From: Chloroflexus aurantiacus J-10-fl
GTDB taxonomy: Bacteria; Chloroflexota; Chloroflexia; Chloroflexales; Chloroflexaceae
Assembly (NCBI RefSeq): GCF_000018865.1
Contig: NC_010175.1
Span: 1,612,001-1,676,000 of the forward strand
Length of the DNA stretch: 64,000 bases
Direction of reading: 5' to 3'
Part shown: positions 1 to 64,000 of the stretch, in pieces
How positions within the stretch are numbered: the first letter of the stretch is position 1
Layout: each line of letters opens with the position of its first letter
Program-made: the position numbers and the translations under genes
Notes under the pieces: generated by a model
What the model was told of the DNA's origin: nothing
Databases searched by the model: none
What the model saw: only the letters and a program-made list of their open reading frames with translations

Positions 1-545
1 GCTTCGATGGTCTCGATGTAATCCCTATTCGCAGCAGCAACCGCGGTTTCGTACTTCACATGCGTGGCCCAGGTGTAGGCGACATCTTCGGCAGTCACCG
101 GCGTGCCGTCGCTCCAGCGGGCAGCCGATTTGATCTTGAAGGTGATTTCGGTGCGATCTGCGTTCCATGTCCAGTCGCCATCAGCCAGCAATGGATATTG
201 CTTACCGTCTAACATGTTATACAAATACGGCGTCTCGAACATGGTCACGCGAGCGCTGTCTTGTAGCGCAATCACCATGCCGTTGTTGTTGTTATTGGAA
301 TAGGGATTCCAACCGACGACCGGTCCCCACTGTAAGCCATTGAAATAGAGCGTTTCCTTACGTGGCAATGCATCAGCGCTTATCGGGGCTGCAACCTGTG
401 TCGGTGCAGACGCTTCGGTCAGCGCAGTTGGAGCCTGCGCTGGCTGCACCGTAGTCGGTTGCCCCACCGGTGCAGGAGATGGGCCACAAGCGGTTAGTAT
501 CACGCTCACCATGAAAACAATCAAAAGACTGAAGCGGTGTTTCAT
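1..545 (-). CDS. Family-5 extracellular solute-binding lipoprotein (partial, C-terminus beyond window)
   Basis: The frame is open from the ATG at 545 to the window edge, giving about 181 residues. It starts with a lipoprotein signal peptide ([11 protein letters not shown]..., lipobox LTAC, so the lipidated Cys is residue 20). A Pro/Thr/Ala-rich linker follows, then the start of an SBP_bac_5 domain, visible as [19 protein letters not shown] and, later, [18 protein letters not shown]. Such proteins are anchored outside the membrane and hand oligopeptides or oligosaccharides to an ABC permease. GGAGGT lies a few bases before the ATG. The gene follows a LacI-type regulator on the same strand 124 bp downstream of its stop, so sugar uptake (for example beta-glucosides) is more likely than peptide uptake; that is inference. 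The permease and ATPase genes would lie left of the window. Confidence 0.88.
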
Positions 546-669
546 AGGTACCTCCACGAAAAAACGTCTGGGATCCAAAACATGGAAATAAATCGATAAG
601 GTACAACATTTACTCCTGGTAGTCCTGGCCTGGTTCACCTCCTTGTTTTTTATCTTGCGTTCCGAATCC

Positions 670-1719
670 TTAATGAGTCTTGGGATGAGTGCTACGTCGC
701 AGCGCTGCTCCACAAGACATACGAACAATCAACCTGGTAGGTAGGACAATATGCTGAACACTAACTTTCGCCGCCTGGGTTGTACAGGTCTCTAACTGTT
801 CAATTAGCGTAGCAGCAGCCAGAAAGCCGATCTGCTCAATTGGATGATGTACCGTAGTCAGAGGCGGATCAATCGTTGTCGCTACCGGCAAGTTATCAAA
901 TCCCACTACGGCAATATCATCAGGAACCTTCAACCCCGCCGCCTGGATTGCTTTTATCGCGCCGACAGCCATGCTGTCATTGGCAGCAAACACGGCATCA
1001 GGCCGAGGGGTAACCTGCAATAGGCGTTGCATAGCGTACTTTCCGCTGGCTTCTGACCAATCGCCCCCCTGAATATATTCCGGATGCGGCTCGATACCCG
1101 CCTCGCGCAGCGCACACAGATAGCCTTCCAGGCGATCATAGGCGCCGACCAGGCTCATTAAACCGGTAATAGTGGCAATCTTCGAGTAGCCAAGCTTCAA
1201 CAGATGCTGCGTAGCCAGGATAGCGCCTTTGAGGTTATCAACATTCACCGAAGAAATATCTGTGCGACCAGGAATTCGACCGATCATGACAAGCGGCAGT
1301 CGTTTGGCCAACAAATGCTGCACGAACGGGTCATCCATCAACGGTGGTGCCAGAAGCAGACCATCTATGTGTCGAGCGTGAATTAACCATTGATAGGTGT
1401 CGTCTTCTTGTCGTAGCACCAGTGATAGCATCAAATAATACCCACGCTCATCACATGCCTTTGCACACCCCTGAATCAATACTGAAAAATACGGATCGGT
1501 AAAAATCGTGCTGAGTGGATGAGGTATGACCAGACCGATGACTCGACTGCGACGACCAGCTAATGCGCGTGCTGCAAGATTAGGCTGAAAATCGTGCTCT
1601 TTAATGATTTGCCATACTCGCTCTCGCATTTCTGGACTCACATGTGGATCGTGGTTAATCACCCGAGAGACTGTCGAGCGTGAACAACCGGCAAGGCGCG
1701 CAATTTCTTCTAGTGTCAT
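670..1719 (-). CDS. LacI-family transcriptional regulator
   Basis: This is a 349-residue LacI/GalR repressor. The N-terminal helix-turn-helix is [20 protein letters not shown] with a hinge region after it ([15 protein letters not shown]). A periplasmic-binding-protein-like effector domain fills the rest, with [17 protein letters not shown] and [14 protein letters not shown] typical of the family. Upstream in-frame codons would give a 393-residue form, but GGAG sits about 7 bases before the ATG at 1719 and the HTH begins right there, so the short form is chosen. It is transcribed first in a unit with the solute-binding lipoprotein and probably controls that sugar transport system in response to a sugar ligand. 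The ligand cannot be read from the sequence. Confidence 0.9.
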
Positions 1720-3009
1720 CTGTATCTCCATTTGGTAGAAACGAATTGCGAGTACATCAGCACTGTATGCTTGTTGTGTTGTTTGTTGGTAAATACCCAC
1801 AAAATGCTGATCATCTTGCTCAGTACTTGATAGGCCAATACTTTGGAACACAGTTCTTGGCTTCTGTGCGACTGCCGGTGCGGAAATAACATGTAGTAAC
1901 GAGGCAATTTGGCAATCGTCCAGATTTGATCAACTCTGTGACTGTATCTAACGTACAGGGATAGTCTCGAATACTGGTCAGCGTGTTGTAAGGAATGCAG
2001 AAATTGTCCACAGCACCGACCAGGGTACATGCCTAAAGGCAGTTTGGGCAGGGATCGAGCGCCATGGATGGTTCGGCACGTTAGACTGCCCAGATGCAAG
2101 CGGAAGGTAACATGCAGGCGTTTGGCAGAGGCAATGTTTACTGTCTGGCTACTGTTGTCTGAGGATACCAACAGGCAACAAAGTCTACTTCGGCGCCTTA
2201 CATCAGATGATAGGGGATACTTTCGATATAACGGTGTTGGAAGAACTTGCTTACCTAGCCGATGGTGTCGCAGGCTCAGAGCGCTAAGTGCGTGTAACTT
2301 AATACCACTCTCAGGACTTGACCATGTAAGGGGAGATGAAAAGTCAGGAGTTAGGCTGTTAACCCATCCACAACTCCCAACAATACCGCTCCTCGTTGAG
2401 TACCGGGTCATGACATACCAGCTATCTTGCGGATGAAGATATTGTCTTAGTAGAGCTTCAGTACATCCTGCATATACTGGTTGATCATCATTGACTGGGT
2501 TATCCACAGTATCCCCCTTTGGATACGAATCTACGCTTCTCTGGCATGCATGTACACCAGCTCAGTTGAGTTTCCAGGAGCAGATGGAATGAAGCTGCTC
2601 ACGATAAGTACTGCTCCACCTCTCTGGTGCACACTGCCACCACATTGTGAGCCAACAACCGCTCTCCTGGCATTCACTGATTAGTCATACACACCAAGGT
2701 GCCGACCAGTATTACTTTATTCTTTCAGATATTTCTGCCGATAAAACACCTTTTCCTGTCGGTTACTAAACGGTTCTCGCATATAACGTGCAACGATGCC
2801 ACTCTTCCTCAAACAACAGTCAACGTTGATGGCGCCTTGCATATTAGTCCTTATACCGGGCAGGTCTGATTATGACATTATTACCAGCGAGAGACCTACA
2901 ACATTTCTTCTTGCGTATCCAGAACATGCAATTGATTCTGCGTATTTTTCAACGTTCAGCACCAAATCATGATTTTGTGGATACTTATCAGGTGTAATAT
3001 CATTCATTA
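1720..3009. other. Long gene-free region with DnaA-box-like 9-mers
   Basis: About 1.3 kb separates the LacI gene from a tandem repeat array and no convincing gene is seen; open frames here have skewed composition and overlap each other on both strands. A perfect DnaA box, TTATCCACA, is at 2500-2508. One-mismatch versions are at 2004-2012 (TTGTCCACA) and 2976-2984 (TGTGGATAC, reverse strand), and a two-mismatch version at 2364-2372 (CCATCCACA). Genes to the left point left and those to the right point right. Whether this has a replication or nucleoid role is speculative. Confidence 0.4.
2500..2508 (+). promoter_or_regulatory. Perfect DnaA-box consensus
   Basis: TTATCCACA matches the bacterial DnaA consensus exactly and lies in gene-free DNA with related 9-mers on both sides. 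A single exact match in a few kilobases can arise by chance, so binding is unproven. Confidence 0.35.
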
Positions 3010-3505
3010 AAACATGGGAGCGCTCTCATCCCATTAGAACCGCCTGCTTCCTCTCGCGAGACTTTGCCCCACAAACATGGGAGCGCTCTCATCCCATTAG
3101 AACCGCCTGCTTCCTCTCGCGAGACTTTGCCCCACAAACATGGGAGCGCTCTCATCCCATTAGAACCGTCTGTTTCCTCCCGCGAGGCTTTGCCCCACAA
3201 ACATGGGAGCGCTCTCATCCCATTAGAACCGCCTGCTTCCTCTCGCGAGACTTTGCCCCACAAACATGGGAGCGCTCTCATCCCATTAGAACCGCCTGTT
3301 TCCTCCCGCGAGACTTTGCCCCACAAACATGGGAGCGCTCTCATCCCATTAGAACCGCCTGTTTCCTCCCGCGAGACTTTGCCCCACAAACATGGGAGCG
3401 CTCTCATCCCATTAGAACCGCCTGTTTCCTCCCGCGAGACTTTGCCCTACAAACATGGGAGCGCTCTCATCCCATTAGAACCGTCTGCTTCCTCTCGCGA
3501 GACTT
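3010..3505. repeat. Tandem array of eight 63-bp units
   Basis: Units begin at 3010, 3073, 3136, 3199, 3262, 3325, 3388 and 3451; the last is truncated at about 55 bp. The period is exactly 63 bp, and copies differ at only a few sites (CGCCTG/CGTCTG, GCTTCC/GTTTCC, CTCTCGCGAGA/CTCCCGCGAGA, one GCTT for ACTT). Each unit carries two dyads: ATGGGAGCGCTCTCATCCCAT, in which GAGCGCTC is a perfect palindrome, and TCTCGCGAGA. Because 63 is a multiple of three, repetitive open frames appear on both strands; no ribosome-binding site or protein family supports translation. There are no unique spacers, so this is not a CRISPR array. Confidence 0.95.
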
Positions 3506-4515
3506 GACTTAAGTATTTGGGAATATTCTAGTTGACCGAGAATATAGCATACCATTGTTGTCTTGTCAACACACATATGAACTCATTTCTTAACCAAGCA
3601 TGTCTGATTAAACCGGCCGCAAGCGTTAATTGATGGGCAGCCATATCTTGACAGTTTATGTATGAGTGCACACAAAATGTTCTAGGAGCAACATAGTCAC
3701 CGCACACTTCCATAATAACAATTGACTGGCTCGCCTCTCAGGTGCACAGTGATAATAGAGAGAAGGTAGTCAGTCATGGTTCTGCACTCCAACTAGGGTG
3801 ACATGGGCATAATTAATGTCTACCAAATCATTCCTAATACTATGGGGTTATGAAGTGACTTCTAACTTTGAAGTCTGTCCAAGATTTTGAAACAATTTAT
3901 ATATAACCAACCTCAAAAACCGTCTGATCATACAGTTCGCATCACAATATTTTTTATCCAGTTTTAACCCCTAAACCTCAAAAATTTCCACAAAATTAAT
4001 CTCTCAAGACCTTGTCAACCAGAATTACACAATGCATTCAATGAGATCATTTTAAAATTCATCAACCACCAAATCAAAATTGTTAATTCACAAGTATCCT
4101 TTATAAATCATTTAAAAATATTTCCAATAACGAACATTTTTATCAGAACAAGACAGTTAAGCATGTAATACGATGGGGTTCTGGCAAGTAGCTCTCTGTT
4201 TGCCTGCTAACAGTGGCAGAATAGATCGTGCCAGGAGCTGTGTTCGCTTCAGACCTGTGTGTACAGTAGAACCACCAAACTCAGACATGCGACCCCAGTT
4301 GGGTCACCAATGACAATCTGTGTCGCTGGGAAGAATTGGAACAGACCAACGACAACCCGGCTCTCAAGGGTTTGGCTTGCTATAGGCACGAACCACGTAT
4401 AATAAAAGAACAAAGTCGCACAGCAGGAACAAAATATTAAGGAAACCACCTGTATTACTGATACGAATGATGTATACCTTCATCGATAACTGTAAACTTC
4501 TATTGAGAGGATGCC
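3506..4515. other. Gene-free, partly AT-rich spacer
   Basis: About 1 kb lies between the tandem array and the acetyltransferase gene. Positions 3880-4150 are strikingly AT-rich compared with the rest of the window, with runs such as TTTATATATAACC and ATTTTTTATCC. No supported gene was found. A short hydrophobic frame at 4249-4449 (minus) lacks a credible start signal. The promoter of the acetyltransferase gene should lie in the last 100 bases, but no clear -35/-10 pair could be assigned. Confidence 0.6.
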
Positions 4516-5280
4516 ATGCAGATTGATATCCGACCGGTGACAACGTATGCCGAATATCGGGCGTGCGAACAGCTTCAGCAACTGGTATGGGGTGATGAGT
4601 TTGTGGTGCCGCTCAACTTACTGACCACCGTACAGCGGAACGGCGGGTTGGTGTTAGGGGCTTTCAAAGGTGACGAACTGGTCGGCTTCGTCTTTGGTTT
4701 TCTGGCGCGCACTGCCGACGGACGGTTAAAACACGCTTCACACATGGCAGCAGTCCACCCCGATCTGCGCGATGCCCGGATTGGCGAACAACTCAAACGG
4801 GCGCAACGCGAGTTTGTGCTGGCCCAAGACCTGGAGCTGATGACGTGGACGTTTGATCCACTGCTGGCCCGGAATGCCCATCTCAATCTGCACAAACTCG
4901 GCACTATCAGCCGTACCTACCTGCGGAATGTGTATGGGCCTGAGCCAGAACTCGTTGATGGCATCCTGCCCAGCGACCGTTTTCAGGTCGAGTGGTGGCT
5001 GGTACACTCGCCATTTGCCCGCCCATCAGCCGATCAGGTTGCCAGATCACCCTTGCTCAACCCAACACTAGATACGCCGGTGCAGATCACCCATGAACCG
5101 GTCGTGCGGCTGGCTATTCCTGCCGATTTTGCTGCTCTTCAGCAGCACGATCCAGCAATTGCCCAGGCCTGGCGTTATCATTTTCGGGCCTGGGCTGAAG
5201 CTGCCTTTGCCGCCGGGTATGTCGTTGTCGATTTTGTGCGTGCAGAGAACTACTATGTTCTGGTTTCGGCAGATGCTTAG
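4516..5280 (+). CDS. GNAT-family N-acetyltransferase
   Basis: A 254-residue protein with a GNAT fold in its first half: IRPVTTYAEYRACEQLQQLVW, then GGLVLGAFKGDELVGFVFGF and HASHMAAVHPDLRDARIGEQL, which fits the acetyl-CoA-binding strand and loop in degenerate form. It resembles the uncharacterised COG3375-type acetyltransferases, which are longer than ordinary GNAT proteins and have a C-terminal half of unknown role. The substrate cannot be predicted. GAGAGG lies just before the ATG. The gene stands alone between a gene-free region and the regulatory region of the glycan cluster and points the same way as that cluster. Confidence 0.75.
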   Translation: MQIDIRPVTTYAEYRACEQLQQLVWGDEFVVPLNLLTTVQRNGGLVLGAFKGDELVGFVFGFLARTADGRLKHASHMAAVHPDLRDARIGEQLKRAQREFVLAQDLELMTWTFDPLLARNAHLNLHKLGTISRTYLRNVYGPEPELVDGILPSDRFQVEWWLVHSPFARPSADQVARSPLLNPTLDTPVQITHEPVVRLAIPADFAALQQHDPAIAQAWRYHFRAWAEAAFAAGYVVVDFVRAENYYVLVSADA

Positions 5281-5400
5281 ACGAGCAACCCAAGTTACCA
5301 ATCAGTACCGCATGCAACTAGTTTGACACATCCCGCCGGGGAACGTACAATCAAAAGGGCAGGCATACTGAACATTGTCATAGATCACGGACATGCCCGG

Positions 5401-5513
5401 CATGCGGCTTGCCGGCCCATACGGTTTGTCGTATATCATCTGCTGGCGCTTCATCACAGATTATCAATACCCCAGCATACGACGTACCGACCTATACGGT
5501 TTGTCGTCTATCG
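5401..5513. promoter_or_regulatory. Duplicated palindromic operator-like motif before glgE
   Basis: Two imperfect direct repeats of about 38 bp start at 5401 and 5476, exactly 75 bp apart. Their cores, at 5416-5437 and 5491-5512, match at 20 of 22 positions around ATACGGTTTGTCGT. In the first copy the core is a perfect dyad, ATACG-GTTTGT-CGTAT; the second copy is degenerate on one arm. They sit 50-160 bp upstream of the first gene of the glycan/trehalose cluster. A dimeric regulator bound at both sites, seven helical turns apart, is a reasonable inference; no regulator gene is adjacent. Confidence 0.5.
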
Positions 5514-5560
5514 CAAGTGCACAGAACGCACATTGCTTGCTGTCAAATTGAGGAGGTCTA

Positions 5561-7600
5561 ATGACCGTCAAGGAGTCACGCACTCGTACTCGCCGCACGG
5601 CGGCAAAAGCGAAACTCGATCTATCGGTGATCGGTGAAGGACGGCGACGGGTCATTATTGAAGCGGTTGAGCCAATCATTGATGGTGGTCGTTATCCGGT
5701 GAAGCGAATCATCGGTGATACGCTGGTGGTCAGTTGCGATCTGTTTGCCGATGGTCATGATGAACTGGCAGCAGTAGTACGCCATCGACCGGTCAGCGCT
5801 AAGACATGGCATGAAGCACCAATGCGCTTACTGGTCAATGATCGTTGGGAAGGTCAGTTTACCCTGAATAGCATCGGTCGGCATGAGTTTCAGGTTGTGG
5901 CCTGGATCGACCGTTTTGCGACCTGGGTGCATCAACTTGAGAAGCGGTTGGCTGCCGGGCAAGATGTGCGGGTCGATTTGCAGATCGGTGCCGCGCTGGT
6001 TGGTGAGGCTGCACGCAATGCCAGTGGCGCTGATGCTGCGGTGCTGCATGTCGCCGAAGCGGCCCTGATTGCCGGTGACGTTGATACAGCCTTTGCCGCT
6101 GAAATCCACTCCTTGATGGCTGTCCATTTGCCACGCCGATTTGCTACCGAGTCTGAGATTTACCCGATAACAGTCGAACGCGAACGAGCACGCTTTTCCG
6201 CCTGGTACGAGCTGTTTCCCCGCTCGGCGGCTGACGAGCCGGGTCGCCACGGCACGTTCCGCGATGTGATCAAGCGGCTGCCGTACATTGCCGAACTCGG
6301 TTTTGATGTGCTGTACCTGCCACCGATCCATCCGATTGGATATACCTTCCGCAAGGGCAAAAATAACAGCCTGAATGCCGGCCCCAACGATCCGGGCAGC
6401 CCATGGGCGATTGGGAATGCCGATGGCGGGCATATGAGCATTCATCCCGAATTGGGCACATTGGATGATTTTCGGGCGCTGGTGCGCGAAGCGCAGAAAT
6501 ACGGTATCGAAGTAGCACTTGACATCGCGTTCCAATGCTCACCCGATCATCCGTACGTGCGTGAGCATCCAGAGTGGTTCCGCGCTCGCCCAGACGGAAC
6601 CATCCAGTATGCCGAGAATCCACCGAAAAAATATCAGGATATCTACCCGTTCGATTTTGAATCGGAAGACTGGCAGGGGCTATGGCAAGAGCTGCGCCGG
6701 GTCTTCGAGTTCTGGATCGAGCAGGGTGTGCGTATCTTTCGGGTGGATAACCCGCATACCAAGAGCTTTCGCTTCTGGGACTGGTGTCTGAACTCGCTGA
6801 AGAGTGCGCATCCCGACCTGATCTTTCTCTCGGAAGCGTTCACCCGGCCAAAGGTGATGTACCATCTGGCCAAGATTGGCTTTACGCAGAGCTATACCTA
6901 TTACACCTGGCGCACTACCAAACACGAGTTGACCAGCTATCTGCAGGAATTGAATACCCGCCCGGTCAGTGATTTCTTCATTCCCAATTTCTGGCCGAAT
7001 ACGCCTGACATTCTGACCCCACAGTTTTACGCTGGTCAGCGCTCGGTGTTTATGACCCGCGCTGCGATGGCGGCGACGTTGACGGCCAGTTGGGGTATGT
7101 ACGGCCCGGTGTATGAATTGATGGAGCACACGCCGGTAGCCGGACGTGAAGAGTACATTAACAATGAGAAGTACGAAATCCGGCACTGGAATCTCGATGC
7201 ACCGCACAGCCTGCGCGGCTATATCGGCCAGCTCAATCGGATTCGGCGTGAGCATCCGGCCCTTCACCGGAATGACACCCTGCGCTTCCACCGCGTAGAC
7301 ATCGATTTTCACGAGCACGAATGGTTGCTCGCGTATAGCAAGACATCACCGGACGGCAGCGACATCATTCTGGTGGTGGTCAACCTTGACCCCGAACGTA
7401 CCCACAGTGGTTGGGTTCAGGTGCCGCTGAACGACTGGAACGTGAATGGCGTGTTCCAGGCCCACGATCTGTTGACGGACGCACGTTACACCTGGTCGGG
7501 AGAGTATAATTACGTGCAGCTCAGCCCGATGGCTCCCGTCCATATCTTTTGTATTCGCCGGCTCCGCCGTGACGAGCGCGGCTTTGAGTATTTCGCCTGA
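5561..7600 (+). CDS. glgE: Alpha-1,4-glucan:maltose-1-phosphate maltosyltransferase
   Basis: A 679-residue GlgE (GH13 subfamily 3), which transfers maltosyl units from maltose-1-phosphate to the non-reducing ends of alpha-1,4-glucan. The N-terminal 200 residues form the beta-rich and helical domains of the family, and the (beta/alpha)8 barrel begins near FSAWYELFPRS. VLYLPPIHPIGYTFRKGKNN is typical of the substrate pocket. The catalytic nucleophile is D396 in FRVDNPHTK and the acid/base E425 in LSEAFTRP. The length matches the family. GAGGAGG precedes the ATG. It is the first gene of the cluster, 23 bp before treS-mak, whose maltokinase domain makes its substrate; glgB follows and branches its product. 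Confidence 0.95.
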   Translation: MTVKESRTRTRRTAAKAKLDLSVIGEGRRRVIIEAVEPIIDGGRYPVKRIIGDTLVVSCDLFADGHDELAAVVRHRPVSAKTWHEAPMRLLVNDRWEGQFTLNSIGRHEFQVVAWIDRFATWVHQLEKRLAAGQDVRVDLQIGAALVGEAARNASGADAAVLHVAEAALIAGDVDTAFAAEIHSLMAVHLPRRFATESEIYPITVERERARFSAWYELFPRSAADEPGRHGTFRDVIKRLPYIAELGFDVLYLPPIHPIGYTFRKGKNNSLNAGPNDPGSPWAIGNADGGHMSIHPELGTLDDFRALVREAQKYGIEVALDIAFQCSPDHPYVREHPEWFRARPDGTIQYAENPPKKYQDIYPFDFESEDWQGLWQELRRVFEFWIEQGVRIFRVDNPHTKSFRFWDWCLNSLKSAHPDLIFLSEAFTRPKVMYHLAKIGFTQSYTYYTWRTTKHELTSYLQELNTRPVSDFFIPNFWPNTPDILTPQFYAGQRSVFMTRAAMAATLTASWGMYGPVYELMEHTPVAGREEYINNEKYEIRHWNLDAPHSLRGYIGQLNRIRREHPALHRNDTLRFHRVDIDFHEHEWLLAYSKTSPDGSDIILVVVNLDPERTHSGWVQVPLNDWNVNGVFQAHDLLTDARYTWSGEYNYVQLSPMAPVHIFCIRRLRRDERGFEYFA

Positions 7601-7623
7601 TAGTTGTACGATGAGGGAGTGGC

Positions 7624-10600
7624 ATGAACCGTGTACGCCCGGCCAAGACGCCGACTCTGTTAGCCGATGATCCGCTCTGGTACAAAGATGCGGTCATCTA
7701 CGAATTGCACGTGCGCGCTTTTTGCGATAGCAATGGTGATGGTATCGGAGATTTTCCCGGTCTGACCAGCAAGCTCGACTATCTGCAAGATTTGGGCGTA
7801 ACGGCAATCTGGCTGCTCCCCTTCTATCCCTCACCGCTGCGCGATGATGGCTACGATATAGCCGATTATACGAACATTCATCCCAATTACGGCACGCTGG
7901 CCGATTTTAAGGTGTTTATTCGCGAAGCCCATCGGCGTGGGCTGCGCGTCATCACCGAGCTTGTCTGTAACCACACCTCTGACCAGCACCCCTGGTTTCA
8001 ACGTGCCCGGCGGGCTAAGCCCGGTACTTCAGCCCGCAACTTTTATGTCTGGTCGGATACACCCGACCGCTACAAGGACGCCCGGATCATCTTCAAAGAT
8101 TTTGAGACCAGTAACTGGACGTGGGATCCAGTGGCGCAGGCGTACTACTGGCACCGCTTCTACAGCCATCAACCCGATCTCAACTTTGAAAATCCGGCTG
8201 TCCAGCGGGCTGTCTTCAAGGCGATGGAGTTCTGGCTCGATCTGGGAGTCGATGGCATGCGTCTCGATGCCATCCCCTACCTCTACGAAGCAGAGGGCAC
8301 CAATTGCGAGAACCTGCCGGAAACCCACGCCTTTCTCAAACGCTTACGTAAGCATATGGACGAAAAGTACCAGGGGCGTATGTTTCTCGCCGAGGCCAAT
8401 CAATGGCCAGAAGACGCGGTTGCCTATTTCGGGGATGGCGATGAGTGCCATATGGCCTTTCACTTCCCGGTGATGCCCCGCCTCTTTATGTCGGTTCACC
8501 TTGAGAATCGCTATCCGATCATTGATATTATGCGGCAAACGCCGCCAATACCCGACAATTGCCAGTGGGCAATCTTTCTGCGCAATCACGATGAACTGAC
8601 CCTCGAAATGGTCACCGATGAAGAGCGCGACTATATGTACCGGGTCTACGCTCGCGATCCCCAGGCCCGGATTAATCTCGGCATTCGCCGACGACTGGCA
8701 CCATTGCTCGGCAACCATCGCCGCAAGATCGAGTTAATGAACGGATTGCTCTTCTCGCTGCCCGGTACGCCGGTGATCTATTACGGTGATGAGATCGGGA
8801 TGGGCGATAACATCTACCTCGGCGACCGCAACGGTGTGCGCACGCCGATGCAGTGGAGCGGTGATCGGAATGCCGGTTTTTCGCGGGCTAATCCTCAGCA
8901 ACTCTATCTGCCGGTAATTACCGATCCGGAGTATCACTACGAGACGGTCAACGTCGAGACGCAAAGCGCCAATCAGCATTCATTGTTATGGTGGACGAAA
9001 CGCCTGATTGCACTACGGAAGCGTTACGCCGCATTTGGCCGGGGCACGCTCGAATTTCTCTATCCCGAAAATCGTAAGGTGCTCTGTTTCCTGCGCAAAA
9101 CCGAGGATCAGATTCTCCTGGCCGTTTTCAATCTGTCGCGGTTTGTTCAGGGTGTCGAACTCGATCTCTCGCCGTACCGTGGCCTGATGCCGGTTGAGCT
9201 ATTCGGTCAGGTGGAATTTCCACCGATTGGCGATCAGCCCTATTTCCTGACCCTTGGCCCACACAGCTTCTACTGGTTTACGCTAACACCGCAACGGATT
9301 GAAGGAGTACGCTTGCCCACACCCCAACCTGAAACCGAACTGGTTGAGATTCCGGTTGATGCGATTGAGTGGGATGCGATCTTCTACGATGGCCGGCAGG
9401 CGCGGCTTGAGCGAGTCTTACCCGATTACCTGCGTTATCGGCGCTGGTTTGGGGCCAAAACACGCAAGATCAAACAGGTGCAGGTAAGCGAGTTTGCCCG
9501 TCTCGATTATGCCGGTGGCCCAGCCTACCTGACACTGTTGCAGGTCACCTATGTTGAAGGCGCCCCAGAAACCTACTTGTTGCCGATGGCGTATGCCGAA
9601 GGCGAGCGCGCCGACCAGATACTGGCCGATCAACGCCACATGGTGATTGCCCGCCTACGGGTTGGCCGTCGACCTGAAGCCGGTATCCTGTACGACCCAC
9701 TCGGTGAGCGTCGCTTTGCGTCGGCGCTCCTGGAACTGATAATCGGACGACGCCGTCTACGGGGTGAAGCCGGTGGAGAGCTGGTGGGTGGCACGACCCG
9801 TGCGCTCCGCAAGCTTCTCGGCGGTAGTGATGGCCTGGAACCGAGTTTGATGCGTGGCGAGCAGAGCAATTCATCGATCAATTTTGGTGGTCGGCTCATT
9901 ATGAAGCTCTTCCGTAAGATCGAGCTGGGCCGCAATCCCGATCTGGAACTGGGACGTTTCCTGACCGAAGAGGTTGGGTTCCCCCATACACCACCGGTAG
10001 CCGGCTACATTGAATATCTGCGCGGCAAAGATGAACCGTTGACGCTGGCAATCGTTCAGGGCTATGTGCAGAACGAAGGTGATGCCTTCGATTACGCGCT
10101 CGATGTCGTGCGCCGCTACTATGATACGGTGCTCACCCGTACCGATGTCGTGCCACCGGTTGTGAAGGCAAGCGTTGCCGGCATGCTCGCGGCTGCGCAT
10201 CAGCCACCGCCAGCCCTGGTTGAGGAATTGATCGGTGGTTACCTCGAGTCGGCACGCCTGCTCGGTCAGCGGACTGCGGAGATGCATCAGGCTCTGGCCA
10301 AAGGAAGTGGACCGGCAATGGCACCTGAACCCTTCTCGACCCTCTACCAGCGCTCAATCTACCAGAGTATTCGGAGTCTGATCGGGCAAACCCTGCAAGA
10401 TTTGCGGAAACTGCTGCCGTCGTTGCCGGCAACCGTTCGTCCGGCGGCAGAGCGTGTTACCCAGAGTGAAGAGGCGCTCCTGGCGCGGTTGCAACGGATT
10501 ACCGGTGACAAGATCGAGACGGTGCGTATTCGCATTCACGGTGACTACCATCTCGAACAGGTGCTCTTCACCGGCAAAGATTACATGATTATCGACTTCG

Positions 10601-10986
10601 AGGGTGAACCACTGCGCCCAATCAGCGAGCGGCGGATCAAACGCTCACCGTTGCGTGATGTGGCCGGCATGTTGCGCTCATACCAGTATGTCGCCTATGC
10701 CGCTCTATATGCCCATAATGGTGCAAGCAGAAGCGCTGAAGAGATCGAGCGACTTCAGCGCTGGGCTGATATGTGGAGTTTCTGGGTCTGTGCAGCCTTT
10801 CTTAATGGCTATCTGACCACAGCCGGCCATGAAGCATTCGTCCCCCAGGATCAGGCCGATCTCGAAGCCCTGCTCGAGACGTTTGTCGTCGAAAAAGCCG
10901 TCTACGAACTGGGTTACGAGATGAACAATCGCCCTGACTGGCTGCCGATCCCGATCAACGGCATCTTACGCCAGATTGAAGAATGA
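7624..10986 (+). CDS. treS: Trehalose synthase / maltokinase fusion
   Basis: A 1120-residue bifunctional protein. Residues about 15-550 are a GH13 trehalose synthase that isomerises trehalose and maltose: [20 protein letters not shown], nucleophile D215 in GMRLDAIPY, acid/base E257 in [11 protein letters not shown], and the third acidic residue in RNHDELTLE. From about 590 to the end is a maltokinase (Mak/Pep2) that phosphorylates maltose with [14 protein letters not shown] near its start, kinase-like [11 protein letters not shown] (H972) and MIIDFEGEP at the phosphate-transfer site. In many actinobacteria the two are separate or complexed proteins; fusion channels trehalose-derived maltose into maltose-1-phosphate for GlgE. 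GGGAG precedes the ATG. Confidence 0.95.
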
Positions 10987-11045
10987 TCGCTGCCGCCGAT
11001 GTTCCTGCACTACCATCGGCTTGAAGCACCATAAAGGAGGCTGCA

Positions 11046-13079
11046 ATGAGTGATACCGAAAAACCTCGCCGCACCCGCCGTAAACAGGTGGCGAATACTG
11101 ATGAGCCTTCCACGACAGTGACGGCCTCGACCACGGATGCACCAACCGCAACCATTGAGGAACCTTCGGCGGCTGCTCGTGCTATGATGACCAGTATCCT
11201 CAGCGAGGATGATATTTATCTGTTCAACCAGGGCACCCATTACCGCTTGTACGACAAATTTGGTGCTCAGCCGGTGGTGCTGGAAGGTGTACCGGGCACC
11301 TATTTTGCGGTTTGGGCACCAAATGCCGAGTATGTGGCCGTGATCGGCGACTGGAATAACTGGGACGCCGGTGCCAACCCGCTCCGGCAGCGCGGCTTTT
11401 CGGGTGTGTGGGAGGGATTTATCCCCCACGTCGGTAAAGGCATGCGCTACAAGTTCCACATCGCCTCGCGCTACTACGGCTATCGCGAAGACAAGACAGA
11501 TCCCTTCGGCACCTACTTCGAGGTCGCACCGCAGACGGCTGCCATTATCTGGGATCGCGATTACACCTGGTCGGATCAACAGTGGATGAGCGAACGGGGG
11601 CAGCGGCAGCGCCTCGATGCGCCGATCTCCATCTACGAAGTGCATTTGGGATCGTGGCGGCGCAAACCGGAAGAGGATAACCGTCCGCTCAATTACCGTG
11701 AACTGGCCCACGAGCTGGTCGAGCATGTGAAAGATTGTGGCTTTACCCACGTTGAGCTGTTACCGGTCACCGAGCATCCCTTCTACGGTTCCTGGGGGTA
11801 TCAATCGACGGGTATGTTCGCGCCGACCAGCCGGTACGGAACGCCGCAAGACTTCATGTATTTTGTGGATTATCTGCATCAAAACGGGATTGGGGTGATC
11901 CTCGATTGGGTGCCCAGCCACTTCCCGACCGACGGTCATGGGCTGGCCTACTTCGATGGTACCCATCTCTACGAACACGCCGATCCGCGTAAAGGCTACC
12001 ATCCCGACTGGGGAAGCTATATTTACAACTATGGTCGGAACGAGGTACGAAGCTTCCTGATCAGCTCGGCGCTCTGCTGGCTGGATAAGTTTCACATTGA
12101 CGGGATACGGGTTGATGCGGTTGCGAGCATGCTCTATCTCGACTATTCGCGCCGAGCCGGCGAGTGGATTCCCAACGAATACGGTGGGAACGAAAATCTG
12201 GAGGCGATTAGCTTCCTGCGCGAATTGAACACCCAGATTTACAAGTACTACCCTGATGTGCAGACAATTGCCGAGGAGAGCACAGCCTGGCCGATGGTAT
12301 CGCGACCGGTCTACGTTGGTGGATTGGGCTTCGGCTTCAAGTGGGACATGGGCTGGATGCACGATACCCTGCAGTATTTCCGGCGCGATCCGATCTACCG
12401 GCGCTTTCATCACAACGAATTGACCTTCCGTGGCCTCTACATGTTCAGCGAGAACTACGTGCTACCACTCTCGCACGATGAGGTCGTTCACGGCAAAGGG
12501 TCACTGCTCGACAAGATGGCCGGCGATGTCTGGCAAAAGTTTGCCAACCTGCGCCTGCTCTACAGCTATATGTTTGCTCAACCCGGTAAAAAACTGCTCT
12601 TCATGGGTGGTGAATTCGGACAGTGGCGCGAATGGTCACACGACACCAGCCTGGACTGGCACTTACTGATGTTTCCCTCCCATCAGGGCGTACAACGATT
12701 GATTGGCGATCTTAACCGTCTCTACCGTACTGAGCCGGCCTTGCACGAACTGGACTGTGATCCACGTGGGTTTGAGTGGATCGATGCCAATGATGCCGAT
12801 GCCAGCGTCTACAGCTTTCTGCGCAAGAGCCGCTACGGCGAGCAAATTCTGATCGTGATCAATGCCACGCCGGTCGTGCGTGAGGATTACCGAATTGGGG
12901 TACCGGTGGGTGGCTGGTGGCGTGAATTGTTTAACAGCGACTCGGAGTATTATTGGGGAAGTGGGCAAGGCAATGCCGGCGGCGTGATGGCCGAAGCAAT
13001 TCCAACCCATGGCCGGGATTTTTCGTTGCGACTGCGCCTGCCGCCCCTGGGTGCGCTCTTCCTGAAACCTGCCGGCTAA
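11046..13079 (+). CDS. glgB: 1,4-alpha-glucan branching enzyme
   Basis: A 677-residue GH13 branching enzyme (EC 2.4.1.18) that introduces alpha-1,6 branches in the cytosolic glucan. A polar N-terminal tail of about 50 residues, rich in Thr and Ala, precedes a CBM48-like domain ([20 protein letters not shown]). The barrel has [33 protein letters not shown], nucleophile D357 in [17 protein letters not shown], the catalytic Glu in AEESTAWP (E410 or E411) and [13 protein letters not shown]. All landmarks of GlgB are present and the length is normal. AAAGGAGG is an optimal ribosome-binding site. It lies 59 bp after treS-mak and 267 bp before treZ. Confidence 0.96.
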
Positions 13080-13151
13080 GTGCTGCCACTGCAAGACGCA
13101 CGTTTAGCGTGCTTCCATTTCGTACCTGCCGATTGTTCGTACTACACTTGA

Positions 13152-13185
13152 CCGGGAGTGACTTGCCGACGTGAGTTACTCCCGG
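13152..13185 (+). terminator. Hairpin between glgB and treZ
   Basis: CCGGGAGTGACT pairs with AGTTACTCCCGG across a 10-nt loop, 11 of 12 positions paired. No T-run follows, so it may attenuate, terminate weakly or stabilise mRNA rather than act as a classical intrinsic terminator. The surrounding 267-bp gap (13080-13346) holds nothing else recognised. Confidence 0.45.
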
Positions 13186-13346
13186 CTACAGCAGCGACCC
13201 CGTTGCTGCGTTCGTCGCAACAGCATTGCTTCCTGCCATCCCTGGCTGACCGTACATCCCGTTCTCAACGAAACTGCACTTCGTACCAGGACAGCATGGT
13301 ATACGACACAGACAGGTTTTCTGCCTGTATATCAAGAGGGCTAGCG

Positions 13347-15125
13347 ATGTTTGATCTTCCTCTCCCTGGCGCAATCTATCGCGCCGATGGTACAACTGCT
13401 TTCACCTTATGGGCACCGACTGCAAACCGGGTCGAACTGATGTTACTCGACCCCACACCGCAGACGATAGCGATGCAACCGATTGGCTATGGCTGCTGGC
13501 ATGTGGTTACCACGGCAGCACCGGGCAGTCGCTACCGCTATCGCCTTGACGGCAACCGCGAGCGACCCGATCCGGCTTCACGTTGCCAGCCTGAAGGAGT
13601 GCATGGCCCGTCCGCCGTTGTCGATCACGCTTTTGCCTGGACTGACACGGCATGGCGGGGTGTACCGCTCTCCGACCTGGTCATTTACGAACTCCACGTT
13701 GGTACATTTACCCCGGAGGGAACGTTTGAGGCGATTATTCCTCACTTGCCACTCCTGCGTGATTTGGGGATCACGGCCATTGAGCTAATGCCGGTGGCAC
13801 ATTTTCCCGGTGTCCGCAACTGGGGGTACGACGGCGTGTACCTCTACGCACCGCATACCGCCTACGGTGGGGTGACCGGTTTGAAACGGCTGGTCGACGC
13901 CGCTCACGCGCATGGCATAGCCGTCCTGCTCGATGTGGTCTACAACCACTTTGGCCCGGAAGGGAATTATTTGTGGGATATTGCCCCTCCGGCCTTCACC
14001 AATCGCTACCAGACACCGTGGGGTGCTGCAATCAACTACGATGGCCCGGAGAGCGATCTGGTGCGCTGGCTGATCATCGAAAATGCGCTGGAGTGGCTCC
14101 GCGAATATCACATCGACGGCCTGCGCCTCGATGCGACGCACGCAATCTTCGATGTATCGCCGTACCACGTCCTCGAAGAACTGGCGGATCGGGTACAGGC
14201 GCAGGCAATCCGTCTGGGCCGACCGGCGTATCTCTTCGCCGAGCATCCGCTCAACGATCCGCGTTTTGCCCGCCCCAAGGTATTGGGAGGTTATGGGTTA
14301 AGCGGTGTCTGGTCGGATGATTTTCACCATGCGCTGCATACGTTGTTAACAGGAGAGCAGCGTGGGTACTACGAAGGCTTCGGCAGCATCGAGCAGATGG
14401 CAACTGCGCTCGAACGAAGCTTTGTCTTCGCCGGGGAATACTCGCCGCATGCCCGCCGCCGTTTTGGGCGTGACCCGTCTGATCTGGCAGTCGAGCAGTT
14501 CGTGGTCTTTGCCCAAAACCACGATCAGGTCGGCAATCGCGCATTGGGTGACCGGCTGGGGGCAACACTGAGTGAAGCGCAAATGCGACTGGTCGCGGCA
14601 ACTGTGCTACTCAGCCCGTATACACCGTTGATCTTCATGGGTGAAGAGTACAACGAACCGGCACCGTTCCAGTATTTTACCGACCACAGCGATCCGGCAC
14701 TTATCGAGGGGGTACGCGAGGGGCGCAAGCGCGAATTTGCATATTTTCTCAGTCCGGGGCAGGAGGTACCCGATCCCCAAGACCCGGCCACCTTCACCCG
14801 CTCGAAACTCAACCATGCGCTACGCACCGTTGGCCGCCACGCCGCGCATCAGGCATTCTACCGGGAACTATTGTCACTCCGCCGCGCTCTACCCGGCCTG
14901 CGCCAACGACCGCGAACCCGCATCGTTGATCGGGTAATTGTTGTAGAATGGCCCTCAATCAGGTTACTGCTCAATTTTGGGGCTGAACCGGCCCGAATTA
15001 CATTGACTGCTGATTCCTGGCGCATCCGCATGGATAGTGCCGATCCGCCATCGGCAACCTTCACCAATGGATGGGTAACCTGTGTTGGTCACAGTGCTGT
15101 CTTACTCACAGCAGAAGCGTCATAA
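13347..15125 (+). CDS. treZ: Malto-oligosyltrehalose trehalohydrolase
   Basis: A 592-residue TreZ (GH13 subfamily 10), which releases free trehalose from maltooligosyl-trehalose made by TreY. An N-terminal CBM48-like domain (TTAFTLWAPTANRVELMLL) is followed by the barrel: DLVIYELHVGTFTPEGTFE, GVRNWGYDGVYLYAPH, nucleophile D262 in GLRLDATHAIFD, acid/base E299 in LFAEHPLNDPR and FAQNHDQVGNRALGDRL. An upstream in-frame start at 13158 would add 63 residues of unlikely composition; the ATG at 13347 has GAGGG upstream and places the conserved domain at the N-terminus. Together with treY, 2.5 kb downstream, it gives a starch-to-trehalose route beside the TreS route. Confidence 0.95.
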   Translation: MFDLPLPGAIYRADGTTAFTLWAPTANRVELMLLDPTPQTIAMQPIGYGCWHVVTTAAPGSRYRYRLDGNRERPDPASRCQPEGVHGPSAVVDHAFAWTDTAWRGVPLSDLVIYELHVGTFTPEGTFEAIIPHLPLLRDLGITAIELMPVAHFPGVRNWGYDGVYLYAPHTAYGGVTGLKRLVDAAHAHGIAVLLDVVYNHFGPEGNYLWDIAPPAFTNRYQTPWGAAINYDGPESDLVRWLIIENALEWLREYHIDGLRLDATHAIFDVSPYHVLEELADRVQAQAIRLGRPAYLFAEHPLNDPRFARPKVLGGYGLSGVWSDDFHHALHTLLTGEQRGYYEGFGSIEQMATALERSFVFAGEYSPHARRRFGRDPSDLAVEQFVVFAQNHDQVGNRALGDRLGATLSEAQMRLVAATVLLSPYTPLIFMGEEYNEPAPFQYFTDHSDPALIEGVREGRKREFAYFLSPGQEVPDPQDPATFTRSKLNHALRTVGRHAAHQAFYRELLSLRRALPGLRQRPRTRIVDRVIVVEWPSIRLLLNFGAEPARITLTADSWRIRMDSADPPSATFTNGWVTCVGHSAVLLTAEAS

Positions 15126-15155
15126 CCGTTTACGAGTATTCTGGGAGCGTGCATC

Positions 15156-17594
15156 ATGGCCGAGCGGCTGATTTGTATTCACGGCCACTTTTATCAACCA
15201 CCACGCGAAAACCCGTGGCTTGAAGCAATCGAACAGCAAGACTCGGCGTATCCATACCACGACTGGAATGAGCGGATTACTGCCGAGTGCTATGAACAAA
15301 ACGCCGCTTCACGGATTCTGGACAGCCAAAACCAGATTGTTCAGATTGTCAACAACTACAGCCGGATCAGCTTCAACTTTGGGCCAACCCTGCTGACCTG
15401 GCTGGCCGATCACGCCCCGCAGGTGTATCAGGCTATCCTGGATGCCGATCAAGAGAGCCAGCGCTATTTCGGGGCCGGTTCAGCAATGGCCCAGTGCTAC
15501 AACCACCTGATTATGCCACTGGCGGCCCGCCGTGATAAGGTGACGCAGGTCATCTGGGGGATTCAGGATTTCAAGTACCGGTTTGGCCGTGACCCGGAAG
15601 GGATGTGGTTACCGGAAACCGCCGTTGATCTTGAAACCCTCGATATTATGGCTACGCACGGGATTCGCTTTACCATACTGGCCCCAACCCAGGTCAGCCA
15701 TGTGCGCAAAATCGGCGAAATGATCTGGCACGATGTCAGCGGTGGGCGGATCGATCCCACCCAGCCGTATCTGGTCAAACTACCGGAAGGACGGTCAATC
15801 ACGGTCTTCTTCTACGACGGCCCGGTGGCCCGTGCCGTTGCCTTCGAGCGCCTGCTGAGTAGCGGTGTGGGTTTTGCCAACCGTCTGGCCAGTATCTTCA
15901 ACGATCAGCGTCCGTGGCCGCAATTAGCCCATATCGCCACCGACGGCGAAACATATGGGCATCATCACCGCCATGGTGATATGGCGCTGGCCTATGCGTT
16001 ACATTACATCGAGAAAACCGGGCTGGCGCAGTTGACGAATTACGCCGCCTACTTGCAGCGCTATCGGCCAACCCACGAAGTGCAGATCATCGAGCGAACG
16101 TCGTGGAGCTGTGCGCATGGGGTCGGGCGCTGGATGAGCGATTGTGGTTGTAATACCGGTGGCAATCCGGGCTGGAATCAGGCCTGGCGTGCTCCCTTAC
16201 GCGCTGCCCTCGATTGGCTCCGCGACACGATTGCCCCTCGCTTCGAGGGGTACGCCCGTCGCTTACTCGTCGATCCATGGGCTGCCCGCGATGACTACAT
16301 CAGCGTCATTTTGAATCGTTCCCCGGAGAACATTGCCGCCTTCATTGGCCGTCACGGTCGTGGCCGGCTCGATGAGGGTCAGCGGATCGCGGTGCTGAAG
16401 CTGATGGAATTGCAGCGCCACTTGATGCTCATGTATACCTCGTGTGGCTGGTTCTTCGACGATCTGAGCGGGATTGAGACCATTCAGGTCATGATGTACG
16501 CCGGACGGGCACTGCAACTGGCGCACGATCTGTTTGGCGAGGATTTCGAGGCAGAATTTCTTGATCGCCTGGCGCAGGCGCGGAGCAATCTACCGGCCCG
16601 TGGCAATGGTCGCGATCTCTACGAACGCCATGTACGCCCGGCAATGGTCGACCTGCGTAAAGTGGGCGCTCACTACGCCATGAAGACCCTCTTCAACGGT
16701 GTAGGTGAGCGTGAACAAATCTACGCCTACACAGTTGACCGTGAAGATTACCATCTGTTGCTCGCCGGTAAAGCCCGCCTGGCCCTGGGACGGATTCACA
16801 TTCAGTCGACGATCACCGGTGAATCGACCCGCCTGAGCTTTGGCGTACTGCATCTCGGCGATCACAACATTTCGGGTGGCGTCCGGGCGTACCAGGGCGA
16901 ACAGTCATACCGACAACTGATTGAAGAGTTAAGCGAACTCTTTCTGCGGGCGGATATTCCGGGTGTGATCCGCATGGTTGATCGGAATTTCGGTCAGGAA
17001 CAGTATTCGCTCAAGCTGCTCTTCGGTGATGAGCAGCGCCAGATTCTGCATCGCATCCTCACCTCAAGTCTGGCCGAGGCGGAAGCTGCGTATCGTCAAA
17101 TCTACGAAAACCATGCCCCACTCATGCGGTTTCTTGCCAGTATAGGTATGCCGGTGCCGCGTGAATTTCAGATCGCCGCCGAATTTGCCATCAATACCGA
17201 ACTACGCCGCCTGTTCGAGGCTGAGCCGCTCGATTTTGATCGGATCAATAGCCTGTTACGAGAAGCCCAACGGTCGGGCGTTACCCTCGATAGCGACGGA
17301 CTGAGTTACGCGCTATCGCGGACAATCCGCTCAATCAGCGAGCAATTCCAGTTAACGCCAGAAGACCGTGGATTGTTGACGCAGCTCGATGCCGCCGTTG
17401 GCCTGGCCCGCAACCTGCCTTTCGAGGTTGATGTCTGGCATACGCAAAATGTCTACTACGAGTTGTTGCAAACTGTGTATCCGCAAATGAACATTGAAGC
17501 AGGTGAAGGCTATGCTGATGCCCATGCGTGGTTACGCCTCTTTCGATCATTGGGTGTCAAGTTACGCTTTCGCCTGCCACCAGGAGAGCCATGA
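15156..17594 (+). CDS. GH57 glycoside hydrolase with DUF3536 C-terminus
   Basis: An 812-residue cytosolic GH57 protein. The family motifs are in order: HGHFYQPPRENPW at the N-terminus, FGPTLLTWL, the catalytic nucleophile E154 in GMWLPETAVD, and the acid D263 in ATDGETYGHHHRHGD. The region from about 300 to 800 matches the DUF3536 extension seen in large GH57 proteins of glycan-metabolising bacteria. Members act on alpha-glucans (amylase, 4-alpha-glucanotransferase, branching or amylopullulanase activities); the specific reaction cannot be assigned. Its place between treZ and treY, overlapping treY by 4 bp, suggests it trims or rearranges glucan chains for TreY. GGGAG precedes the ATG. Confidence 0.88.
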   Translation: MAERLICIHGHFYQPPRENPWLEAIEQQDSAYPYHDWNERITAECYEQNAASRILDSQNQIVQIVNNYSRISFNFGPTLLTWLADHAPQVYQAILDADQESQRYFGAGSAMAQCYNHLIMPLAARRDKVTQVIWGIQDFKYRFGRDPEGMWLPETAVDLETLDIMATHGIRFTILAPTQVSHVRKIGEMIWHDVSGGRIDPTQPYLVKLPEGRSITVFFYDGPVARAVAFERLLSSGVGFANRLASIFNDQRPWPQLAHIATDGETYGHHHRHGDMALAYALHYIEKTGLAQLTNYAAYLQRYRPTHEVQIIERTSWSCAHGVGRWMSDCGCNTGGNPGWNQAWRAPLRAALDWLRDTIAPRFEGYARRLLVDPWAARDDYISVILNRSPENIAAFIGRHGRGRLDEGQRIAVLKLMELQRHLMLMYTSCGWFFDDLSGIETIQVMMYAGRALQLAHDLFGEDFEAEFLDRLAQARSNLPARGNGRDLYERHVRPAMVDLRKVGAHYAMKTLFNGVGEREQIYAYTVDREDYHLLLAGKARLALGRIHIQSTITGESTRLSFGVLHLGDHNISGGVRAYQGEQSYRQLIEELSELFLRADIPGVIRMVDRNFGQEQYSLKLLFGDEQRQILHRILTSSLAEAEAAYRQIYENHAPLMRFLASIGMPVPREFQIAAEFAINTELRRLFEAEPLDFDRINSLLREAQRSGVTLDSDGLSYALSRTIRSISEQFQLTPEDRGLLTQLDAAVGLARNLPFEVDVWHTQNVYYELLQTVYPQMNIEAGEGYADAHAWLRLFRSLGVKLRFRLPPGEP

Positions 17595-20548
17595 TTGATG
17601 TAGAACTGCGTGTTCCGCGTGCAACCTATCGCCTACAGTTGAATGCCGACCTGACCTTTGCCGACGTTGCTCGCTACGTCCCCTACTTCGTTGAGCTTGG
17701 GATTAGTGATCTCTACTTCTCCCCCATTCTAACCCCTCGCGCCGGGAGTCGTCACGGCTACGATATTACCGATCACACCCATCTGAACCCCGAACTAGGA
17801 GGTGAAGAGGGGTTTGCCCATCTCGCAACCGTGTTACGCGAACACCACCTGGGGCTGATTCTCGATGTTGTCCCCAACCATATGGGAATTGGCGATCCGC
17901 GCAACACCTGGTGGCGCGATGTGCTCGAAAACGGGCCGAGTTCGATCTACGCACCGTACTTCGATATCGACTGGGACCCGGTGCCACCCGAATTGCAGGG
18001 GAAAGTGTTATTACCGGTGCTGGGTGACCAATACGGCGTCATCCTGGAGCGGGGCGAGCTACGGTTGTCCTACGACAATGACGGCGGTTTCAGCCTCAAC
18101 TACTGGGAGCATCGCTTCCCGCTCAATCCGCGGAGCTATGCCGACATTCTCACCCACCGCCTCGATGAGCTGCTGAATGAATTGGGCGCAGATCATCCCG
18201 ACGCCATCGAATTGCAGAGCATTATCACTGCCATCGGTTACTTACCGTCTCGCCACGAAACCACGCCTGATCGGGTGATCGAGCGCAACCGCGAAAAAGA
18301 GGTGGTCAAGCGCCGGATTGCAACACTGATCGAAGCCAGCGAACCGGTGCGCCGCATGGTCGAACGGGCCTTGGCCGACTACAACGGCGTGCCCGGCGAT
18401 CCGCGTAGTTTCGACCTGCTTGATGCCTTGATTGCCCGCCAATCGTACCGCCTGGCGTTCTGGCGGGTCGCCACCGAGGAGATCAACTATCGTCGCTTCT
18501 TCGATATCAACGACCTGGCAGCAATTCGGGTTGAACTACCCGAAGTATTGCAGGCCACGCATGATCTGGTGTTACGTTTGTTGGCTGAAGGAATTGCTAC
18601 CGGCGTTCGGATTGATCACCCCGATGGACTGTGGCAGCCAGCAGCCTACTTTCGCCAATTGCAAGAGAGTTATCTGCGCTACCGGGCCGCATTCCACTTC
18701 GGTGGGAGTGCTCCCCCTGATCTCGACGACCAAATCCGTCAGCGCCTGACCCAGGCCGAACGTGGCGAGCGCTCCTGGCCCCTCTACATTGTTGCCGAGA
18801 AGATTCTCAGCCACGGCGAACCATTACCTGCCGATTGGGCCGTGGCCGGTACAACCGGCTACGACTTTCTCAACCAGATCGGTGGCGTATTGATTGACCG
18901 CAGCAGTCAACGGGTGTTCAACCGTCTGTACACCCAGTTCACCGGCCCCCAACCCACCTTCGCCAACCTGGTCAACAGCAAAAAGAAGGAGATCATGCTG
19001 GTCTCACTGGCCAGTGAGGTCAATACCCTGAGCCATCTCCTCGACCGGTTGAGCGAGCATACCCGCCGCTATCGCGATTTTACCCTCAACAGCCTGACCT
19101 TCGCGATTCGCGAGGTGATTGCGGCGATGCCCGTCTACCGCACATATATCAGCCTGGATGGCGTTGTCAGCGAGCGTGACGAACAGGCGATTCGCTACGC
19201 AGTGCGTGAAGCCAAACGACGCAATCCGCGCACGGCTGCCCAGATTTTCGACTTTCTGGAAGAGACGTTGCTCTTGCGCAATCTCCACCATTTTGCCCCC
19301 GAAGCGCATGCCGAGGTCCTGCGTTTCGTGATGAAGTTTCAGCAGTTAAGCGGGCCGGTGATGGCGAAAGGGGTTGAAGACACCGCATTCTACGTCTACA
19401 ACCGGCTGGTAGCCCTGAATGAAGTTGGTGGGCATCCCGAACTCTTCGGGTGTGAGGTGACCGACCTGCATCAGGCAGCTCAGGAACGGCAACAGCAGTG
19501 GCCGCACAGTATGGTGACGACATCAACCCACGACACCAAACGCAGCGAAGATGTGCGCGCTCGCCTGAGTGTTCTCAGCGAGTTACCCGATGAGTGGCGA
19601 CAGCACGTGGGACGCTGGAGTCGCTTCAATGCCGCGAAGCGCAGCACCATTGAAGGTAGCCAGGCACCAACCCGAAATGACGAGTACCTGCTCTATCAGA
19701 CACTGGTTGGTGCCTGGGAGGGGATGGAACATCTGGACAGTTTCACCGAACGGATGGTTGCCTACATGGAAAAGGCAACCCGTGAAGCGAAGGTCAACAC
19801 GAGCTGGATCAATCCGAACCCAGAGTATGATGCAGCGATACAACGGTTTGTGACCGGTATCCTTGATCCACGTCGCTCACGGCGATTTCTGGAAAGTCTC
19901 GACAGCTTTGCCCGGCGTATCGCCTTTTTCGGTCGTTTCAACAGTCTGACCCAAACCCTCGTGCGCCTGACGACAGTCGGTGTTCCTGATCTGTATCAGG
20001 GTTGCGAACTGTGGGATTTCAGCCTGGTTGATCCCGACAATCGACGACCGGTGGACTTTGCCCGGCGGGCAGCGCTGCTGGCCGCCATCCGTCGGCAACG
20101 CGAGCAGGACGGTACAGCGGCGCTGGCTGCCGATTTACTGGCCACAGCCGCTGATGGACGGATCAAACTGTACACGATTGCGACAACGCTAGAGTTTCGC
20201 CGTGCCCGTCCCGAACTCTTTGCCTATGGCGAGTATGTACCCCTGTACGCCGAAGGGCCGGCAGCCGGACATGTCATCGCCTTTGCCCGTCGCCATCCAA
20301 CTGCCGGCGAAGCGGTGACTGTCGCACCCCGGCTGACCGCTCGCCTGAGTGGTGGACAGGAAGTGCCACCGCTTGACGACCTCTGGGGAGAGACATGGCT
20401 CCCGTTACCCGACATCCTACCGGGAACACGTTACCGCAACCTGTTCACCGACGAATGCCTGACCGTCGTCGAACACCAGGCTGGTGCCGGCCTGGCAATG
20501 GCCGAGGTGCTTGGTCACTGGCCGATAGCGCTACTGGTGCGCGAGTAA
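17591..20548 (+). CDS. treY: Malto-oligosyltrehalose synthase
   Basis: A 985-residue TreY (GH13 subfamily 26), which converts the reducing-end alpha-1,4 bond of maltodextrins into the alpha,alpha-1,1 bond of a trehalose end group. Landmarks are RATYRLQLNADLTFADVARY, YFSPILTPRAGSRHGYDITD, VPNHMGIGDPRNTWW, nucleophile D342 in GVRIDHPDGLW, acid/base E403 in IVAEKILSHGE, AGTTGYDFLNQ and STHDTKRSEDVRARL. The ATG at 17591 overlaps the stop of the GH57 gene as ATGA and has GGAG upstream, indicating translational coupling; a longer in-frame extension into the GH57 gene is rejected. It is the last gene before a strong hairpin. Confidence 0.95.
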   Translation: MIDVELRVPRATYRLQLNADLTFADVARYVPYFVELGISDLYFSPILTPRAGSRHGYDITDHTHLNPELGGEEGFAHLATVLREHHLGLILDVVPNHMGIGDPRNTWWRDVLENGPSSIYAPYFDIDWDPVPPELQGKVLLPVLGDQYGVILERGELRLSYDNDGGFSLNYWEHRFPLNPRSYADILTHRLDELLNELGADHPDAIELQSIITAIGYLPSRHETTPDRVIERNREKEVVKRRIATLIEASEPVRRMVERALADYNGVPGDPRSFDLLDALIARQSYRLAFWRVATEEINYRRFFDINDLAAIRVELPEVLQATHDLVLRLLAEGIATGVRIDHPDGLWQPAAYFRQLQESYLRYRAAFHFGGSAPPDLDDQIRQRLTQAERGERSWPLYIVAEKILSHGEPLPADWAVAGTTGYDFLNQIGGVLIDRSSQRVFNRLYTQFTGPQPTFANLVNSKKKEIMLVSLASEVNTLSHLLDRLSEHTRRYRDFTLNSLTFAIREVIAAMPVYRTYISLDGVVSERDEQAIRYAVREAKRRNPRTAAQIFDFLEETLLLRNLHHFAPEAHAEVLRFVMKFQQLSGPVMAKGVEDTAFYVYNRLVALNEVGGHPELFGCEVTDLHQAAQERQQQWPHSMVTTSTHDTKRSEDVRARLSVLSELPDEWRQHVGRWSRFNAAKRSTIEGSQAPTRNDEYLLYQTLVGAWEGMEHLDSFTERMVAYMEKATREAKVNTSWINPNPEYDAAIQRFVTGILDPRRSRRFLESLDSFARRIAFFGRFNSLTQTLVRLTTVGVPDLYQGCELWDFSLVDPDNRRPVDFARRAALLAAIRRQREQDGTAALAADLLATAADGRIKLYTIATTLEFRRARPELFAYGEYVPLYAEGPAAGHVIAFARRHPTAGEAVTVAPRLTARLSGGQEVPPLDDLWGETWLPLPDILPGTRYRNLFTDECLTVVEHQAGAGLAMAEVLGHWPIALLVRE

Positions 20549-20586
20549 GGATGGTTCGCCAGACGTTCAGACTGCCAGGAAAGTGC

Positions 20587-20624
20587 CGGGATGGCGGATA
20601 ACACCCCTATCCACCATCCCGTTT
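20587..20624 (+). terminator. Intrinsic-type terminator after treY
   Basis: CGGGATGG-C-GGATA pairs with TATCC-A-CCATCCCG across a 7-nt loop, a 14-position stem with one internal mismatch, followed by TTT. It lies 39 bp past the treY stop and should end the glycan-cluster transcript. The rest of the 326-bp gap to the next gene shows no gene. Confidence 0.7.
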
Positions 20625-20874
20625 CCAGCCAGCACCATGTCTGCTCCAGAAGGCACCGCTACGGGGGAAGGCATATCCCATCCGGTATCAACAAAAGCAC
20701 GGTACGCTACCAGACATCACCCTGACAACGCACCAGAGCGCGGATGCGTTAAACCGGTGCGTTTGTACCGGCAACGATCCATCAGCGGCTTGCCGGTGTA
20801 TCGGCCACGAGCATGCCCTAAGCGATAGATGTCTTTGTGCGAGAGGTGGTATAGAATGCTCTCCGCCACAAACC

Positions 20875-21123
20875 CTATTCCGGTGACCTCGTTACCGTGT
20901 GCAGTCGTGATTCTACAATTTCGATCAATTGTTGTGGAGTAACGCGGGGAAAATAGTCATATTCCAGCATAACCGCCGGCACATCATCGCATGCGGCCAT
21001 GCAATCAAGCTCAACAATGCATAGCGCACCGGAATACGCTGTACGCAATCGTGACAGTGTCTGCCAGATGTCGGGGCGGCTACGGGAGCAAAGCCGGCAA
21101 ATCGTCAGTTCAATGACGGCCAT
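20875..21123 (-). CDS. Small thioredoxin-like [2Fe-2S] ferredoxin-type protein (DUF1636-like)
   Basis: An 82-residue protein with five cysteines: C9 and C12 in ICRLCSR, C35, and C41 and C45 in ELDCMAACDDVP. The spacing resembles small thioredoxin-fold [2Fe-2S] proteins and DUF1636 metal-binding proteins, where a CxxC near the start and a CxxxC about 30 residues later hold the metal or cluster. The C-terminal part (PQQLIEIVESRL) fits the last helix of that fold. The function is unknown; electron transfer or metal handling is possible. It is on the opposite strand to the glycan cluster and about 270 bp from the end of purB, so it is probably a separate unit. Confidence 0.6.
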   Translation of the reverse strand: MAVIELTICRLCSRSRPDIWQTLSRLRTAYSGALCIVELDCMAACDDVPAVMLEYDYFPRVTPQQLIEIVESRLHTVTRSPE

Positions 21124-21340
21124 TCCCTGCCTGCCTTTCTGCTATGACTGTTCATTTCGAGGGTGCAGATGTAGTGGTATCTCATCGTGCTATCGTCGCT
21201 GTGTTGTCTGTGTGCTGTCTGATCGTCTCTACACTGGCAATGACGTTCAGACAGATCGTATCCGACATTCTTCTATAGTGTACACTCTTTGTCAATAGAT
21301 TGCAAATATAAAATTGTGCATGTACCGGCAACAAACTCTT

Positions 21341-21373
21341 CCACTGTCACGACAGTGATCAGCGTGACAGTGG
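21341..21373 (-). terminator. Hairpin downstream of purB
   Basis: CCACTGTCAC and GTGACAGTGG form a perfect 10-bp stem with a 13-nt loop, 19 bp past the purB stop. No clear T-run follows on the minus strand, so termination efficiency is uncertain. Confidence 0.5.
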
Positions 21374-21391
21374 AATTATATTGCACTATCG

Positions 21392-22792
21392 CTACGTCCA
21401 GTTACCAACTGTCGCCTCATCGCGTAGTTGGGCAAGCTTGACCGCCAGACCGATATACGCCGCAGGTGCGAGCGCCTGCAACTCGGCCCGCACCGCATCA
21501 CTGACCAGTAAACTGTCGATGAAGCGGGCAATATCTTCGGCAGTCAGCGCACGACCACGCGAAAAAGACTTCAACAACTCGTAGGGTTCAGCAAAACCCT
21601 CACGGCGGAGGATTGTCTGAATGGCCTCGGCCAGGACTTCGGGATGCGCATCGAGATCGCGGCGCAAGCGGGCGCGATCAACAGCCACTTTTTGCAGGCC
21701 GCGCAGCAGGCGCTGGTAAGCGAGGAGACAATAGCCGAAGGCCAGACCCAGATTACGCAAGACCGTGCTGTCGGAGAGATCGCGTTGGAGGCGCGAAACC
21801 GGTAGCTTACGACTGAACAATTCCAGCAAAGCACCGGCCAGGGCCAGATTGCCTTCGGCATTTTCAAAATCGATAGGATTCACCTTATGCGGCATAGTTG
21901 AAGAGCCAACCTCACCGGCCCGGGCCGCCTGTACCAGATAACCATCGCTAATGTAGCGCCAGCAATCCTGGCTAAGGTCGGTCAGAATTGCGCCAATCCG
22001 TTTGAGCGCATCGCAGAGCGCTGCCAGTGTGTCGTGCGGTTCAATCTGGGTCGTGAGCAAAATCGGTTCCAGATCGAGCGAACGCACAAAGGCACGCGAG
22101 AATTTTAGCCAGTCGATCTGGGGCAGGGCAACGTGGTGGGCGGCAAAAACACCACTTGCGCCGTTGAGCTTACCGGTGATCTTGATCGCCATCATGTCGT
22201 TGATCGCCCGTCGTAACCGCATAAAGAAGACGTTCATCTCTTTGCCGAACGTTGTTGGCGTCGCGGGTTGTCCGTGCGTGCGGGCCAGCATCGGCGTCGC
22301 TGCTTCCTCGTCGGCCAACTGCCGAATGCGTTCGAGCAAGGACTCAAGTGCCGGCAGCAAGACCATTTCACGTGCCTCTTTGACCATCAGCGCATACGCC
22401 AGATTGTTCACATCTTCAGAGGTCAGCGCGAAATGCACCGCTTCCAGATGACCGGTTAAACCGAGTGTTGTTAACCGTTCGCGTAACCAGTACTCAACCG
22501 CTTTCACATCGTGATTGACACGCCGATCCCATGCCGCAATCGCCAGCGCATCATCATCACCAAACTGACGGTAGAGGGCACGGAGCGCAGCCTGTTGCGG
22601 CGGGGTCAGCGGCGGGACAAAATGGATGCCACGGGCACGGGAGAGAAAGATGAGATATTCCACCTCTACCCGCACACGATAGCGAAAGAGAGCAGCTTCA
22701 CTGAAAAAGCTGGCCAGACTTGCCACATCAGCACGGTAACGGCCATCGAGTGGTCCCAGTGCCGCCAGCCGCGTCATATCGTCTGTTGTCAT
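21392..22792 (-). CDS. purB: Adenylosuccinate lyase
   Basis: A 466-residue member of the fumarase/aspartase superfamily. PurB acts twice in purine synthesis: it cleaves SAICAR to AICAR and adenylosuccinate to AMP, releasing fumarate. The start AALGPLDGRYRADVASL and the signature GSSTMPHKVNPIDFENAEGN (catalytic loop) identify the enzyme, and ARTHGQPATPTTFGKEM carries the active-site His. A GTG six codons upstream is possible, but GGAGG lies 6 bases before the ATG at 22792, which is chosen. The length is close to the E. coli-type enzyme. The gene is divergent from marR and apparently monocistronic. Confidence 0.96.
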   Translation of the reverse strand: MTTDDMTRLAALGPLDGRYRADVASLASFFSEAALFRYRVRVEVEYLIFLSRARGIHFVPPLTPPQQAALRALYRQFGDDDALAIAAWDRRVNHDVKAVEYWLRERLTTLGLTGHLEAVHFALTSEDVNNLAYALMVKEAREMVLLPALESLLERIRQLADEEAATPMLARTHGQPATPTTFGKEMNVFFMRLRRAINDMMAIKITGKLNGASGVFAAHHVALPQIDWLKFSRAFVRSLDLEPILLTTQIEPHDTLAALCDALKRIGAILTDLSQDCWRYISDGYLVQAARAGEVGSSTMPHKVNPIDFENAEGNLALAGALLELFSRKLPVSRLQRDLSDSTVLRNLGLAFGYCLLAYQRLLRGLQKVAVDRARLRRDLDAHPEVLAEAIQTILRREGFAEPYELLKSFSRGRALTAEDIARFIDSLLVSDAVRAELQALAPAAYIGLAVKLAQLRDEATVGNWT

Positions 22793-22928
22793 ACTTGCCT
22801 CCTGTTCCACGAGTTGTTGCCGTTACGAAGGGTACCATAGAAATCGCAAGTGGTGAGTAACGAGCGATTACTGACGCCGTCGGCGTTGAATACCTGAAGC
22901 GAAGACATGATATTAGCTGTGCAAGACA

Positions 22929-22957
22929 TTGACATTCGTAAAACAATAGGGTACGAT
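22929..22957 (+). promoter_or_regulatory. Sigma-70-type promoter for marR
   Basis: TTGACA at 22929-22934, a 17-bp spacer and TACGAT at 22952-22957. The start codon of marR lies 72 bp past the -10, leaving room for a leader or a repressor site. Confidence 0.65.
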
Positions 22958-23028
22958 GGTTATCAGAGGTTCAAATATTTGTCTTCAGAATTATTCTCTC
23001 CTCAGCATACTTGCCTGCGAGGAAATGC

Positions 23029-23523
23029 ATGAACGAACAAGAGGCTCGTGCTCATCACACGCATGTCATTGATGACATCGTCCGCCAGATCACCTGGCAG
23101 AGCCAGAAGCAGTTATTGCAAACGTTGAGTCGACCCGAGATTGGGTTGACATTACCGCAAATGGTGACGCTCTTTGCCATCCGTGAGGCGGGCCTGTGTC
23201 GGATGAGTGATCTGGCCGACATTACGCAGCAATCCGCGGGCACGTTGACCGGTATTGTTGACCGTTTGATTGAAGAAAATCTGGTTGGACGGGTGCGCGA
23301 CGCCGAAGATCGCCGGGTTGTGCAAGTGATGCTTACCCGTCAGGGAGAGCAGCGGCTGGCGTTAGTCGAGGAAGCCCGGCGCGCCGATATGGATCGTATC
23401 TTGTCTCGCTTTAGCCTGGAACAATTGCAAGACCTCGCACAGTTGCTCCAATTGTTGCTTGATGGGATCAATGAGTTGATCGGCTGTCGCGATCTTGAAC
23501 GTAACGCGAATATGGTCGAGTAA
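23029..23523 (+). CDS. MarR-family transcriptional regulator
   Basis: A 164-residue winged-helix regulator. The recognition region and wing are clear: LTLPQMVTLFAIREAGLCRM, SDLADITQQSAGTLTGIVDR, then VRDAEDRRVVQVMLTRQGEQ. The helices at both ends form the dimerisation domain. An in-frame TTG at 23011 is possible, but GAGGA sits 6 bases before the ATG at 23029. MarR proteins usually repress a neighbouring efflux system and release DNA on binding a small aromatic compound. The membrane-fusion protein and permease genes downstream are the likely targets. Confidence 0.88.
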   Translation: MNEQEARAHHTHVIDDIVRQITWQSQKQLLQTLSRPEIGLTLPQMVTLFAIREAGLCRMSDLADITQQSAGTLTGIVDRLIEENLVGRVRDAEDRRVVQVMLTRQGEQRLALVEEARRADMDRILSRFSLEQLQDLAQLLQLLLDGINELIGCRDLERNANMVE

Positions 23524-24005
23524 ACCACCCTTGGTGTCACAATTGACGACGGGTGATGTTGCCCGTGCCCTTCTCTGGTCTTTTCGAGATATTACCATCT
23601 TTGAACGCTGCGTTGGATCATACTCGTTTCGTACCCACCGATGCCTGTATCGGGTCGTCTGGAGTGCGAACGTCTGGCTTCCACACCTGCCGCGATCCGG
23701 ATTGGGCGAGGGTGGTGCAAGCCAGCCCGAACGTGTGTCCGTCAGGTGGGTTATATCAAAGTCACCCATACCGGCAACATGTCAGTATGCAAACGCTGTT
23801 CTGGTACCGGTATGGCAGACTGCTGACGTGCTGTGTTACCAAAACGCTCCCAATTCTTTGACTGTACCATTGATTGTGCAAGTCACTTCCCGTAGCGCAA
23901 CATCCTAACCTTGCATACCGTCAAATGTACCGGTTACCGGTAGTAACTCGTAGTATGATGATACTGATGTGTACAATTGTGCGTGCGCAGTATTGAGGCT
24001 TTCGT
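23524..24005 (+). promoter_or_regulatory. 482-bp spacer with a MarR-operator-like palindrome
   Basis: No gene is seen. At 23928-23942 is a perfect odd dyad, TACCGGT-T-ACCGGTA, 64 bp before the membrane-fusion protein start. Its size fits a MarR-type dimer site, and the neighbouring marR gene makes it a candidate operator. No clear -35/-10 pair was assigned. Confidence 0.4.
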
Positions 24006-25826
24006 ATGAGTCAATCATCACGCCCTCGCCGTCGTCAAAATCGTCTTGGATGGGGAATCGGCATTCTCGTTGTTATCGGTGTTCTCGTAGCCGGTTTCTT
24101 TCTTTTTAACCGTGACCAACCTTCCAATGTCAGGCTTAACTATGCCCTCACCCGCCCACAACGCAGCCCAATCAGTGCAACAGTGAATGCCAGTGGCTCT
24201 ATTCAACCTCAGCAGGTGATCGATCTCACTTTCGCCAGCAGTGGTCTGATCAGTGAGGTCCTGGTACAGGTTGGCGATCAGGTAGCAGCCGGCCAGGTGC
24301 TGGCCCGACTTGACACTCGCGATCTGGAATTGCGGGTCGATCAGGCTGCGGCCCAACTGGCGCAGGCGCAGGCCAGCCTTGACCGATTGCGGGCCGGACC
24401 GAGCGCTGCCGAGGTCGCTGCGGCAGAGGCCCAACTGGCGCAGGCGCAGGCGCAGTTACGCCAGACAACCGGTAATGTTACCGAGCAGGATTTGGCGGCA
24501 GCGCGGGCCCAGGTTGAACAGGCACGGGCGAATCTTGAACGGGTACTGGGTGGGCCAAAGGCCAGCGAGGTAGCGCAGGCGCAGGCGCAGGTGGATCAGG
24601 CCGCAGCGGCCTTGCAGGCGCAACGTGATTCGCTTTCAGCAGCAAAAACCAGAGCCGAGTCGCAGTTATTACAAGCCGCCAATACATTACGCGACCGCCA
24701 GGCCGAGTATAGCCGTATTTACAACGAAAATCGAGAGCGCGAGCAGCAACTGGCTCGCTTCGGGCAGTCGTTACCACAATCAGCGCTCGATACTGAAGCA
24801 GCAGCACTGCGGGCGGTCGAAAATGCCGAAGAGCAGATGCGGCAGGCTCAGGTAGCCTATGAACAGGCCAGGCAGGCCGAGATTACCGGCATCGCGCAGG
24901 CAGAAGCTCAACTCCGCAGTGCCCAGGCCAACCTTGAGCGCATATTAGCCGGCGCCGATCCAGATCAGGTAGCCGCAGCCCGTGCCCAGTTAGCCCAGGC
25001 TGAAGCCAATCTGAATAAGCTGCTCGGCGATCAGCGAGCCGGCAGTCTGGCTGCGGCCAATGCGGCGGTTGCCAGTGCGCAGGCAAATCTGCAACGGATT
25101 ACCGCTCCTCCGAGCGAGGCTGATCTGGCCAGCGCTGAAGCCCAGGTCGCCAGTGCCCGGGCCAGCCTGGCGCAGGCGCAGCTTGCCCTGGAACGGGCAA
25201 CCCTGACCGCACCTATTGCCGGAGTGGTAGCCGAGGTGAATCTGGAAGTTGGTGAGTTCTATAACGCTGCACGACCGGCCGTGGTATTGGCTGATCTGAG
25301 TGGTTATTACGTTGATGTGACCGTTGATGAAATCGATGTCGCCCAGATTGCGGTTGGTCAACCCGTTATTCTCGTCCTCGATGCGCTGCCTAACCTCGAT
25401 CTGCGTGGAACGGTTGCCCGCATCAATCCGCTCTCCATTGTGCAATCCGGGGTTACTGCCTACACCGTGCGGATTGTGACCGATGATCCACCCGCCTCAG
25501 TGCGTCCGGGTATGTCGGCAAGCGCCGATATTATCGTGGCCGAGAAGAGTGAAGCGCTGGTCGTACCACGCCGGGCGATCCGTGCTGAAGGTGGTCAGTT
25601 TTTTGTGGATGTGACGACCGATCCGGCGCTGTGTTCGCTCGACATCGCGCAACGTCCATTGCAGCCACCGCTACAGGCGGTTGCGGTGCAAACCGGCTTG
25701 AGCAACGAACAGATCATCGAAATCAGTTCAGGGAATATCGATGAAAACAGTTGTGTCTACGTCCCTGGCGTCGATGCCCGTATCGATCTCTTCAGTGGCC
25801 CACCTCCCGGTGTACGCGGACGCTAA
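24006..25826 (+). CDS. Periplasmic adaptor / membrane-fusion protein (HlyD/MacA type)
   Basis: A 606-residue protein. A basic N-terminus (RPRRRQNRLG) is followed by one membrane segment (GIGILVVIGVLVAGFFLF), so the bulk lies outside the membrane. Residues about 50-100 give the first half of a lipoyl-like domain (VQVGDQVAAGQVLARLDTRD). A very long Ala/Gln-rich coiled-coil hairpin spans about 105-395, with repeated AEAQLAQAQAQL-type heptads. The second lipoyl half (LTAPIAGVVAEVNLEVGEFY) and beta-barrel domains follow. Adaptors of this type link a MacB-like ABC transporter to the cell exterior. The permease gene starts 20 bp after its stop. Confidence 0.9.
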   Translation: MSQSSRPRRRQNRLGWGIGILVVIGVLVAGFFLFNRDQPSNVRLNYALTRPQRSPISATVNASGSIQPQQVIDLTFASSGLISEVLVQVGDQVAAGQVLARLDTRDLELRVDQAAAQLAQAQASLDRLRAGPSAAEVAAAEAQLAQAQAQLRQTTGNVTEQDLAAARAQVEQARANLERVLGGPKASEVAQAQAQVDQAAAALQAQRDSLSAAKTRAESQLLQAANTLRDRQAEYSRIYNENREREQQLARFGQSLPQSALDTEAAALRAVENAEEQMRQAQVAYEQARQAEITGIAQAEAQLRSAQANLERILAGADPDQVAAARAQLAQAEANLNKLLGDQRAGSLAAANAAVASAQANLQRITAPPSEADLASAEAQVASARASLAQAQLALERATLTAPIAGVVAEVNLEVGEFYNAARPAVVLADLSGYYVDVTVDEIDVAQIAVGQPVILVLDALPNLDLRGTVARINPLSIVQSGVTAYTVRIVTDDPPASVRPGMSASADIIVAEKSEALVVPRRAIRAEGGQFFVDVTTDPALCSLDIAQRPLQPPLQAVAVQTGLSNEQIIEISSGNIDENSCVYVPGVDARIDLFSGPPPGVRGR

Positions 25827-25846
25827 GCTAAACGGAGCAGGTAACG

Positions 25847-27094
25847 ATGAAGCTGATAGAAGCGTTGCGGATCGCTTTCAGCAGTTTACTGGCCAATAAA
25901 CTGCGCGCCATTCTGACCATGCTCGGCATCATCATCGGGGTAGGCGCTGTCATTGCTCTCCTGGCGCTGGGTGGTGCTATTCAAACGCTGGTAACCAGCG
26001 AGTTGCAGGGATTGGGGAGTAATCTGGTGTTTCTCTTCGCGGGAACAAATGATCCAGAGACGAACCGCCGGGTACCACCACGCCTGACCAATGAGGATAT
26101 TGCTGCCATTGCCGATCCGCTGAATGTACCGGCAGTGGCAGCGGTTTGTGCCGAGTTCAGTCGGCGGGCACTCACCACGTATGGCGGTGCCAGCTACGAT
26201 GCATTGATCGCCGGGGTAAGTGCCAATTATCCCCAGGTACGTAATGCCCGGGTGGCTGAAGGCACGTTCTTTGACGAACGTGCGCTTGAACTGCGCTCAC
26301 GTGAGGCAGTGTTGGGGTATCGCGTCGCCCAACGTCTCTTTCCCGACGGTGCCGATCCGGTGGGCCAGCGAATCCGGATCAACGGTATCGGGTTTCAGGT
26401 GATTGGCGTCATGGCCGAACGCGGTGGCAGTTTCGCCTCAAACGAAGATGATCAGATCTTTGTTCCCCTGACCACAGCCCAAGACCGTCTCTTTCCACCT
26501 GCCCAAAATGTGACCCGGCGCGTGGATGTGAGTGTGGTTTACATTCAGGCTCGTGATGAAGATAGCATCGATGAGTTGATCGATCAGGTTACCGCGTTGC
26601 TCCGGCAACGTAATGGGCTGACCTATCAGGACAACAATTTTACCATCGTCACTCAGCAAGACCTGGTAAGCTCGTTTGCGACGATTACCGGTGCAATTAC
26701 CATCTTCCTTGGTGCCATTGCCGCTATCTCGCTGGTGGTCGGCGGGATCGGGATTATGAATATTATGCTGGTCAGTGTGACGGAGCGCACACGCGAAATT
26801 GGTTTGCGCAAAGCGGTTGGCGCCCGGCGCAATGACATCCGGCTTCAGTTTCTGGTTGAAGCGACCGTGCTCAGTTTAATGGGCGGTATCCTCGGCATTG
26901 GCCTGGGGTATGGATTGGCAGCGATTGGGACAGCTTTACTGGCCAATTTCTCACCGAACGCTCGCGCTGAAGTAAGCCTCGATGCAATTCTGCTCGCAAC
27001 CCTTACCTCTATCGCAGTTGGGATATTTTTTGGCCTGTACCCGGCTGATCGCGCTGCCCGCCTCGATCCGATTGCAGCACTGCGCTATGAGTAG
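25847..27094 (+). CDS. MacB/FtsX-type ABC transporter permease
   Basis: A 415-residue permease with the MacB architecture: an N-terminal membrane helix (LRAILTMLGIIIGVGAVIAL), a MacB_PCD periplasmic domain of about 220 residues, and a C-terminal FtsX domain with three helices (AITIFLGAIAAISLVVGGIG and later), including VTERTREIGLRKAVGARR and PADRAARLDPIAALRYE. The signature coupling motifs are intact. In most genomes a MacB-type ATPase is encoded between or beside these two genes; none is present here, so an ATPase encoded elsewhere must power it. It probably exports a lipophilic compound or acts in envelope stress. Confidence 0.9.
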   Translation: MKLIEALRIAFSSLLANKLRAILTMLGIIIGVGAVIALLALGGAIQTLVTSELQGLGSNLVFLFAGTNDPETNRRVPPRLTNEDIAAIADPLNVPAVAAVCAEFSRRALTTYGGASYDALIAGVSANYPQVRNARVAEGTFFDERALELRSREAVLGYRVAQRLFPDGADPVGQRIRINGIGFQVIGVMAERGGSFASNEDDQIFVPLTTAQDRLFPPAQNVTRRVDVSVVYIQARDEDSIDELIDQVTALLRQRNGLTYQDNNFTIVTQQDLVSSFATITGAITIFLGAIAAISLVVGGIGIMNIMLVSVTERTREIGLRKAVGARRNDIRLQFLVEATVLSLMGGILGIGLGYGLAAIGTALLANFSPNARAEVSLDAILLATLTSIAVGIFFGLYPADRAARLDPIAALRYE

Positions 27095-27241
27095 GAGAGT
27101 AAGGACACGCAGCATCTGCCCAGGCACGCTTCAGCCCTGCCTATTACCCGTTGGTGCGGCGACATGACGCTACAATCATGCTCTTTATCGCTCATGTGGC
27201 AATCTGCATGATATACTGTAAGCGCACGTTGCCAGATGATG

Positions 27242-27286
27242 AACCCAAACGCCAAACCGCTTCCGGTGATAGCGTTTGGGTTTTGC
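27242..27286 (+). terminator. Rho-independent terminator after the efflux genes
   Basis: AACCCAAACGC and GCGTTTGGGTT form a perfect 11-bp stem with a 19-nt loop, followed by TTGC. It is 147 bp past the permease stop and before the epimerase gene. Confidence 0.65.
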
Positions 27287-27342
27287 AACAATGATGTATC
27301 GGTAGCAACTTCCTGATCCAGTTTGGCGAGACGGTTCTATCA

Positions 27343-28287
27343 ATGCGCATCCTGATCACCGGTTCTTCAGGCATGATTGGTACCAACCTCGGTCTTCGGC
27401 TGATCGAGGCTGGTCACCAGGTTTTTGGCGTTGATCGTCGGGTTAATCCGTGGACGGATCGCATTCCCACCCTGTTACAAGACCTCGCTATACCCCAACG
27501 TGATTTTCGCGCCGGTATCGGTGGTGCCCCCTACCCACCTTGCGATCTGGTGGTGCATCTGGCGGCCAACGCCAAAGTCTACGAGCTGGTAACCGAGCCA
27601 CATCGCGCCCTGGAAAATATCAACATTACCTATAATGTGCTCGAATATTGCCGGCATCATGAAATCCCGATCATCTTTGCCTCCTCACGGGAAGTCTACG
27701 GTGACATTCACCGCTACATGACAGAGGAGACGCGCGCCGACTTCAGCTTTACCGAGAGTCCCTACTCAGCTTCCAAAATTGCCGGTGAAGCCCTGATCTA
27801 TGCCTATGCCCGCTGCTATGGGCTGCGCTACATTGTCTTTCGCTTTTCCAATGTCTACGGCCGCTTCGATAACGATCTGGCACGCATGGAACGGGTGATT
27901 CCGCTATTTATTCATCGGATCAGTCGTGGGGAACCGGTGACGGTATACGGTGCCGATAAGGTGCTTGATTTTACCTACATTGACGATTGTGTTGATGGAA
28001 TTATGTGCGGTATCAACCGTTTATTCCGAGGGGAGGTATACAACCGCACAATTAATCTGGCCTACGGCGAAGGAAATACGTTGATTCGGGTCGCGGAGTT
28101 GATCGGTGAGGCCTTTGGTCGGCAGCCGGAGATTATTGTTCAGCCGGCAAAGCGGGTCGGTGAAGTAACGTACTATGTCGCTGATATTCGGCAGGCCCGC
28201 GAATTGTTGGGATTCAACCCGCAAGTACCGTTAGCGGAAGGTATCAACCGCGCCGTGGCCTGGTCGCACGGAGAGTTGCTACGATGA
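27343..28287 (+). CDS. NAD-dependent epimerase/dehydratase (extended SDR)
   Basis: A 314-residue extended short-chain dehydrogenase. The NAD-binding motif is MRILITGSSGMIGTNLG, followed by HLAANAKVYELV, the active-site region FASSREVYGD and the catalytic YSASK. VFRFSNVYGR and DFTYIDDCVDGI are typical of UDP-glucose 4-epimerase and dTDP-glucose dehydratase relatives. It probably acts on a nucleotide sugar for envelope polysaccharide, but the substrate is not determined. Its stop overlaps the next start as ATGA, so it is cotranslated with a histidine kinase, an unusual partner. Confidence 0.85.
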   Translation: MRILITGSSGMIGTNLGLRLIEAGHQVFGVDRRVNPWTDRIPTLLQDLAIPQRDFRAGIGGAPYPPCDLVVHLAANAKVYELVTEPHRALENINITYNVLEYCRHHEIPIIFASSREVYGDIHRYMTEETRADFSFTESPYSASKIAGEALIYAYARCYGLRYIVFRFSNVYGRFDNDLARMERVIPLFIHRISRGEPVTVYGADKVLDFTYIDDCVDGIMCGINRLFRGEVYNRTINLAYGEGNTLIRVAELIGEAFGRQPEIIVQPAKRVGEVTYYVADIRQARELLGFNPQVPLAEGINRAVAWSHGELLR

Positions 28288-30512
28288 CTGAACACCAGCC
28301 AGAGCTTAGCGCATCTGATCAGATGATAGAGCGAGCAGTGTCAGGTGAGGGTATCCAGCACTGGCTCAAGATCAGTGCGGCCTGGCTGGCCTTGCAAGAA
28401 CCAGAACGCCTCTTTCCGACCCTGGTCTCCAGTTTTGCCGAACATTTACCGGCTGTGCGCACCGTCATTCTCTGGCTCGTTACCACGGGCGGCTTGCAAC
28501 CGGTAGCTCACGCCGGGTTCACGATACCGTCTGCAATCAGTGAACACTGGTTGCGGGTCAGATTGCGACCTGGAGAAGGAGCCGCCGGGCTGGCCTGGCA
28601 GCGTGAGACGGTGATCCAACAACACGGCGAACACGGCTATCGTGAATTGCAGGGTATTGCATCCCCCCAGGCACAGACGGTCTTTCAGGCAATCGGTGAT
28701 CTCTTACCGCGCAGCCTGCTGGTGACCGCTATCCCACTGCGCGCAGGGCACACGCTGGTAGGGGTGCTGGAGCTGGCCAGCAATGCCAATGAGCCACTTG
28801 GTATAGAGATGGCCGATTTCGAGGTTATCGCCGGTATCGTTGCCGCAGCCATTCGCAACGCCCAATTGTACGATGAACTCCGGCGCAGCCACCAACGGCT
28901 GAAAGCGTTTGATGCAGTTGTAACGTCGATCAGCACTGCTGCCGATCTGCCCGATCTGGTGCAGAGTGTTTTGACCGTTGTCCTCGAATTGACCCCTGCC
29001 CAGAGTGGTGCGCTCCTGATCTTCGATCCGGCCCAGGAACGTCTACAGGTCAGTGCCTGGTGTAACATTGACCTGACTGCTCTTGCCTGTTTCGACCAGG
29101 TGTCGGTTGATGCGACTCCCTGTGCAGAAGTTGTTCGTTACGGCCAGCCGGCATTTCGGCCACTGCTCAGCGAGCGTGGCGAATCGGCGTTGATCGAGGC
29201 CGGTATGGCGGCGGCGGCCTATCTACCGCTGCTCGCCGGCGGTACTGTGACCGGTGTGCTGGCGCTGTTCGGCGATATCGAACTCACCAAGGCAATTGAC
29301 AAAGACATGCTGATGCCGATCTGTAATCAGGTCGGTTTCGCGATTGCTAACGTGCGGTTGTATGAAGATAGCCAACACGAGCGGAGAAAATTCCATACGG
29401 TGATCGAGTCGATTGCCGAGGGGGTGTTACTGTGTGATCGTTACGGTCGTTTAACCCTGGCCAACCAGGCTGCCCACGATCTTCTCTCCTGCGCAACGCT
29501 GAGCTTCGAGACACCCCTGGCAACTGTTCCTGATCTGTACGATCTGCGCGATCTCGATGGGAATGCTCTGACGCCTGATGATTTACCATTTACCCGCGCT
29601 TTGCGTGGCGAAACGTTTTACGATTATCGGGTGATGCGACGCCTGCCCGATAACAGTGAGCGCTTCTTCAGCTTCAGTGGCGCCCCAGCGGTTAACGAAC
29701 AGGGTGAAGTTGAAGGCGCAGTGATTACGTTCCGCGACATTACTGCAACCCAAAAGGTGCAGCGGGCAAAGGATGAATTTCTGGCCGTAGCCGCCCATGA
29801 ATTACGCAGCCCGCTGGCAGCGGTACGCAGTTATGCCGATCTTTTGTTGCGACGAGAACAACAGCGGGAGGGGGATCATCGCGATTTGCACGGCTTGACG
29901 ATCCTCTCGCAACAGGTGGCGCATATGCTCCGCCTGGTGGATAATCTCCTCGATGTTTCGCGCCTTGATGCCGGCCAGTTTGATTTGCAATATCAACAGG
30001 TCAATCTCGTCGGGCTGGCTCAGCAGGTGATCGATCAACAACGACCAAACGCCGGTCAACGCGATTTACTGCTTGAGGCCGAGTCGGCGGAATTGATGGT
30101 AACCTGCGATGCGATGCGTATCCGGCAGGTACTGACAAATCTGATCAGCAACGCTATCAAGTACAGTCCACCCGACAGTGTGATCAGCGTGCGTCTCCGC
30201 AGCGCGACTCTGCTAAACAACAATGCACCTGCGGTGCTGATCAGTGTCAGTGATCAGGGGCCGGGCATTCCCCCTGAAGAGCAGGAGCGCGTGTTTCAGC
30301 GCTACTATCGTGCACCTGGCCGCCGGGCAGAGGGGTTGGGGTTGGGCTTGTATCTAAGCCGTGAGATTGTTCAGTTGCACGGTGGTCAGATTTGGATTGA
30401 GAGTCGCGAGGGTCAGGGCAGCACGTTTATGGTGCTGTTACCGGTTGAACGAATGCAGCGTTCACGTACTGAGCGGATGAATCGCTCTTTTGAACTGTCA
30501 GCGGAGATTTGA
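28284..30512 (+). CDS. Soluble GAF-GAF-PAS sensor histidine kinase
   Basis: A 742-residue kinase with no obvious membrane segment, so it is probably cytosolic. Two GAF-like domains occupy about 30-195 and 205-360 (SLLVTAIPLRAGHTLVGVLE and AYLPLLAGGTVTGVLALFGD mark their ends). A PAS domain lies at about 370-490 (SIAEGVLLCDRYGRLTLANQ). The HisKA domain has the phosphoacceptor H505 in AVAAHELRSPLAAVRSY. The ATPase domain shows NLISNAIKYSPPDS, SDQGPGIPPEEQE and GLGLGLYLSREIVQLHGG. No response regulator is encoded next to it. GAF domains could bind a small ligand, haem or bilin; no conserved bilin Cys could be assigned. Confidence 0.92.
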   Translation: MTEHQPELSASDQMIERAVSGEGIQHWLKISAAWLALQEPERLFPTLVSSFAEHLPAVRTVILWLVTTGGLQPVAHAGFTIPSAISEHWLRVRLRPGEGAAGLAWQRETVIQQHGEHGYRELQGIASPQAQTVFQAIGDLLPRSLLVTAIPLRAGHTLVGVLELASNANEPLGIEMADFEVIAGIVAAAIRNAQLYDELRRSHQRLKAFDAVVTSISTAADLPDLVQSVLTVVLELTPAQSGALLIFDPAQERLQVSAWCNIDLTALACFDQVSVDATPCAEVVRYGQPAFRPLLSERGESALIEAGMAAAAYLPLLAGGTVTGVLALFGDIELTKAIDKDMLMPICNQVGFAIANVRLYEDSQHERRKFHTVIESIAEGVLLCDRYGRLTLANQAAHDLLSCATLSFETPLATVPDLYDLRDLDGNALTPDDLPFTRALRGETFYDYRVMRRLPDNSERFFSFSGAPAVNEQGEVEGAVITFRDITATQKVQRAKDEFLAVAAHELRSPLAAVRSYADLLLRREQQREGDHRDLHGLTILSQQVAHMLRLVDNLLDVSRLDAGQFDLQYQQVNLVGLAQQVIDQQRPNAGQRDLLLEAESAELMVTCDAMRIRQVLTNLISNAIKYSPPDSVISVRLRSATLLNNNAPAVLISVSDQGPGIPPEEQERVFQRYYRAPGRRAEGLGLGLYLSREIVQLHGGQIWIESREGQGSTFMVLLPVERMQRSRTERMNRSFELSAEI

Positions 30513-30513
30513 T

Positions 30514-31614
30514 GTGCCGATCCGTAAGAAAGCGTTTCTTCAGGCTTTATCGCCAACGCCACCACCTCGCCGATCATCGACCGGTGTCGTCGTTGCCCGT
30601 CTGTCCGCCAATGAAAATCCACTTGGCCCATCACCGCGGGCTATGGCTGCCGTGCAAGAGGCGCTGAGCACGATCCACCGTTATCCCGACGCAAGTGGCG
30701 TGGCCTTGAAGGAGGCATTGGCCGCTCGCGTCGATCTGCACCCCGACCAGGTGATGCTGGGCAATGGTTCAGATGAGCTGATTATGCTTATCTGCCATGC
30801 TATGCTCGGCGAGGGTGATGAAGCAGTCCTGGCGCAGGGATCGTTTATCAGCTATGCCCGCCGGATTCAGGCCCAAGGCGCGATTGCCCGTCAGGTTCCT
30901 CTGCGCGAGATGACACACGATCTCCCAGCCATGGCTGCCGCGATCACACCGCAAACCCGCCTTATCTTTGTATGTAATCCCAACAATCCGACCGGTACCA
31001 CGGTCGGCGCCGCTGAATTGATGGCATTTCTCGAACAGGTACCGCCTGATGTACTGGTCGTTGTTGATGAAGCCTATCTGGAATTTGTGACGCGCCCGGA
31101 TTTTCCCGATCTGCTGCCGTTGTTGCGCGACGGACGCGATAACCTGCTGATTGTGCGCACCTTCGCCAAGATTCACGGTCTGGCCGGTTTACGGCTGGGC
31201 TACGCTTTCGGCAACGCCGATCTGATAGCGTACCTGGAACGGGCGCGTCCGGTCTTCAACGTGAACGTTCTGGCCCAGATTGCCGGCCTTGCCGCCCTTG
31301 ACGACGTTGACCATCTCGAACGCTCTCTGGCCCATGCCGCTGCCAGCCGGGCATTCCTCACCGACCATCTACGGGCTATGGGGATGACGGTGATCCCCGG
31401 TGAAACCAATTTTGTCGTCGCCGCAATTGCCGATGATACTGCAGTGGCAGCAGAGCTTGCTCGCCGCGGGGTGTTGGTCACACCGCTGAGTGGGTGGGGC
31501 TTACCGGGCTGGATGCGGATTTCGTTTGGCACTGCGGAAGAGAACCGTGTGTTTATTGAGGTACTACGCAATTTGATGTCAAAAGGTACCGTGGCAACAG
31601 CAACAATATCGTAG
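30514..31614 (+). CDS. hisC: Histidinol-phosphate aminotransferase
   Basis: A 366-residue fold-type I PLP aminotransferase of the HisC family: RLSANENPLGPSPRAM, YPDASGVALKEALA, LGNGSDELI, FVCNPNNPTGTTV, VVVDEAYLEFV and the PLP lysine K219 in RTFAKIHGLAGLRLGY. HisC makes L-histidinol phosphate from imidazole acetol phosphate and glutamate; some members act on aromatic amino acids. The GTG at 30514 is chosen because GGAG lies 7 bases before it and it begins just after the kinase stop; a TTG at 30490 is the alternative. No other his genes are nearby. Confidence 0.88.
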   Translation: MPIRKKAFLQALSPTPPPRRSSTGVVVARLSANENPLGPSPRAMAAVQEALSTIHRYPDASGVALKEALAARVDLHPDQVMLGNGSDELIMLICHAMLGEGDEAVLAQGSFISYARRIQAQGAIARQVPLREMTHDLPAMAAAITPQTRLIFVCNPNNPTGTTVGAAELMAFLEQVPPDVLVVVDEAYLEFVTRPDFPDLLPLLRDGRDNLLIVRTFAKIHGLAGLRLGYAFGNADLIAYLERARPVFNVNVLAQIAGLAALDDVDHLERSLAHAAASRAFLTDHLRAMGMTVIPGETNFVVAAIADDTAVAAELARRGVLVTPLSGWGLPGWMRISFGTAEENRVFIEVLRNLMSKGTVATATIS

Positions 31615-31631
31615 CACCCAAGGATGTAGAT

Positions 31632-33137
31632 ATGGGCGACTCACCGAACCCAACATTTTGTGCGAGCTGTGGACATAAGCTCACCCCGGAAGATCGCTTT
31701 TGTCCAGAGTGTGGTGCGCGAGCACCTGAACGACCGTCGGCACCGGCTGCAGGAGCACCACCCACGGTGGTAATTCCCCCTGGACAAGCCGGAGCGGAAA
31801 CCTCACCTGAAGCAACGGCGGCCCCAATATTTTGCATGAACTGTGGACGAAAGCTCACCCCAGAAGATCGTTTCTGCCCAGAGTGTGGTACGCGAGCACC
31901 TGAGCGACCTTCGCCACCAGCCACAGGAGCACCACCCACTGTTGTCATCCCACCGCAGCAACCCACCGCAGGAGCAGCACCAACGGTGATCATTCCTCCA
32001 GATCAACCGACTCCGGGTGCGCCACCAACCGTCATGATTCCCCCGGAGCAGCCGGCAACAGGGGCACCGCCTACCGTCGTCATCCCACCGCAGCAACCGA
32101 CGCCAGGGGTACCACCCACAGTCATTATCCCCCCTGAACAGCCACCAGCGGGAGCTGCTCCAACTGTCGTGATCCCCCCTGAGCAGTCACCGGCAGGCGT
32201 ACCACCAGTCACCCCTCCTCCACCCCAACCGTCGGTGGGAAGAACACCTGCTTCTTATCCACCACCGGTCATACCACCTGCCCAGAGTGCAGGAACGCCA
32301 CCAGATCCATTTATGCCGCCACCGGTAACCCCTGTCTCGTATGGCCCACCACCTGCCGGCACCGACCCATTCCAGGTACCCTCAACCACAAGCCCGATGC
32401 AAACCGCCGGGACAAACAAGTGGTTGATCTGGGGACTGGTAGGCGGAAGCGGGTGCTTACTCCTGATCTTGATCGGCATATGTGTATTCATTGCCGTATC
32501 AATCTTCGCGGTTGTCGACTCCGTGCCAACCAGCAGTTCGACTGAGGCAACGGCAACTACCGGGGACGGAGGTTCGCTGGCATCAGGGAGCAGCGGTAGG
32601 GTCTTGTTCAGTGATGATTTCGAGAATCCACAGGCCAGTGAACTGGGAGAGAGTGAAGATAGCAGTTCACGGTATGCCTACGAAGCAGGCCGGTATGTCA
32701 TCGAAGTCAAAGAGCCAGAACTATTGGTCTGGGCGTTGGTGAATGGATCTTACCGCGATGTCATTATTGAAACCAGCTATTCTACTGTTCGAGGGGGGCC
32801 GGTTGGCGCTGCGGGTATCATCTTCAATTATCAGGACGAGGATAACTTTTATCTGTTCAGTGTGTCGAATGATGGGTATTACGCACTTGAGCTGTTGGAG
32901 AACAATCAGTGGATAACCCTGATCGATTGGACGCAGCACGAAGCGATTGACCCCGAAAATAATCGGCTCCGGGTTGAACTCAACGGCGATGAGATCACGC
33001 TGTTTGTAAATGATCGTCAGCTTGAACAGACCCGCGATCCAACATTTACGCGCGGTGACATTGGGCTGGCGGTCACCAGTTTTGATCAGAGTGGGATTAC
33101 GGTGAGTTACGAGGAGATCACCATTCGCAGCCGGTAA
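31632..33137 (+). CDS. Double zinc-ribbon membrane protein with Pro-rich repeats
   Basis: A 501-residue modular protein. Two near-identical zinc ribbons at the N-terminus (FCASCGHKLTPEDRFCPECG and FCMNCGRKLTPEDRFCPECG) each have CxxC-x12-CxxC. A Pro-rich region of about 200 residues follows, built from degenerate repeats of PPTVVIPPEQP with threonines that could be phosphorylated. A single membrane helix is at about 257-285 (WLIWGLVGGSGCLLLILIGI). A C-terminal domain of about 190 residues, outside the membrane, resembles DUF1080/laminin-G-like carbohydrate-binding folds (VLFSDDFENP, AAGIIFNYQDEDNFYLFSVS). The role is unknown; a cytosolic ribbon coupled to an external binding domain suggests sensing or envelope scaffolding. 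Confidence 0.75.
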   Translation: MGDSPNPTFCASCGHKLTPEDRFCPECGARAPERPSAPAAGAPPTVVIPPGQAGAETSPEATAAPIFCMNCGRKLTPEDRFCPECGTRAPERPSPPATGAPPTVVIPPQQPTAGAAPTVIIPPDQPTPGAPPTVMIPPEQPATGAPPTVVIPPQQPTPGVPPTVIIPPEQPPAGAAPTVVIPPEQSPAGVPPVTPPPPQPSVGRTPASYPPPVIPPAQSAGTPPDPFMPPPVTPVSYGPPPAGTDPFQVPSTTSPMQTAGTNKWLIWGLVGGSGCLLLILIGICVFIAVSIFAVVDSVPTSSSTEATATTGDGGSLASGSSGRVLFSDDFENPQASELGESEDSSSRYAYEAGRYVIEVKEPELLVWALVNGSYRDVIIETSYSTVRGGPVGAAGIIFNYQDEDNFYLFSVSNDGYYALELLENNQWITLIDWTQHEAIDPENNRLRVELNGDEITLFVNDRQLEQTRDPTFTRGDIGLAVTSFDQSGITVSYEEITIRSR

Positions 33138-33391
33138 TATCAAATCTTGACCGACACTGTGCATTGGTCAGGTTGTCCTACTCATGCTGGAGAGTTGCCA
33201 GGCATGCCTCTTGCGCCACCCCCTCGTATGGCAATTGTGAACAGGCACAGGCGTAGGGGCGGGTTCAGAACCCGCCCCTACGGAATCCGCCCATCTGTAT
33301 CAACGAATCGTCACGGAGAAGACGGATAGCCACGAATTCCCCGTATACCCGGTGCCAGGCAGTGATGCACCGTATCACTTAAGATTGGATG
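33138..33391. mobile_element. Palindrome-bearing MITE-like repeat, copy A
   Basis: It starts immediately after the stop codon of the zinc-ribbon gene with TATCAAATCTTGA and ends with TTAAGATTGGATG, a degenerate inverted copy. At 33253-33281 it has the palindrome GTAGGGGCGGGTT-CAG-AACCCGCCCCTAC (13-bp arms). The part from about 33211 to 33475 recurs almost unchanged at about 34242-34499. No transposase is encoded. Confidence 0.7.
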
Positions 33392-33491
33392 TGCTACCCC
33401 GCCGGAAGCAGGCGCGGTGGGCTATTGCAGGTGGCGAGCACGCCGGAGGCACGCACTCCCAGGGTATGCAGGCAAACCCCACCCTGCCCCA

Positions 33492-34130
33492 CCCCCGCTG
33501 CTATGCATTACCCACAACTGGTGTCAACCACGTGTGTATCAACGGGGATGATCTCCATAGGTGCTGTTGTGGGCGACTAGCCCGATGGCAGAGCACCGCT
33601 CCAGCCGTGCCGGCACGTGCTGGATGGATTGCCGTACCCGCTCGTTATGCACGTGTCGCGTGGTTTGGAGTGCGGCAGCCATGCTGCCGCGCCAGCCGTG
33701 CTCACGATCTGGCGCGTGGTGGAGCGGTGCCCCGGATGGTCATAGCACGAACAAATAGCCGTATCTCGTTCTCATCCCGCACACCGGCAGGGATACCGCT
33801 TCCAGCCCGGATTGCCCTCATATGGAGTGCGGCAGCCATGCTGCCGCGCCAGCCGTGCTCACGATCCGGCGCGTGGCATACTGTTCCCCATCCTGGTCAC
33901 TGGGGTGCTGAATGTGCTCGTGCCGATCATCGAGTCGGTCAGGCATGCATGCGATCCCTGCGCGTAGACGTTTGGTTGTACCAGGTTCGTGCCTGCGCAC
34001 CAGCGGCCACGGCCAGCACCTGACGGTGGTGGCGAGGATGCATCCACGCAGGCTAGAAGTCTGCACCACGGGGAGCGCGTGCAGCCTGGCCTAACGCAGC
34101 GCGACATGTGGGTAATGCATAGCCCCCGCT
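33492..34130. mobile_element. Inverted-repeat element 1 (GCTATGCATTACCCA ends)
   Basis: The left end has GCTATGCATTACCCACA (core 33501-33514) and the right end its inverted copy (core 34109-34122), both flanked outward by GC-rich CCCGC/GCGGG. A GGTTGACA-type subterminal box is shared with the other copies. The right 330 bp match, in inverted orientation, the left part of the element at 48.4 kb at roughly 80% or more by eye. Frames inside overlap on both strands and match no family. It lies between MITE copies A and B. Confidence 0.65.
33667..33876 (+). repeat. 53-bp direct duplication with a hairpin
   Basis: The 53-bp segments 33667-33719 and 33824-33876 differ at one base and lie 157 bp apart. 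Each starts GGAGTGCGGCAGCC and contains GCGGCAGC-CAT-GCTGCCGC, an 8-bp stem with a 3-nt loop. A diverged inverted copy is near 48710-48755 in element 2. Confidence 0.8.
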
Positions 34131-34170
34131 GGGAGCGGGAAGTACTGGTGCCGGATGGTTCACGCCGTCG

Positions 34171-34420
34171 TGCATTGGTTCAGGGTGGCGATATTAAACC
34201 CGAAAAACACAATGCATGCCCACGATTCAAGACGTACCCTTGCACCATCCTCGCGTATGGCAATTGTGAACAGACGCATGCGTAGGGGCGGGTTCAAAAC
34301 CCGCCCCTACGGAATCCGCCTATCTGTATCAACGAATCATCACGGAGAAGACGGATAGCCACGAATTCCCCGTATACCCGGTGCCAGGCAGTGATGCACC
34401 GTATCACTCAAGATTGGATG
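34171..34420. mobile_element. Palindrome-bearing MITE-like repeat, copy B
   Basis: It carries the palindrome at 34282-34310 (GTAGGGGCGGGTT-CAA-AACCCGCCCCTAC) and the inverted end TCAAGATTGGATG at 34408-34420. From 34242 to about 34499 it matches copy A and its right flank with few changes, offset by about 1,029 bp. The left end is diverged; only TGCATTGGTTCAGG remains. The 365 bp that follow, up to the secreted-protein gene, hold no gene. Confidence 0.65.
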
Positions 34421-34785
34421 TGCTACCCCGCTGAAAGCAGGGGCGGTGGGCTATTGCAGGTGGCGAGCGCGCCGGAGGCACGCGCTCCCAGGGTATAATG
34501 GCGTGCACGGGGCATCAGGTACAGTACCAGAGTGGTGAATGAGCCTGATATGACATGTCGCGCAGGGATTACCGATGTTTAGGTAAGACGTTTCAGATAG
34601 GTTTTTATGTCAAATAATACCTGGATCGCCGCAGCGTGCTATGCCCGTTTCGCGACAGCGGCGACGTACCTGAAACCGCTGCCCCGGGATTCATAATTGC
34701 CCCGCTTCCCAGCTCTCTCACCAACTGACAGCCTGGCTGATGCCGACTGACAGATTGAGCGCCGGAATGACCGGCCCGGCAACCA

Positions 34786-36006
34786 TTACCGTCCAAACCC
34801 ACCAACAAACGTCTGCTGTGAGTGGTGGCTGAACAATACCAGCGAATAATCACCGGGTGGTAAGTCTGTCAGTGCCAGGAAGCCACTTACGCGGCCATCA
34901 CCATCGGCGCGCACGGTGGCCACGGTGACCGGCGGCGCACCGGCGGGTGGGTTATACCAGATACCAACCGGTTCGCCGGGGGCAAAGCCGGCAGCCGTGT
35001 AGGACAGTGTTTGTCCGGTAATGGTAAGATTCGGTGTCCGCCAAAACGTGCGTTCCGGGCCGTCGCCAATCACCGTTGCAGGCAGATTGCTTTGACCGCG
35101 GCCAAATTCGCTGACCGCATCGCGGAAACTGAGTCGGGCAATGCGACCAATGGCGGTACCCAACGGGGCATCTTCGCGCACCCGGAAACGGATTGTTATT
35201 GTAATCAGATCACGCCCGGCAGCCAGTATCCCCGTACGTATCGTGATGCGTCCCGGCTGAACATCGCTGACCCACACATCAGGGCGACTCGTTTTGGCGT
35301 CAAGCAGGATCAAGGCGTCATCGGCAAACGGCAACTCAATCGTGGTCGCAAGGGCCGGCCCCTGACCGTAATTTTCCAGCACCAGATCCAGGCTCAACAT
35401 CTCACCCGGTTTCACCACATCATCAACCCGCTGAGCCAGCACCAGACGGGCCGACCGCGCTCCCAAGGCAGGATTGATCACATACTCAATATCGTCAATC
35501 AACCAGGTATCGCGTACACCATTCAGTTCGATGGAGCTAATCACCTGCCCTGGGGGTGCGGTCAGCGTAGCTCGATCAAGGCGACCGGTCAAGATATTTG
35601 CCAGCACCTCGGTTGTTGCCAGGACAGACCCATCGGCAGCAAAGGCCGTGATACCAAGCGTCTCGGAAGTGGAGACACCAACACTGAATGCAATCACATT
35701 GGCCGGCAAGGTAATCCTACCGTTACCACTCCCGCTGACGCGCCCGAAACCGTTACCGTTCAGCCAGAAAGCGCACGTGCCGCCAAAGTCAGGGCAGAGT
35801 TGAGGAAACGGGGCATTGTAGCGTCCACTGCGCACATCGCCGAAGCGCCAGCCGGTGCCAAATTGTAGCCCACCATAGCCGGTAATATCCAGATTATCGG
35901 CAAATCCTTCAAAATCGAGTGTGACCGTGAGCAACGGCTGCGCAGCCACCGCCGAAGCGGAGAAGAGTGACCAGATGGCAAACCAGAGGATCAGGACACG
36001 ACGCAT
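34786..36006 (-). CDS. Secreted beta-rich protein of unknown function
   Basis: A 406-residue protein with a Sec signal peptide (MRRVLILWFAIWSLFSASAV, cleavage probably after VAAQ). The N-terminal domain of about 150 residues (LDFEGFADNLDITGYGGLQF, GRITLPANVIAFSVGVSTSE, DTWLIDDIEYV) resembles beta-sandwich domains that describe a fill or extent of a surface protein. A central CARDB/cohesin-like domain (KPGEMLSLDLVLENYGQGPA) and a C-terminal Ig-like domain (AAGFAPGEPVGIWYNPPAGA) follow. AGGAGG precedes the ATG at 36006; an upstream GTG is less likely. It is probably exposed or exported and stands alone. Confidence 0.7.
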   Translation of the reverse strand: MRRVLILWFAIWSLFSASAVAAQPLLTVTLDFEGFADNLDITGYGGLQFGTGWRFGDVRSGRYNAPFPQLCPDFGGTCAFWLNGNGFGRVSGSGNGRITLPANVIAFSVGVSTSETLGITAFAADGSVLATTEVLANILTGRLDRATLTAPPGQVISSIELNGVRDTWLIDDIEYVINPALGARSARLVLAQRVDDVVKPGEMLSLDLVLENYGQGPALATTIELPFADDALILLDAKTSRPDVWVSDVQPGRITIRTGILAAGRDLITITIRFRVREDAPLGTAIGRIARLSFRDAVSEFGRGQSNLPATVIGDGPERTFWRTPNLTITGQTLSYTAAGFAPGEPVGIWYNPPAGAPPVTVATVRADGDGRVSGFLALTDLPPGDYSLVLFSHHSQQTFVGGFGR

Positions 36007-36273
36007 ATGCACCTCCTTACGACGGTGGTAGCCGTTATTATATGGGAGAAGTTGGGAAAGGGGAATGGCAAATTTGTCAGGTTGGCAACATCAACAATAA
36101 CGGTTTTGTGATATTTATAATGACGATTCGTATTACCCCTCGCCCAACACCATCACACCTCCCCTGAAACTTCTGCACCCATAGCACGTACATGCATCTG
36201 AGACTCCTCCTGCACGCTACACAGCACAGAGTCGTTGTCCATCACGGTTCACAGTATTTTGAAGGGAGGTTGT

Positions 36274-37515
36274 ATGTCCCTTACACACCGGTACTGGTTC
36301 ATTTCGCTCATCGGCCTGTTACTCTTCGCCCTGACCGCATGTGGTGGTGGAGGGAGCGCCGCTCCTACTGCATCCCCAACCCAGGCGGCTGCCGCGCCCA
36401 CACGCACGCCACGCCCTACCTTGCCTCCAGCCCAGCCGACGGCCACCCCGCGCCCCTCACCAACAGCCGCCAGCCAGAGTGGTCAGTTGGCGCTGGTCGA
36501 TATTGGCCCACTTGAGACCTATCGGCACGCGAGTGGTGTTTTTCAGATCGATATTCCCAACAATTGGACACTAGAGGATAACAGCTCCCCAACCGAGCTG
36601 TTACTGATCTGGACAGACCCGACCGGCAATGGGGCGATCTGGGTGAATATTGTTGAAGATAGCCGGAGCTATACCGATCAGCAACTGGTCGATGCACTTA
36701 CTTCATTTCTCGAAGAGCGCTTCGGTCAACAGCCAGATTTTGTCTACGAAGATGCGCGTCCTCAGCGCGATGGTAGCCAGTTGGTAGCCTGGTCGTATAC
36801 TGCCACGGCCGACAACAATGTGCGTTCAACCTTGCTGGGGAACAGCTTCATTGAGCAGCGGGGTGATAAGATTTCGATCCTTACCACTATGATACCGCAA
36901 GAGCAGTTTGAGATACTGGACAGCAAAACTGACGCTATTATTAACACCTACCGCATTAACCCCTCCGCTTCCATTAGCGGCGGCTCAACAACCGGCGGTG
37001 AAACTGCCAGTGGCAGTGTACTGGCTCCAGTTCAGATTGGACAGTTGCAAACCTATAATCATCCATCCGGCGTGTTCAGGATCGATCTGCCGGAAAACTG
37101 GAGCCTGACCGATAACAGTCGCCCCGGCGAACTGATCCTGGTCTGGTCTGATCCAACAAACAATGCCGCGATCATCGTCAACGTGCTGGAAGACAGCACT
37201 ACCTACAGCGATGATGAGCTGGTTGACAAGCTGGTGAGCTTCTTGCAATCGGCATTTGGCAGTCAATCCGACTTCTTCTACGAAGAGCCGCGACCGCAAA
37301 GTGATGGCAGTATCCTGGTCGTGTGGGGGTATACCGCAACGGTTTCCGACAACGTGCAGGCACCAATGTTGGGGAATAGTTTCATAGAGCAGCGTGGCAA
37401 CAAGCTCTCGGTGTTGACAACCCTGGTTCCTGAAGATCAATTCGATACGCTGGTCAGCCGCACCGACGAGATTATCAACACTTATCGTCTCGACCCGAAC
37501 GCCAGTGTGCCATAA
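36274..37515 (+). CDS. Lipoprotein with two tandem homologous domains
   Basis: A 413-residue lipoprotein. The signal peptide is MSLTHRYWFISLIGLLLFAL with lipobox LTAC and a Gly-rich tether, then a Pro/Thr-rich linker of about 40 residues. Two domains of about 155 residues are clear duplicates: the first contains ASGVFQIDIPNNWTLEDNS and LLGNSFIEQRGDKISILTTM, the second PSGVFRIDLPENWSLTDNS and MLGNSFIEQRGNKLSVLTTL. Such PsbP/DUF1795-like single-domain proteins occur in many bacteria; a fused pair is less usual. The ATG at 36274 is chosen because GGGAGG lies just upstream. The function is unknown. Confidence 0.8.
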   Translation: MSLTHRYWFISLIGLLLFALTACGGGGSAAPTASPTQAAAAPTRTPRPTLPPAQPTATPRPSPTAASQSGQLALVDIGPLETYRHASGVFQIDIPNNWTLEDNSSPTELLLIWTDPTGNGAIWVNIVEDSRSYTDQQLVDALTSFLEERFGQQPDFVYEDARPQRDGSQLVAWSYTATADNNVRSTLLGNSFIEQRGDKISILTTMIPQEQFEILDSKTDAIINTYRINPSASISGGSTTGGETASGSVLAPVQIGQLQTYNHPSGVFRIDLPENWSLTDNSRPGELILVWSDPTNNAAIIVNVLEDSTTYSDDELVDKLVSFLQSAFGSQSDFFYEEPRPQSDGSILVVWGYTATVSDNVQAPMLGNSFIEQRGNKLSVLTTLVPEDQFDTLVSRTDEIINTYRLDPNASVP

Positions 37516-37542
37516 GCCAGGGCAATACGAGTTTCTGCCAAA

Positions 37543-37574
37543 GAGAGGGGCCACTGTTTGTTGTGGCCCCTCTC
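37543..37574. terminator. Strong hairpin between lipoprotein and sod genes
   Basis: GAGAGGGGCCAC and GTGGCCCCTCTC form a perfect 12-bp stem with an 8-nt loop between two convergent genes, so it may terminate both. The T-run is poor on both sides. Confidence 0.65.
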
Positions 37575-37585
37575 AGCGTGTCTAT

Positions 37586-37621
37586 TTAACCTTTCGCCAC
37601 TGCGTAGTGCCCGGCAACGTT
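37586..37621 (-). repeat. Partial duplicate of the sod 3' end
   Basis: These 36 bp repeat 37663-37698, the last codons and stop of the superoxide dismutase gene, with about five differences and an offset of 77 bp. It is a small tandem-duplication scar with no coding role. Confidence 0.7.
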
Positions 37622-37662
37622 CGCGGAGCACTACGCGGCTGAGATTCCCGTCCCGACCAACA

Positions 37663-38277
37663 TTAACCTTTCGCCGCTGCGTAGTGATCGGCAACTTTGG
37701 CCCAATTCACCACGTTCCACCAGGCATCAACGTAGGCGGCCCGCTTGTACTGGTACTTGAGGTAATAGGCGTGCTCCCATACATCCAGCCCAAGGATGGC
37801 CGTCTTCCCCTCCATCAGCGGGTTGTCCTGGTTGGGAGTGCTCATAATGCTGAGGCTACCATCCTTTGCCGCCACCAACCATGCCCATCCCGAACCGAAC
37901 CGGCCCAGAGCCGCCGCCTTGAACTTCTCTTTGAAAGCGTCGAAGCTGCCGAAGGCCGCATCAATCGCCGCCGCCAGATCACCGGTAGGCGCACCGCCGG
38001 CATTGGGAGCCATAATCTCCCAGAAGAAGGTATGGTTCCAGTGCCCACCACCATTGTTGCGCACCGCCGTCCGAATCGCCTCTGGGATGGCGTCAAGATT
38101 ACCCAGCAGCTCTTCAATCGTCTTGCTCTGCAACTCCGGGTAATTCGCCAGCGCATTATTCAGATTGGTAACATACGTCTGATGGTGATTGTCGTGATGA
38201 TAGTGCATCGTGGCTTCATCGATATACGGTTCAAGGGCATTGTAGTCGTAAGGCAACGGCGGAACTTCAAAGGCCAT
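37663..38277 (-). CDS. sodA: Superoxide dismutase (Fe/Mn family)
   Basis: A 204-residue dismutase that converts superoxide to oxygen and hydrogen peroxide. The metal ligands are H27 in [13 protein letters not shown], the His in [12 protein letters not shown]165 and H169 in [21 protein letters not shown] and the Gly-rich GGGHWNH segment look more like manganese than iron enzymes, but metal choice cannot be settled from sequence. The ATG at 38277 has GGAGG 6 bases upstream, and the conserved fold begins at [18 protein letters not shown]; a longer in-frame extension is rejected. It is convergent with the lipoprotein gene and 93 bp downstream of the SufR-like gene on the same strand. Confidence 0.95.
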
Positions 38278-38370
38278 GTGAAACCTCCGTAGCAATTGCA
38301 AACAACGACGGCCACCACTGGCCGTCATCTGTGGCGTACCTGTATTGTACCGCGGATGTGCGAGTAAGTG

Positions 38371-39003
38371 CTAGGCCGGAATCCGGTACCGGCAACAGTG
38401 ACCACCTTCGGCAATCGTGGTATCACGCTCGATAGTGGTCTCCAGCAGGTCTTCGTAAAGACGTAACTCTTGGGCGCAGATTTGCGGATAGCGCCGGGCA
38501 ACGCAATCAAACGGACAGTTATACTGAGTCAGGAAGAGATCACCCTTCTCGCCCTGTTCACACTCACACATATACCCCTGTTCGGCCAGCGCTTCGGCGA
38601 GTATCGCGACCTGTGTTGCCCGTGGCTTGTCCGCCAGTTGCGGGGCTAAGCGGGCGAAGAGCATTTTGCGCCGCTGTTCCAGCATCTCCCTGACTGCCGG
38701 CTCGCCACCGACTGCCGCAACACTGTCGATCAGTTCACACACGAGCCGCTCATAATGCTTGGGAAAGAACGCCTCGGCCCGTTCGGTGAGCGCATACAGG
38801 TGTGCCGGACGTCCGACATTCCGGCGCAGACCGCAGACATACACCAGCCCCTCTTGCTCCAGAGCGGTGAGGTGCTGGCGAATACCAACCGCGCCAATTG
38901 CCAGTGCATCGCTTAACTCAATGGCGCTCATCTGACCGTGGCGGCGTAACAACTGGAGAATGCTGCGCCGGGTTGCGCCCTGTGCTCTGCGCTCAACTTT
39001 CAT
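38371..39003 (-). CDS. SufR-like Fe-S cluster-sensing transcriptional regulator
   Basis: A 210-residue regulator with an N-terminal winged helix (ATRRSILQLLRRHGQMSAIE, AIGAVGIRQHLTALEQEGLV, RNVGRPAHLYALTERAEAFF). The C-terminal half has clustered cysteines (CECEQGEKGD, YNCPFDCVARRYPQICAQEL, GGHCCRY), the pattern of SufR, which binds a [4Fe-4S] cluster and represses Fe-S assembly genes while the cluster is present. It is divergent from mrp, a Fe-S carrier, and upstream of sodA, consistent with oxidative and Fe-S stress control. The suf operon is not in the window. No strong ribosome-binding site is seen before the ATG. Confidence 0.82.
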   Translation of the reverse strand: MKVERRAQGATRRSILQLLRRHGQMSAIELSDALAIGAVGIRQHLTALEQEGLVYVCGLRRNVGRPAHLYALTERAEAFFPKHYERLVCELIDSVAAVGGEPAVREMLEQRRKMLFARLAPQLADKPRATQVAILAEALAEQGYMCECEQGEKGDLFLTQYNCPFDCVARRYPQICAQELRLYEDLLETTIERDTTIAEGGHCCRYRIPA

Positions 39004-39053
39004 CGGCGATATACCACTTTACGAGTATGCTACTATCGAATAGTCTTAATGCG

Positions 39054-39082
39054 AGTATAGCAACCGTACTCCGTACTGTCAA
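39054..39082 (-). promoter_or_regulatory. Sigma-70-type promoter for the SufR-like gene
   Basis: On the minus strand TTGACA (39082-39077), a 17-bp spacer and TATACT (39059-39054). The spacer contains tandem GTACGG, a possible binding half-site. The -10 is 50 bp upstream of the ATG. Confidence 0.75.
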
Positions 39083-39191
39083 GCAAGATAATGACACCTG
39101 CTTCACCCAGATATATGCCGGAAACCATCATCCATCGCGCCGACATCCCACACCGTCTATGACTTTAGTAACATCTTGCTTTCTTAATTCT

Positions 39192-39201
39192 CTGGTATAA
39201 T
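39192..39201 (+). promoter_or_regulatory. Extended -10 promoter for mrp
   Basis: TGG-TATAAT is a perfect -10 hexamer with an extended TGn; the -35 is weak. It lies 37 bp before the mrp start and is divergent from the SufR-like promoter about 110 bp away, so one regulator could act on both. Confidence 0.65.
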
Positions 39202-39238
39202 GTAACAAGACGCGCATAACTGAGGATGGAGTAGATAC

Positions 39239-40333
39239 ATGGGTCGCTTAACAAATCATCAATCGGCGACGGTGAGCGAAGATCAGATTCTCGCTGCGCT
39301 GCGACAGGTGCAAGAGCCAGAGCTGGGTGGCGACCTGGTTTCTCGGCAGATGGTCAAGCACATTGCCATCTGTGACGGTATTGTCCGTTGTACGATTGAG
39401 TTGACAACCCCGGCGTGTCCGTTGAAAGATCAGATCCGCAGTGAGGCTGAGGCAGCAGTGCTGGCGGTGCCAGGGGTGAGAGAGGTTCACATCGAGTTTA
39501 CCGCCAATGTCCGCCGCCCTGCCGGTATTCCCGAACAATCAGCCATTCCCGGCGTTGCCAATGTGATTGCGGTGGCTGCCGGTAAAGGCGGTGTCGGCAA
39601 GAGTACGGTAGCGGCCAACCTGGCGGTTGCCCTGGCCCAGATGGGGGCACAGGTCGGTCTGCTCGACGCTGATGTGTTTGGGCCGAGCCTGCCACTCATG
39701 CTGGGAGTGCGCGGGCAGCCGATGGCCGTTAGCGACGCTAATGGTCAGCCGATGATGTTGCCGCTGAGCAACCACGGTATCAAGGTGATGTCGGTCGGGT
39801 TTCTGATTGACGAGTCACAGCCGGTGATCTGGCGTGGGCCGATGGTCAGTCAGTTACTGCGGCAATTTCTCTATCAGGTTGCCTGGGCGCCACTCGACTA
39901 TCTGATTATCGATATGCCGCCCGGTACCGGCGATGTTGCCCTTACCCTGGCCCAGAGCCTGCCTCTCACCGGTGCCCTTATCGTGACTACGCCGCAGCAG
40001 GTGGCAACCATCGACGTAATCAAGGCGATGGAGATGTTCCGCAAAGTGAACGTGCCGCTGTTAGGGATCGTCGAGAACATGGCCTACTTCATCGCCCCCG
40101 ATACCGGTAAGCGCTACGACATTTTCGGTAGCGGTGGCGCCGAACGCCTGGCACAACAGTTGGGTGTACCGGTCCTCGGCCAGATTCCCCTTGGCATGAG
40201 TGTGCGCGAGGGTGGTGACAATGGTCAGCCGGCTGTGATCAGTGATGCCCCTGATGCGTATGCCGATATTTTCCGCGAGCTGGCTCGCCAGGTCGCTGCT
40301 CGCATCTCGGTGTTGCAGTACGCAATGGTGTAG
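39239..40333 (+). CDS. mrp: Mrp/ApbC-type P-loop Fe-S cluster carrier
   Basis: A 364-residue protein with an N-terminal MIP18/DUF59 domain (residues about 10-95: ILAALRQVQEPELGGDLVSR, TTPACPLKDQI) and a C-terminal ParA-like ATPase with a deviant Walker A at G115-T123 (GKGGVGKST), LLDADVFGPSLPLML and DYLIIDMPPGTGDVALT. It is thought to carry [4Fe-4S] clusters to target enzymes. The CxxC of many ApbC proteins is absent: the matching segment reads VENMAYFIAPDTGKRYDIFG, so any cluster must be held differently. A hairpin separates it from moaA, a [4Fe-4S] enzyme and plausible client. Confidence 0.92.
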   Translation: MGRLTNHQSATVSEDQILAALRQVQEPELGGDLVSRQMVKHIAICDGIVRCTIELTTPACPLKDQIRSEAEAAVLAVPGVREVHIEFTANVRRPAGIPEQSAIPGVANVIAVAAGKGGVGKSTVAANLAVALAQMGAQVGLLDADVFGPSLPLMLGVRGQPMAVSDANGQPMMLPLSNHGIKVMSVGFLIDESQPVIWRGPMVSQLLRQFLYQVAWAPLDYLIIDMPPGTGDVALTLAQSLPLTGALIVTTPQQVATIDVIKAMEMFRKVNVPLLGIVENMAYFIAPDTGKRYDIFGSGGAERLAQQLGVPVLGQIPLGMSVREGGDNGQPAVISDAPDAYADIFRELARQVAARISVLQYAMV

Positions 40334-40341
40334 CCGATTCG

Positions 40342-40372
40342 GTACCGGTGGGCCAATTCAGCCCACCGGTAC
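40342..40372 (+). terminator. Terminator-like hairpin between mrp and moaA
   Basis: GTACCGGTGGGC and GCCCACCGGTAC form a perfect 12-bp stem with a 7-nt loop, followed by GTGTTTC. It lies 9 bp past the mrp stop. Confidence 0.65.
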
Positions 40373-40426
40373 GTGTTTCACATCGGTTGTTCGTTCGCCG
40401 TCTGTTTGTCACAATGAGGTGAGGCT

Positions 40427-41488
40427 ATGGCCGCCAACCAGCTCTCTGGCACGACCCCGATCATCTTCTACGACCCCGCCCGCCATCCCCGCTATGCCAC
40501 CGATACGCCGGCACTCGATCAGTATGGCCGCCGTATCGACTATCTGCGCGTCTCACTGACCGACCGCTGCAATATGCGTTGTGTCTACTGCATGCCTGCC
40601 GTTGGTGTGCAATTCGCCCCTCGTCCTGAACTGCTGACCAATGAAGAGCTGCTGCTGGTGATCACTGCCGCTGCCCGTGCCGGCTTCCGCAAGTTGCGCC
40701 TGACCGGCGGCGAACCGACGCTGCGCCATGATCTGGTCAATCTGGTGCGTGAACTGAAACGCATTCCCGGCATTGAACATATTGCGATGACAACCAACGC
40801 GCTTCGTTTGCGCAAACTGGCCCAACCGCTGCGCGAAGCTGGTCTGGATCGGGTCAATATCAGTATCGACACCCTCGATCCGCTGAAGTTTCGGATGATT
40901 ACCCGTGGCGGTAATCTCGAAGAGGTTTGGGCCGGTATTGAAGCTGCTGACGCGGCTGGCCTGCATCCCATCAAACTGAATGCGGTGGTCGTGCGAGGGA
41001 TGAATGATGATGAAGTGGTGCGGCTGGCGGGGTTGACGCTGGAGCGACCCTGGGAATTCCGCTTCATCGAGGTGATGCCCCTCACCGGGGTGGCCGGCCT
41101 CGCTGAAGAGGGTATCGTGGCCAGCGCCGAGCTGATTGCGCGGCTCGAACAACACTATGGCCCGCTTGAGGAGATCGGCCACGCGCCGAGTGATCCGGCG
41201 CGCACGTATCGCCTACCCGGTGCGAAGGGGGTGATCGGATTTATTTCCAGCGTCAGCGACCCCTTCTGCGCCACCTGTAACCGGATGCGGCTCACCGCTG
41301 ATGGTCGCCTGCACCTCTGTCTGCTCCGTGATGACGAAGTTGATCTGCGGGCCGCAGTCCGGGGCGGGGCCAGCGTCGCCGATCTTGAACAAATCATTCG
41401 CCACGCCGTCTATATCAAACCATGGGGGCACGGCCTCCCTGCCGGCGTGAAGCCAACCCTGCGCGGGATGTCAGAGTTAGGTGGCTGA
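40427..41488 (+). CDS. moaA: GTP 3',8-cyclase (molybdenum cofactor biosynthesis)
   Basis: A 353-residue radical SAM enzyme for the first step of molybdopterin synthesis. The SAM cluster motif is C48, C52 and C55 in DRCNMRCVYCMP. The GGE-type motif is RLTGGEPTLRHDLV. The C-terminal second [4Fe-4S] site is C281, C284 and C298 in FCATCNRMRLTADGRLHLC, which binds the GTP substrate. The GG C-terminus needed for activation with MoaC partners is kept (SELGG). GAGGTGAGG precedes the ATG. No other moa genes are close by, so the pathway is dispersed. Confidence 0.95.
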   Translation: MAANQLSGTTPIIFYDPARHPRYATDTPALDQYGRRIDYLRVSLTDRCNMRCVYCMPAVGVQFAPRPELLTNEELLLVITAAARAGFRKLRLTGGEPTLRHDLVNLVRELKRIPGIEHIAMTTNALRLRKLAQPLREAGLDRVNISIDTLDPLKFRMITRGGNLEEVWAGIEAADAAGLHPIKLNAVVVRGMNDDEVVRLAGLTLERPWEFRFIEVMPLTGVAGLAEEGIVASAELIARLEQHYGPLEEIGHAPSDPARTYRLPGAKGVIGFISSVSDPFCATCNRMRLTADGRLHLCLLRDDEVDLRAAVRGGASVADLEQIIRHAVYIKPWGHGLPAGVKPTLRGMSELGG

Positions 41489-41544
41489 TCCGCAGGGTCA
41501 TTTTCCAACAACTCTCTAACGATCAACTGCCGGCTGAGTGATTA

Positions 41545-41609
41545 CAATGCATGATGGTGCTAATATCGCAATCCGCCGCTGCGTCAGGCGGATTGATGAT
41601 GGTGCATTG
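41545..41609 (+). promoter_or_regulatory. Nested palindrome upstream of htpG
   Basis: An inner stem CAATCCGCC (41569-41577) / GGCGGATTG (41587-41595) lies inside an outer pair ACAATGCA / TGCATTGT. ATGATGGTGC occurs on both sides as a direct repeat. It is about 25-90 bp before htpG. It may be the moaA terminator or an htpG leader element; it is not a CIRCE sequence. Confidence 0.5.
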
Positions 41610-41632
41610 TTCAACTGTGACGAGGGAGAAGT

Positions 41633-43531
41633 ATGACCACGGAACCGTTGACTGAAACTGGTCGGCAGTCGCATACGTTCAAAGCCGAAGTACAACAAGT
41701 ACTCTACATTCTCGCCCATTCACTCTACACCGACCGCGAGATTTTCCTGCGTGAACTGATCTCGAACGCTTCTGACGCGATCAATCGCGTGCAGTTCGAG
41801 ATGCTGACGAATCGCGAAGTGCGCGATCCTGACCTCGAACCACAAATCACCATCGAAGTCAACAAGGAAGCGCGCACCCTCTCGATCAGCGATACCGGCA
41901 TCGGCATGACAGCCGATGAAATGGTGGAGCATCTCGGTACGATTGCGCAATCGGCAGCACGCGCCTTTGTCAAACAGGCCGGTGAGGGCGCCAAACAGAC
42001 TGCCAGCGAGATTATTGGTCAGTTTGGCGTCGGCTTTTACTCGGTATTTATGGTTGCCGACAAGGTAACGGTTGTTTCCCAATCGTACCGCCCCGATGCA
42101 CCGGCAGCGATGTGGGAGTCGAGCGGTGGCGATAGCTTCACGGTTGGCCCCGCGACCCGCGAGCGTCGTGGTACCACCATTACGTTGCACCTGAAAGAAG
42201 ACGCGACTGAATTCGCCGATCCATGGCGGATCGAGCAGATCGTGCGTCGTCATTCCAATTATGTCGCCTTCCCGATTATGCTCGATGGTCGCCAGATCAA
42301 TGCGCGCACGGCGATCTGGCGCAAAGCCCCGCGTGATGTCACGAACGACGAATACAACGGCTATTACCGCCAGCTCACCCTCGACAGCCAGCCACCACTC
42401 AGCTTCATCCACATTTCGACTGACGCGCCGGTTGATCTGCACGCCATTCTCTACATTCCATCGCGGCGCGAGCGCGGCATCCTCGAACGCCGCATCGAAG
42501 GTCAGATCAAACTCTATTCGCGCAAAGTTCTGATCCTTGAAGAAGCCAAAGATTTGCTGCCCGCCTATTTCCGCTTCGTTGAAGGTGTGGTGGATAGCGA
42601 AGACCTACCGCTGAACGTCTCGCGGGAAAGCGTTCAGAGTGGTACCGCCGGTGGATCGCCGGTCATGCAACGCCTGCGCAAAACGCTCACCGGTCGTCTC
42701 CACAAGGAGTTGAATGAACTGGCCGAGCGCGATCCGGAGAAGTATCGCACCTTCTGGAAGGAATTCGGCCCGTTCATCAAAGAGGGTATTGCTACCGATT
42801 ACGAGCATCGCAATGATCTACTCAAGCTGCTGCGGGTGCAGACAACGAAGAGCGGTGAGGAATGGATCACGCTGGCGACCTACAAAGAGCGCATGATCCC
42901 CGGCCAGAAGGAGATTTACTACCTGATGGCGGCCAGTCGCGATGCCGCGTTGAGCAGTCCGCACCTCGACCCACTGCGAGCACGCGACATCGAAGTCATT
43001 CTCTTCACCGATCTGATGGATGGCTTTATGCTGTCAGGTCTGCGCGAATACGATGGGTTGCGCCTGCGCAATATCGATGAGGGTGATCTTGATCTGCCGG
43101 GTGAGGTCGAACGACCGGCACCGGCCATTAATGACGAACAGTTCACCGCATTGGCTGAACGCATTGCCGCAATTCTTGGCGACCGCCTGAAAGAAGTGCG
43201 CACATCGCGCGTGCTGCGTGACAGCCCGGCCCGGCTGGTGGCCGATGAAGCAGCCTTTGGCCGCGAGATGCAGCGGATTCAGCAGGTACTCGGTCAGGAA
43301 GTGCAGATGGGGCCGCGCATTTTGGAACTCAATCCGGCCCACCCGCTGATTGCAGCGCTGGCACAACGTGCTGCCTCCAATCCGAACGATCCACTCCTCA
43401 AACTGGCCGCCGAACAACTCTACGATAACGCACTGCTGATCGAAGGGTTACATCGCGATCCGGCGGCAATGGCTCCGCGGATTTTGCAGTTGCTCGAACT
43501 GGCTGCCGGTGTGAACACGCCCCAGGCTTAA
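41633..43531 (+). CDS. htpG: Molecular chaperone HtpG (Hsp90)
   Basis: A 632-residue bacterial Hsp90. The N-terminal GHKL ATPase is complete: HTFKAEVQQVLYILAHSLYT, IFLRELISNASDAINRVQFE, ISDTGIGMTADEMVEHLGTI, IGQFGVGFYSVFMVADKV and RGTTITLHLKEDATEF. The middle domain contains LPAYFRFVEGVVDSEDLPLN and LNVSRESVQ, and the C-terminal dimerisation domain ends at the stop. It is a cytosolic stress chaperone. GAGGGAGAAG lies just before the ATG. It appears monocistronic, with an upstream palindrome and a strong terminator. Confidence 0.97.
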   Translation: MTTEPLTETGRQSHTFKAEVQQVLYILAHSLYTDREIFLRELISNASDAINRVQFEMLTNREVRDPDLEPQITIEVNKEARTLSISDTGIGMTADEMVEHLGTIAQSAARAFVKQAGEGAKQTASEIIGQFGVGFYSVFMVADKVTVVSQSYRPDAPAAMWESSGGDSFTVGPATRERRGTTITLHLKEDATEFADPWRIEQIVRRHSNYVAFPIMLDGRQINARTAIWRKAPRDVTNDEYNGYYRQLTLDSQPPLSFIHISTDAPVDLHAILYIPSRRERGILERRIEGQIKLYSRKVLILEEAKDLLPAYFRFVEGVVDSEDLPLNVSRESVQSGTAGGSPVMQRLRKTLTGRLHKELNELAERDPEKYRTFWKEFGPFIKEGIATDYEHRNDLLKLLRVQTTKSGEEWITLATYKERMIPGQKEIYYLMAASRDAALSSPHLDPLRARDIEVILFTDLMDGFMLSGLREYDGLRLRNIDEGDLDLPGEVERPAPAINDEQFTALAERIAAILGDRLKEVRTSRVLRDSPARLVADEAAFGREMQRIQQVLGQEVQMGPRILELNPAHPLIAALAQRAASNPNDPLLKLAAEQLYDNALLIEGLHRDPAAMAPRILQLLELAAGVNTPQA

Positions 43532-43543
43532 TCGTTACCGTCG

Positions 43544-43585
43544 GTGAGCCTGCTGAACATGAGCTTCAGCAGGCTCACATTTTTA
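43544..43585 (+). terminator. Rho-independent terminator of htpG
   Basis: GTGAGCCTGCTGAA and TTCAGCAGGCTCAC form a perfect 14-bp stem with a 7-nt loop, followed by ATTTTTATT. It is 13 bp past the htpG stop. Confidence 0.92.
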
Positions 43586-43657
43586 TTCAGGGGGTACGGA
43601 CTGCTTGCTATTCAAGATACCCCTTCAACAGCTCAAAACACTCTCTGTTCAATACGC

Positions 43658-45016
43658 CTACCGATTGCCGGCCAGCACGCGCCAAAACGCACCAACCATG
43701 GCCATGCGTCCAATCATCGTGATCACAAACAATGCCGCCAGCCCGTGAACCGCCAATGGCCCCAGCATCAGCGTAGTCCCGGTCAGTACCTGCCCTAACG
43801 CACCGCCGATCAACGATGCAATCAGTGTACCCAGGCCGGTAAGCAAACTAAAGATTGCTACTGCAACCCCACGTTGGGCAGCAGGAGCGCGTTCCATCAG
43901 CAGATTGCCCAGCCCTTGATTCACGCCCGGCCAGAAGACGCCAGAAAAGATTGACGTTAGCCAGAGCGGGAGAATATTGTCTGGTGTTGAGAGTATCCAA
44001 CCTAGCGGCAGTGGAATCGTCCCCATCACACACGCCGTCACGACCACACGATAGCCGTAGCGATCCATCAACCATCCCACAAGCGGCGAGAAAAAGAGCG
44101 CCACGGCACTGGTCACGATACCGGTCAGTGCCAGCAGCGAGAAATCGAGTTGCAGGGTAGTCAAGCCATACGCATTAAAGAAGGGAGCGGCGATACCGGT
44201 AACCAGCGCCCAACCTGTCGCGAGCACGGTAAAACGGCGAAAAGCCGTATCGCGGAGCGGGTCGAACAGAAACGAACCAACCCCCTGCCACGGTTGTGGC
44301 TGCAATGGCGGCTCTGGCTGGCGGGCAATCAGCACGGCTGCCCCAAAAGCAGCCAGCACCGCTACCCCAAAGATCAGGGCATACCCGTGCGCTTCCGCAC
44401 CCTGCGCCCGAAAATGGTCGAGGGTCAACCCGGCAAGATAGACACTCACCATCGCGCTGATACCGGCCACCGTATTCCGCACGCCAAAATAGCTCCCACG
44501 CCGGTTAGGCGGAACCAGATCGCTCATCCAACTCATCCAGGCATTGCCTGCCATGCCATTCAGCCCATACGAGAAACCCAGCGCCACGAAAAACACGGTA
44601 AGCTGCCAGGTCGCCGGCCAGCCGGTGAACGGCAGGCAGAGCAACAACGCCCAAACCAGCCGCCCCGCCAGTGCCGAAAAGAGCACAATGGCTCGTCGAT
44701 TCGCAAACCGGGCTTCCAGGTAGGCACTCAGGAACTGAAACATCTGGCCAATGAATGGCAAAGCACCAAGCAAGCCGAGTTGAAAATTATTGGCACCGAG
44801 CAACAGCGCAAATCCACTGAGAAAGACGCTCCCACCGATAGCGCCTGTAATGCTGATATGAATATTGGCAATCGCACCTTCCCAGATGGAAATGAGTAAA
44901 CCGCGCCGTACTTCCGAAGGAACGAGTGATGATGTATTGCCCGGCAACGATGAACCAGACTGCTCTGTAGGTTGCACAGATGTGGCCTGAACGGTTGTCG
45001 AATTGGCAGAGGTCAT
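43658..45016 (-). CDS. Major facilitator superfamily transporter
   Basis: A 452-residue MFS permease with about 12 hydrophobic segments. A polar Ser/Thr-rich N-terminal tail of about 40 residues precedes the first helix. FVALGFSYGLNGMAGNAWMS and MSDLVPPNRRGSYFGVRNTV mark the loop between helices and the LMDRYGYRVVVTACVMG segment the second half. It resembles the uncharacterised MFS proteins that carry a large first half domain and no clear substrate signature. Substrate unknown. It is convergent with htpG and divergent from cvpA; the ATG is at 45016. Confidence 0.82.
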   Translation of the reverse strand: MTSANSTTVQATSVQPTEQSGSSLPGNTSSLVPSEVRRGLLISIWEGAIANIHISITGAIGGSVFLSGFALLLGANNFQLGLLGALPFIGQMFQFLSAYLEARFANRRAIVLFSALAGRLVWALLLCLPFTGWPATWQLTVFFVALGFSYGLNGMAGNAWMSWMSDLVPPNRRGSYFGVRNTVAGISAMVSVYLAGLTLDHFRAQGAEAHGYALIFGVAVLAAFGAAVLIARQPEPPLQPQPWQGVGSFLFDPLRDTAFRRFTVLATGWALVTGIAAPFFNAYGLTTLQLDFSLLALTGIVTSAVALFFSPLVGWLMDRYGYRVVVTACVMGTIPLPLGWILSTPDNILPLWLTSIFSGVFWPGVNQGLGNLLMERAPAAQRGVAVAIFSLLTGLGTLIASLIGGALGQVLTGTTLMLGPLAVHGLAALFVITMIGRMAMVGAFWRVLAGNR

Positions 45017-45114
45017 AGGGCGATCCTTGTTACAAAATGGCGTAAAGATTGAGGATGGTCAGCAGTATTATCACCTAAACCGTGTATCATCACACAGAGT
45101 AGCGTTGTGCGGTA

Positions 45115-45123
45115 TGCTATAAT
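45115..45123 (+). promoter_or_regulatory. Extended -10 promoter for cvpA
   Basis: TGC-TATAAT is a perfect -10 with the extended TGn; no good -35 is found at the usual distance. It is 57 bp before the cvpA ATG. Confidence 0.6.
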
Positions 45124-45180
45124 CGCTGTGCAGGCTCGTATATTTTGGGTAAACCGGAATTTGCGCCGGGAGAAATTGCT

Positions 45181-45732
45181 ATGAACGTCATCGATCTCCT
45201 CTTCGTCGTGCTCTTCTTCGGCGCGCTGGCCGTCGGCTTTTTTCAGGGCACGATTCGGCTGGTCCTCGTCATTCTCTCGTTCTACTTCAGCACCGTGCTG
45301 GCCAGTCTCTACTACCAAAGTCTGGCCGATGTCTTTGTGCGCGAGTTGGGTGGACAACGTTTCGTAAGCCAGTATGTTGCCTTTGCGTTGATCCATTTGT
45401 TTTGCTTTATCGTATTAACCTGGGTCGGAGTCTATAGTTTTCGCTATGTGCAAACACCACACCATCTTGAGATGGTAGATCGGATTGTTGGTACCGCACT
45501 GGGTGTGATCATCGGTGGTTTGGCCCTCGGCTTGACGGCGATTCTGCTTTGGAATCTGTTTATCGTGCGCGGTTTTGCCAACATCGATTATCCGATTACA
45601 CGCTGGTTGGGTGGGCAAATCGGGACTTCGTTGATGCTCCGCTTCTTCGCTAATGCGATTTTGCCTAGTTTGTACGAACTTATCGATCCGATTTTGCCTG
45701 ATGCCGCCCAAATTATCTTTCAGGTCCAATAA
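45181..45732 (+). CDS. CvpA-family membrane protein
   Basis: A 183-residue protein with about four membrane helices: VIDLLFVVLFFGALAVGFFQ, RLVLVILSFYFSTVLASLYY, VAFALIHLFCFIVLTWVGVY and VGTALGVIIGGLALGLTAIL. This matches the CvpA (colicin V production) family, whose molecular function is unclear. The family is often next to mutS2 in Firmicutes and related phyla, as here. The ATG at 45181 is chosen because GGGAGA lies just upstream and the first helix begins there. An extended -10 promoter is in front. Confidence 0.82.
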   Translation: MNVIDLLFVVLFFGALAVGFFQGTIRLVLVILSFYFSTVLASLYYQSLADVFVRELGGQRFVSQYVAFALIHLFCFIVLTWVGVYSFRYVQTPHHLEMVDRIVGTALGVIIGGLALGLTAILLWNLFIVRGFANIDYPITRWLGGQIGTSLMLRFFANAILPSLYELIDPILPDAAQIIFQVQ

Positions 45733-45777
45733 TCAACCCCTGGGCCGATGGCATGATTGACGGTTAGTTATAACCTG

Positions 45778-45797
45778 AACGCAAGAAATCTTGCGTT
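45778..45797 (+). promoter_or_regulatory. Hairpin touching the mutS2 translation start
   Basis: AACGCAAG-AAAT-CTTGCGTT is a perfect 8-bp stem ending one base before the ATG at 45799 and 13 bases before the ATG at 45811. It could hide the start region in mRNA and so adjust translation of mutS2. Confidence 0.4.
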
Positions 45798-45810
45798 AAT
45801 GAGTGCTGGT

Positions 45811-48270
45811 ATGTCGATCCCGGAATCTTCGCTGATTACACTTGAATTCGACGTCATTCGTGACCGTCTGGCTCAATATACTGCTTTTTCAGCCTCGCGT
45901 GAACTGGCCTTAAGTCTGACTCCGGCCACCGATCTGGCTGAAGTCCGGCGACGGCAGGCTTTAACTGCCGAAGCCCGGCTGCTGCTGGAAGAATGGCCGG
46001 AGGTGAGTATCGGTGGGGCGCGTGATGTGCGTCGCGCCGTGCAGCACGCTGCCCGTGGCGGTATTCTTGATGGCACAACCCTGCGCGAGATTGCGGCCAC
46101 CTTGCAGAGTGCGGCGCTACTCCGTCAGCGACTGAGCCGCCTCGACGAACGTTTTCCGTTGCTGATTGACCTGGCCAATACGCTGCCCGTCATTCCATCG
46201 TTAAGCGAGGCAATTGATCGGGCAATCGGTGATGATGGTCAGGTGTTGGATAGCGCCAGCCCTACACTTGCCCGCTTACGTCACGAAGTGCGGGTGGCAT
46301 TTAACCGTCTGCAAGAGCGCCTCCAGAGCATGATCCATTCCAGCGCACTGGCCGGTGCGCTTCAGGAGCCGATTATCACCGTGCGGAATGGCCGGTATGT
46401 CATTCCGGTGAAGGCCAGCCACCGCCGGGAAGTTCGCGGTCTGGTGCATGATCAGTCGGGATCGGGGGCAACTCTCTACATTGAGCCAATGGCAATTGTC
46501 GAGTTGAACAACCGCTGGCGCGAGCTGCAATCTGCCGAGGCGGAAGAAGTGCAGCGCATTCTCAGCACGTTATCCGACCAGGTCGGTGCAGCAGCCAATC
46601 TGATCACCAGTACCGTCAATACGCTGGCTACCCTCGACCTGGCATTTGCGCTGGCCCGCTACGCCATTGCTACCCGCAGCACGGCACCGGAGATTGTCGA
46701 TTGGCGACCCGACGATCCGCCGTCGCCTGAACCACCGCTACGCCTGACACGGGCACGCCATCCGTTGCTCCCTGCTGAGACCGTAGTCCCGATTGATCTT
46801 TGGCTTGGCGGCGAGTTTTCGCTGTTGTTGATCACCGGCCCCAATACCGGTGGCAAGACGGTAGCCCTCAAAACCACCGGCTTGCTGGCCCTGATGGCAC
46901 AGGCCGGCATGCAAATTCCAGCCGATCAACCGTCGCGTTTGCCGGTGTTTCAGTACATCTTTGCCGACATCGGTGATGAGCAGAGCATCGAACAGAGCCT
47001 CAGTACCTTCTCGTCGCACATGGCGAATATTATCCGCGTGCTACAAACGTTGACGGCTGCACAACAAATGCCATCGGAGAGCGACGCATACGCCCTGTTC
47101 GATGACCGCCGACCGGCAGCGCTGGTTCTGTTCGACGAATTAGGTGCCGGTACCGATCCGGTAGAAGGCGCAGCCCTGGCACGAGCGATTATTGGCCGCC
47201 TGCTTGAGCTGGGAGTACTGGGTATTGCTACCACCCATTATGCCGAGCTGAAGGCATTTGCGTACACGACTCCAGGGGTGCAGAATGCCTCAGTTGAGTT
47301 TGATATCGAGACCCTGGCGCCAACCTACCGGTTAAGTATCGGTATCCCCGGTCGTTCAAATGCCCTGGCGATTGCCGCCCGTCTGGGCTTAGACCCGACA
47401 CTGATCGAACAGGCGCGCTCTTTTATCGACCGCAAAGAGGCGCAGGTTGAAGACTTGCTGGCCGGCATTCAGCGTGAACGTGATGCCGCTGCCGCCGCAT
47501 TACAGCGTGCCGAGGAATTGCGGCTTGACGCCGAACGCTACCGTGACCGGCTGGCGGCTGAACAACAGGCCTTTGCCGCCGAACGGGCCGCAGCACTTGA
47601 AGCCGCCCGTGCCGAGATCGAAGCAGAACTGCGGGAAGTCCGTCAGCAACTACGCCGGTTACGTGAAGAGTTTCGCACCGTCAATATATCACGCCAGTGG
47701 CTTGAAGAAGCCGAGAAACGACTGGCGACGACTGCCGAGCAGTCACAACAGGCCGTTGCCCGTCTAAACGTGCAGACCCAACCTGCGCCACCACCCCCAG
47801 CCGAAAAGCCGTTACAGGTTGGCGATCAGGTACAGGTTACTTCCATCGGCCTGAACGGCGAAATTGTCGCCATTGATGAAGAGGATCAAACTGCCACGGT
47901 ACAGGTTGGCGGCTTCCGCATGACAGTCAGCTTCAACGATCTGAAGCGGGCAAAGGGCAAAAGTGATGACGGCCAGCGCTTTACCCCTCCGGCACGAACC
48001 GTTCATCTTCCCCCAACACCCGATGTCTCGATGACCTTCGACATGCGGGGCTGGCGAGCGGCTGAGGTGAGTGATCGTCTGGATCGCTATCTAAACGATG
48101 CGTATCTCGCCGGCCTGCACCAGGTACGCCTGATCCACGGCAAAGGCACCGGTGCGCTGCGCCAGGTGGTGCGAGAACTTCTGGCCGGTCACCCACTGGT
48201 AGCCTCGTTCAGCAGTGGTGGCCGCGATGGTGGTGATGGTGTCACGATTGCGACGCTTGTCGACCGGTGA
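45811..48270 (+). CDS. mutS2: MutS2 endonuclease/ATPase
   Basis: A protein of about 819 residues. The core and lever domains (ITLEFDVIRDRLAQYTAFSA onward) are followed by an ABC-type ATPase with Walker A GPNTGGKT (about 343-350), ADIGDEQSIEQSLSTFSSHM and LFDELGAGTDPVEGAALARA. A coiled-coil segment rich in Glu, Arg and Ala follows (about 530-650), then a KOW-like segment and a C-terminal Smr nuclease domain (MTFDMRGWRAAEVSDRLDRY, VRLIHGKGTGALRQVVRELL). MutS2 suppresses homologous recombination and rescues collided ribosomes in studied bacteria. The start is uncertain: ATGs at 45799 and 45811 both lack a strong ribosome-binding site. Confidence 0.92.
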   Translation: MSIPESSLITLEFDVIRDRLAQYTAFSASRELALSLTPATDLAEVRRRQALTAEARLLLEEWPEVSIGGARDVRRAVQHAARGGILDGTTLREIAATLQSAALLRQRLSRLDERFPLLIDLANTLPVIPSLSEAIDRAIGDDGQVLDSASPTLARLRHEVRVAFNRLQERLQSMIHSSALAGALQEPIITVRNGRYVIPVKASHRREVRGLVHDQSGSGATLYIEPMAIVELNNRWRELQSAEAEEVQRILSTLSDQVGAAANLITSTVNTLATLDLAFALARYAIATRSTAPEIVDWRPDDPPSPEPPLRLTRARHPLLPAETVVPIDLWLGGEFSLLLITGPNTGGKTVALKTTGLLALMAQAGMQIPADQPSRLPVFQYIFADIGDEQSIEQSLSTFSSHMANIIRVLQTLTAAQQMPSESDAYALFDDRRPAALVLFDELGAGTDPVEGAALARAIIGRLLELGVLGIATTHYAELKAFAYTTPGVQNASVEFDIETLAPTYRLSIGIPGRSNALAIAARLGLDPTLIEQARSFIDRKEAQVEDLLAGIQRERDAAAAALQRAEELRLDAERYRDRLAAEQQAFAAERAAALEAARAEIEAELREVRQQLRRLREEFRTVNISRQWLEEAEKRLATTAEQSQQAVARLNVQTQPAPPPPAEKPLQVGDQVQVTSIGLNGEIVAIDEEDQTATVQVGGFRMTVSFNDLKRAKGKSDDGQRFTPPARTVHLPPTPDVSMTFDMRGWRAAEVSDRLDRYLNDAYLAGLHQVRLIHGKGTGALRQVVRELLAGHPLVASFSSGGRDGGDGVTIATLVDR

Positions 48271-48438
48271 TGACATCTTGCCTGCTCGCGGGAGTCATGT
48301 TTGTATGATAAACGATGCAACCGTCTCGGCTCCCGCACCTCACCCCCTGACCCTCGCTCCGCTTCCATCGGGCGAGTGGGGAGTGGAGAGAGGGGATGGA
48401 CGTGCTCCATATAGCTCCCGTTCACCTTGCCCACGCTT

Positions 48439-49170
48439 CCAGCGGGCTATGCATTACCCACATGTCACGCTGTGTGAGGCCGGACTGCAAGCGCTCCTCG
48501 TGGCGTGGGCTTCCAGCCCGCGTGCAGGCATCATCACCACCGCCGGCAGGTGCTGGCCATGACCGCTGGTGCGCAGGCACGCACCTATTACAACATAACC
48601 GTCTACACGCAGGGATCGCATGCATGCCTGACCGCCTCGATGCTCGAACGAGCACATCCAGTATCCCCGTGACCAGCATGAGGAACGGTGGGCCACGCGC
48701 CGGATCGTGTGTACGCCTGCTGCGGCAGCGTGGCTGCCGCACGCCACACATTGCGCCACGGGTAACACCGCCGGAAACCCGTATCCACCCCGGCGGGTGC
48801 AGCGGAAATGACGTTTGCCGGGTCTGTGATCACTCCTGGCGTGATCGTGTGATGTCCCTCATTCACTGCATCCCTTGGATGGTAAGGTGAACGGCACAGG
48901 CACCGTCCGTAGGGGCGGGTTTAGAACCCGCCCCTACAGCCATCCCCATCATCAGGGTCGCGTAGGCAACAGGTGCGCGATAGCACAGTGTGATGACAGA
49001 CGTTCGAGCACTCTACCCCACGGTTCGGCACGACGTCTCCCACTGCAATCATGCCGCGTTCCGTCCCTGATGCGCACCGCTCACGGTACGACTGTTCCCT
49101 GGCATGTTGCTCACGATAGCATATGGTTGACACCATGCGTATAGTTGTGGGTAATGCATAGCCCAGCAGG
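48439..49170. mobile_element. Inverted-repeat element 2 (GCTATGCATTACCCA ends)
   Basis: The left core CTATGCATTACCCA is at 48447-48460 and the inverted copy at 49148-49161, 715 bp end to end. The left 330 bp (including GATCGCATGCATGCCTGACC) match element 1 in inverted orientation, and the sequence inside the right end shares GGTTGACACCA and GTTGTGGGTAATGCATAGC with it. A copy of the GC-rich palindrome (48909-48937) lies inside, so one repeat family has apparently entered the other. No supported gene is seen between mutS2 and tRNA-Lys. Confidence 0.65.
48868..48955. repeat. GC-rich palindrome repeat, copy 3 (nested)
   Basis: GTAGGGGCGGGTT-TAG-AACCCGCCCCTAC at 48909-48937. Its left flank (TAAGGTGAACGGCACAGG) is most like that of the copy at 58.3 kb, suggesting a subfamily. 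The inverted ends of the complete element are not recognisable here. Confidence 0.7.
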
Positions 49171-49452
49171 GGTGGGCCGGGGTGGGGGTATGCTCCCGCA
49201 CCTCACCCTCTGGCCCTTGCACCTCACCCACCAGGAGCCTGGGTGACGTACACGGCATGAATGTCGGTGAACAGAGAAGAAAGCACCTGCCGGGAGCGCG
49301 AGCCTCCGGCTCGCTCCCCACCTGACACAGCCCCCTGTGCCTGCTTCCTGCGGGATCAAAATGCGATATTACCTCCACTTCATCCGTAGACAACCAGAGG
49401 GTTCTTCCTGGAATATTGCAGCCGAAGCGAGTGGTGTAGCTTTGCAGAGAAT

Positions 49453-49477
49453 CAAAAAACACCGGCTCGTGCCGGTG
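49453..49477 (-). terminator. Rho-independent terminator of tRNA-Lys
   Basis: On the minus strand CACCGGC-ACGA-GCCGGTG is followed by TTTTTTGATT. It is 7 bp past the encoded CCA end. Confidence 0.9.
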
Positions 49478-49483
49478 CTGTAG

Positions 49484-49559
49484 TGGTGGGCCCCGTGGGA
49501 CTCGAACCCACAACCGATTGATTAAGAGTCAACTGCTCTGCCAATTGAGCTAGAGGCCC
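49484..49559 (-). tRNA. tRNA-Lys (anticodon CTT)
   Basis: A 76-nt cloverleaf with CCA encoded. The acceptor arms GGGCCTC and GGGGCCC pair with one T-G. The D arm is GCTC...GAGC. The anticodon stem is GTTGA/TCAAT with loop CTCTTAA, giving anticodon CTT that reads AAG. The T arm is GTGGG-TTCGAGT-CCCAC. It is transcribed alone and is followed by a strong terminator. Repeat elements lie on both sides within 400 bp. Confidence 0.96.
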
Positions 49560-49717
49560 GCTGAGAATATACAACAAGTGTCGCTGTTTGTCAACCTCAT
49601 TGCGGGTGTTCATGGGGCTAACGCTCGTACCGACAACATCCGGGTTCTACCAGAGATTTGGTCACGAAACAGGTGATACGCTGCACTCCCCGGCAGCCTA
49701 TTGAGTCAGGATTGTAA

Positions 49718-49966
49718 TATCAAATCTGATCCAGTACAATGCATAGTACGCGAACCAGAACATACTCTTGCAGCCCTCGCTTGCCGCAACCCTCGTAGTG
49801 GCAACGTGAACGGGTACATGCACCGTCCGTAGGGGCAGGTTTAGAACCCGCCCCAACGGTACCCGTCCATCTGTATCAACGGATCATCACGGAGGGGAAA
49901 GATGATCGCGAATCCCCGCATATTCGGTGCCCGGCAGTGATGCACAGTATCACTCAAGATTTGATA
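49718..49966. mobile_element. Palindrome-bearing MITE-like repeat, copy 4 (best-preserved ends)
   Basis: A 249-bp element whose ends, TATCAAATCT and AGATTTGATA, are perfect inverted repeats. If the outermost TA is a target duplication the true repeat is TCAAATCT, as in Tc1/mariner-IS630-type MITEs; this is inference. The central palindrome at 49829-49857 is degenerate (GGGGCAGG, CCCCAAC). CAGTGATGCAC-GTATCACT near the right end is shared with copies A, B and 5. The remaining 550-bp gap before hoxE holds no gene. Confidence 0.75.
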
Positions 49967-50113
49967 CGAACCACCCACCTTTCGCGCAGCGAGATACGGT
50001 TGTCACCCTACTTCACCCGTTATTAACAGTTGGTAGTGAATTCTTTCCGCTAAAACAGTTGCAGTCGGGATAGGATCAGGGTAGTGCCCGTGCATCAGTT
50101 TGGGAGAAGTGCG

Positions 50114-50635
50114 ATGACGACACCTGCGACCGATACCACTGCTGACCGGAATCCTCGTCCTGTTGGTGATAATCGCCAAAAGATACTGGAAGCGACGATG
50201 AAACGGTTTCAGTATCAGGGCGATGCGCTGATCGAAGTGTTGCACAAAGCGCAAGAACTGTACGGCTTTCTCTCGCCAGAGCTGCTCGGTGAGGTTGCCC
50301 GTCGCCTCAAGCTGCCACCCAGTCGGGTGTATGGGGTTGCTACCTTTTACCACTTCTTCTCACTGGCACCCCAGGGCGAACACAGTTGTACGGTCTGTCT
50401 GGGCACTGCCTGCTACGTGCGCGGTGCAGCAATCTTGCTGCGTGAACTGGAAGCATTGAGTGGCGTCCAGGCCGGGCGGACAAGTGCAGATGGTCGGTTT
50501 TCGCTGCTGACTGCTCGCTGTCTCGGTGCTTGCGGCATTGCGCCTGCCGTCGTTCTTGATGGGGAAGTGGTTGGTCATGCTGATCGCTCCGACCTGAAAG
50601 CTCGCATTCAGGCGTTGCTGAAACGCGAGGAGTAA
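50114..50635 (+). CDS. hoxE: Bidirectional hydrogenase subunit HoxE
   Basis: A 173-residue thioredoxin-fold [2Fe-2S] subunit of the HoxEFUYH NAD(P)-linked hydrogenase, homologous to the complex I 24-kDa subunit. [20 protein letters not shown] and [20 protein letters not shown] are typical, and the cluster ligands are in [13 protein letters not shown] and [22 protein letters not shown] lies before the ATG at 50114, which is preferred to an upstream in-frame GTG. It is the first gene of the operon and separated from hoxF by 3 bp. Confidence 0.94.
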
Positions 50636-50638
50636 TGT

Positions 50639-52246
50639 ATGGATCTTCACGAACTGGAAGCGATTGCTGAACGAGAACAGGCACAACGTGCGCGTTTCCG
50701 CATCCTCTGCTGCGCTGCTGCCGGTTGCCAGGCTTCCGGCAGCCTGGAGATTAAGCGTCGCTTAGAACTGGTGCTCTCCGCTGCCGGCAAACAGGCTGAT
50801 GTTGACGTTGTTCCGGTTGGGTGCATGGGATTGTGCGGTCACGGCCCGTTAGTTCGTCTGGAACCGACCGGAAAGGTGTTCGAGCGCGTTACGCCGGCGG
50901 ATGCCGAAGAGCTTGTCGCTGCGCTCGATCAGGGTTCGTGCAACGTGCAGCAATGTAACCTGAACCATCCTTTCTTCACTCGCCAGTATCCGATAGTCCT
51001 GCGTCACAGTGGTCGCATTAATCCCGAACGCATCGAGGACTATATCGCTGCGGGTGGCTACCGTATGCTCTACCACGTCATTCACGATCTGACACCGGCT
51101 GAGGTGATTCAGATGATTACGCGCAGTGGTCTGCGTGGACGTGGTGGGGCCGGCTATCCAACCGGGCTTAAGTGGGCCACTGTTGCCAAAAGCCCCGGTG
51201 AGCGGAAGTTTGTGATTTGCAATGCCGATGAAGGTGATCCCGGTGCCTTTATGGATCGCAGCGTGCTTGAGAGCGATCCGCATCTGGTGCTGGAAGGAAT
51301 GGCAATCGCAGCCTACGCAGTCGGCGCCGAGCAAGGCTTTATTTATGTGCGCGGAGAGTATCCGCTGGCAATCGAACGCCTGCAAAAAGCGATAGTGCAG
51401 GCGCGACGGTTAGGTCTCCTCGGTGCCCAGATTTTTGAGAGTGGTTTCAACTTTCGGGTTGATATTCGCGTTGGTGCAGGGGCCTTTGTGTGTGGCGAAG
51501 AGACGGCCCTGATTGCCTCGATTGAAGGTCGGCGCGGCCAACCCCGGCCACGTCCGCCGTATCCGGCAGAGAGTGGTCTGTGGGGAATGCCAACTCTGAT
51601 CAACAACGTTGAGACCTTTGCCAACATTTCGGCCATTATCGAGCACGGCCCGGAATGGTTTCGCCAGATTGGTACCGAACAAAGCAAAGGAACAAAGGTC
51701 TTTGCATTGACCGGTAAGATTCGCAACACCGGTTTAATCGAGGTGCCGATGGGGATCACGCTCCGCGAGATTGTCGAAGACATTGGTGATGGTACCCCCG
51801 ATGGAACCCCGGTCAAGGCAGTACAAACCGGTGGCCCGTCAGGTGGCTGCATTCCGGCCAGCCTGTTTGATACGCCGGTTGATTATGAATCGCTGGCAGC
51901 GGTCGGCTCGATTATGGGGTCGGGTGGGATGGTCGTGATGGACGAGCACACGAACATGGTTGATGTCGCTCGTTTCTATATGGAGTTTTGCAAAGATGAG
52001 TCGTGCGGTAAGTGCATCCCATGTCGGGTAGGAACTGTCCAGCTCTTCAATCTACTCACCAAATTGCGCAATGGACAGGCCGGCGAGAGTGATTTGCAAA
52101 CGATTGAAGCATTATGCGAACTGATGCGTGAAACAAGCCTCTGTGGCCTGGGCCAATCAGCGCCAAACCCGGTACTTAGCACCCTACACTACTTCCGACA
52201 CGAATACGAACAGCTCATCGGAGCGGAGGTTGATCATGGCGGCTAA
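50639..52246 (+). CDS. hoxF: Bidirectional hydrogenase diaphorase subunit HoxF
   Basis: A 535-residue subunit that oxidises or reduces NAD(P)(H). The N-terminal thioredoxin-fold [2Fe-2S] domain has C24/C25, C30, C62 and C66 ([10 protein letters not shown]). The middle is the FMN- and NADH-binding module ([51 protein letters not shown]). The C-terminal [4Fe-4S] site is [13 protein letters not shown] plus a later Cys in [10 protein letters not shown]. The stop overlaps hoxU by 11 bp, a sign of translational coupling. The protein is cytosolic. Confidence 0.95.
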
Positions 52247-52943
52247 AACACTCACAATTGATGGCCATCTCGTCTCGGCCCGCCCCGGTGCAACGCTATT
52301 GGAAGCTATCCGCGACGCTGGTATTCCCATTCCTACCCTTTGTCATCTCGACGGATTATCGGATGTCGGCGCGTGTCGGCTCTGTCTGGTTGAGATCGAA
52401 GGTCAACGTCGTCTGCAACCGGCCTGTATGACGATGGTTAGCGAGGGGATGGTCGTCCACACCGCGACACCCAGGCTCCAGAATTATCGGCGTCAAATTA
52501 TCGAGCTGTTGTTCGCCGAACGCAATCACGTGTGCTCTGTATGCGTAGCCAGTGGCAACTGCGAACTGCAACGATTAGCGGCGATGGTGGGGATGGATCA
52601 CGTTCGCTACGAATACCTCTCTCCTGCCTGTCCCGTTGACATCTCGCACCCACGGTTCGGCATCGACCACAATCGTTGTGTGCTCTGTACGCGCTGCGTG
52701 CGCGCCTGTGACGAAATTGAAGGTGTTCATACCTGGGATGTGGCCGGACGCGGGGTTGATGCAAGAGTCATCACCGATATGAACCAGCCCTGGGGAACTT
52801 CCACCACCTGCACCAGTTGCGGGAAATGCCAGTTGGCCTGCCCAACCGGTGCCATTTTCCCGCGTGGTGTGACCGTTGGCGAACGTCCACACGACAGTGA
52901 ACGCATCGCTCTGATTGTCGAAGCGCGGAAGCAACGCTGGTAG
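52236..52943 (+). CDS. hoxU: Bidirectional hydrogenase diaphorase subunit HoxU
   Basis: A 235-residue iron-sulfur subunit related to the N-terminus of complex I NuoG. The plant-type [2Fe-2S] ligands are C36, C47, C50 and C64 ([19 protein letters not shown]). A further cluster is in [18 protein letters not shown], and two ferredoxin-like [4Fe-4S] motifs are [16 protein letters not shown] and [15 protein letters not shown]. It wires HoxF to the HoxYH hydrogenase module. The ATG at 52236 has GGAGG 6 bases upstream and overlaps hoxF; an extended start inside hoxF is rejected. Confidence 0.95.
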
Positions 52944-52984
52944 GTGCTGCGATAGAACGAACCGCAGGTGAGAGGGAGAAGTCT

Positions 52985-53518
52985 ATGAGCCGATTACGGA
53001 TTGCTACCATCTGGTTGGGTGGCTGTTCGGGCTGCCATATGTCACTGCTCGATCTCGACGAATGGTTGATCGATCTGGCCGCACGTGCCGATCTGGTCTA
53101 CAGCCCGATTGCCGACGCCAAACAATTTCCGCCAGATGTTGATCTTACGTTGATCGAGGGGGCAATTGCCAGTGACGAACATCGTGAACTGGCAAAAACA
53201 GCACGTCGGCATAGCCGCTTGATTATCGCATTTGGTGACTGTGCAGTAACCGGGAACGTTACGGCACTACGCAACCCGCTTGGCCCGGCACGTACTGTAC
53301 TGCAACAGGTCTACATCGAACATGGTGATCCGCGCGGTGTGATCCCACACGAACCGGGAATTGTGCCGGTATTACTCGACAAAGTCGTACCGGTTCATCA
53401 GATCATTCCGGTCGATTATTACCTGTCGGGATGCCCTCCTTCAGCGCCGCGGATTCGGGCATTGCTTGAAGCCCTGATTGAGGGCCGTGAACCACCAGCC
53501 GATATTCGCTACGGATGA
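52985..53518 (+). CDS. hoxY: NiFe hydrogenase small subunit HoxY
   Basis: A 177-residue group 3d NiFe-hydrogenase small subunit without a signal peptide. The proximal [4Fe-4S] ligands are C14 and C17 in [18 protein letters not shown], the Cys in [17 protein letters not shown] and the Cys in [13 protein letters not shown]. The short form lacks the medial and distal clusters of uptake hydrogenases, as expected for HoxY. GAGGGAGAAG lies before the ATG, 41 bp after hoxU. Confidence 0.95.
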
Positions 53519-53550
53519 AGGGCGACGATATTCTGAGCAAGGAGTACACG

Positions 53551-54972
53551 ATGGGTCAACGTATCATCATCGATCCGGTGACACGCATCGAGGGGCATGC
53601 CAAAATCAGCATTCATCTCGATGACCATGGCGACGTTGCCGAAACACGATTTCACGTCACCGAATTTCGTGGCTTCGAGCGCTTTTGCATCGGACGACCC
53701 TTCTGGGAGATGCCGGGCATTACGGCGCGTATCTGCGGCATCTGCCCGGTGAGCCACTTGCTTGCCTCGGCCCGTGCCGGTGACGGTATCCTTGCCGTGT
53801 TGATTCCACCGGCTGCGGAAAAATTGCGCCGGTTGATGAATCTTGCCCAGATCATTCAGTCACACGCGCTCAGTTTCTTTCATCTGAGCGGGCCTGATCT
53901 GATGCTCGGTTTCGACAGTGACCCGGCGCAGCGGAATATCTTTGGACTGATCGCTGCCGACCCGGACGTGGCACGGAACGGGATTCGCCTGCGCCAGTTT
54001 GGCCAGGAAGTGATCGAGATGTTGGGTGGGCGCAAAATCCATCCGGCATGGGCCGTACCGGGAGGTGTGCGGAGCGGTTTGAGTGCGAGCAGTCGTGATC
54101 ATATTCGGGCTAAGCTGCCCGAAATGCTGACCATCGCCTGCGATGCCCTTGGGCGGCTGAAACAACTCAGTGCGAAGTATCAGCGTGAAATTGAAACGTT
54201 CGGCGTGTTTCCCAGCCTCTACCTGGGTATGGTAGGGCCGGGCGGACGATGGATGCACTACGGCGGCAAGCTGCGCGTCATTGATCACACCGGTAATATC
54301 TTGATCGATGAACTCGATCCTATCGACTACCGTGATGTCATCGGCGAAGCGGTTGAGCCGTGGAGCTACCTGAAGTTTCCGTACATTCGAGCCTTGGGCT
54401 ATCCGCAGGGCATGTATCGGGTAGGGCCACTGGCGCGGATCAACATCTGCACAACCATGGGTGCTGAACGGGCTGATGCTGAGTTACGCGAGTTGCGCCA
54501 GGCTGTTGGGCCGGTTATCCATGGCAGCTTCTACTATCACCACGCCCGCCTGATCGAGATTATCGCCGCGCTAGAGCGGATGGAAGTGCTGGTTGAAGAC
54601 GACGATCTGCTCTCTACCGAACTCCGTGCCGATGCCGGTGTGAATCGTCACGAAGCGGTTGGCGTCAGCGAAGCGCCACGGGGCACGCTCTTCCACCATT
54701 ATCGCGTCGATGAGAAAGGTTTGATTACCGATGTCAATCTGATCATTGCGACCGGTCAGAATAATCTGGCAATCAATCGCACCGTTGGTCAGATTGCACA
54801 GAGCTATATTCGGCATGGTCAGTTTGATGAAGGCATTCTCAATCGGATCGAAGCCGGGGTGCGTGCCTACGATCCGTGTCTGAGCTGCTCAACCCATGCG
54901 GTCGGTCAGATGGCGATGGAGGTGGATTTGTACAATGCCCAGGGCGAATTGATCAATCGCCTCTCCCGCTAA
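53551..54972 (+). CDS. hoxH: NiFe hydrogenase large subunit HoxH
   Basis: A 473-residue catalytic subunit. Both pairs of NiFe ligands are present: C62 and C65 in [10 protein letters not shown] near the N-terminus, and C443 and C446 in [12 protein letters not shown] near the C-terminus. A tail of 24 residues after H449 would be removed by a maturation protease, so a protease-dependent precursor is expected. [17 protein letters not shown] at the start is typical. AGGAG precedes the ATG at 53551; an in-frame ATG at 53515 would overlap hoxY and is less favoured. Confidence 0.96.
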
Positions 54973-55178
54973 GGCAGCAGCATCGGAAGATAGCATCAGG
55001 AACATCACAGCACCGACCGCACGCGCCCGGTGACCCGATGGGGTAGTTCCGTCGTGGTTTGCCGACTCGAAGCCTGCACGGTGCTGTGGCGGTATTTCCT
55101 GGTGGTTACGCAACAAATTACCTGCCAGACGGAAACCCCTGATCGGGAGACAGGCGATAGGCTTGTACTCTTTTGCGG

Positions 55179-55184
55179 TATAAT
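55179..55184 (+). promoter_or_regulatory. -10 hexamer before the maturation protease
   Basis: A perfect TATAAT lies 41 bp before the protease ATG; no convincing -35 is seen. It suggests that the protease can be transcribed apart from the hox operon, which ends 253 bp upstream. Confidence 0.4.
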
Positions 55185-55225
55185 TGTATCATCGATACCA
55201 GACAACAGTGCAGAAAGGTTTGGCT

Positions 55226-55723
55226 ATGAGAAGCATCTGCCAGCGTCGATGTCCGGTGGTCGGATCAGGAGGACTGGTCATCGGCTACGGCAGCCCGCTG
55301 CGTGGTGACGATTATGCCGGACAGGCTGCGGCTGCACGTTTGCGACAGTGGCATATGGTTGGAGTGCAGGTAATTGCCAGGGCACAGCTTACCCCAGAAC
55401 TGGCAGCGGTCATTGCGCAAGCCCGGCGCGTCGTGTTTCTCGATGCTGCGGTTGATCGCACTGATGTTGATGTTCGCGTCATCGAACCGGCACTCACGTT
55501 GAATGGAAGTCATCGGAGTGATCCTCCTGCATTGCTGGCTCTGGCTCGCGTGCTGTATGGTCGTGTACCACGAGCGGTGCTGATTACTATCCCGGCCTAC
55601 GATACAACCCTCAATCTATCACTCAGCCCGGCTACCGAGCGGGCAGTAGCACATGCAGCCCGCCTCGCCCGCGCGTTCCTGGGACGCCGCTATTGGGCTT
55701 TGCAGGAACGTACAGTAGGATAA
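55226..55723 (+). CDS. hoxW: NiFe hydrogenase maturation protease
   Basis: A 165-residue HybD/HoxW-type endopeptidase that removes the C-terminal tail of the large subunit after nickel insertion. The nickel-binding family motifs are GLVIGYGSPLRGDDYAG (with conserved acidic D-D), RAQLTPELAAVI and VVFLDAAVD. The C-terminal HPP-type residues are less clear. GAAAGG precedes the ATG at 55226; an upstream in-frame start at 55184 would overlap the -10. Its position next to hoxH makes HoxH the expected substrate. General hyp maturation genes are not in the window. Confidence 0.85.
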   Translation: MRSICQRRCPVVGSGGLVIGYGSPLRGDDYAGQAAAARLRQWHMVGVQVIARAQLTPELAAVIAQARRVVFLDAAVDRTDVDVRVIEPALTLNGSHRSDPPALLALARVLYGRVPRAVLITIPAYDTTLNLSLSPATERAVAHAARLARAFLGRRYWALQERTVG

Positions 55724-55935
55724 GTTGTGATAGCACGTCAGACTGTTTGCAGGCAATCTACACGTTACCCAACTGGTATGGGCGGCGCGAGCGTCGCCCT
55801 TTCCCGATGTCATACTCTGCCCTACACGGTATAGCTACCACAGCATACGTCGGACAGCTTCTCTGGTACAGACATGACAACACCATGGATAGCACGCGAT
55901 GCGAGACGAACCCTTCCGCTCCCCCTCATTCGCCG

Positions 55936-56112
55936 CATCCCTCGTATGGCAATACGAACAGGCGCATGCACCGCCCGTAGGGGCGGGTTTTGAACCCGCC
56001 CCTACCCCATCTGTATCGTGCAGGTAATCCCCACAGATCGTTGCGGAGGAGACGGATTGTCACAGTTCACCGCATATCCGGTGACATGCAGTGATGCACC
56101 GTATCATTGATA
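55936..56112. mobile_element. Palindrome-bearing MITE-like repeat, copy 5
   Basis: It contains GTAGGGGCGGGTT-TTG-AACCCGCCCCTAC at 55977-56005 and the shared left (CTCGTATGGCAA) and right (GCAGTGATGCACCGTATCA) blocks; the terminal inverted repeats are lost. No gene is seen elsewhere in 55724-56268. Confidence 0.7.
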
Positions 56113-56268
56113 TGAACGGTGGCACTGGTGCCGTGAGGAGCAGCACCTCGCTGAAGCCACCTCTCTGCCGGAAAACGGCAGGATGCGAGGCAATGCTTCG
56201 TACCCAGGAGTGAGGCCACATTGCGACCTCATCACAGCAGGCGAAACCAAATGGACGTGCGCTACCCT

Positions 56269-56826
56269 CTACTTATCGCCAGATCGCATAATGCGCAAAA
56301 AGCGCCACCCGTACTGCACAAACGAGAGGCTAAAGGGGATCAAGGCGATGTAGAGAGCCGGCTTGCCCCAGCGGGGGCCACCGGCCAGGTACAGCAACGC
56401 CACAATCGTCATTGCCAGGGTGGTCAATTTTCCGCTACTGGCCGCCGTCGTGATATGCGCTTTACGGCGCAGGACAATTAATCCGGCCAGTAAAATCCCA
56501 ACATCCCGGAAGATGAGTAAGCCGGTTGCCCACCACGGAAATCCCCGTGTGCGCGAGAGCATCACTGCTGCTGAGTCAATCAGCACCTTATCGGCAATTG
56601 GATCGAGAATCTGGCCGAGCTTCGATACCTCTCCCCGCCGGCGGGCCAGTGGCCCGTCGAGAGCGTCGGTGAGCATTGTAATCGCCAGTAAGACCAACGC
56701 CCGCTGACGCCGATCACTGCGCTGCATGTAGTAGATGGTCGCCGGCAATAGCAGGATGCGGCTGATCGTCAACAGGTTCGATGGGTAGAGTAGCTCCCGC
56801 GGCTGAATAAGATCACGGAGCGCCAT
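56269..56826 (-). CDS. CDP-alcohol phosphatidyltransferase
   Basis: A 185-residue membrane enzyme. The catalytic motif D-G-x2-A-R-x8-G-x3-D-x3-D is complete in LDGPLARRRGEVSKLGQILD followed by PIADK. Several hydrophobic helices surround it (LLTISRILLLPATIYYM, ATGLLIFRDVGILLAGLIVL). It makes a phospholipid from CDP-diacylglycerol and an alcohol acceptor, most likely glycerol-3-phosphate (PgsA-type) or inositol phosphate; the acceptor is not determined. GAGGAGG precedes the ATG. The DUF4013 gene lies 12 bp upstream on the same strand, suggesting co-transcription. Confidence 0.88.
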   Translation of the reverse strand: MALRDLIQPRELLYPSNLLTISRILLLPATIYYMQRSDRRQRALVLLAITMLTDALDGPLARRRGEVSKLGQILDPIADKVLIDSAAVMLSRTRGFPWWATGLLIFRDVGILLAGLIVLRRKAHITTAASSGKLTTLAMTIVALLYLAGGPRWGKPALYIALIPFSLSFVQYGWRFLRIMRSGDK

Positions 56827-56838
56827 TGAGTCCTCCTC

Positions 56839-57513
56839 TTACGATGACAGTGTCGGCGAAGCAGGAGAGGACGTTACTTGCTGAACCGTTTGTCCCAGGA
56901 GATGCCCGAATACAAAGGTTGCGTATGGAATGCTAACTACCAAACCAACTAACAACGCAAATGTGCCAAAACTGGCGACAGTACCACACAATAGCGAGAG
57001 CAGCCACAGTACCAGCCATTCTGCCGGATAGCGTTGCAGCAGTGCCCACACACTGCCTGGTTGGAAAGCGGCGCTGACCGAGCCGGTCTGCACGTAGCGA
57101 CCTATACCGACGATCAACAGTATTTGAATGATCAGAGACAGCGGCACAATAAAAACACTGGAACAGAGCATCAAACCGATCAAGATGATGAACGTTGATT
57201 CACTATTGCCGGCAAAGGCAATGGAGGCGCCAAGCAGGCAGCTAAACAGACACGAGATCAGGAAGATGGGTAAGGAGTAGACAATGCAAATGGTAGCGCT
57301 GTACACTCCTGCAGAGAACAGAGCGCCAAGCTGATTCAATTGCGGCAAGGGACGCTCTTGCCCATTAGCGACTGCCCGCGCGATTGCGACGATGCAACCT
57401 AACCCGACGATCTGCCCAATCACGGGAATCAACTGTAACAGACCGATCACCAGCGTTATTTTCCACCAGCCTGGGTCATCGAAGACAAAGCTGAAAGCAC
57501 GAGTTACGTTCAT
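56839..57513 (-). CDS. DUF4013-family membrane protein (first copy)
   Basis: A 224-residue protein with about six hydrophobic helices. The start FSFVFDDPGWWKITLVIGLL and the following LIPVIGQIVGLGCIVAIARA fit DUF4013, a family of unknown function common in Chloroflexi and archaea. A second, diverged DUF4013-like protein is encoded about 1 kb away on the same strand. The gene overlaps neither neighbour but is 12 bp from the phosphatidyltransferase start, so a lipid-membrane role is a guess. AGGAAA precedes the ATG. Confidence 0.75.
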   Translation of the reverse strand: MNVTRAFSFVFDDPGWWKITLVIGLLQLIPVIGQIVGLGCIVAIARAVANGQERPLPQLNQLGALFSAGVYSATICIVYSLPIFLISCLFSCLLGASIAFAGNSESTFIILIGLMLCSSVFIVPLSLIIQILLIVGIGRYVQTGSVSAAFQPGSVWALLQRYPAEWLVLWLLSLLCGTVASFGTFALLVGLVVSIPYATFVFGHLLGQTVQQVTSSPASPTLSS

Positions 57514-57628
57514 AAGATTTCCTGGATGTAGCCCTTCACGAATATCTTACAGGATACCACGTAACAGTTGTTATATCTGCAACCCGGCAGAGTTGACTCC
57601 TGTTCGATCTGTATGAATGATGGCAGGG

Positions 57629-57652
57629 TATGTCACATCTTGACTGACACTG
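57629..57652 (+). repeat. Orphan MITE left end
   Basis: TATGTCACATCTTGACTGAC matches the left end of copy A (TATCAAATCTTGACCGAC) with few changes, but the palindrome that should follow after 115 bp is instead 640 bp away, separated by element 3. A MITE interrupted by a later insertion is one explanation. Confidence 0.5.
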
Positions 57653-57845
57653 CGGACTCGTTTAGGTTGCCAGGCTCGTGCCGGCACGCTGGCAGCGTGC
57701 CCTCAGCAAGTTACTGGTGGTTCACCAGCGGCGCACAAACTGATTCACGCACCGTCACCCAGGCCCGTACCAGCATGATGAATGGCGAGCGTGTCGTGGT
57801 GGTGCTGCGTCCAATGGCAGTATGCGACCCGCTCCCACCCTATCC

Positions 57846-58172
57846 CGCCCCCGCTGGGCTATGCATTACCCATATATCACGCTACATTAAGCCAGGCTGC
57901 AAGCACTCCCCGTGGCGCAGGTGGTGTGGCGCGGGCTTCCAGCCCGCGTACAGGTATCATCTTTATCGCCGTCAGGCAGGCTTCCAGCCTGCCCCACGGT
58001 CTGATACATCATCTACCCCGCCACTACTGCAACCATCCGCTTCCCGTTCGTGATGTGAGACCCACACAACAGCGGTGCAACGTGATAGTGCCCAGGATGG
58101 TGCACGATGAGCTTGCTCCTGATGAGCGAAGCGGTTGACAACTTGCTTATGGGTAATGCATAGCGCTGCGCG
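57846..58172. mobile_element. Inverted-repeat element 3 (shortest copy)
   Basis: The core CTATGCATTACCCA is at 57859-57872 and its inverted copy at 58150-58163, 305 bp end to end. The first 120 bp match element 2 (CCGTGGCG, GGCTTCCAGCCCGCG), and GGTTGACA lies just inside the right end as in the other copies. The interior is shorter, as in an internal deletion derivative. Confidence 0.65.
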
Positions 58173-58249
58173 GGAGCGGGGAGTGTAAAGGCTGCGATCA
58201 CATCTGAACAACCATCCATTACACGCGATGCAAGGCATTCCCATTCACC

Positions 58250-58330
58250 ACGTCCCTTGTATGATAAGGTGAACGGCACAGGTACCGTCTGTAGGGGCGG
58301 GTTTAGAACCCGCCCCTACCGAACCCGCCC
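58250..58330. repeat. GC-rich palindrome repeat, copy 6
   Basis: GTAGGGGCGGGTT-TAG-AACCCGCCCCTAC at 58291-58319. Its left flank (TAAGGTGAACGGCACAGG) equals that of copy 3. The rest of the 58173-58484 gap has no gene. Confidence 0.7.
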
Positions 58331-58484
58331 CGACGCACCACCGGCACCAGCACGCTGTGGGGCAGGCGGTCGGCCCGCGTTCAGCCATCCTCGCTACCGC
58401 TGCGCCCAATGACACGCTGCGCGGCGTCCATTCAATACAGTGTGACAGCGGAAAGGTGCTGTTCGGGTGACAACCATACCGCAC

Positions 58485-59207
58485 TCAGGCGTGGAGTGCC
58501 TGCTGCGCCTGTTGTTCGGCAGCTACGTAGAGCTGCGCACCCACCAGTTGGGCAAAGACACCTGCACTGCATCCCAGCCAGGCCGACAGGAGAATAATGA
58601 ACCAGGGAGCATTGACAACGATAAGACCAGCCGTAAGTGCAACCATAATGGCGGCAGGTAGATACGCGGCCAGGCTGGCCAGTCGCGCTCGCCAAAAGTA
58701 GGGGCGGTATGGCGGAGTAAAGGCACGGCGGAGCGGCTCCCGACTCAACGCCTGTTCGATTCGTCCTTCTTCAGCAAAAATCAGACGACCAATAGGCGCC
58801 ACCCCGATCAGGAACAGGATCAGCCAGACCAACCCCGTCAGCGCCAGAATGCCCTGCATTACCGGTTCGAGCAGTTCGGTTTGGGCGGCTAACACGAGGG
58901 CCAGGCCACTACAGGTGAGTAATAGCCCCCCCACCATCAGTGGCAAGACGAAGAAGGCCAGATCGATCAAGAGGGCCAAAATGCCGGTCAACGCACGCAG
59001 CGTCCAGTCGCGCCAGGGCGGTAGCGGGAAGGGAAAGCCGCGTCGGCTATTGTCGTAGCTTTCCATAATGAAACCAACGGCCAGTGGCAGGCCGATGATG
59101 GTCATCGCCAGCGCACCATGCAGCAGGCATTTGCGCCACCAGGTTGGATCGCGACAGACGAGGGCAATGGCCGCACGTAACGTAGCAGGCGATGAAGAGG
59201 TGTACAC
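58485..59207 (-). CDS. DUF4013-like membrane protein (second copy)
   Basis: A 240-residue polytopic protein with about six helices. The N-terminal CRDPTWWRKCLLHGALAMTI is the counterpart of DDPGWWKITLVIGL in the other DUF4013 protein, followed by a long hydrophobic middle (LLIDLAFFVLPLMVGGLLLT) and a second pair of helices after FTPPYRPYFWRAR. The GTG start shares its G with the cinA stop codon (TAGTG), so translation is probably coupled to cinA. The function is unknown. Confidence 0.65.
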   Translation of the reverse strand: MYTSSSPATLRAAIALVCRDPTWWRKCLLHGALAMTIIGLPLAVGFIMESYDNSRRGFPFPLPPWRDWTLRALTGILALLIDLAFFVLPLMVGGLLLTCSGLALVLAAQTELLEPVMQGILALTGLVWLILFLIGVAPIGRLIFAEEGRIEQALSREPLRRAFTPPYRPYFWRARLASLAAYLPAAIMVALTAGLIVVNAPWFIILLSAWLGCSAGVFAQLVGAQLYVAAEQQAQQALHA

Positions 59208-60394
59208 TACTCCGACTCTCCGTTCAGGTAGCGGCGCAGCAGGTCGAGAGCTGCTGTACCGATAAACTCAAATCCATCAGCCGAACGCAGATCAAAGGGG
59301 CGGGTCAGGCGTCGTTCACCATCGGGGGTTACCAGCGCGAGCGACACGGCGGTAAATCCCTGATCGTTTGGCCCACTCGCCGACTGCACCCCCAGCCCAA
59401 TCGTGCTCTGCCAGCGCTCGGCGACATTCGCCGCACCGGCATAGGCCAGATCGGAGGATGCCTGCGCATCAGCCGGGCTATCAAGTGGATGTATCTCGGC
59501 ACCACGTAGTACCTGTTCAACATTGGGCAACGACAAGAGCGCCTTAAACACGGGAGCCTGGGCAATTCCTTCGTACAGGGCAATGGTCTGTTGCCGTTCA
59601 CGCAGCAGCCGGGCCACAGTCGCCGGCAAATCTTCCTCACCCAACAGGTACGGCCCCAGGCGTTCGCGGATGATGGCTTCGGTTTGGGCAATCATCGCTT
59701 CCGCTTCCGCCTGGCTTTCCGCACGGGCACCAATCCGCAGCTCGTAGCGCGCACGCTTGGCCGAAATGCCAACGGTTGGGTTGGCCTGCTGCATCAGATC
59801 GGCGATCCGTTCACCAATCACACTTTCACCAAGCCCCACCGCATGCAAGGTACGAACGAGGATCACAGTTGTGATCCCACGTTCATCGCGCAGGTACGGC
59901 AATACGGCCGTCTCAAACAGGTACCGCATCTCGCCTGGCACGCCGGGCAGCACGATCACTGTCCCCCGCTCGTCTTCGACCAGAAAAGCGGGCGCAGTAC
60001 CACGGGGATTGGGAATGATCCGGGCGCCTGCCGGAACATACGCCTGCCGCCGATTGCTCTCGCTCATCGGTCGATTCATGGCCGCAAAGCGGGCCGCAAT
60101 CTGGTCGAGCAGTTCGGGATGAAATTCCAGGGGACGATCAAGCGCTGCGGCAACCGCTTCACGGGTCACATCGTCGAGGGTTGGGCCGAGACCACCGGTA
60201 CAGATCACCAGATCGGCCCGCTCAAGCGCCTCGCGCACTGCCGCCGTAATCCGACCTTCGTTATCGCCAACCACCGTTTTGCGATAGACATTGACACCGG
60301 CAGCGGCCAATTGACGGGCAAGATAGGCGCTGTTGGTGTCGATGGTGACACCTAACAGTAACTCTGAACCGATAGCGATGATCTCGGCATCCAT
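59207..60394 (-). CDS. cinA: CinA-type competence/damage-inducible protein
   Basis: A 395-residue protein with both CinA domains. The N-terminal MoCF-like domain (MDAEIIAIGSELLLGVTIDT, ICTGGLGPTLDDVTREAVAA, VIVLPGVPGEMRYLFET) is the ADP-ribose/nicotinamide-nucleotide module, and the C-terminal half (from about 250) is the NMN deamidase-like domain, reduced in conservation. Studied CinA proteins recycle NMN in NAD metabolism. The ATG at 60394 is chosen because GAGGGAAG lies upstream. Its stop overlaps the DUF4013 start by one base. Confidence 0.88.
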   Translation of the reverse strand: MDAEIIAIGSELLLGVTIDTNSAYLARQLAAAGVNVYRKTVVGDNEGRITAAVREALERADLVICTGGLGPTLDDVTREAVAAALDRPLEFHPELLDQIAARFAAMNRPMSESNRRQAYVPAGARIIPNPRGTAPAFLVEDERGTVIVLPGVPGEMRYLFETAVLPYLRDERGITTVILVRTLHAVGLGESVIGERIADLMQQANPTVGISAKRARYELRIGARAESQAEAEAMIAQTEAIIRERLGPYLLGEEDLPATVARLLRERQQTIALYEGIAQAPVFKALLSLPNVEQVLRGAEIHPLDSPADAQASSDLAYAGAANVAERWQSTIGLGVQSASGPNDQGFTAVSLALVTPDGERRLTRPFDLRSADGFEFIGTAALDLLRRYLNGESE

Positions 60395-60763
60395 GCTTCC
60401 CTCACGACGATACAAACTCCACGCGGTTGCGAATGTGGCAGATAGCCATGCCGGTCAGGGTTGATCCATCCACTGCACGATCCACTTCACCCGCCCGGTC
60501 AATATGTATCACAGCGAATGGCGGAAGCCAGGCTTCCACGCCACTGCGCTCCATTTCAGGCGTATGCGACCTGCACCAACCCGGCAATCGTTCCCGCCAG
60601 CGTGCAATCTATGCGCTTCCCACGACGAGCGGATGGTACGTCTCCGCCAGACGGTCAGGTGCTCTGTTGATGACATCTGCGCCCCAGTGAGCACAGGTTC
60701 AAGCCTGTGCTCGATTGGGGCGATCACCACAGCTTTGCAGCGCTGAATGAGCTGACGGACTGG
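60395..60763. other. 369-bp spacer with a strong hairpin
   Basis: The only structure seen is at 60682-60719: CCCCA-GT-GAGCACAGG, loop TTCAAG, CCTGTGCTC-GA-TTGGGG, nine perfect inner pairs and an outer GC clamp. It lies 45 bp beyond the stop of the YtxH-like gene on the minus strand and probably ends the thrS transcript; no T-run follows. No gene is seen. Confidence 0.5.
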
Positions 60764-61183
60764 TTATGCTGCCGAGTCAGGTGGTGGTTCGCTCAAGCGC
60801 TTGCGATACTCGCGCCACAACTCCTGCTCGCGCTCGGCGGCAGCTCGCTGGCCGGCGGCAATCGCTGCGCGTAACCGTTCGGCAAACGACTGGCGCACAC
60901 TGCTGGCGCGTGCTGCAAGGCGTTGGCGGGTCTCATTCCCTGAACGCGGATTGAACAGGGCAACCGCAGCGAAGCCCAACGCTGCACCAACGACCAACCC
61001 GGCGACAAACGCACCGGTTGCTGATGCGCTTTGCCGTTCGTGTTCACGACGCAATGCGGCTAACAGGCGTTGGGCAGCTTCACGTTCAGCCGCCAATGCT
61101 TCGAGGGTTGCCGTGCGTTCAGCGTGGATCGACTCGGCAAAGCGGCGAGCCACTTCGGCGATAGCATCGTTCTCAACCGTCAT
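60764..61183 (-). CDS. YtxH-domain-like membrane protein
   Basis: A 139-residue protein with a charged N-terminal helix of about 55 residues (FAESIHAERTATLEALAAER), one Gly/Ala-rich membrane helix with the YtxH-like stretch GAFVAGLVVGAALGFAAVAL followed by FNPRSGNETRQRL, and a C-terminal amphipathic coiled coil. YtxH proteins are small general-stress membrane proteins of unclear function. The ATG at 61183 has GAGGAG upstream and lies 11 bp past the thrS stop, so it is the last gene of that unit. Confidence 0.68.
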   Translation of the reverse strand: MTVENDAIAEVARRFAESIHAERTATLEALAAEREAAQRLLAALRREHERQSASATGAFVAGLVVGAALGFAAVALFNPRSGNETRQRLAARASSVRQSFAERLRAAIAAGQRAAAEREQELWREYRKRLSEPPPDSAA

Positions 61184-61194
61184 TGGAACACTCC

Positions 61195-62979
61195 TCAACT
61201 GCGGGTGCGAATCTCCTCCAGAGCACGGGCCAGGAATGCATCAACCGGCATTGCGCCAAGGTCTTCACCTGCGCGGGTGCGTACTGCAACAGAGTCAGCA
61301 GCTTCCTCCCTGGCGCCGATTATAAGCATATACGGAATCTTCTGCAACTGAGCACGGCGAATCTTGCCCTGCATGCGGTCGCGGTTGTCGTCGAGTTCGA
61401 CCCGCAGCCCCGCCATGAACAGGCGCTGGCGCACCTGGCGGGCAAACTCCATCTGTTTATCGGTAATCGGGATGACGACCGCCTGCACCGGCGCCAGCCA
61501 GAGCGGAAACGCGCCGCCGTAGTGCTCGATCAGGATACCCATAAACCGCTCGGTCGTGCCGGTAACGGCGCGGTGCAAGACCACCGGTGTGTGGGGTTTG
61601 TCGTCTTCGCCGATATATTCACACCCCAGACGGGCCGGCTGGATAAAATCGACCTGGATGGTGCTCAGTTGCCATTCACGCCCCAGCACATCGCGGGCAA
61701 GGAAGTCGGCTTTCGGGCCGTAGAATGCCGCTTCACCTTCGACTTCAAAGTACTCGACACCGTTGGCTTCCAGTGCACTGCGCAGCGCGGCGGTTGCCAG
61801 CTCCCACTTCTCATCGTCCTGAACGTATTTGCCTTCGCTGCCGCGCAACGATAGCCGCACTTTGTAATCGGTAAACTGATAGGTGCCCAGCACTTCGCGA
61901 ATGACCTGGAGCGCCAGGCTGAACTCTTCTTGTATCTGATCGGGCCGACAGAAGATGTGGCAGTCGTCTTGGGTTAAGGCGCGCACGCGCGTTAAGCCGC
62001 TCAGCGCTCCACTATCTTCATACCGATAGAGCGTCGCAAATTCGGCAAACCTTAGCGGAAGGTCGCGGTAACTGATCACGCCAAGCTGGTTGTAGAGCGT
62101 CATGTGGCTGGGGCAGTTCATCGGCTTCAGCCGGAAGACAAGGTCTTCGCTCTCGACCATCGGCGGGAACATGCTGTCACGGTAGTTGTCGTAGTGGCCC
62201 GACTTGCGGTAAAGCTGTTCCTTCACCACATTGCCCGTCCAGACATGTTGATACCCGTAGCGGGTCTGGACTTCGCGCACAAACTTCTCCATTTCGTGGC
62301 GAATGATTTCCCCTTTGGGGGTGAAGATCGGCAGACCGGGACCAATATCATCTGAAAAGAAGAAGAGTCCCAGCTCTTTGCCCAGACGGCGGTGGTCGCG
62401 CTTACGCGCCTCTTCCAACCGGTGCAGATAGGCTTCCAGCTCCTCTTTCGTATTCCAGCCGGTGCCGTAGATACGCTGCAACTGCCGATTCTTCTCATCA
62501 CCCCGCCAGTAGGCGCCGGCGATGCTCATCAGCTTGAAGGCTTCGGGATTGATCTCGCCGGTATGGTTGAGATGCGGACCGCGGCAGAGGTCCTCGAACG
62601 TATCCTGGCGGTAGGTTGAGATGACGGTATCGCCGTGGTGCGTCTCGCCATATTCATCAAGCCCTTTGGCCAGGCCTTCGATCAATTCCAGTTTATACGG
62701 TTGATTGGCAAAGATCTGACGAGCCTCTTCAGCCGTCACCTCACGGTAGATGAAGGGGTGATTGCCGGCAATAATCCGCTTCATCCGTCGCTCGATCTCG
62801 CTCAAGTCTTCGGGCGTGAGCGGGCGCGGCAGATCAAAGTCGTAGTAAAAGCCGTTTTCAATCGGTGGCCCAATCGCAATTTTGGCATCGGGAAAGATTT
62901 CGAGCACAGCCTGGGCCATCACGTGGGCCAGCGAATGCCGCAGGCGGTAATAGGGATCGCTGTTGGGATCGACTGGCAT
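61195..62979 (-). CDS. thrS: Threonine-tRNA ligase without TGS domain
   Basis: A 594-residue class II aminoacyl-tRNA synthetase. The editing domain is present (HSLAHVMAQAVLEIFPDAKI with HxxxH, and EDLCRGPHLNHTGEI). The catalytic core has motif 2 (ALSGLTRVRALTQDDCHIF) and the zinc site of ThrRS with the Cys in LKPMNCPSHMTLYN; TERFMGILIEHYGGAFPLWL is motif 3, and the C-terminal anticodon-binding domain follows. The N-terminal TGS domain of about 60 residues found in most bacterial ThrRS is missing; the frame starts at the editing domain. GGAGAACC precedes the ATG. It follows the membrane-anchored unknown by 18 bp. Confidence 0.95.
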   Translation of the reverse strand: MPVDPNSDPYYRLRHSLAHVMAQAVLEIFPDAKIAIGPPIENGFYYDFDLPRPLTPEDLSEIERRMKRIIAGNHPFIYREVTAEEARQIFANQPYKLELIEGLAKGLDEYGETHHGDTVISTYRQDTFEDLCRGPHLNHTGEINPEAFKLMSIAGAYWRGDEKNRQLQRIYGTGWNTKEELEAYLHRLEEARKRDHRRLGKELGLFFFSDDIGPGLPIFTPKGEIIRHEMEKFVREVQTRYGYQHVWTGNVVKEQLYRKSGHYDNYRDSMFPPMVESEDLVFRLKPMNCPSHMTLYNQLGVISYRDLPLRFAEFATLYRYEDSGALSGLTRVRALTQDDCHIFCRPDQIQEEFSLALQVIREVLGTYQFTDYKVRLSLRGSEGKYVQDDEKWELATAALRSALEANGVEYFEVEGEAAFYGPKADFLARDVLGREWQLSTIQVDFIQPARLGCEYIGEDDKPHTPVVLHRAVTGTTERFMGILIEHYGGAFPLWLAPVQAVVIPITDKQMEFARQVRQRLFMAGLRVELDDNRDRMQGKIRRAQLQKIPYMLIIGAREEAADSVAVRTRAGEDLGAMPVDAFLARALEEIRTRS

Positions 62980-62997
62980 ACTGGGTTCTCCTTCTTG

Positions 62998-63585
62998 TTA
63001 TCTACTGGTTGTGACAATGCTCAGGTAGCCGTCGGTGATACGTGCATCAACAATCTGGCGGTTTTGACGGTTCAGTTCAGCATTGAGCCGTTCGTGGAGC
63101 ACCGTTGAGAGGTCGGAGGCCGAGATCAACATCGCTAACGGCCCCTCAACCTGGGGGTCAAGCGGAATCAGTTCACCATCCCGCACCATCACGCCACTGC
63201 TCACCACACTGGTCACCCCGTAAGCCTGGATAGTAACGATAGCACGGCCATCACGCAGGCGCACATTGATAGCATCTACCGGTAAAGTGGTTTGCACGTC
63301 GGTGAGATAGCCATTAATCTCGGCTTCACTCACCGTCACCTGGCCGGCGGGCAGGGCAGCAAGCAGCGCAGGTAACGGCGCCTGATCAGCCACCTCAACC
63401 GGAGTCGAGACAGGCGCGATCAGGTCGGCAAGGGTACGACCAAGCGCAGAACTGATCTGCGGTCGGATCAAGAGCAGGTAGAGGATGCCGATCAGCAGTA
63501 TCCCCAGCCCAAGCCGAACCAGTTGCCCAACACAGCCGGTTGTTTCACGCCGCCGGTACGGTATCCAGCGGGCAGATGGACGCAT
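62998..63585 (-). CDS. Membrane-anchored protein of unknown function in the thrS operon
   Basis: A 195-residue protein with an Arg-rich cytosolic N-terminus and one membrane helix (LVRLGLGILLIGILYLLLIR). The remainder, presumably outside the cell membrane, is a beta-rich domain (VTVSEAEINGYLTDVQTTLP, INVRLRDGRAIVTIQAYGVT, and a C-terminal RQIVDARITDGYLSIVT). It matches no family I can name. AAGGAGG precedes the ATG. It is the first gene after the T-box leader and 18 bp before thrS, so its expression should follow threonine-tRNA charging, if the T-box senses that tRNA. Confidence 0.65.
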   Translation of the reverse strand: MRPSARWIPYRRRETTGCVGQLVRLGLGILLIGILYLLLIRPQISSALGRTLADLIAPVSTPVEVADQAPLPALLAALPAGQVTVSEAEINGYLTDVQTTLPVDAINVRLRDGRAIVTIQAYGVTSVVSSGVMVRDGELIPLDPQVEGPLAMLISASDLSTVLHERLNAELNRQNRQIVDARITDGYLSIVTTSR

Positions 63586-63595
63586 ACGTCCTCCT

Positions 63596-63882
63596 TGCGA
63601 CAGCTATGGTCTAACAGAAACAGCTCTCCGTCCGCACGGGGACGAAGAGCTGCTTCGTGGTTCCACCCTGTGTTCACCCAACGCCGGCATGCCGGCGTTG
63701 AGCCTCATTGTTCGCGGTAACGGGCGAATCCCGTCATCCCATACTGGCACTGCGCGTTCCGGGATGCACTCAGAGGGGGTTTTCCCCCGACCCATCGCCA
63801 GGCATGCTCTCAGTCGCGACACGCCCTCCCTGTGGCCGGAATCGGGCTACTCGTCCTCGTCAGCGCTTTGCGATTGACGCCG
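63596..63882 (-). ncRNA. T-box riboswitch leader
   Basis: The antiterminator T-box sequence AGGGTGGAACCACG is at 63669-63656. It is followed by a terminator stem (CAGCTCT...AGAGCTG, 63652-63621) and TTTCTGTT. Upstream are an AGTA-type stem I bulge region (GACGAGTAG near 63850) and a perfect hairpin CAACGCC...GGCGTTG at about 63700-63679 that would be stem III. The order fits a transcription-attenuating T-box. The specifier codon could not be assigned; ACC triplets occur, consistent with but not proving tRNA-Thr. It controls the unknown gene, thrS and the YtxH-like gene. Confidence 0.88.
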
Positions 63883-63888
63883 ACTGAC

Positions 63889-63917
63889 ATGGTAGCGCGA
63901 AGAGCATCAGGAGTCAA
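63889..63917 (-). promoter_or_regulatory. Promoter of the T-box/thrS transcript
   Basis: On the minus strand TTGACT (63917-63912), a 17-bp spacer and TACCAT (63894-63889). The predicted start is about 7 bases downstream, giving a leader of nearly 300 nt that spans the whole T-box. The -35 overlaps the stop codon of the preceding frame. Confidence 0.7.
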
Positions 63918-64000
63918 GATTGGGCACTCAACACATGCTGTGACACTGTCTCCTGGCGGGCAGCGCGACGGTCGGCGCGTACACGATAGGCCCGGCGGGG
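63914..64000 (-). CDS. C-terminal fragment of an unidentified protein (partial)
   Basis: From the right edge a frame is open for 28 residues (ending VRADRRAARQETVSQHVLSA, then QS and stop). It is rich in Arg and Ala and ends where the T-box promoter starts, a plausible gene boundary. Too little is visible to name the protein. Confidence 0.35.
   Translation of the reverse strand, partial: PRRAYRVRADRRAARQETVSQHVLSAQS

Follow-up and report, generated by a model that had tools for sequence, protein, structure and literature searches.

CebR, also called CelR, is the LacI-family repressor of actinobacterial cellulose and cello-oligosaccharide genes. Many copies of one transcription-factor site make up synthetic lacO and tetO arrays, and regular direct repeats with dyads are characteristic of replication iterons and parS/ParB-type arrays.

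In Streptomyces, CebR represses cellulose-use genes and binds TGGGAGCGCTCCCA, with one to three boxes per gene in the portion of the source drawn on here (PMC5332605). LacI-family operators in general are even palindromes with a central CG, and more than 75% of the sites lie 30-140 bp before the start codon, according to an extract of PMC4052901. Synthetic operator arrays and decoys offer many copies of one site able to bind and titrate a transcription factor, and natural decoys are mentioned in general terms in the sections of that source considered (PMC7826281). Prokaryotic satellites, in an excerpt of PMC6749651, are noncoding tandem arrays of near-identical units. A search of the literature on natural tandem operator arrays, decoys, and homotypic clusters brought up synthetic decoys and minisatellites used for typing; no such bacterial array was reported among the papers listed.

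The window analyzed here, meaning the whole 64-kb stretch of DNA (bases 1612001-1676000 of the one-contig, 5,258,541-base genome of Chloroflexus aurantiacus J-10-fl), contains a tandem array that shares features with each of these systems. Every unit carries TGGGAGCGCTCTCA, a 14-bp palindrome matching 13 of the 14 letters of the CebR operator, and, as with CebR, a repressor gene lies beside an ABC-type uptake operon; unlike the one to three CebR boxes per gene, the sites number eight, at a spacing of 63 bp in perfect tandem, and lie ~1.3 kb from the gene. Synthetic arrays and decoys likewise present many copies of one bindable site, whereas the Chloroflexus array is natural, stands beside a probable repressor gene, and appears to have been made by tandem duplication. 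It is noncoding with near-identical units, as prokaryotic satellites are, but its unit carries an identifiable regulatory site. Iterons and parS arrays have its regular direct repeats and dyads but a different motif, and no Rep or Par gene was found among the eight neighboring proteins scanned.

Structure and uniqueness of the array

The array was delimited by TRF with a period of 63, 7.9 copies, 96% matches, 0% indels, and a score of 908:

3010..3505, no strand assigned: tandem array of eight 63-bp units, the eighth being 55 bp (TRF and unit table)

Units start at 3010+63k, giving seven full 63-bp units and an eighth that falls out of register after 55 bp. They differ at five columns only (34, 38, 45, 52, and 61) and without indels, with units 1, 2, and 4 identical to one another and units 5 and 6 likewise, so that the eight near-identical tandem repeats described in a sequence-only reading of this DNA are real. 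That reading also assigned two palindromes to each unit, which is correct for the first, found in all eight, whereas the second, TCTCGCGAGA, is whole in half of them (units 1, 2, 4, and 8), the other half (units 3, 5, 6, and 7) having a C in place of a T. GAGCGCTC is present in 8/8 units. The proposed grouping of units 3 and 5-7 was borne out at columns 38 and 45, and the pattern of variants held in common supports the local duplication suggested with it. Since the units are nearly identical, the array is either young or homogenized. Invariance of the operator across all eight units is not significant alone (P about 0.22), and selection on the operator was accordingly dropped as a reading of unit variation.

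Within its own genome the unit occupies a single locus, elsewhere yielding just three short, weak matches (E 0.5 or worse). The sequence-only reading had proposed a search of related genomes, and this gave no real counterpart: against 40 other genomes of the family the best match was short (E 0.108), with matches at E up to 10 in 30 of them. A mobile or dispersed repeat was rejected on these grounds, and a conserved intergenic element was rejected because 1726-4494 had no match at E 0.001 in seven other Chloroflexus genomes.

Tandem arrays are common in this genome. In the table rows examined from PMC6749651, C. aurantiacus has the highest satellite count of any bacterial entry (76, or 14.4 per Mb, for a genome of 5.26 Mb), and the density per Mb is higher in Burkholderia pseudomallei chromosome II (23.0). 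A 398 kb sample of the genome gave 88 TRF rows, partly overlapping. Other repeats seen include a further tandem array of the same genome, 116 bp x 9.6 (L232:5009-6122), whose unit contains AGCGCTCTCGCG and which has no ORF spanning half of it; a large array (L235:13889-19714) of 37-bp repeats spaced about 74 bp apart, by its look a candidate CRISPR; and 45/135-bp repeats at window positions 31923-32186 (TRF), Pro-rich by eye and perhaps inside a coding region.

Operator-like sites in the array and in other genomes

A motif scan combined with the unit table placed one operator candidate in each unit, none with an assigned strand:

3015..3028, no strand: operator TGGGAGCGCTCTCA, unit 1
3078..3091, no strand: operator, unit 2
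3141..3154, no strand: operator, unit 3
3204..3217, no strand: operator, unit 4
3267..3280, no strand: operator, unit 5
3330..3343, no strand: operator, unit 6
3393..3406, no strand: operator, unit 7
3456..3469, no strand: operator, unit 8, nearest the predicted promoter

Across the whole genome, TGGGAGCGCTCCCA was matched with one mismatch at eight places, all of them array units, and with two mismatches at 21; its reversed control pattern gave 10 matches at two or fewer mismatches. The unit dyad, with half-sites TGGGAGC and GCTCTCA, is an even palindrome pairing at 6/7 positions around a central CG, in agreement with the LacI-family operator rule. The array lies ~1.3 kb upstream of the repressor start, outside the typical 30-140 bp range; because that position is typical rather than universal, it is no defining feature of a LacI-family operator. 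The gene in question is the following:

670..1719, minus strand: LacI-family repressor gene, 349 aa, first of its operon (Pfam PF00356 and PF13377, both scored on a longer 393-aa frame, 670-1851)

The 349-aa frame is intact, without a stop, and close to the array; an in-frame ATG at 1731 offers an alternative start. The 500 nt immediately upstream of the gene hold no site of four or fewer mismatches.

Homologues of the repressor were used for a phylogenetic footprint. A search of 120 genomes of the class gave 45 matches, spread over 35 of them, and of the 30 listed the window's own was left out, leaving 29. Within 400 nt upstream of a start codon chosen by script, a site with at most two mismatches was present in 23/29 homologues (at most one mismatch in 9/29); two further homologues had a site with three mismatches, and the remaining 4/29 had none of three or fewer. 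By comparison, 209 permuted half-site palindromes reached at most 2/29 homologues (mean 0.05), and a 400-nt coding control had a site in 0/29. The homologues span 18 genera by hand count, 13 of which have the site, and the 29 loci are not independent because they include seven from Chloroflexus and six from one other genus. Exact copies of TGGGAGCGCTCTCA, on either strand, were found upstream of homologues in two loci (L104 and L105) and elsewhere in a third (L097). Given the excess over permuted palindromes, a LacI-family operator is the very probable identity of the main palindrome, and a natural operator cluster that of the array. The sequence-only reading had proposed a protein-binding array of the nucleoid, partition, or replication type; its binding array is well supported by this comparison. 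The most likely protein is instead the nearby LacI-family repressor, because the unvarying dyad is identified as a LacI-family operator by the footprint.

The closest repressor paralogue in the same genome has sites at -30 (two mismatches) and -114 (three mismatches), and its operon encodes permeases and a binding protein along with genes judged by eye to be GH3- and GH16-like, which point to beta-glucans. In this assembly the reading frame of the paralogue itself (C1:1498799-1499815, minus strand) is interrupted by a stop at codon 204, and the gene seems broken when compared with the frames of at least 338 aa in its relatives within the genus. A further LacI gene, L119 (C1 near 483529-483660), has a perfect palindrome, TTGCAATCGATTGCAA, at -29, likely an autoregulatory operator. 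This paralogue has the same SRSTVSR helix as the window repressor and a different palindrome upstream; the helix alone therefore does not fix the site, and recognition-helix residues were dropped as proof of specificity.

Clusters of such sites were also sought in 84,980 genomes, a set that may lack the genome of the window itself or those very near it. No stretch was returned for three sites at 48-78 bp periods, using a pattern that required TGGG at the first site. A two-site pattern retrieved 84 stretches, and in the 80 examined the clusters (sites of at most two mismatches, no more than 150 bp apart) comprised two sites in 66 loci and three in 14, never more. The three-site scan missed a locus of Actinokineospora fastidiosa (L138:1128-1274), so the limit of three sites applies to the 80 examined loci only. 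That locus, with three CebR-type boxes 64 and 69 bp apart, is the nearest natural counterpart seen. A repressor homologue was present in 46/80 of the paired-site loci (2.7-8 kb each) and in 0/38 control 8-kb chunks, these being from the window's own genome only and excluding L224, which had been fetched for its LacI gene; 42 of the 46 homologues have RST[VA]S in the recognition helix. The natural pairs and triplets, from Actinobacteria and Chloroflexota, are thus like the array in placing the same 14-mer repeatedly within 150 bp, often with a LacI homologue in the locus. They differ in having at most three sites, and of the loci examined only that of Actinokineospora has three exact TGRGAGCGCTCYCA at 48-78 bp, unevenly spaced.

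Transporter operon, leader region, and promoter-like site

Two further features define the surroundings of the array:

1..728, minus strand: SBP_bac_5 solute-binding protein gene, 5' part (Pfam and genome reading)
3541..3569, minus strand: promoter-like TTGACA-17-TATATT with TG before the -10, 11/12, found by scan and pointing through the array to the repressor gene

The operon continues beyond the window with two permeases and two oligopeptide-type ATPases, the stretch from the binding-protein frame to the last ATPase occupying genome positions 1606361-1612728. The true start of the binding protein lies inside the 1..728 frame, since relatives align from residue 66 or later. Pfam assigned seven of the eight proteins beside the array to families unconnected with replication or partition and one to none. 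In the relative G008, a Dam-type methylase gene lies close to the homologue of the gene at window position 4516; in C. aurantiacus, a minus-strand block of LacI repressor, SBP_bac_5, permeases, and ATPases lies between the methylase and 4516 genes. Between these two genes, just upstream of its 4516 homologue, G008 has a different 75-bp x 5 array (L059:8302-8652), so that unrelated arrays occupy one syntenic place.

A search of 399 other genomes of the phylum for relatives of the binding protein (E <= 1e-80) gave matches in six, four at 66-79% identity and two at 35-36%; six other Chloroflexus genomes in that set had none. This rarity suggests that the ABC transporter operon was probably acquired by transfer. 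Among the four orthologous transporter operons an operator lies near one, that of G308, where the transporter gene is 66% identical, the LacI gene is 45% identical to the window repressor, a two-mismatch operator precedes the binding-protein frame by 207 nt, and a gene that by eye resembles GH3 beta-glucosidases lies behind the transporter. The operon of G329 has a LacI gene 34% identical and, in the stretch read, no site of three or fewer mismatches; the G322 and G455 stretches have neither a LacI gene nor a site near the transporter.

The region of the array had been described as gene-free DNA, in agreement with a Pfam scan of ten of the 35 open frames (40 aa or more, 1700-4520), which gave no match above the cut-off and supports no gene between the repressor gene and 4516. 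Since 63 is divisible by 3, frames stay open across the array whichever strand is read. A coding repeat was rejected, the open frames following from the period and two plus-frame Pfam matches being below the cut-off and meaningless; so was a pseudogene between the flanking genes, the ten frames lacking a meaningful match. Rfam returned nothing at gathering score in 1-12000, its one sub-threshold match being a Na+ riboswitch at 3857-3912, which scored 18.9 bits where 40.5 is the cut-off.

The promoter-like site is the sole one of at least 11/12 in 1650-4600. Shuffles of 1732-4515 gave 11/12 or better, on either strand, in 26/400 cases, 4/400 with the TG; four sites as good occur in the real window of 64 kb, two of them with TG. 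The end of the site is 72 bp past the last operator. From a predicted start at ~3534, the first operator would lie at about +65 and the transcript would pass all eight before reaching the repressor gene, leaving a predicted leader of ~1.8 kb, odd in its length, without a recognizable gene.

Proposed mechanism and competing explanations

We propose, as the probable reading of these comparisons, that the array provides the nearby LacI-family repressor with eight operators in a homotypic cluster, produced by tandem duplication and serving as promoter roadblock and sponge. One operator-bearing 63-bp segment would have been duplicated in tandem to give eight operators, and the minus-strand repressor encoded ~1.3 kb away would bind ATGGGAGCGCTCTCAT in each unit. 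The putative promoter at 3569-3541 (minus) would drive transcription through the array to the operon, and a row of roadblocks is proposed because the array lies just downstream of this strong promoter-like site pointing at the operon. Bound repressors would form that row and, at the same time, a local repressor store, or sponge, shutting their own operon. The predicted outcome is a tight, switch-like shut-off of this oligosaccharide/peptide-type transporter operon, relieved by the transported substrate, perhaps a beta-gluco-oligosaccharide. As 63 bp corresponds to about six turns at 10.5 bp, the operators would face one side of the DNA, which may be luck. Binding, regulation, and copy-number variation are all inferred here.

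The main rival is a neutral satellite, which we rate somewhat below an even chance: a segment with one working operator was amplified by slippage or unequal recombination, and the extra copies are passengers. Amplification may be incidental in a genome as rich in tandem arrays as this one, with its 76 satellites in the excerpt of PMC6749651 and the dense TRF rows of the 398 kb sample. The unrelated 75-bp x 5 array that G008 has at this syntenic position, ahead of its 4516 homologue, also favors neutrality, as do the near identity of the units and the clustering of their variant types; yet the amplified segment carries the genome's only near-consensus site of its kind, beside a likely repressor gene. 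Somewhat less likely again is a pure decoy that holds the repressor without promoter control and buffers free repressor to give a threshold response of the operon. Eight sites distant from the repressor start codon would suit such a role, and synthetic decoys behave so in Escherichia coli, as reported in part of PMC7826281, but the promoter-like site 72 bp past the last operator points through the array.

Two other explanations have far less in their favor. Leader-transcript hairpins acting as attenuators or processing sites are very unlikely: the TGGGA...TCCCA arms could pair, and on the plus strand units 5-6 are better folded than 200/200 shuffles (z -2.8), with units 2-3 weaker (z -1.04), but on the predicted-transcript strand three stretches are not clearly better folded than shuffles (z 1.14, -1.80, and 0.04), no terminator-like site was found in 1650-4600, and Rfam, as noted, gave no match at gathering score. 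RNA structure in the predicted transcript was rejected on the folding result. An array for iteron, partition, or nucleoid proteins is more improbable still; its regular period and dyads are there, but no replication or partition protein occurs among the eight neighbors scanned, the dyad is that of a LacI-family operator, and the array is at a single chromosomal locus and was not found in the 40 other family genomes.

For the preferred reading of a repressor-bound operator cluster, a bolder extension is speculative and on balance unlikely: a natural eightfold array between promoter and repressor operon would, through repressor titration and stacked roadblocks, act as a switch with a threshold, its set point shifting with the number of units, and so as an evolvable satellite rheostat. 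To our knowledge, long tandem operator arrays and sponges are mainly laboratory constructs and models. Among the many satellites of Chloroflexus, this array is a candidate for one that bears a function, and, if the proposal is true, satellite amplification can tune a bacterial switch.
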